Shown here one piece after another: positions 1 through 22,171 of a stretch of 22,171 nucleotides of DNA (position 1 is its first letter; each line of letters starts with the position of its first letter). Made by a program: the position numbers and the translations under genes. The notes under the pieces are model-generated. The model was not told the DNA's origin. It searched no databases and saw only the letters and a program-made list of their open reading frames with translations. Source of the stretch: a virus. Location of the stretch: positions 1-22,171 of the IMG/VR virus record IMGVR_UViG_3300029893_000448. The stretch is one strand, 5' to 3'.

Positions 1-40
1 TTGGTTTTGAACTGCGATGACCCGCAAAGGGAGGTTTTCC

Positions 41-256
41 ATGAAAAAAATAGGTTATAAACAGAGCTGCAACGGCTATGTGTTAGATAAGCTTCGGCTT
101 CAAAAAACCCTAAGCAAAGGCGTCAGCATCGAAAAAGCTTGCTGGAGCTGTCATTTCTACCTTTTCGGCGTGTGCTGGCTAAATGAAAAAGACAAAGTTG
201 TAAAGTTTGCCCTTGACGGCGTTGAATGGGCAAAACAGGAGTTACATGCCCATTAA
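41..256 (+). CDS. Small cysteine-containing hypothetical protein (71 aa)
   Basis: I do not recognise the family. The protein is basic, with Cys34, Cys37 and Cys45 (pattern CWSC then FGVCW) and an isolated Cys10. This could bind a metal, but the spacing does not match a standard zinc ribbon. I chose the ATG at 41 because GGGAGG lies 8 bases upstream; an in-frame ATG at 17 lacks such a site. It heads a tight run of three tiny genes. The next start (246) overlaps its 3' end by 11 bases, which suggests translational coupling. The function is unknown, and the coding call rests on the ribosome site and the gene packing. Confidence 0.6.
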   Translation: MKKIGYKQSCNGYVLDKLRLQKTLSKGVSIEKACWSCHFYLFGVCWLNEKDKVVKFALDGVEWAKQELHAH

Positions 257-341
257 AAATAAAGAGGTGGTAATAACAAAATTTGAGGAAAATATTTATC
301 GAGTAATTAAGGAAATTTTAGGAGAGGTTGAAACAGAATGA
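246..341 (+). CDS. 31-aa microprotein in a coupled operon
   Basis: This is a very short frame, rich in Glu, Lys, Ile and Val, and probably one helix with one strand. It has AGGAG 5 bases before the ATG, overlaps the previous gene by 11 bases, and its TGA overlaps the ATG of the next gene (ATGA). This packing is typical of real viral operons and is the main support for the call. No family is recognised. It could be a leader peptide that only couples translation. Confidence 0.4.
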   Translation: MPIKNKEVVITKFEENIYRVIKEILGEVETE

Positions 342-451
342 TTTGTGAGAAATGCAGTGAAACCTGCGTTTATGTCGGTTCAACCGTTGGCTGTGCAACA
401 GAGCTGTATGCTTGTCCAAAGTGTAGAAGAGTCTACGCTAATCTACGTTGA
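338..451 (+). CDS. 37-aa zinc-ribbon microprotein
   Basis: The frame starts at an ATGA overlap with the upstream microprotein and has GGAGAGG about 11 bases before the ATG. Its six cysteines are at residues 3, 6, 10, 19, 26 and 29. The pairs C3-x2-C6 and C26-x2-C29 form a classic zinc ribbon, and the end is basic (KCRRVY...LR). Proteins like this often bind nucleic acid or act as adaptors in archaeal viruses. The larger overlapping frames in this stretch lack good starts and any recognisable content, so I treat them as shadows. Confidence 0.6.
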   Translation: MICEKCSETCVYVGSTVGCATELYACPKCRRVYANLR

Positions 452-483
452 GGCATTATATAGTAGATGGCTGGGTGTAAGCG

Positions 484-508
484 TGGGTAGAAGGGTGGGA
501 TTTGAACC
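484..508 (-). other. tRNA 3'-end-like sequence, candidate attachment core
   Basis: Read on the minus strand, this is GGTTCAAATCCC followed by ACCCTTCTACCCA. That is a standard T-loop, the 3' T-stem strand, the acceptor 3' strand, a discriminator base and an encoded CCA. The 5' T-stem strand (CGCGG) pairs with only two of the five bases of CCCAC, and I found no matching 5' acceptor strand or D-arm. So it is not an intact tRNA. A 3' tRNA fragment ending at the T-loop is what virus attachment sites usually carry. A partial tRNA pseudogene is the alternative. Confidence 0.4.
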
Positions 509-515
509 GCGGATT

Positions 516-543
516 GAAGAAGCCCGCATTCACAGGGCTCCTC
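516..543 (-). other. Stable hairpin next to tRNA-like block
   Basis: In the minus-strand sense, GAGGAGCCC and GGGCTTCTTC form a stem of nine pairs (two G-U) around the loop TGTGAATGC. The plus-sense version is weaker because the G-U pairs become A-C. That asymmetry suggests that, if it is used, the structure belongs to a minus-strand RNA or is a DNA-level site for a recombinase beside the candidate attachment core. Confidence 0.35.
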
Positions 544-750
544 GTGATTGTCAAAGAGGCCCTCCTTCAAGTTTACGAGCCTATAGAATGTATTGGAAAT
601 TTAAGAGGGAGATTGGGTGGGACGGGTGTGGAAGCCTATGTCTATCTCGATTCTCTCCTTCTCCTTCTCTTTCTCCGTTCTGATTTTTCTTTCCCTTTCG
701 GAGCTGAAGCTTGGAGGAATGAGACTGAGAGGAATAAGTATAAAGTATAA

Positions 751-769
751 AAAACGCTTCTATATATAT
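751..769 (+). promoter_or_regulatory. TATA-type promoter before the methyltransferase gene
   Basis: The AT stretch TATATATAT at 761-769 follows the A-rich AAAACG at 751-756, resembling an archaeal BRE plus TATA box. Transcription would start near 790, giving a leader of about 70 bases before the ATG at 859. Another AT-rich run (TATAAAGTATAAAA) just upstream is an alternative box. Confidence 0.4.
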
Positions 770-858
770 TGAGAAGAGATGTGAAACAGAGGAAGAAAAA
801 AAAAGAAAGAAGCTCGAACAGTTGCTGATTTCAGAAGGACAGAAAGAAGTGAGGTTTA

Positions 859-2496
859 ATGTCGATTAAACCGTTGGATTACTGGCTTAACAAAATTCAT
901 TGTGGAAACGCTTTTGAGCTTTTAAAGCAGCTTCCCGCTGAAAGTATAGATATGGCCATTACGTCTCCGCCTTATTGGGGTTTAAGAAAATATAATACGG
1001 TTGCTTCTTATGGTTCTACTGACAAAAAAAGAGTTGAAATGTACCTTCAGCAACAATATATATGGTTTAAACAACATTATCCTCAATATGATTATTCAAT
1101 ATCTGATATTTGTTTTTCAAAATTAACAAAGGAATATTTTGGTTCGGTTAAAGCAGATTTTAAAACTGAATTTGATTTTGGAACAGAAAAACATCCACAA
1201 TCCTATATTAATCATGTAGTTTTGTTTTGTCAATTATTAAAACGTGTGTTAAAACCAACTGGAAGTTTATGGATTAACTTAGGAGACACATATTTTGGGT
1301 CATCAAGATGGAGTAAAAGACAACCACGCCGCCGAAAAGAAATTATTCTTTTCGAACAGGTACCTGAAACTAAAAAAGAAGCTTCAGAAGAAATAGAAAA
1401 TAATGCTTGGCTACAACCTAAACAGAAACTTTTAATTCCAGAAAGAATTGCCATAGCATTACAAAACGAGGGATTTTGTCTAAGAAGTGATATTATCTGG
1501 TACAAACCAAATCATTCTCCAAGCAGTGTTAAAGATAGATTAATGTCTAGTTGGGAACACGTTTATTTTTTTGTTAAACAAAAAAGATATTTTTTTGATA
1601 TGGATGCTATTAGACAACCACATATTTGGGCTAGTAGAGATAAACGTAGTTTAAAAAGGCGAGTGCCTATTCGTTCGGGTAAATCTGTTACTGTTGATGC
1701 TCCTTACAGTAGTTTAGCAGTTGGGTATCATCCGCTTGGTAAAGTATCAGAAGATGTTAGCTATGACAATAGTCTGGCAAGAAGAAAAAGTAAATTTTTA
1801 TTAAGTAAAGAAAAAACTGCGAGTCCTGCAGCTCGCGCATTAAGGACTTTATCTGAGGGAAAATTAACTACGCAAACTAAACAACAATTTCTAGATGTTG
1901 GTGCATACCTTAAACAAAAGCGCAAAAAACAAAAAATATCTATTGAAGAATTAGCGGAATTAACTGGGATGCGAGAATCAACGCTTGCACATTACTTTAG
2001 AACCGACTTTTCTGGACAGGCTTTGCCAGATAAACAAACATGGGAAGCTTTGAAACCTATTTTGAATCTTGGCAATTATGAAGATTTTATAACAGAAGAA
2101 ATTAGAAGTGCTTTACCGCAAATTCATCCTTTAGGTAGGGCGCCAGAAGATTTCTGGAGTATATGCACACAACCTTTCAGGGGCGTCCACTTCTCGGTTT
2201 TTCCTGGAAAGCTATGTGAAGTGCCAATTAAAGCTACGTGTCCAGAATGGATATGCGATAGATGTGGAAAAATCAAAGCAAAAATAGATTGCGGATGTAA
2301 TGCTGGTTGGCATACTGGTGTTGTTCTTGACCCATTCTGCGGTAGCGGAACAACCTGTGTGGTTGCCCGCAAATTGCTGAGAAATTTTATCGGGTTTGAA
2401 CTTAATCCCAGTTATGCGAAAATGGCGAGACAGAGAGTTGCTGCTATTGGGGAGCGGCTAGACCAAATGATAACTTCCTTTCTTGAGGTGGAATGA
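859..2496 (+). CDS. Beta-class DNA N4-cytosine/N6-adenine methyltransferase with internal XRE-like helix-turn-helix
   Basis: This enzyme transfers a methyl group from S-adenosylmethionine to an exocyclic amino group in DNA. Motif IV TSPPYW lies at residues 35-40 and the SAM-binding motif DPFCGSGTT near 490-499. The order catalytic, target-recognition, SAM motif defines the beta class. SPPY is the form most often seen in N4-cytosine enzymes. Residues about 347-384 look like an XRE-type helix-turn-helix, and about 460-482 hold a Cys4-like zinc knuckle (CPEWICDRCG, then CGC). At 545 aa it is longer than most beta-class enzymes because of the middle part. The DNA of roughly 1000-2150 is visibly more AT-rich than both ends of the gene and than its neighbours. 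No restriction enzyme lies beside it, so self-protection of viral DNA or an orphan regulatory role is likely. The ATG at 859 follows GTGAGG. Confidence 0.88.
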   Translation: MSIKPLDYWLNKIHCGNAFELLKQLPAESIDMAITSPPYWGLRKYNTVASYGSTDKKRVEMYLQQQYIWFKQHYPQYDYSISDICFSKLTKEYFGSVKADFKTEFDFGTEKHPQSYINHVVLFCQLLKRVLKPTGSLWINLGDTYFGSSRWSKRQPRRRKEIILFEQVPETKKEASEEIENNAWLQPKQKLLIPERIAIALQNEGFCLRSDIIWYKPNHSPSSVKDRLMSSWEHVYFFVKQKRYFFDMDAIRQPHIWASRDKRSLKRRVPIRSGKSVTVDAPYSSLAVGYHPLGKVSEDVSYDNSLARRKSKFLLSKEKTASPAARALRTLSEGKLTTQTKQQFLDVGAYLKQKRKKQKISIEELAELTGMRESTLAHYFRTDFSGQALPDKQTWEALKPILNLGNYEDFITEEIRSALPQIHPLGRAPEDFWSICTQPFRGVHFSVFPGKLCEVPIKATCPEWICDRCGKIKAKIDCGCNAGWHTGVVLDPFCGSGTTCVVARKLLRNFIGFELNPSYAKMARQRVAAIGERLDQMITSFLEVE

Positions 2497-2510
2497 TGGA
2501 ATTAAGAAGA

Positions 2511-2543
2511 TATAAGCAAATCAATACACTCTACTATAGTGTA
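2511..2543 (+). promoter_or_regulatory. TATA box with operator-like dyad
   Basis: TATAAG (2511-2516) is followed by the perfect inverted repeat TACACT-ctactat-AGTGTA (2525-2543). The dyad lies where the transcription start would fall, about 25 bases after the box and about 60 bases before the next gene. A protein bound there would block initiation. A related half-site pattern recurs at 4295-4304 and 4859-4871. Confidence 0.4.
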
Positions 2544-2599
2544 GCAATCATTATCGTTTAGCAGAAAAGAGAGCTAGATGATAGAAAGAGGAGTCAACT

Positions 2600-3124
2600 T
2601 TGCCGAATCCTAAGAATCTTTCGTACAAGCATCCTTCCTACAAGTTTAAACGTGCTTGGGCTTGGCCAAAAGAGATAGAGGATTTTATCCAAAATAAAAA
2701 TCGAGGTTTTTCGCTTCATGTTTGCTCTGGACAGAGCAAGATAGGTGATGTAAAGATTGACCTCTTCACCAATGCGGACATCAAAGCTGATATGTTCCAC
2801 CTGCCAATAAGAAGGCAAAGCTTTGATACTGTGATTTGCGATCCTCCTTGGAACTTGCCATACCATAAAAGGCATAAGCTGCTCTATGAATTGAGGGACG
2901 TTTTAAAACCAGGCGGACAGCTGATCTTTAATGCATTCTGGGTTCCAAGAATTAAGGGATTGAAAATAGAAGAATGGTGGATCGGGGTGTCAAATGCTAC
3001 ATGGCGTAACATTTCTCTCTTGATAATCGCCAGGAAAGTGCAAACCCAATTGGAGGCTTTTATTGAACAGGATTTGCGTGTATTTATTCAGCATGAGAGG
3101 CCAAGAGGAGGTGATAAGACATGA
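2600..3124 (+). CDS. SAM-dependent methyltransferase-like protein with DPPW motif
   Basis: The protein has 174 aa with a Rossmann-type methyltransferase layout. A glycine motif HVCSGQSKIGD sits near residues 40-50, an acidic strand-2 end follows (VKIDLF), and the catalytic-type motif VICDPPW lies near 78-84. After that comes VLKPGGQLIFNAFW, typical of strand 5. DPPW/DPPY is used by N6-adenine methyltransferases on DNA or RNA and by some N4-cytosine enzymes. It has no separate recognition domain, so the substrate is unclear. The start is TTG at 2600, 6 bases after AGAGGAGT. Its TGA overlaps the ATG of the next gene. It may add a second base modification beside the larger upstream methyltransferase. 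Confidence 0.72.
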   Translation: MPNPKNLSYKHPSYKFKRAWAWPKEIEDFIQNKNRGFSLHVCSGQSKIGDVKIDLFTNADIKADMFHLPIRRQSFDTVICDPPWNLPYHKRHKLLYELRDVLKPGGQLIFNAFWVPRIKGLKIEEWWIGVSNATWRNISLLIIARKVQTQLEAFIEQDLRVFIQHERPRGGDKT

Positions 3125-3459
3125 GAAAGTTTTCAGTAGGAGAAGCAATCCACATCTGTCATCTATTGAAGACCCCGGTATTTATGCATGTAAACGAGAA
3201 CGGTCAGCTGGTTAACGCCATCTACCGCTCCTGCAAACGTGAGGACCTGCTGGAGCTGAAGAAAGAGCTAGACCTAGGAGAAATTCGAAAGAGACATTAC
3301 AGTACAACGAAAGAGATTGACTGGGAGATAGGCAATTTATGGTTCTTTGGAGTGGAGGAATGCCAGATTGTCAGATATGAAGAGCGAGTGGTTCCAGCGC
3401 AACCGGAAAAAATCGAGAAGGTGCCGATCTACATTTGTGGGGAAGAAGATAGTCGGTAA
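3121..3459 (+). CDS. Hypothetical protein (112 aa)
   Basis: I do not recognise the family. The translation is soluble, mixed alpha/beta and charged, with scattered cysteines (CHLL near 13, SCKRED near 38, ICGEED at the end) that do not form a clear metal site. It is coupled to the methyltransferase-like gene by a 4-base ATGA overlap, with GGAGGTGAT about 5 bases before its ATG. The two products are probably made in similar amounts and may act together. The coding call is strong; the function is unknown. Confidence 0.65.
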   Translation: MRKFSVGEAIHICHLLKTPVFMHVNENGQLVNAIYRSCKREDLLELKKELDLGEIRKRHYSTTKEIDWEIGNLWFFGVEECQIVRYEERVVPAQPEKIEKVPIYICGEEDSR

Positions 3460-3491
3460 TAGTCTTAATCTAAACCGAGGAGGTGGAAAGC

Positions 3492-3974
3492 ATGAAGCGA
3501 GCATTCACATTATGGTTAGATGAGGAACTAATATCTTCAGTAAAGACTCTAGGTCACTCTGTAAGCAGCATAGTAAACAGCCTTCTGCAAGAGAACCTTC
3601 CTCTGATAGATTTAGCTTTATTCGATTTGCAGCCTCTCCTCTTTAGGCAGCAGCTGCTGGAGCAGAGAAATCGGATTTGTATTCAGCAGATAGAGCTGTT
3701 GCAGGGAGAAGTTAGAAAGAATGAGGAAGAACTGGCTGTACTGAATGAGAAAATAGGGAAAATCCTGGTGCAGAAAAAGAAAGTAGAAGAGAGCAAGAAA
3801 TTGGCTATGTTGTACCGAGAAATGAACAACATTATTGAATTTCACAACTACAACGTGGAAGCGTCTTGGGAAGCCTGTCAAGCTCTGCTTGAGCGCTTAG
3901 CTGAAGCCGGCAAGGGATTGTCGAAAGAAGCGTTCATCGAGCATTGCGGGAAGATAAAGATTTTGAGGGCCTAA
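3492..3974 (+). CDS. Ribbon-helix-helix-like protein with long coiled coil
   Basis: The N-terminus (residues 1-37, KRAFTLWLDEELISSVK then SVSSIVNSLLQENL) has the strand-helix-helix pattern of Arc/CopG DNA-binding proteins. Residues about 50-110 are rich in Glu, Leu, Lys and Gln with heptad-like spacing, and should form a coiled coil for dimerisation. The C-terminal 50 residues are helical. I set the start at ATG 3492 because GGAGGTGG ends 5 bases before it; the in-frame GTG at 3483 lies inside that ribosome site. It ends convergently with the minus-strand winged-helix gene, with a 4-base overlap. A transcription or partition regulator is plausible, and it is one candidate ligand of the dyads found in this region. 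Confidence 0.62.
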   Translation: MKRAFTLWLDEELISSVKTLGHSVSSIVNSLLQENLPLIDLALFDLQPLLFRQQLLEQRNRICIQQIELLQGEVRKNEEELAVLNEKIGKILVQKKKVEESKKLAMLYREMNNIIEFHNYNVEASWEACQALLERLAEAGKGLSKEAFIEHCGKIKILRA

Positions 3975-4258
3975 ACGTCTTCCTTTCTATGGATATCTAC
4001 ACCATAGTAAACTCTGCCTGCTTCATCCTTTCTCACGTCAATGTCGTGCCCGTCTCTTTGCCATTTTGCAACTGCCCTATACCATTCCGCGTAAGACAGG
4101 TTCTTATCAAACTCTGCCTTCACGAAGTCTCGGATTTCCCTAAAGGTGACTATTCTACCAACACATTTATTCAACACAACAAACCATTTCACTTTTGGAA
4201 GTCTCTTGGTCTTACCTCTTTCCACCAACTTAAGTTTCATAAACTCCTTTATCTCCAA
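3971..4258 (-). CDS. Small winged-helix-like protein, paralogue family member 1
   Basis: This 95-aa protein is one of three clearly similar small proteins here (others at 4901 and 5729). Shared features are an N-terminal M-x-I-x-x-F-like motif, a K-x-K/A-W motif near residue 24, a Gly about 10 residues later, a REI/HDV/REV helix, then a Ser, a helix, and a basic G-[HY]-x-[VI]-x-V hairpin with a Tyr near the end. The pattern of helices followed by a beta hairpin suggests a winged helix. The TTG start at 4258 follows GGTGA by 6 bases. It is the only minus-strand gene of the left region and shares a divergent promoter region (4259-4385) with the next gene, a typical arrangement for an autoregulator. 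DNA binding is inferred. Confidence 0.68.
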   Translation of the reverse strand: MEIKEFMKLKLVERGKTKRLPKVKWFVVLNKCVGRIVTFREIRDFVKAEFDKNLSYAEWYRAVAKWQRDGHDIDVRKDEAGRVYYGVDIHRKEDV

Positions 4259-4385
4259 CTTTATTCACCATGCCATGATAAATATGAAGTATCTACTCTA
4301 TAGTTCTATCTGCTTATAGCTACTTGTACAGTAAGGATTATGTACTATCGTATATTCAATCCTTAACTGAAGGAGGAGAAAATGT
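4259..4385. promoter_or_regulatory. Divergent regulatory region with dyads
   Basis: This stretch lies between divergent genes. It holds the small dyad ACTCTATAGT (4295-4304), a TATA-like TGCTTATAG (4311-4319), and a longer inverted repeat: CAGTAAGGATT (4329-4339) against AATCCTTAACTG (4358-4369), 11 bases matched with one bulged base. The long repeat ends 2 bases before the AGGAGGAG ribosome site of the plus-strand gene. It could be an operator or an mRNA hairpin affecting translation. Confidence 0.45.
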
Positions 4386-4826
4386 ATGGAAATTGAGGAT
4401 TTCCTCGCGCTGGAGCCAGTGCAATTCCGAAAGAGTAAGCGGGCGGGACATCGCTGGCACACACCGCTGGAGAGGTGGAGGATGCGGGTGAAAGCAGAGG
4501 TGAAATGGAATAGGCTGATGGACCTTCGATTTCGCGAAGCGTATGATGCGTATGTGATTAAATGGCTAAACTGGGAAACCTATAAATGGTTAAAGAGAAC
4601 GGATGAATATGCTATTTTGGTGGTCTACAGAGATGAGGCTACTGGCGAAATATGTAGAAGAAGAGTTAAAGTTGATGAGTGGTTTATGGGCGTGCGTAAA
4701 CCTCGTCCTTTCCTTTTCCTAAAATACAACAGGGGCAGGGGCAGAGTCTCTTATTACCCGAAGAACACGAGGAGCTATGCAGTGAAGAAGGAACAACTGT
4801 TTGAGGAGCTTGCAGGGAAAAAATAG
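4386..4826 (+). CDS. Hypothetical basic protein, distant relative of the winged-helix paralogues
   Basis: The 146-aa protein starts with MEIEDFLALEP, which resembles the first residues of the 4258 (minus), 4901 and 5729 proteins, and it contains AEVKWNRLMD, matching their KVKWFVVLN and KVAWNRVLE segments. The rest differs: it is very rich in Arg, Trp, Tyr and Lys, with a strand pair YAILVVYRDEATGEI and a basic tail. AGGAGG lies about 9 bases before the ATG. The ATG 4 bases earlier gives only four codons. RNA or DNA binding is likely from the charge; the exact role is unknown. Confidence 0.62.
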   Translation: MEIEDFLALEPVQFRKSKRAGHRWHTPLERWRMRVKAEVKWNRLMDLRFREAYDAYVIKWLNWETYKWLKRTDEYAILVVYRDEATGEICRRRVKVDEWFMGVRKPRPFLFLKYNRGRGRVSYYPKNTRSYAVKKEQLFEELAGKK

Positions 4827-4840
4827 GTGTTTGAGAAGTG

Positions 4841-4871
4841 TTATAAAGTACACATTCGCACTCTATTAGTG
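4841..4871 (+). promoter_or_regulatory. TATA box with CACT/AGTG dyad
   Basis: TTATAAAG (4841-4848) is followed at about the start-site distance by CACT-ctatt-AGTG (4859-4871). It sits about 30 bases before the next winged-helix gene. The half-sites and the CTCTA core resemble the dyad at 2525-2543, so one regulator may bind both. Confidence 0.42.
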
Positions 4872-4900
4872 AATCTTGAAAGAAGAAAGAGGCATGTTGT

Positions 4901-5173
4901 ATGGCTATGTCAATTGAAGAGTTTAGACGATTGCCTGAGAAGACGAAGGGATTGAAATCTATCGTACCCTGGAACGACGTGGTCAGCGAATTAACTGGAA
5001 CTGTTTTCTCTTATCACGATGTAAAAGCAATCGTGCTGAAATATAAGAAGAAGTTTACCCACAGTGAACTACATCGGGTTCTAAAACAATTAGAAAAGAA
5101 AGGTCATGTTATTGAAGTCAGACAGGATGAAAAGACTAGGAAGACCTGGTACGGCTTAGACTTGGAGCAATAA
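4901..5173 (+). CDS. Small winged-helix-like protein, paralogue family member 2
   Basis: This 90-aa protein aligns along its length with the proteins at 4258 (minus) and 5729. It shares MSIEEF at the N-terminus, VPWNDVVSELTG for the W-x-x-x-hydrophobic-x-x-x-G block, a central YHDVKAIV helix, SELHRVLKQL as a possible recognition helix, and a hairpin KGHVIEVRQDEKTRKTWYGLDL. AAAGAGG lies about 8 bases before the ATG at 4901; the family alignment would also allow ATG 4907. It is preceded by a TATA box and a dyad, so it probably has its own promoter. A DNA-binding regulator is the best guess; homologues with a measured function are not known to me. Confidence 0.68.
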   Translation: MAMSIEEFRRLPEKTKGLKSIVPWNDVVSELTGTVFSYHDVKAIVLKYKKKFTHSELHRVLKQLEKKGHVIEVRQDEKTRKTWYGLDLEQ

Positions 5174-5222
5174 CTCCTAAGAAAAAGCCTTATTGTAACT
5201 ATCAAATTGCATGGTGATAACC

Positions 5223-5339
5223 TTGTCTTGGCTGAAAAGGGAAAGACAGATTACCCTTTTTCACATTCAATGCTTTAAATGCAGAAGATGGAACAGTAAG
5301 TATTTTAGCAATTGCTGGTATTGTGGTGAACCGCTATGA
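5223..5339 (+). CDS. 38-aa zinc-ribbon microprotein
   Basis: The cysteine pairs C17-x2-C20 and C31-x2-C34 (WYCGEPL at the end) make a compact zinc ribbon of the rubredoxin or zinc-ribbon knuckle type, with basic and aromatic residues between. I prefer TTG at 5223 because GGTGAT lies 5 bases before it, the same arrangement as several other genes here; the in-frame ATG at 5211 lacks a ribosome site. Its TGA overlaps the ATG of the next gene. It is probably a nucleic-acid-binding or adaptor protein. Confidence 0.55.
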   Translation: MSWLKRERQITLFHIQCFKCRRWNSKYFSNCWYCGEPL

Positions 5340-5635
5340 GTGAAGACGAATATGATATAACTAGCTTTCTACATGAGTTAGCTGAAGTGCTGGGATATAG
5401 AGTGGTAGAGAAGCTGGAGGCGTTCCCCACTGATAAGGGGTTTGAGGATAAAACCATCGAAGAACTGATTGGGGAAATCAAGACTCTGCAGGCAAAGGAG
5501 AACTCAGGGAAAGCAAAGATAAGAGATTTGATTCAGAAGATAGAAACGCTTGAAAAACAAGAGGGAGTTAGATTTCCCATGTTGTACGCCGCCCTTGAAG
5601 TGGGCGAGACAAAAAAAACGAAAACTCTACACTAA
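5336..5635 (+). CDS. Coiled-coil protein, apparently frameshifted at an A8 run
   Basis: The 99-aa frame has a long charged helix (residues about 35-75) likely to form a coiled coil. No family is recognised. It starts at an ATGA overlap with the zinc-ribbon gene. Near its end it meets eight A residues (5611-5618), after which the frame closes quickly with an unlikely tail (TKTLH). In the +1 frame, sensible sequence continues for another 36 codons or so to 5726, just before the next gene. The full product may therefore be about 130 aa, made by slippage on the A run, or the gene may be mutated. Confidence 0.6.
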   Translation: MSEDEYDITSFLHELAEVLGYRVVEKLEAFPTDKGFEDKTIEELIGEIKTLQAKENSGKAKIRDLIQKIETLEKQEGVRFPMLYAALEVGETKKTKTLH

Positions 5636-5726
5636 AGCCTTGCTGGTGAAAGTCCTGAAGAAATTCGGATTAAAACCTGTGAGAACTCTTCAGCAGAGCC
5701 TATACGTGGATTTGCTAGAGGAATAA
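5619..5726 (+). CDS. Continuation frame of the coiled-coil gene after the A8 run
   Basis: From the A8 run onward the +1 frame reads RKLYTKALLVKVLKKFGL and ends in QSLYVDLLEE. It is well-formed helical sequence with no stop until TAA at 5724-5726. A TTG further upstream has no ribosome site, so an independent start is unlikely. It ends 2 bases before the start of the next gene, whose GAGG ribosome site lies inside it. I read it as the C-terminal part of the 5336 gene, reached by slippage or cut off by a one-base indel. Confidence 0.5.
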   Translation, partial: RKLYTKALLVKVLKKFGLKPVRTLQQSLYVDLLEE

Positions 5727-5728
5727 TT

Positions 5729-5995
5729 TTGTCCATAGATGTTCTGAGGTTTCTGCCCAGAAAGAGGCGAGCAAAGGTTGCTTGGAATAGGGTTCTAGAA
5801 GAGATAATTGGCAAGCCTGTCCGAATCAGAGAAGTTATGATGATTGCTGAAAGGCATAGAATAAATCTGGATAAACAACTGTACTACAGCGAGGTTTCTT
5901 CTTGGCTCCTTAGGCTTCGTTCAAAGGGCTACTATGTTAGAGTGGAGAAAGACCGTGAAACCAATGCAGTGTATTACACTGTTTCGATGGTCTAA
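5729..5995 (+). CDS. Small winged-helix-like protein, paralogue family member 3
   Basis: This 88-aa protein is the third member of the local family. MSIDVLRFLP at the start, KVAWNRVLEEIIG, the REVMMIAERH helix, SEVSSWLLRL and the hairpin KGYYVRVEKDRETNAVYYTV align with the 4901 and 4258 (minus) proteins. The start TTG at 5729 follows GAGG by about 6 bases. The sequences are well diverged from each other, so the copies are old or were gained separately. Probably a DNA-binding regulator; the target is unknown. Confidence 0.66.
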   Translation: MSIDVLRFLPRKRRAKVAWNRVLEEIIGKPVRIREVMMIAERHRINLDKQLYYSEVSSWLLRLRSKGYYVRVEKDRETNAVYYTVSMV

Positions 5996-6025
5996 ATAGA
6001 AATTCGATGTATTGGGGGGTGTGTC

Positions 6026-6646
6026 TTGGATAGTGAAATAAAGGTAACTTCTCTGGATTCAGCCCTTTGCTACTACTGCAAGAGAAAGGCTAAATATCTC
6101 ATAGCGTTAGAGTCGGCTTATAACCTGCTCTGTGAGGACTGCGCCGAAAAGGAAGGATATATATTGAAAGAGAAGTCTGAGCCTGAACCCTCTCCTGTAG
6201 AAGTGTTTGTCAGCGGCAATGATGAGGGAAGATATGTTGCTCTAGTTAAAGATAGAGCTATTCATGGAACGATTAAAGGAAGGCATATTGAAGCAGAGCA
6301 TTCCGCGATATTCGCTGGTGTATTAGAAGCGTTGAAGCTTAAAACGAGACACGTGAAAGTGTATTCCGACAGCTCTCTCGTTATCAGACAGTTAAAACAC
6401 GAATGTGTTATTACAGAGGCAAATCTGAGAGATTCTGCTGTAAGAATTTGGAACTTGATTCAGGGAAGAGCTGTTCCCGTGGAGTTTATTTTAGTGAAGA
6501 AGGGAGAAAACAAAGCTAGAAATTACCTGAGAAATCGCGACAGCCAAACGACCGAGAGAGACACGCTAAAGCTTTCTAAAGGAAAGACAGAGAGAGGAAA
6601 TACCAAAGCTGAAGGTAAAGTGAGTGAGAGTTTAGATATGAATTGA
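6026..6646 (+). CDS. RNase H-fold protein with N-terminal zinc ribbon, catalytic site incomplete
   Basis: Residues 15-39 form a zinc ribbon (C15-x2-C18 and C36-x2-C39). Residues about 58-170 follow the RNase HI pattern: a first strand VEVFVSGND, a helix with IEAEHSAIFAGVLEAL (E91), and a strand VKVYSDSSLV (D115). In RNase HI the first strand carries a catalytic Asp. Here that place looks like S63, with D66 nearby, and the last acidic residue of the usual A-D-x-L-A helix appears as ARNYL. Two of four catalytic positions may therefore be lost. The tail (about 170-206) is charged and low complexity. The TTG start at 6026 follows GGGGGGTG. It may bind RNA-DNA hybrids without cutting, or use shifted acidic residues. 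Confidence 0.68.
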   Translation: MDSEIKVTSLDSALCYYCKRKAKYLIALESAYNLLCEDCAEKEGYILKEKSEPEPSPVEVFVSGNDEGRYVALVKDRAIHGTIKGRHIEAEHSAIFAGVLEALKLKTRHVKVYSDSSLVIRQLKHECVITEANLRDSAVRIWNLIQGRAVPVEFILVKKGENKARNYLRNRDSQTTERDTLKLSKGKTERGNTKAEGKVSESLDMN

Positions 6647-6692
6647 GATGAAATATGGCAGTTGCTGAGTAGAGTTAGGTTGCAAAGAGAAA

Positions 6693-6901
6693 ATGGTACG
6701 GTTAATGTTTCTCAGTCATGAAACAGGTCAAATCATACGCGCATTTATTTATTTAACAAAATATCCAGAAGACTCGATTAGCAGAAAGCAAGAGAGAAGT
6801 TCAGAAAATAGAGAAAGCCAAAGAACTTGGAGTTGCAACGGAAGTTTGCTAGGAAGGCTATAGATTTACTGAAAATCAAAAAAAAGGATAGCCGTAAATA
6901 A
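6693..6901 (+). pseudogene. Decayed small gene with two frameshifts
   Basis: ATG 6693 opens a frame reading MVRLMFLSHETGQIIRAFIY and on to YPEDS. It then turns into Ser/Arg-rich, unnatural sequence and stops at 6861. From about 6778 another frame reads LAESKREVQKIEKAKELGVA, and from about 6841 a third reads RKFARKAIDLLKIKKKDSRK, ending at 6901. Joined, they give a plausible helical, basic protein of about 70 aa. Two indels are needed, so a dead gene is the simplest reading. No family is recognised. Confidence 0.4.
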
Positions 6902-7130
6902 AATTAAGTGTAGTATACCTGCTCTCTCTATTGAGAAGTAAGCAAAAGGCACAGACTGTTCCGACAGAGAGAAGGCCTGAATCCCTAGTATTCACACCAG
7001 TACAAAAGAGCGGCACAGTCATGCTTAGAGTGGGGCGACACCTATTTCTGTGGTTGAGGCAGTGCCCTCTCTCCTTTCTCCTCCAAAAGCTCTTCACATT
7101 CCCATAGAGTTGGGTGCCCAGACACTCTTA

Positions 7131-7147
7131 CATGACTGGCCGTCATG
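7131..7147. promoter_or_regulatory. Perfect inverted repeat upstream of promoter
   Basis: CATGAC-tggcc-GTCATG is a perfect 6-base inverted repeat ending 8 bases before the BRE/TATA promoter. A shorter one, TGGGtgCCCA, lies at 7111-7120. Such positions suit an activator or repressor operator. Confidence 0.4.
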
Positions 7148-7154
7148 GAACCAC

Positions 7155-7170
7155 GAGAAACCTTTAAATA
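7155..7170 (+). promoter_or_regulatory. Archaeal BRE/TATA promoter
   Basis: GAGAAACC directly before TTTAAATA (7163-7170) is close to the archaeal BRE-TATA consensus. Transcription should begin near 7195, about 70 bases before the TTG at 7263. It is the best promoter in the window and probably drives the small membrane protein gene and perhaps the structured RNA after it. Confidence 0.65.
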
Positions 7171-7262
7171 TTGAGAGGTAACACTCGATACGTATGAGAT
7201 GTATCCTTCTGACCAAACTGTTGTCAAATTCCATTGACTTTCAATATTAAGGAGGTGAAAGC

Positions 7263-7469
7263 TTGGCTGAAGAGAAGAAAGATGTGTCTGCCACAAGGCT
7301 CATAACGAAAGGGGTCATAGGCGGCTTTACCTGGGGATTCGTTCTGTACACGCTTGCTTTGCTTGTAAAAGTTGCTGTTAACACCATAACTGCTCCAGTC
7401 TTGCCAGACACTTTTGAGTTAGTCGGACTTGCCATTGGCTTCGGTGGCGGCGTAGTTAAAAATCTGTAA
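7263..7469 (+). CDS. Small membrane protein with two transmembrane helices (68 aa)
   Basis: The N-terminus is charged and cytoplasmic-looking (MAEEKKDVSATR). Two hydrophobic stretches follow, about residues 17-40 and 49-65, with a short loop containing two prolines between them. Two-helix small proteins in viruses may be holins, virion membrane proteins or host-interaction factors; nothing here decides between these. The TTG start at 7263 follows GGAGGTG by 5 bases and lies behind a strong promoter. It is followed at once by a structured, terminated RNA element, so it may be a separate transcript from the replication genes. Confidence 0.66.
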   Translation: MAEEKKDVSATRLITKGVIGGFTWGFVLYTLALLVKVAVNTITAPVLPDTFELVGLAIGFGGGVVKNL

Positions 7470-7488
7470 GTAAGCTTTATAGTATAGA

Positions 7489-7570
7489 AGCTGGGCGGGC
7501 GGTCGTTCAGTCCTAGCACTGGTTATAGGCTGTCTTCCTAGCCGCGTCCATTCTAGCCCCCCGCCTAGCT
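7489..7570 (+). ncRNA. GC-rich structured RNA element of unknown function
   Basis: AGCTGGGCGGG (7489-7499) pairs with CCCGCCTAGCT (7560-7570) in 11 pairs including one G-U. This closes a domain of about 60 bases that itself can form inner pairings (CCTA with TAGG, GGCT with AGCC). It is much richer in G and C than its surroundings and is followed directly by a terminator hairpin and a T run. The minus-strand reading frames across it are shadows. It could be a small RNA processed from the membrane-protein transcript or a cis-acting 5' element of the next gene. No known family is recognised. Confidence 0.45.
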
Positions 7571-7621
7571 GTACAAACTCTGTACAGGCTGTTTTCGGTT
7601 TCTTTTCTCCTTTTTTTTTTT
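7569..7621 (+). terminator. Hairpin plus T-rich terminator
   Basis: CTGTACA-aactc-TGTACAG is a perfect 7-pair stem with a 5-base loop (7569-7587). It is followed by T-rich sequence ending in eleven consecutive T residues (7611-7621). U-rich tracts stop archaeal RNA polymerase. It separates the membrane-protein and structured-RNA transcript from the replication genes. Confidence 0.7.
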
Positions 7622-7623
7622 CG

Positions 7624-7647
7624 TTCACTTACTATCTCTATAATAGG
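7624..7647. promoter_or_regulatory. Imperfect palindrome before the SSB-like gene
   Basis: Twenty-four bases beginning CACTTACTAT and ending ATAATAGGTG are symmetric at 8 of 12 positions. They contain the TATA-like CTATAATA. The right end overlaps the ribosome site AGGTGATG. An operator controlling the replication genes is possible. Confidence 0.3.
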
Positions 7648-7658
7648 TGATGAGAAAT

Positions 7659-8717
7659 ATGTATCAAGACCCGAAAACCCAAGAATTGTTGAGGAAATGG
7701 TGTAACAGGTTAGGTATGAGGGAAGAGATGTTGTCCGATGAGCTCTCGAAACTGATTCGGGAAAGCAAGCAAGAAGTGATCGGTCAAACAGACATTTTCT
7801 ATGAAAAACGTGCTAGAACCATACTTGGCGTTCAGCTAGCGAGCCTGCTCAGAGCAAAAGCAGAACCCTACGTTTGCTATTTCATAGGAGTAGGAAACAG
7901 AAGAGACATCAATGAACGTGAGATGGAGAGAAAACGGACGCTTTTCCTCACGGATAGGGAGAAGGCGCTGATGGCTGGCGAGACAGATAGTAAAGGCACG
8001 CCGTTAGATACTAGGAAGACTCTGGGCGATAGGCCGAATCCGAGATTTGGCAGACCGCTTCTCAGCTTCTATGTAAAACCTGCGGTTGCCCTGGCTAAAC
8101 GATGGATGACCAAAGAAATGAAATTAATGCAGCTTGCATTAAAAGGCGAAAAGAGCCAGTTAGAAGTTCCGCTGGAGACGCCTGTTCTAACAAGAGTTAA
8201 TTTAAAAGGCGAAACACAATATTCTTGGTTATGCTCAAGCTCCACCGTCACTGATTTCAAGTCGCATGAGTTTCCTGAAATAGCAGGTAAAACTACAATT
8301 GACGTTCTTAAGTCTGCGCCTGCCGAAATAAGGCCAAACATTTTAGCGTTGGAAGAGTGGCATGAAAACTTCAAAGACGATGTAAACAGACTCTGCATAG
8401 TAGAAGCAGAAGTGTTATACAGAAGGACTCAAGTGACGTCAGGCGGCAACTACATAATTGGACTGGGAGACGTTGAAGAAGACATTGAATTCCCCGGCAT
8501 AACCGCCTTTGTTCCAGCAGCATTCGAGGACAAGTTACACGTGGGAATCGGCACAAGAGTTGTCATAGTCGGCACTACTCGACTGGGAAGGGACCTGTTA
8601 ACTGGAGAGAGAACCAGAGTCACCCTAGATGTCTACGGTTTTTACCCCATTCCAGAGCTAACCATGAGTGAAGAAAAGGTTTTCATACCTAAACCCGATG
8701 AGGAAAATAAAGAATAG
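7659..8717 (+). CDS. Putative single-stranded-DNA-binding protein (OB-fold, RPA/SSB-like)
   Basis: The 352-aa protein has a helical N-terminal third and a C-terminal beta-rich part. The C-terminal part (about 255-335) reads like an OB fold: CIVEAEVLYRRTQV, then EFPGITAFVPAAFED, a glycine turn with GTRVVIVGTTRLG, and RVTLDVYGFYPI as last strand. The tail is acidic (PKPDEENKE), as in many SSBs that recruit partners. It sits directly before a Sak4-like ATPase, the usual place for a viral SSB. I chose ATG 7659 because AGGTGATG ends about 6 bases before it; the in-frame GTG 7647 and ATG 7650 lie within that ribosome site. The fold assignment is by pattern and context only. Confidence 0.52.
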   Translation: MYQDPKTQELLRKWCNRLGMREEMLSDELSKLIRESKQEVIGQTDIFYEKRARTILGVQLASLLRAKAEPYVCYFIGVGNRRDINEREMERKRTLFLTDREKALMAGETDSKGTPLDTRKTLGDRPNPRFGRPLLSFYVKPAVALAKRWMTKEMKLMQLALKGEKSQLEVPLETPVLTRVNLKGETQYSWLCSSSTVTDFKSHEFPEIAGKTTIDVLKSAPAEIRPNILALEEWHENFKDDVNRLCIVEAEVLYRRTQVTSGGNYIIGLGDVEEDIEFPGITAFVPAAFEDKLHVGIGTRVVIVGTTRLGRDLLTGERTRVTLDVYGFYPIPELTMSEEKVFIPKPDEENKE

Positions 8718-9534
8718 CATTCTGAGAGTGGCTGATTTGGCTTGGGACTTAGCGAAGGTTAAGAAGGCTCTTTTCACACCGGAGCAGTTCTTCAAAACCG
8801 TGGATGAACTTGAGGAGTTGCATGGTTTGAAAGTGCTTTGCTGGGGCGACTATGGCGTGGGAAAAACATTTTTAGGGCTCACTATGCCCACGCCTCTCTA
8901 CTGTATAGACACTGAGTTTGGATGTGCAAAAGTGGTGCGTGGAAACTTCAGAGATAAGCTGAACGATGTGAACATCTTTGAGTGTAAGGTTATCAATGAA
9001 GAAACAGGCGAGGCGGATTTTGTCCAGAGCTTAGCTCAGATTGAACAGGCGTTAACTTCTCTGAAAGATGTTCAAACCGGCTCTGTTCTGCTAGACAGCA
9101 TCTCTGACATATACACGTTCCTTAATGCTTGGGTGCTGAAGAGTGCGCCTAAACGAGTGTCAGATAAGAGCGGCAGAGAATTTGTTGAAAGGCTTGCTTG
9201 GCAAGAGCGAAATGAGAAGTATTACTTGATGATAATGAGGCTGTTGGCAAGTCCCTTGAATGTTTGTGCAACTGCCAAAGAAGTGCCGCTGTATGGAGCA
9301 AGAGGAGAAGAGCTTAGCGGTAAAGGTCCACGTTGGATGGATATGACTCCATACTGGTTCGATGCTGTGGTCCACATTGTAAAGAGTGAAGGCGACAAGT
9401 ACTTCGGCATAGTGGAGAAGCTGAGGCATAAACGGGTGGTGAATGCTAAAATCCAAGATGTTACCTTTGAGAAGCTCTGCTGGGAAATCTATAGGCAGAC
9501 AGGCTTAAAAGTTAAAGGCGTGGCGTACAACTAA
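8698..9534 (+). CDS. Sak4-like RecA-fold ATPase (single-strand annealing/recombination)
   Basis: The Walker A motif GDYGVGKT lies at residues 50-57, preceded by a strand (KVLCW). A Walker B-type strand GSVLLDSIS lies near 131-139, with CATAKEVPLYG as a likely sensor region near 190-200. The size (278 aa) and spacing fit phage RecA-like NTPases of the Sak4/AAA_24 group, which help annealing and recombination together with an SSB. The gene overlaps the SSB-like gene by 20 bases if ATG 8698 is used. GTG 8668 in the same frame would add 10 residues, and neither start has a good ribosome site. The neighbouring nucleases support a recombination-dependent replication role. Confidence 0.75.
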   Translation: MRKIKNSILRVADLAWDLAKVKKALFTPEQFFKTVDELEELHGLKVLCWGDYGVGKTFLGLTMPTPLYCIDTEFGCAKVVRGNFRDKLNDVNIFECKVINEETGEADFVQSLAQIEQALTSLKDVQTGSVLLDSISDIYTFLNAWVLKSAPKRVSDKSGREFVERLAWQERNEKYYLMIMRLLASPLNVCATAKEVPLYGARGEELSGKGPRWMDMTPYWFDAVVHIVKSEGDKYFGIVEKLRHKRVVNAKIQDVTFEKLCWEIYRQTGLKVKGVAYN

Positions 9535-9553
9535 CTGTTCCAGGTGGGTAAAG

Positions 9554-9775
9554 ATGATTTCAATATATAAGCAATGGATTCAAATCGTGGAGTATTTTGA
9601 ACGGCATCTTGGCGATACGCCGATGTGCAGCTACAGCCAGAACGAATCTGGAGAAGTCAAATGCGACAAGTTTGGACATTTCCTTGACCCCGCTATTTTC
9701 CGTGAAAAATGCCTGCTATGCCAACGCACTATATTGAGAACACCAATCGCGGCAATGCTTAAGCGACACTACTGA
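9554..9775 (+). CDS. Small Cys4 protein (73 aa)
   Basis: Cysteines at 25, 37, 53 and 56 (the last two as CLLC) could form one zinc site after a helical N-terminus. The family is not recognised. GGTGG lies 7 bases before the ATG, and the gene follows the Sak4-like gene by 19 bases on the same strand. Small zinc proteins of this kind between recombination genes are often adaptors or DNA-binding helpers. A metal site is inferred from cysteines only. Confidence 0.6.
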   Translation: MISIYKQWIQIVEYFERHLGDTPMCSYSQNESGEVKCDKFGHFLDPAIFREKCLLCQRTILRTPIAAMLKRHY

Positions 9776-9780
9776 AAATA

Positions 9781-9860
9781 TTTGGTTTAGGTGCCTACAA
9801 GTGGGGTGTGGGCGCGCCACTCGTCCGCGCCTTCTGCCTCTTAATACCACCTCGCCAAAC
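9781..9860 (+). other. GC-rich stem-loop region between recombination genes
   Basis: TTTGG (9781-9785) can pair with CCAAA (9855-9859) and AGGTG (9789-9793) with CACCT (9848-9852). Inside, GGCGCG and CGCGCC (within 9811-9831) form a 6-pair stem around CCACTCGTC. The stretch is non-coding on both strands as far as I can see. It could be an RNA structure in the leader of the nuclease gene or an mRNA processing site. Confidence 0.35.
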
Positions 9861-9920
9861 AATACACATCCCAACTGGGCAGAACTTAGAATGATTAAAT
9901 GAAAGATTGCGGTGATAGAA

Positions 9921-10667
9921 ATGCCAGATGAATCTATGCCCCTGAAGCTGCATAAAAGCCATTTGACAGCTTTCAATCTTTGCCCCAGATATTTTGAGTT
10001 TCTATATTTGAAGGGCGGAATTCACACAATCAAAACGTGGCCGTTTGCTCAGGTGGGTGAACAATTTCATGAGTTTGCTAAGAATTTCTTCACTTGGATA
10101 GAGAGAGAAGAACTGGAGCGATTGCAGACTCGTGAAGAGGTGCGGTCTTACTTCTCCGCTTTCGTGAAGACGGATGTTCCACTCTTAAGGCAGAACTGCT
10201 TGAATTTCTGCGAGTTTGAGACAGAACATTACTTTGCTGTTAAACAGTATGGGTTCAGGTATTTTTTGCCTCTACACATGGAACTTGAGGTCGCCACTGA
10301 ACAGTTTGAGGGAACAATTGACAGGGTAGACTTGCTCTCAGATAATACGTCGCTAATTTTGGAGTATAAGACTGAGGCTTACTGGAGCCTGCCCAAGCTA
10401 AAGCAAGAACTGACCTTTTATGCATTGCTGTACAACTATACTGCGAAGAAGCATCCTTCAACTCACATTGGATGTTACAACAGCCACCTAAATCTCTTCT
10501 GGGTGGATAAGATCTCGCTTCGCACAGCGGAAAAGGTGGAGAGACAAATATTACAAGTGCTAGACTGTATCAAAGAAGAGAGTTTTGAGAAGAAGATAAC
10601 GGGATTCTGTAGATTCTGTCCGCTGTCTAGGGAGTGCTTGTATGGAGGTAGCTTGGATAAAGGATGA
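9921..10667 (+). CDS. Cas4/RecB-like PD-(D/E)XK nuclease with Fe-S cluster cysteines
   Basis: The 248-aa protein shows the complete motif set of the Cas4/AddB-type nucleases: SHLTAFNLCPRY (residues 13-24), GEQFHEFA with H50, GTIDRVD with D134, LILEYKT with E148 and K150, and QELTFY (162-167). One N-terminal Cys (C21) and three C-terminal ones (CRFCPLSREC) would hold a 4Fe-4S cluster. No Cas genes or CRISPR array are nearby, and the context is recombination, so end-resection of viral DNA is the likely role. ATG 9921 follows GGTGAT by 4 bases; GTG 9912 lies in that ribosome site. Its end overlaps the next gene by 26 bases. Confidence 0.82.
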   Translation: MPDESMPLKLHKSHLTAFNLCPRYFEFLYLKGGIHTIKTWPFAQVGEQFHEFAKNFFTWIEREELERLQTREEVRSYFSAFVKTDVPLLRQNCLNFCEFETEHYFAVKQYGFRYFLPLHMELEVATEQFEGTIDRVDLLSDNTSLILEYKTEAYWSLPKLKQELTFYALLYNYTAKKHPSTHIGCYNSHLNLFWVDKISLRTAEKVERQILQVLDCIKEESFEKKITGFCRFCPLSRECLYGGSLDKG

Positions 10668-10908
10668 GGATGAATGGCGCATCCTAGGTTTCTCTTGTGG
10701 GTGTATTATTGTGAGGGAGAAAAATTCGCCTATCTGTCACGTTATGTATTGTCCGCAATGTTGGAAAAGCGCTCAAGACAGACCCATGACACAGGCTCAG
10801 ATAGAGCTGCGCTCCAAGTTTATCGGGTATTATGCAGCAAAGAAATGGCAAGAATCTTGGCGGAACTTTGAAAGGATAAGTTTTATTGAAGCAACCATGA
10901 AAGAATAA
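10642..10908 (+). CDS. Zinc-ribbon-like protein (88 aa)
   Basis: Cysteines at 19, 21, 37 and 40 (GFSCGCIIV and YCPQCW), plus C32 and H33, resemble an irregular zinc ribbon with a C-x-C first pair. A helical, aromatic C-terminal half follows. The family is not recognised. The gene overlaps the nuclease gene by 26 bases, with GGGAG 7 bases before the ATG, so the two are translated together and the products may interact. A frame at 10674 in another register is a shadow. Confidence 0.6.
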   Translation: MEVAWIKDEDEWRILGFSCGCIIVREKNSPICHVMYCPQCWKSAQDRPMTQAQIELRSKFIGYYAAKKWQESWRNFERISFIEATMKE

Positions 10909-10920
10909 GCTTTCTAGGAG

Positions 10921-11277
10921 GTGGAGTATATAAAGAAAATATACAGAACCAGCTTTGAAGCTTCCCATTATGTGCCCTATCATCCCAAGTGTAGTCGATT
11001 TCAGACCCGCCAAGACGGGCTGACGACATTACACGACCATGAGTACAAGGTTACAGTTCTGCTGAAACAAGATTTCTTTATAGATTTCTATGATATTAAG
11101 GAGCAGGTAGACGGTATCGTAGCACAATATGACCATGAGAACCTAGGACCTGTGTCTAGCGAAATGCTGGCTTTGAAAATCGGTAGGGCAATTAAACAAG
11201 CTCTCAAACTCGGTGATGATTCGGTGACTGTTTGCTTATATGAGACAGAGAAGTTCGGGGTTGAAGTTACAGTGTGA
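10921..11277 (+). CDS. queD-like: QueD / 6-pyruvoyl-tetrahydropterin synthase-like protein, catalytic set complete
   Basis: The family converts dihydroneopterin triphosphate to carboxy-tetrahydropterin (QueD, on the path to preQ0 and 7-deazaguanines) or to pyruvoyl-tetrahydropterin. Zinc ligands are H16 (FEASH) and H38/H40 (LHDHEY). The catalytic Cys is C24, the Asp-His pair D71-H72 (QYDHENL) is present, and E108 (LYETE) matches the substrate-binding Glu. The usual HGH is HDH, and about ten extra residues separate C24 from it. The start is odd: GTG 10921 lies inside the AGGAGGTG ribosome site, while an in-frame ATA at 10930 has ideal spacing. The gene probably serves 7-deazaguanine modification of viral DNA or tRNA, with other steps from the host. 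Confidence 0.8.
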   Translation: MEYIKKIYRTSFEASHYVPYHPKCSRFQTRQDGLTTLHDHEYKVTVLLKQDFFIDFYDIKEQVDGIVAQYDHENLGPVSSEMLALKIGRAIKQALKLGDDSVTVCLYETEKFGVEVTV

Positions 11278-11369
11278 GAGGCTACATCAGCGGGTTCTCC
11301 GATTTCACGTTAGAAAAGGCGTACAGATAGAACCGCTCTGCACTTATAGGTTTCTTGAGAGGTGAAGGT
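11278..11369 (+). promoter_or_regulatory. Intergenic stem between the two QueD-like genes
   Basis: AGCGGGTTCT (11289-11298) and AGAACCGCT (11329-11337) are inverted with one bulged G, leaving a 30-base loop. The stem ends about 20 bases before the ribosome site of the second gene. It does not match the preQ1 riboswitches I know. It may affect expression of the second gene or processing of the mRNA. Confidence 0.3.
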
Positions 11370-11756
11370 TTGAAAACAAAGTTACACGTTAGCTTTGTAT
11401 TTGAAGGTGAGCATTGCTATCCGCAAGCGATACGGGAAGACATTCGCAAACTTCACACCCACTATTTTCTAGCTACGGTGTACTTTCCTGTAAGAGAACT
11501 TTCAAGAGAAGTGGAACTTCTCGACTTTCGAGATGAACTAAAGGCGAAAGTCACAGAAAAGTTTGGAGGCAAGTTTGGCAGCATGTCCTGTGAAGAAATA
11601 GCTGTTGAAATTGCACAGTTGGTTTGGAGCCTGATTAGGAGGAGGGTAACAGTGACGGTAAGCGAGGAAATGTGTGGAGCAACGGTTAGCCTGTCTAATG
11701 GAGAGTTAGAGCGACTTGTTAAAGGTAGACAGCAGAGAAAGCAACAGAGTGATTGA
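11370..11756 (+). CDS. Second QueD-like protein, apparently lacking catalytic residues
   Basis: The 128-aa protein keeps the QueD fold pattern: VFEGEH with H15, LHTHYF with H29 and H31 (the three zinc ligands), a LLDFRDELK segment like the family's DF-x-D/E-L, an SCEEIAVEIAQLV helix like the usual PTSEN helix, and a final strand RVTVTVSEE. The catalytic Cys before the H-x-H is missing (C16 sits next to H15 instead) and the Asp-His pair is replaced by GGKFG. It may be a non-catalytic partner of the first protein in a mixed oligomer. TTG 11370 follows GAGAGGTGA by 5 bases; the TTG at 11355 precedes that site. It overlaps the next gene by 41 bases. Confidence 0.68.
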   Translation: MKTKLHVSFVFEGEHCYPQAIREDIRKLHTHYFLATVYFPVRELSREVELLDFRDELKAKVTEKFGGKFGSMSCEEIAVEIAQLVWSLIRRRVTVTVSEEMCGATVSLSNGELERLVKGRQQRKQQSD

Positions 11757-12360
11757 AATCCTTCAGCAATTGGCCACAGTGAGGATAGAGACTTTGCCCA
11801 TCGGAGACATAGAAAGTGGAAAAGCTATTGTTGAGCATAAGACGTTATCTGACTTTATCTCCAGCTTAGTCAATGGAAGATTAGATTCGCAGTTGGCGAG
11901 GCTGGCAGTTCAGCCAAAGCATGCTTGGCTGGTGATTGACGGAATCCCATCTGAATATGAACGTAATTTTCCCAAGAACATCAACTGGAAAGCGGTCCTC
12001 GGAGCAATCGCCTCAGTTTCTGTGAGATATGGCGTGAGCGTTCTGTGGCTGCCTGAACTAAGGCAAGCAATGTATGTCGCTGTTAGAATCTGTGAGAAAG
12101 CTGATGCGGAAAAGATAGGAATTCCCAGAAGAGTGAGGCTTCCTATCAAAACCCTCAATCCAGCTGTTAATGTAGTCAGTAGAGCTCTTCAGATTCCTAC
12201 TTCTGTCGCAGAAGAATTACTGGCACGATATCAATCGCCCAGGACTGTTTTCTCCTTAAAGAAGGAGGATTTTCTGAGAATCAAAGGGATTGGAAGTGTC
12301 AGAGCAACTAGGATAGTTTCTCTGCTGGATAACAAATACTTGAGGGAGAGCAATGTCTGA
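11716..12360 (+). CDS. ERCC4-type structure-specific nuclease with (HhH)2 domain (XPF/Mus81-like)
   Basis: The ERCC4 core starts with VDSRE (residues 4-8), then GDI (30-32) and VEHKTLSDF (39-47). The family signature is E-R-K-x3-D; here Arg is His but E40, K42 and D46 remain. After LVNGRLDSQLARL the C-terminal part (about 155-205) carries two helix-hairpin-helix units, ending with FLRIKGIGSVRATRIVSLL. There is no helicase domain, as in the short archaeal XPF. It should cut branched DNA (flaps, forks) during viral recombination or replication. The start is TTG 11716, with GGAG about 12 bases upstream, and it overlaps the QueD-like gene by 41 bases. Confidence 0.85.
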   Translation: MLKVDSRESNRVIEILQQLATVRIETLPIGDIESGKAIVEHKTLSDFISSLVNGRLDSQLARLAVQPKHAWLVIDGIPSEYERNFPKNINWKAVLGAIASVSVRYGVSVLWLPELRQAMYVAVRICEKADAEKIGIPRRVRLPIKTLNPAVNVVSRALQIPTSVAEELLARYQSPRTVFSLKKEDFLRIKGIGSVRATRIVSLLDNKYLRESNV

Positions 12361-13477
12361 TGTGTTACGTTTAGTGGTGGATGAAATGCAAGCTAGGGGT
12401 GTTGCTAAAACAGAAAAGTACATTCCATTCTTTGTCTCCAGCATAGGAGCGCACTTGCTGAATATTCGAAACTGGAGCAAGACAATAATGTATGAGGGAG
12501 GCTTACCGTATGACTTTCGCAGCCACATCTTCTTTGTTAGCCCAAGTGGATTCTCAAAGAGCTTCTTCCAGCATCAATTCCTATTGCCCACCGTTGGGCT
12601 TCTGGAGCATACTTTGATAGACCATAAGTATCTTGGGTATGTAACTGAAGCTGGCTGGGTCGGCACGGTCAGATTCGTGAATGGAAATCAGATAGTGGTG
12701 CCTGGCATATGCCTAGAACATCGCTATGCAGTGCTTGGCTGTGAAGAGTTTTCTGCATTGTCTAATGCAATGAAGGCGCAATACTCCCAGCAGCTAGACA
12801 CCAGCTTGCTAACAAGTCTTGACAGAGGATTAGTTCAGAAGAGACTGGGTGCAGGAGAAATCTCTGAGCAGACACATGTTACTCTCTGGGCTGGCACTCA
12901 GCCTGCAAGGTTTGATTTAACGTCTGGGCTTGGGAGGCGCTTCCTCTTCCTCCTCTTTATTCCCACGAGAGAGGACGTTGAGATGATGAAGGAAGCGAGA
13001 AGGAAGGCTCTTGGTCTAGCCTATGAAGAAGAAAGAGTTAAGATTATCCGAGAAGGTTTCAATGAGAAGCAGAAAGAAGCGGAAAGGATTGAAGAGGTTC
13101 TCTTCTCCCCAGATGTGTACGACTATTTGGATAAGTTCAGAATCGCCCATTATGAGGAGCCGTTATATGAACGATTCTTAGCCGGTTATACGTTTATGAG
13201 AAAGGATATTGAACGTGTCCTCACAGTTGAACTAGATGATGTTTCAAAAAGAATGATTGAGCTAGAGTCCGAATGGAGATACGCTGCACAGAAAGGAGCT
13301 CAATCCGCCCAGATTGAAGCAATAGTGAGAGATTACGGAGGCAAGCTACAGATTAATCAGCTGAGAGAAGCCATGTTAACGTTTGGATATGACTTTGTAA
13401 CCAGCTCAAACCTAATCTATGACTTGATTAGGATTAGGGTGTTGAGGTATAATGATGGATATGTTGAGGTTGGCTGA
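12353..13477 (+). CDS. DUF3987-like P-loop protein with C-terminal winged helix, possible replicative helicase
   Basis: A P-loop-like SPSGFSKS (residues 63-70) follows a strand HIFFV, and a Walker B-like strand YAVLGCEE lies at 125-132. WAGTQPARF (179-187) and GLGRRFLFLLF (192-202) match the sensor and arginine region seen in DUF3987 proteins, which are helicase-like partners of phage primases. The P-loop lacks the first Gly of GxxxxGK[ST], and the Walker B has Cys in place of Asp, so ATPase activity is uncertain. Residues about 320-374 look like a winged helix (INQLREAMLTFG, VLRYNDGYVEV). It overlaps the ERCC4 gene by 8 bases and is the last gene of the run. No primase or polymerase lies in the window. 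Confidence 0.6.
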   Translation: MSDVLRLVVDEMQARGVAKTEKYIPFFVSSIGAHLLNIRNWSKTIMYEGGLPYDFRSHIFFVSPSGFSKSFFQHQFLLPTVGLLEHTLIDHKYLGYVTEAGWVGTVRFVNGNQIVVPGICLEHRYAVLGCEEFSALSNAMKAQYSQQLDTSLLTSLDRGLVQKRLGAGEISEQTHVTLWAGTQPARFDLTSGLGRRFLFLLFIPTREDVEMMKEARRKALGLAYEEERVKIIREGFNEKQKEAERIEEVLFSPDVYDYLDKFRIAHYEEPLYERFLAGYTFMRKDIERVLTVELDDVSKRMIELESEWRYAAQKGAQSAQIEAIVRDYGGKLQINQLREAMLTFGYDFVTSSNLIYDLIRIRVLRYNDGYVEVG

Positions 13478-13541
13478 GAGTTGAAGAAAAGGTTTCCCTT
13501 AACTGTCAATTGGCCGCTATTCCAGCAGACTCTCGGCTTTT
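13473..13541. terminator. Inverted repeat between convergent gene blocks
   Basis: GCTGAGAGT (13473-13481) pairs with ACTCTCGGC (13529-13537), nine pairs with one G-U around a long loop, followed by TTTT (13538-13541). It covers the end of the plus-strand operon and sits just beyond the stop of the minus-strand hub gene. A bidirectional end-of-transcription element fits the place, though the loop is long. Confidence 0.35.
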
Positions 13542-16500
13542 CTACCTATGCATGTGAGGAGTGTGTCCCCAAACGTTAAATCTTGTCCACATTCCAGCAC
13601 TGCCTTGCTCGTCTATTGGATAGACAAATACTTTTAACGTGTGTCCTTTTACGTTCCTTGGGATTGCAATCATACAATTTACTCCAATCTCAGTGGTGCC
13701 TCCAATATCTTTTACTCCTCTCACCGCATTAAAGGGACATAATGTATTGGTAGAACTTGGGTACCATACGCCTGTAGTTTCATCTTTAACCGCGGTGTAC
13801 AATCGAATGCCGAATCCAGCATCAGCTACAGTTGAGTAAATGTTATGGCATATATGGCATATAAGCAACTCATGGTCGTCTGCTGGAACTACAACTGATG
13901 CTCCTGTATCCATCCAAGCACCAGGAACGATGGCAAATCCAGCTCCTGAATGTCCTCCTGCTGCTGCTACTATCTCGGCTGTTGGCGCTGCAGCTCGCAG
14001 TTCACTTATCCTTACAGCATCATGAAAAATAGTTGTTGCCGCTGCAGGCTCCCAGACTTGAAAATAACAGACTAGATATCTAGCAGTGGAGGGAGAGATA
14101 AACTCACCTTTGTATTCCGCCCAGGTTGCTGAGATAGAGCCTGTTAGAGTGTTTGTTGAAATGTAAGTGCCTGTTCTATCATACCAGTCTAACGCAAGAA
14201 TAGGATTTATTCCACTTCCCTTTGCCCAGTAAGAGGCAAAGTATTTACGTCCTCCCTCAACAATTAGTCTTTGAATGATACCAACTGCTACGCCGTTTGC
14301 TGTCCCCGCACTTGCAGATAGTTTTAGGCTTTTTCCTCCAATCTTTGAATCTGTAGTGTCTAGAGTGGCAGCTCCATCACCTTTTTGTGAACTGACCCTC
14401 CAGCCGTCTGGTATTCCATTAGCATCTCTGTCTTCTTCAAAGGAGTTATTTATAAGCAAATCTTCAAGAGTGACAGATGCAGATGTGAAAAAGTCAAGTC
14501 TCACCCATTTAGTTCCGTCATATCTAAAGAACTGTTCTTGGTCTGTTCTATAGAATAAGTCGCCTGATACTTTGTCTGTTGGAAATGCGGTTCCCTGTCT
14601 TGCAATGGTTACTAGAGGTCTCCAAGCTGAACCATCCCAATAGAAAGTTTGCTCATATCCTGAGTGATAGAAGGTGTCGCCTACGAATCTAGCGGTTGGA
14701 AATGTTGTGCCCCATTGCATTGTGCGTAAAACTTCTTTCCAGCTGGTTCCATCATACCTGAAAAGAGAGTTTAAATCTGTTCTGAAGAAGAAGTCTCCCA
14801 CTGTAGCTGCTGGAAAAGCAGTTCCATGTCCACTTAAGTGATGAATTACTTTCCACGCTGTTCCATCCCATCTCTTCAACTGGTTAGCAGAAGTATCAAA
14901 CCAGATGTCGCCTATCATCTTAGCCGGCGGAGCTGAATCACCTATAGCTGACAATGGAAACGAATAATCTTCAAATTGGGGAAGGCTGTCTCCATAGACT
15001 ACTTGCCAACCATCAGCGAATCCCACTCCAGTTGGGGTGCTATCCCAATAGAACCTTAGTCTAATGAAGACAGTGCCTGCCGGTAAATCATCTGTATTCT
15101 CTATGAGTGTCCTCATTACCTGTCGCCAATCTGTAACAGCATTCAGCGTTGCTATCACCCTACAAGCTAACCAAGCTTTTGCTGCGTCATAGCAATCGTA
15201 ACATGCCACAAGAACTCCTGCAGTAAGAGAGGTTATTTTCAGCCATGCTGCAACAGTAAGTCTCTTACAGCCTTTTACATACATAAAATCGCTCATACTG
15301 CTGGTTATTGTACTTCCAGTAGCCACTAATTTAGCACTGTATACTCCGAATCTTGCTTGTTCGCTAGATTGCGTTTCAGGACCTCCCCAATCTCCGAATT
15401 CATAGCTTGGATTTCTGCAGAGATTTTGTGTTCCGCCACCCATCCCCAGCTCGTAAGAGCCTAAAAACTTGGAAGTGTTTATCTGCCTAATAGTCCAGAA
15501 TTGAGGCTTAATTAGTACTGTCTGGGTAACAAAACAGTCTACTATCCAGGGTCCAGCTGAGCTTAGAGTGCCGCCTATTATAGTTAGGGTTTTCAAATGA
15601 TTGGTTGTTGTCTCACTTTTCACAACCGCTTTATTATCGGCTAAGCAGTAACAGTTGTCAAACATTAAGTGGCGGGCTTCTCCAGGACCTTCCTGAATGA
15701 CTACTACTGGAACGTTTACCTGATTAGGAAATGAGACCCCCTCAAACCATACTCCAAAGAATTTAGTGTCAACCACTTGTCCATTTGGTTTCATGATAAA
15801 ACAAGCCGTAGCAGAATCATGTGGAGTGACAATGGCTCCTCCGAATATCTTAAGTTCACCTCCTCCTTGTCTAACTGCTGCAACTTTAAACCTAGAAAGC
15901 CGTTTTATTTTGAGAGTGTTTTGCCCATCTGATTTGTCGAGTAAGATACAGAATTGAGGAGGGCTTGTGTCATATCCGTCTAAAACGATATTCTCTGTGT
16001 CAACTTCACTATTATAAGTCAAATCTAACAGGCAGGAGTTCGCAACGTCCCGTCCCCCAGTAACTCTAATGTCTCTTAGGACATTGTCTGTACAATAGCC
16101 AGATGTCCAGCTTAAGTCAACCACCTTTGTCGCATCCACATCGCCATTGATAGTTCCTTTTCCTTCAATGGTGATGTGATGTTTTCCTCTACCGTCCAAC
16201 AATCTGTCAAGTGCTGCAGTGGCTCTAATCTCAGCGCCCTCATCAACATGAATGGTCAAATAATTTTTCAGCGTAATAGTCCCAGAACATTCATACAACC
16301 CTTTTGTAAAGAGAATCGAGCTGCAATCAGCATCCGCTATGGTATTGTTTATCACTGTTGATGCAAATTTCCCTTGATATTTAACTAGTCCCTGTCTATA
16401 CGAGAAATATTTTATTCCAACCCTGCATATAATGAAGGAATAAGCTTGTTGTACAGGTGTTTGTCCCATAGCCAAAGGGTAAATTCCTAGTTCTTCATAC

Positions 16501-18482
16501 TGTTTCATTTTCTCTAAGTATCTCTCAGTTAACACTTCCTGTCTATCCACTTCTATCTCAGATAATTCAATTTTTTTCACAGTTCTCCATATTCGATAAG
16601 GACCAACTAAAGCGAGAGAAGGTTTATTCAGAACAACGGAATAGCCTGGGTATAAGTTATAAGCATCTGTTATCTTGACTGGAAGTTTTACACCGCTAGA
16701 TTCTTTGTTTAAGTCTGCTAGTCTGCGTTCAGCTAGTGCATTCAGCGTGTCGACAGTAGTGGCTTTCTTTTCAGTGAAAGTAGCAACCTTAGCTCCTGTG
16801 CCAGCGCTTCCCTCGATTTCATTACCATCCGCATCTACTCCTCGAATTATCACTCTATCTCTACGCTTGCTTCTGTCAATGCCTCTGCTCGGGTAGGCAA
16901 TCACTCCTGGTTCATATATGCTCTTTATTTCCTCTGGGGATAGGGCTCGGTTGAAAATGCGAATCTCCTCGATAATCCCATCGAGAAATCTTCCTACATC
17001 CTCATGTGCAATCCTTAAAACTACATCGTTTACTGCAGGTGTTTTTGTCACAGTAGTAATTTCTGTTATAATTTTTCCATTCTTATAGCCTCTCCATTCT
17101 CCAGGTTTATAAGTTTGGGCAAGATGTATCCATTCACCCGCGACTAAAGTGTTTGGTGGCATGTCAGCCTCAGAAGTTCTTGTTCCATCTGTCCATAGAA
17201 TCGACATGTGAACGGCACCATTAGCTTTACCAAGCATCTCGAAATTTTCAGCTACATCATTCCCTTTTACTACAAAGGCGTTGAAATCCTTTAGTACATT
17301 TACTTTAACCCAAAACATAACTGTAAACCTGGTAAGGTCGAGCGAAGGAGAATCTGGTACAGTAATATGGTCATCGACGCCATCGAAGCTGAGAGCCGCA
17401 CCGTATTTTCCTTCAACCCACTCAGGTCTGTCATCAACGAATACAGCATCATACAGCCTATAGAAGGCAACGGTATCAGCAGCCACAAATTCCCAGGTAA
17501 TCCTATCAATCACTGTTAAATCTGGAGCTGTCACTGACTGCCCATCATATGCTGTTAGGAGCTTCTTATGCCTAGCCCACTCTCCAGCACTGAAAGTTAG
17601 ATTCCAATATCCCCAGTTTCCAGCAGTATCATAGATATAGACCCGGGTTGAAGTGAAGGCGGTGTTTGGTCTATCGCATTTAAGCCAGAAGATTAGATGT
17701 TTTTTCGCGGATATATTCCAAGAGCCTGCTGGATTATAAGCGGTGGTATAGTTTGTACCTGCTGCTGGCGTGGCAACAGTGTCCTTAACAGCGTAGCTTC
17801 CCTCAACTCTATCTGTATCCAATGCTAGAGAAGTTCCGGTCCAGTTGGTGTATGATTCACAGAGAGATATCTCAAGGGGAGTAGGATAGAGAGTTCCGTT
17901 GTTATCTTTTCCGCTCTGGTCATAAACGATATTTCCTGACCCTTCATCCATTGGCAGCTCTAGAACTGTGCCACCACGCTTATCTCCAATGTTAAATCTG
18001 GGTGTGCCAGCTGCATCGTAATCGCTCCAGAAGTCCTTATTAGTGACGTCTGAAAGGAACACTGCAGCATCAAGGCATAGTGCCCTCTTAAACCTGACGG
18101 AGATGACAGTGGTAGGGCATTCTCCCGCGGTGACGCCTGCAGCTGAGCAAATTGCTGAGAGAATTGTGTTAGCCGCAGTGTTGATGTATTCTCCTGTGAA
18201 GTCTTTCGCTTTCATTCTTTCGTAACACTCATTATAACAGACGCAATCAATTATGTCTTCTCCATAGACTGGAGCATACAGCATTCCAGTCCAAAGAACA
18301 GTAGCGTTAAACTTCACCCTCACTCTCTTATCTGTCTCAACAAAAGTCCGGTTACCACTTGTATTTGGCAGTCTGAATGTTAGCTCTTCATGTCCATTTA
18401 GTTCTTCACTTAATTTGACTAGGATGGCGTCTGGCTTTCCCGTCCAAGCAGCTCCATCCCAATACTCTATGGTCCAGCCCAT
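13542..18482 (-). CDS. Giant baseplate-hub/adhesin tail protein (1646 aa), multidomain
   Basis: Residues 1-165 and about 530-665 look like the two parts of a siphovirus tail hub (ReqiPepy6 Gp37-like; for example ALAERRLADLNKESSGVKLP). A LamG/concanavalin-like domain is inserted between them: its first strands are at about 170-200 (MDEGSGNIVYDQSG) and the rest at 353-525 (GAALSFDGVDDHITV to IEEIRIFNRALSPEEI). The LamG domain is itself split by a beta-sandwich at about 203-352. Then follow a right-handed beta-helix (about 710-1010), a carbohydrate-binding-like sandwich (1019-1170), four F-x-YDGT-x-W repeats (1185-1330), a second sandwich (1340-1495) and a C-terminal domain (1510-1646) ending in HTPHMHR. 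It should sit at the tail tip and bind surface sugars. The start overlaps the upstream stop as TAATG. Confidence 0.85.
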   Translation of the reverse strand: MGWTIEYWDGAAWTGKPDAILVKLSEELNGHEELTFRLPNTSGNRTFVETDKRVRVKFNATVLWTGMLYAPVYGEDIIDCVCYNECYERMKAKDFTGEYINTAANTILSAICSAAGVTAGECPTTVISVRFKRALCLDAAVFLSDVTNKDFWSDYDAAGTPRFNIGDKRGGTVLELPMDEGSGNIVYDQSGKDNNGTLYPTPLEISLCESYTNWTGTSLALDTDRVEGSYAVKDTVATPAAGTNYTTAYNPAGSWNISAKKHLIFWLKCDRPNTAFTSTRVYIYDTAGNWGYWNLTFSAGEWARHKKLLTAYDGQSVTAPDLTVIDRITWEFVAADTVAFYRLYDAVFVDDRPEWVEGKYGAALSFDGVDDHITVPDSPSLDLTRFTVMFWVKVNVLKDFNAFVVKGNDVAENFEMLGKANGAVHMSILWTDGTRTSEADMPPNTLVAGEWIHLAQTYKPGEWRGYKNGKIITEITTVTKTPAVNDVVLRIAHEDVGRFLDGIIEEIRIFNRALSPEEIKSIYEPGVIAYPSRGIDRSKRRDRVIIRGVDADGNEIEGSAGTGAKVATFTEKKATTVDTLNALAERRLADLNKESSGVKLPVKITDAYNLYPGYSVVLNKPSLALVGPYRIWRTVKKIELSEIEVDRQEVLTERYLEKMKQYEELGIYPLAMGQTPVQQAYSFIICRVGIKYFSYRQGLVKYQGKFASTVINNTIADADCSSILFTKGLYECSGTITLKNYLTIHVDEGAEIRATAALDRLLDGRGKHHITIEGKGTINGDVDATKVVDLSWTSGYCTDNVLRDIRVTGGRDVANSCLLDLTYNSEVDTENIVLDGYDTSPPQFCILLDKSDGQNTLKIKRLSRFKVAAVRQGGGELKIFGGAIVTPHDSATACFIMKPNGQVVDTKFFGVWFEGVSFPNQVNVPVVVIQEGPGEARHLMFDNCYCLADNKAVVKSETTTNHLKTLTIIGGTLSSAGPWIVDCFVTQTVLIKPQFWTIRQINTSKFLGSYELGMGGGTQNLCRNPSYEFGDWGGPETQSSEQARFGVYSAKLVATGSTITSSMSDFMYVKGCKRLTVAAWLKITSLTAGVLVACYDCYDAAKAWLACRVIATLNAVTDWRQVMRTLIENTDDLPAGTVFIRLRFYWDSTPTGVGFADGWQVVYGDSLPQFEDYSFPLSAIGDSAPPAKMIGDIWFDTSANQLKRWDGTAWKVIHHLSGHGTAFPAATVGDFFFRTDLNSLFRYDGTSWKEVLRTMQWGTTFPTARFVGDTFYHSGYEQTFYWDGSAWRPLVTIARQGTAFPTDKVSGDLFYRTDQEQFFRYDGTKWVRLDFFTSASVTLEDLLINNSFEEDRDANGIPDGWRVSSQKGDGAATLDTTDSKIGGKSLKLSASAGTANGVAVGIIQRLIVEGGRKYFASYWAKGSGINPILALDWYDRTGTYISTNTLTGSISATWAEYKGEFISPSTARYLVCYFQVWEPAAATTIFHDAVRISELRAAAPTAEIVAAAGGHSGAGFAIVPGAWMDTGASVVVPADDHELLICHICHNIYSTVADAGFGIRLYTAVKDETTGVWYPSSTNTLCPFNAVRGVKDIGGTTEIGVNCMIAIPRNVKGHTLKVFVYPIDEQGSAGMWTRFNVWGHTPHMHR
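14495..14925 (-). repeat. Four tandem WDGT-type repeats in the tail adhesin
   Basis: Four units of about 35-39 residues carry the pattern GD-x-[FW]-x(6-9)-[FK]-[RY]-[YW]-DG-[TS]-x-W: RWDGTAW, RYDGTSW, YWDGSAW and RYDGTKW, the last three each preceded by G-T-[AT]-FP. They lie between two carbohydrate-binding-like domains. The very start of the protein (YWDGAAW) resembles the same unit. Repeats of this kind act as spacers or sugar-binding modules and can change in number. Confidence 0.7.
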
Positions 18483-18856
18483 TATAACACCATGTATTCT
18501 TTACCTTTCCATAGTACCATTTTGTAGTAGAAGGCTCTAACTACTCCACTTCTCTCTTCATAGGAGAAAGATTCTAGTAGCCAGTCTCCATCATACCTCG
18601 TGTCAGGTGCTGATACAGCCACCACTGTATGAACTCTGTTTCGAAAGGGAATGATATATGTTGTCTCCAAGTGAGCCTTGCCTTGCCCAGCCTCTGCAAA
18701 GATTCCCTCTATCTCTAGCACTCTTGCTTTATCCCCTATGCTTAGAATGATAGGTAAATCACCTGGAAATGTTGCTGCTTTAACCTCTGCTGGATATCTA
18801 TCAATTACTCTGGAAGGAGCAAAAGGCAGAGTAATCCCAGCTATTATCCAGCTCAT
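18482..18856 (-). CDS. Small tail-tip protein (124 aa)
   Basis: The protein is beta-rich and sits between tape measure and hub, the place of distal-tail or baseplate connectors in siphoviruses. It has features of short tail proteins that interact with the hub: an early proline-rich strand (LPFAPSRVIDRYP), KARVLEIEGIF in the middle, an IIPFRNRV segment and WLLESFSYEERSG near the end. I cannot name the family. It starts at TAATG, overlapping the tape-measure stop, with GGAGG about 9 bases upstream, and its stop overlaps the hub start in the same way, so all three are translationally coupled. Confidence 0.62.
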   Translation of the reverse strand: MSWIIAGITLPFAPSRVIDRYPAEVKAATFPGDLPIILSIGDKARVLEIEGIFAEAGQGKAHLETTYIIPFRNRVHTVVAVSAPDTRYDGDWLLESFSYEERSGVVRAFYYKMVLWKGKEYMVL

Positions 18857-20781
18857 TAAGTGCGCCTCCTCAACGCCTCAGCTATGCCCTTGTTTGCAGC
18901 TTCTCTTACCAAGTCAAGGTCAGCTACACCTGTTACTGTGCCAATTGAGATTGTTGAGTAAATGGTTATCTCTTGTCGAGCTTCAGGACCGCCGCCTGGG
19001 CTTCCGGCACCTATCTCGACTCCTCTCAAACCTTTTAAGCCTTCTCCTAACCTTGTCACATCTTCTGTTAACCCTCTTGTTTGCTCTTCCACAGTGTCTA
19101 GAGTCTCTCCAAATCTTTTAGCCATCGGAATCGCATGTCTAAAACAGAGTGCTGCTAAAGCACCGCCTAGCCAACTAACTGCCCCTGCTACTCCACCTAC
19201 AATTTTTTCTACCACTCCCCCCACTCTCTCGAATGCTTCCGCAGCTGCAACTAAAACCATGATAGAGCTTGCTAGCGCTGTGATTCCTGTTGCAAGAGCA
19301 AATAAGCCTGCTGACGCGCCGATTAACCCAAACATAGCTGGAATCAGCGTTAAGCCAGCTGCAGCGATAGCTGTTAAACCTGCTGCTGCTACAAAGAGGC
19401 TTGGAATAGCTGGTGAGAGAGTTAGGAGACTCGCCAACAGAAGGATTAATCCTTCACTAGCCATTTTCACTCCTATTCCAGCCATTAGGAAAGCTGCTCC
19501 AACCGCTAGGGCTGCTGCTGCTAATGCGAGAATTATTGGTATCACTGGCATAGCAAGTGCCCCTGCTGTTCCCATTGCTGTTCCAACAGCAACTAAGGCT
19601 GGGCTAACAACAGCACCCACTCCTCCGAGAGCAGCTAGGGCAATAGTGGCAAGCTTGAATGTAACTAGGCCAACTGTGAATGCTGCTGCTACCGCTGCTA
19701 TTAAGGCTGGTATCGGACCTATTGTTCCTTCTAACCATTTAAACACGGCTACAGCCGCTGTTATCGCAGCTACCACTGCGATGAGAATGGGTAACAAAGG
19801 TGCTAAAGCTGTTGTTGCCAACCAGCTTAGCAAAGAGCCTGCTGCCATCAAAGCTGGGCTTAAGAAGTATAAAGCTGTACCGATTGCTATTAAGATTGGT
19901 GACAGACCTGCTGCTAATCCGATGAAATAGGCTAAATGAGGGAGAATAGGCTCTATCACGCCTAACAGCCAGACTATCCCACCTACAACATCTAAAATGC
20001 CCCTTACGAAGGATTCTAAGGCAGGGATACCAACTCGCTCAATTAGTCCCGAGATTTCAGCCAATACTTTGTTAATGCTTTCGAAAAGCGGCAACAGAAC
20101 AGGCTCGGCCCTCTCAGCCATACGCAGCATTGTCTCTCCTAAACGAACAAGTCCGCCAGTGAGCTTGGAAACTGCTACTGCTGCTAGGTAAACCAGAGCA
20201 GTCTGTAGCAGAGCTAAGATTGATTGAAGAGTCATTCCAGCCTCAGGCAGTTTCCCCATTACTTTCAGCATAAACTCCTGTGCTTCAGCTGATAAGTAGC
20301 CTCTGCTTGCTAAGAAGCCAAGAGCGAAGGCTGTGTCTACTAGCGTCCTTTCCCAGTCTTTGAGAAGACTGATTCCTCTCCGAATTGGGTCGGTAAACCA
20401 CCTAAGCACAATTCTACCTATCATCACCAGTCTGTAAGCTAGCCATCCCACTCTCATTCCAGCTCTGAAGAGGGCTCTGCCGAATAGCTCTAGCCTCTTG
20501 CGACCTTCCTCAGCTTTTCTACTCTGCATATCCAATGATGCGGTTAGCATGCGGAAGCCCGGGTCTAACTGTCCCGCTTTCACTCTAGTTTGCCAATAGG
20601 CTTCTTGCATTCCTCGAAAAACCGCATCTTGTTCTCTTCCTTTTATTCCAAGCTTGCCCAGCATCATAGTGGTTCTTGCGAAAGACCCGTATAAATCGTC
20701 AAGCTTTCTTCTAACGTGAACCGGAACCTCTGGGTTTTCCTCTAACCATGTAAGTAATAGCTGATGTCTTGTCTCAGCCAA
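18856..20781 (-). CDS. Tape measure protein (641 aa)
   Basis: Residues 1-150 are charged and helical, with Arg-rich segments. About 155-530 is a long hydrophobic helical part, very rich in Ala, Leu, Gly, Ile and Val with several membrane-like stretches. The C-terminus is polar (EQTRGLTEDVTRLGEGLKGL and a Gly-rich linker). This composition and its place directly after the tail chaperone genes identify the tape measure, which sets tail length and may help DNA entry. At about 1 nm per 6-7 residues, typical of the family, the tail would be near 95 nm. The TTG start at 20781 follows GAGGGA and overlaps the frameshifted chaperone frame by 8 bases. The long plus-strand frame across it (18962-19930) is a shadow of its Ala codons. 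Confidence 0.85.
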   Translation of the reverse strand: MAETRHQLLLTWLEENPEVPVHVRRKLDDLYGSFARTTMMLGKLGIKGREQDAVFRGMQEAYWQTRVKAGQLDPGFRMLTASLDMQSRKAEEGRKRLELFGRALFRAGMRVGWLAYRLVMIGRIVLRWFTDPIRRGISLLKDWERTLVDTAFALGFLASRGYLSAEAQEFMLKVMGKLPEAGMTLQSILALLQTALVYLAAVAVSKLTGGLVRLGETMLRMAERAEPVLLPLFESINKVLAEISGLIERVGIPALESFVRGILDVVGGIVWLLGVIEPILPHLAYFIGLAAGLSPILIAIGTALYFLSPALMAAGSLLSWLATTALAPLLPILIAVVAAITAAVAVFKWLEGTIGPIPALIAAVAAAFTVGLVTFKLATIALAALGGVGAVVSPALVAVGTAMGTAGALAMPVIPIILALAAAALAVGAAFLMAGIGVKMASEGLILLLASLLTLSPAIPSLFVAAAGLTAIAAAGLTLIPAMFGLIGASAGLFALATGITALASSIMVLVAAAEAFERVGGVVEKIVGGVAGAVSWLGGALAALCFRHAIPMAKRFGETLDTVEEQTRGLTEDVTRLGEGLKGLRGVEIGAGSPGGGPEARQEITIYSTISIGTVTGVADLDLVREAANKGIAEALRRRT

Positions 20782-20986
20782 CAGTCTTCCCTCTAAATCT
20801 TCTACGCTTTGCTCTAATCTTATCTGTTAGCGCTTCAGGATACAGCTCTTTGTTCACTTCAGATAGAATCGCTCCATCTAATAGTAATCTTTCTAAAGAG
20901 TCTTCTCCGCATTCTAGGATATCTGTCGGGCGTATTCCCAGCTGGATTCCTATGTGTCCCGCTGCTCTGGCTAGAGGCGTTTTAGC
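20774..20986 (-). CDS. Frameshift-expressed C-terminal extension of the tail assembly chaperone (T part)
   Basis: Seventy codons lie open in the +1 frame after the chaperone gene. They read AKTPLARAAGHIGIQLGIRP and go on to LLDGAILSEV and a basic tail RAKRRRFRGKTVG. There is no ATG, GTG or TTG before codon 44, and the stretch is dense coding sequence between the chaperone and the tape measure. In siphoviruses this is exactly where the T part of G/GT chaperones lies, made only by ribosomal frameshifting. The fusion would have 135 + 70 = 205 residues. Its TGA overlaps the tape measure start. An independent start at CTG is conceivable but has no ribosome site. Confidence 0.75.
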   Translation of the reverse strand, partial: AKTPLARAAGHIGIQLGIRPTDILECGEDSLERLLLDGAILSEVNKELYPEALTDKIRAKRRRFRGKTVG

Positions 20987-20999
20987 GAAAGGACCTCCT
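20982..20999 (-). promoter_or_regulatory. Predicted +1 programmed frameshift site
   Basis: On the minus strand the zero frame reads AGG-AGG-TCC-TTT-CGC-TAA. AGGAGG is a perfect internal Shine-Dalgarno three bases before TTT. A tRNA-Phe on TTT can slip forward one base onto TTC with full pairing, and the zero-frame stop follows one codon later. The bacterial prfB site has the same order (Shine-Dalgarno, three bases, slip codon, stop). After the slip, GCT-AAA begins the 70-codon extension. Confidence 0.7.
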
Positions 21000-21392
21000 C
21001 TGCTCCTCTTTTTCCTTAGAAAAGCCTGCCAGAGACATGATAGCGTCTAGGAGAGCATGCTGGTCTTCAAAATCGATCTCGTCAACGTGAAGCATGGTTT
21101 CACAGTTTACCTCTGAGGTGAGTTTGGGCTCTACCACACAATCAATCAGAATATCGGTGAGTGCTTCAGCAACCCGCTTTGGACCTTGCTCTGACTTGAT
21201 TAAGTCCATGTACCTCTGTTTCATCAAATTAATGTCTTCTGAAGGTTCAATGTTTAAAACTGCCATGAATTTCATCAGTCTTTCAGCATTCGGCTTCCTG
21301 ACAGTGAACACTGGATGGGTTCCGTCTTCTAGGGTGCTGGGAAGCTCAACCTTGAAGAGTTTGCTTTTTCTGTATCGTTCCACTAGGGACAT
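20982..21392 (-). CDS. Tail assembly chaperone (G part, 136 aa)
   Basis: This helical acidic protein lies between the tail tube and the tape measure, the position of the G protein that keeps the tape measure soluble during tail assembly. It begins with a beta-like segment FKVELPSTLEDGTHPVFTVRKPN, as in many siphovirus chaperones, and then has helices (ERLMKFMAVLNI, EALTDILIDCVV, HALLDAIMSLAGF). Its last residues are polar (KEKEEQRRSFR), where the frame overlaps the +1 extension. ATG 21392 follows AGGTGAT by 4 bases and comes 8 bases after the tail tube gene. Most ribosomes should stop at 20982; a fraction should make the longer fusion. Confidence 0.75.
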   Translation of the reverse strand: MSLVERYRKSKLFKVELPSTLEDGTHPVFTVRKPNAERLMKFMAVLNIEPSEDINLMKQRYMDLIKSEQGPKRVAEALTDILIDCVVEPKLTSEVNCETMLHVDEIDFEDQHALLDAIMSLAGFSKEKEEQRRSFR

Positions 21393-21400
21393 TCTATCAC

Positions 21401-22171
21401 CTAATATGCTGTATCCTTATTGAATAGTTCCACTCTGCTGTCAGCGTGCCTCATAGCCTTGAAAGAAAATGTTTGTGTGAGCCTTTCCCTCCTGCTCACT
21501 GTTGAAGGCTGCTCGGTAAGTATGACAGTGGGCAGTGTTACATTTACTTCATAGTTAGGTTTATCAGTGACTCCGGTAGGCTCTCCCACTAGCTTAAGAA
21601 TCATACCGACCGTTGCTGCTTCTTCTTGGGGTTCAGTAGCAGCTGCTGCTCCGTAAAACCTTTGCCTCATTGCCCAGCTCTCAAACTTTAGCTCAACCTC
21701 TCCTGTGATAGCAGCTCCTTCTAAGAGGATAAGAGGCAATTTTCTACTTCCCACCTCGTGTATATCATCGGGTATTTCATTCTCTATCCTGGCTGAAAAA
21801 GCCTCAACTCTTGCCAATACCGTTCCAGAGGGAAGCTCTACTGCACCATCATGGAATACGAATGGACGTAGAGTTGATAGTGTTCCCATTGTAGGAGCTG
21901 TCGCTAAGTCTTCCCAAGCATATAGCAAGTCGAGGTCACAGGTGACTAATTCTCTTGCTGGTGCTTCTAAAGTCAGTCCTCTAATCAGTGACCCTATTAA
22001 GAATCGACTATTAAGACCTGTGATTCCTCTGTTATCTGAGAGAGTGAAGCTTTTGATAGCATCTGCTATTTTAAAAGTGTGTTTGTACATTACAGTGACT
22101 CCAATCTGAGTAGACGTAACGCTTCCGAATGCCCATTTCAAAAAGTGACCGATTGTGTCCGGTCTAGCAAA
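21401..22171 (-). CDS. Major tail tube protein, 5' end cut by the window
   Basis: The frame stays open to the window edge (FARPDTIGHFLKWAFGS at the visible start), so the true start lies outside; the TTG at 22141 is only an internal codon. The visible 257 residues are beta-rich with few charged clusters. The P-D-T-I-G-x-F-L-K-x-x-F-G stretch resembles the conserved N-terminal region of siphovirus tail tube proteins, and the gene precedes the tail chaperone. Residues in the second half (LPLILLEGAAITGEVELKFESW) fit the tube's beta barrel. It would polymerise around the tape measure to form the tail tube. Confidence 0.72.
   Translation of the reverse strand, partial: FARPDTIGHFLKWAFGSVTSTQIGVTVMYKHTFKIADAIKSFTLSDNRGITGLNSRFLIGSLIRGLTLEAPARELVTCDLDLLYAWEDLATAPTMGTLSTLRPFVFHDGAVELPSGTVLARVEAFSARIENEIPDDIHEVGSRKLPLILLEGAAITGEVELKFESWAMRQRFYGAAAATEPQEEAATVGMILKLVGEPTGVTDKPNYEVNVTLPTVILTEQPSTVSRRERLTQTFSFKAMRHADSRVELFNKDTAY

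Follow-up and report, generated by a model that had tools for sequence, protein, structure and literature searches.

In the autoregulatory bacterial gene prfB, a UGA stop codon is passed by a slip from CUU onto UUU, and the known slip direction of phage Mu is -2. For +1 frameshifting a Shine-Dalgarno spacing of 3 nt is given by Atkins et al. (PMC5009743), and prfB follows it, with a Shine-Dalgarno sequence 3 nt ahead of the slipping P-site codon and with competing Shine-Dalgarno sequences avoided at its sites; the tail chaperone genes G/GT of phage lambda, on the other hand, are read by a -1 slip (PMC5009743). Among archaeal programmed frameshifts, the -1 of fucA alone is counted as firmly shown (PMC8037382). 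In the tail chaperone of the halovirus HSTV-2, +1 frameshifting is described as very likely, or apparently, used (PMC5009743 and the archaeal recoding review PMC8211752), and in the HF1 group a TTT-CGC has been pointed out and likened to eukaryotic TTT-CGn sites in a study of new HF1-like haloviruses (PMC7230728). In the literature, +1 frameshifting in archaeal viruses is a prediction. For influenza PA-X a +1 shift at UCC_UUU_CGU has been demonstrated by mass spectrometry (PMC3498833). The statement of an earlier note on the present DNA, that a +1 slip driven by an internal Shine-Dalgarno sequence would be unusual for archaea and for a tail chaperone, is not supported as regards archaea, since a +1 shift had already been proposed for HSTV-2 (PMC5009743, PMC8211752) and for the HF1 group (PMC7230728).

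The window analysed here is the whole of a virus record of 22,171 bases, whose minus strand carries, in this order, tail tube, G and tape measure genes (Table 1). Two overlapping ORFs lie between the tail tube and tape measure genes, an arrangement consistent with the G/G-T pairs of Caudoviricetes. In profile searches the tail assembly chaperone family phrog_344 was matched by G alone (E 4e-4) and by the G-T fusion (E 1.2e-4), and a match of G to PF24117 (DUF7391) was seen below the cut-off only. The portion of the T frame that would be used comprises 71 codons from TTC followed by TGA, and the TTG start of the tape measure gene at 20781 overlaps this stop by 8 bases. The identity of the gene as a tail chaperone, its position between tail tube and tape measure and the 8-base overlap, all claimed beforehand, are therefore borne out by profile matches and coordinates. 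Gene position and expected role are those of lambda G/GT, from which the locus differs in the direction of the proposed slip.

Table 1. Features of the tail chaperone locus in the window
Feature	Position	Strand	Basis or remark
Tail tube protein	21401..22171	-	Phage_tube_2, E 2e-12; 5' end lost at contig end
G part, tail assembly chaperone, 136 aa, ATG to TAA	20982..21392	-	ORF; phrog_344, E 4e-4; tail tube and tape measure neighbours
Open +1 frame with T part	20774..21046	-	ORF; used portion 20989-20774
Internal Shine-Dalgarno sequence AGGAGG (AGGAGGT with the next base)	20994..20999	-	3 nt before the shift codon
Predicted shift codon TTT (P site)	20988..20990	-	Would re-pair as TTC (20989-20987) after +1 slip; T homology to HHTV-1 starts there
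Zero-frame A-site codon CGC	20985..20987	-	Infrequent Arg codon in the window virus
Zero-frame stop TAA	20982..20984	-	One codon past TTT CGC
Tape measure protein	18856..20781	-	phrog_1535, E 1.4e-5; TTG start

The last codons of G are GAG CAG AGG AGG TCC TTT CGC TAA. The -1 frame is closed at the G-T overlap, and in the +1 frame the first ATG, GTG or TTG is a GTG at 20857, 44 codons past TTC; the end of G and the startless frame up to that codon had been given correctly in the earlier note in the details that were checked. Reading through TTT_C yields one unbroken protein of 205 aa. From the sequence, T is very probably expressed by programmed +1 frameshifting in which tRNA-Phe moves from UUU to UUC, so that a G-T fusion of 205 aa is produced in addition to the 136-aa G. 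The in-frame TTT_CGC followed by an open +1 frame places the site with UUU_CGN-type sequences, whereas prfB is marked by CUU_U and an A-site stop codon, in place of which the window has TTT_C and an A-site CGC, so that the slip would take place at a sense codon, one codon before TAA. Because TCC_TTT_CGC is identical in HSTV-2 and nearly identical to the influenza UCC_UUU_CGU, the site is not the CUU-stop slip site of the prfB mechanism to which it had been assigned, and falls in the class of influenza PA-X. Influenza A PA-X and the other UUU_CGN viruses share with the window a near-identical site and the +1 direction (PMC3498833, PMC5052127), although PA-X is read by eukaryotic ribosomes and involves no Shine-Dalgarno mechanism. 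In the window virus CGC is used 4.2 times per 1000 codons, compared with 29 for AGA and 16 for AGG. The stretch AGGAGGNNNTTTC occurs once in the window (mean of shuffles, 0.08 per whole window). Downstream of the shift site, the RNA fold was no better than that of shuffled sequences (z 0.61). TTT_C is by itself weak evidence, since 0.09 occurrences are expected in the 21-codon overlap of the window, and the case consequently rests on relatives.

The best support for the predicted +1 fusion is comparative. The closest relative found is HHTV-1 (Madisaviridae), whose gp28 matches the window tail tube with an E of 1e-6 in tblastn and whose genes 33 and 34 are likewise arranged as G followed by a T in the +1 frame, the G end being CAG TTT CCA GAA TAA. 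The fused window protein and the fused product of genes 33/34 align co-linearly across the junction, Phe on Phe, with an E of 0.001 in blastp (a single pair compared with no composition correction). From this Phe the T parts align gapless with 9 of 25 residues identical, a score reached by 2 of 20000 shuffles, and the register with offset 0 was the best, other offsets not coming near; a T part matching the extension, as had been suggested for search, is thus found in HHTV-1. HHTV-1 differs from the window in its A-site codon CCA, in the lack of a Shine-Dalgarno sequence at the site and in the annotation of g34 as a separate gene, with an ATG six codons past Phe. Since the alignment with the window runs upstream of this annotated ATG, as far as Phe, g34 probably forms the downstream half of a +1 fusion. 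The same alignment bears on a very unlikely alternative, in which T would be translated separately by ribosomes that bind at AGGAGG and re-initiate at a start codon of a non-canonical type. AGGAGG does lie just ahead of the G stop, a common position for coupling, and an ATG is present near the junction in HHTV-1 g34, HFTV1 gp37 and HRTV-4 gene 65. However, the homology to HHTV-1 reaches past its ATG to Phe, HRTV-29 has no ATG at the junction (a GTG lies five codons up), and the T frame of the window is without ATG, GTG or TTG for 44 codons and without ATA, ATC, ATT or CTG over the 11 codons next to the shift site.

The predicted +1 fusion was also compared with the tail chaperone genes of other archaeal tailed viruses. 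The +1 lineages surveyed were Hafunaviridae, Haloferuviridae, HHTV-1, two Methanobacteriales viruses and the window, and TTT_C was found at the junction in each of them. In HSTV-2 the chaperone is annotated as a join and TCC TTT CGC is the same as in the window; HF2 (GAG AAG), HRTV-8, HJTV-2 and HRTV-27 have AAG TTT CGC, and HRTV-25 has GAA TTT CGT. The HSTV-2/HF1 group (Hafunaviridae) thus resembles the window in its G-T pair before the tape measure gene, its +1 T and its TTT_CGC, and differs in being haloarchaeal myoviruses with no Shine-Dalgarno sequence before the site and with T parts not detectably like that of the window. Haloferuviridae have GGG or GGA TTT CGC (HFTV1, HRTV-4, HRTV-29 and further IMG/VR contigs), and the human-gut methanogen viruses vir249 and vir080, with T in +1, have TTT CAA and TTT CCA respectively. 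A literature search of incomplete coverage gave no publication in which TTT_C is described for Haloferuviridae, HHTV-1 or methanogen viruses. The T parts of the window and of Haloferuviridae both begin with FAK[ST], and homology between them was considered and rejected: past this motif the profile gives no support, the Haloferuviridae profile scoring the window protein not above shuffled copies, and the likeness is therefore claimed only as a shared site.

The expectation of TTT_C per overlap is 0.014-0.13, mostly 0.02-0.09, and the product for Haloferuviridae, HHTV-1, vir249 and vir080, leaving out HSTV-2/HF1 as the source of the hypothesis, is about 1e-6, a guide and not a test, as lineages are not random draws. 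TTT_C near the G end is absent in psiM2, phiCh1, HATV-2 and HHTV-2, where the longer downstream frame is -1. HGTV-1 (3398-3893) has a TTT_CAC near the end of its G gene, yet T is annotated there in the -1 frame, and BJ1 could be assigned to neither group. In HRTV-29 (MZ334526, 6392-7071) GenBank places a '-1 frameshift' on the chaperone; the part homologous to the T of HFTV1 and HRTV-4 (FAKSSDEFLQYALVQDGTDKTFREIH...) follows GGG TTT CGC in the +1 frame, and by this reading the -1 annotation looks wrong.

The same frame could be reached by another slip, either +1 at TTT_T, the second of the two in-frame TTT codons of the overlap (21023), or -2 at an AAAAA run (GAA AAA GAG), both geometrically possible in the overlap. 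A -2 slip is also annotated as 'putative -2' in the records of HJTV-2, HRTV-25 and HRTV-27, where +1 at TTT_CGN gives the same frame and a -2 slip at TTT_CGN would not re-pair. Such another place or direction is nevertheless unlikely for the window: the homology between the T parts of the window and HHTV-1 sets in at the TTT_C Phe, TTT_C is common to all surveyed +1 lineages, AGGAGG has the +1 spacing to TTT_C, -2 at TTT_CGC would not re-pair, and TTT_T at 21023 has no Shine-Dalgarno sequence at 3-nt spacing. Another explanation is that a single chaperone gene is split, either by an error of one base in sequencing or assembly or by a frameshift mutation of recent date. It is favored by the locus being known from one record, and is extremely improbable considering that a long homopolymer is absent at the site and that the same +1 relation together with TTT_C is present in complete genomes of isolated viruses.

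What sets the window sequence apart from the other +1 sites is its putative stimulator, since AGGAGG-TCC-TTT has the prfB geometry, with the Shine-Dalgarno sequence 3 nt ahead of the shift codon. The prfB-like slip of the earlier note accordingly stands for AGGAGG and its spacing (PMC5009743) and falls for the shift site itself, AGGAGG being the only prfB-like element. The duplex with the anti-Shine-Dalgarno at the window site is within the top 0.2% of in-frame positions, whereas before the shift codon of 12 other sites no strong pairing was seen (energies of at least -6.2 kcal/mol). GGAGG stands ahead of the start codon in several window genes, and it is therefore plausible that the host ribosome recognises the motif. 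Counting against this role, another stretch resembling a Shine-Dalgarno sequence, GAGGAG (21008-21003), is found shortly upstream of AGGAGG, a departure from the avoidance of competitors in prfB. AGGAGG upstream of the shift site is absent from the other viruses surveyed. Thus, with regard to conservation in related genomes, TTT_C and the +1 relation are kept in the surveyed lineages, while AGGAGG is absent from them and no close relative was found. The novelty of the window is, at the level of sequence, the combination of the archaeal-virus and influenza shift site with the bacterial prfB stimulator. Whether UUU_C is a general +1 site of the tail chaperones of archaeal tailed viruses, in halophiles and methanogens, to which this lineage added an internal Shine-Dalgarno sequence, is evenly balanced in our judgment.

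Close relatives of the window were searched in viral_contigs with G, the tail tube, the AAA protein, the tape measure, the G-T alignment and the tail-tip N-terminus, and in genome_contigs with G and the ERCC4 nuclease, and none was found in either. The exact 15-mer AGGAGGTCCTTTCGC had six matches in viral_contigs, none of the six in a tail chaperone context. An AlphaFold2 model of the fusion (single sequence, no alignment) was too poor for use, with a pLDDT of 41. An archaeal host appears likely: all matches of the ERCC4 nuclease are to viruses of haloarchaea and Methanobacteriales, and the arginine codons preferred in the window are AGA/AGG. The window tail tube also matches Gordonia phages, and the Sak4-like protein matches bacterial phages. 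Elsewhere in the window, an N6_N4 DNA methyltransferase (859-2496, +; Pfam 30-524) includes helix-turn-helix matches at 351-381, two adjoining PTPS/QueD-like genes lie at 10921-11277 and 11355-11756 (+), the second being a weak match, and proteins of about 90 aa at 3971-4258 (-), 4901-5173 (+) and 5729-5995 (+) resemble, by eye, diverged copies of one small family.

What the analysis establishes is the anatomy of the sequence, the profile match to a chaperone and the conservation seen on comparison. According to the proposed mechanism, two tail assembly chaperones would be made from one start. Most ribosomes would stop at TAA and release the 136-aa G, while in a fraction of them tRNA-Phe on the P-site UUU, with the infrequent CGC in the A site, would slip +1 and re-pair perfectly with UUC, the T frame then being read to give 205 aa. 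The rate of this slip is probably raised when AGGAGGU, placed 3 nt away as in prfB, pairs with the 3' end of the 16S rRNA. If the roles correspond to those in lambda, the tape measure protein would be coated by G, and tail tube subunits would be brought in by the T domain of G-T.

If true, this would be the first case known to us in which a +1 frameshift on an archaeal ribosome is stimulated by a sequence placed as in prfB. A short site common to several lineages (UUU_C, often UUU_CGC) makes archaeal +1 frameshifting at a site used by influenza directly testable, and the Shine-Dalgarno sequence of the window, at the prfB spacing, makes the action of the anti-Shine-Dalgarno during archaeal elongation testable as well. 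In addition, UUU_C would provide an annotation rule for G-T fusions that are now labelled as -1, as -2 or as separate genes in public records.
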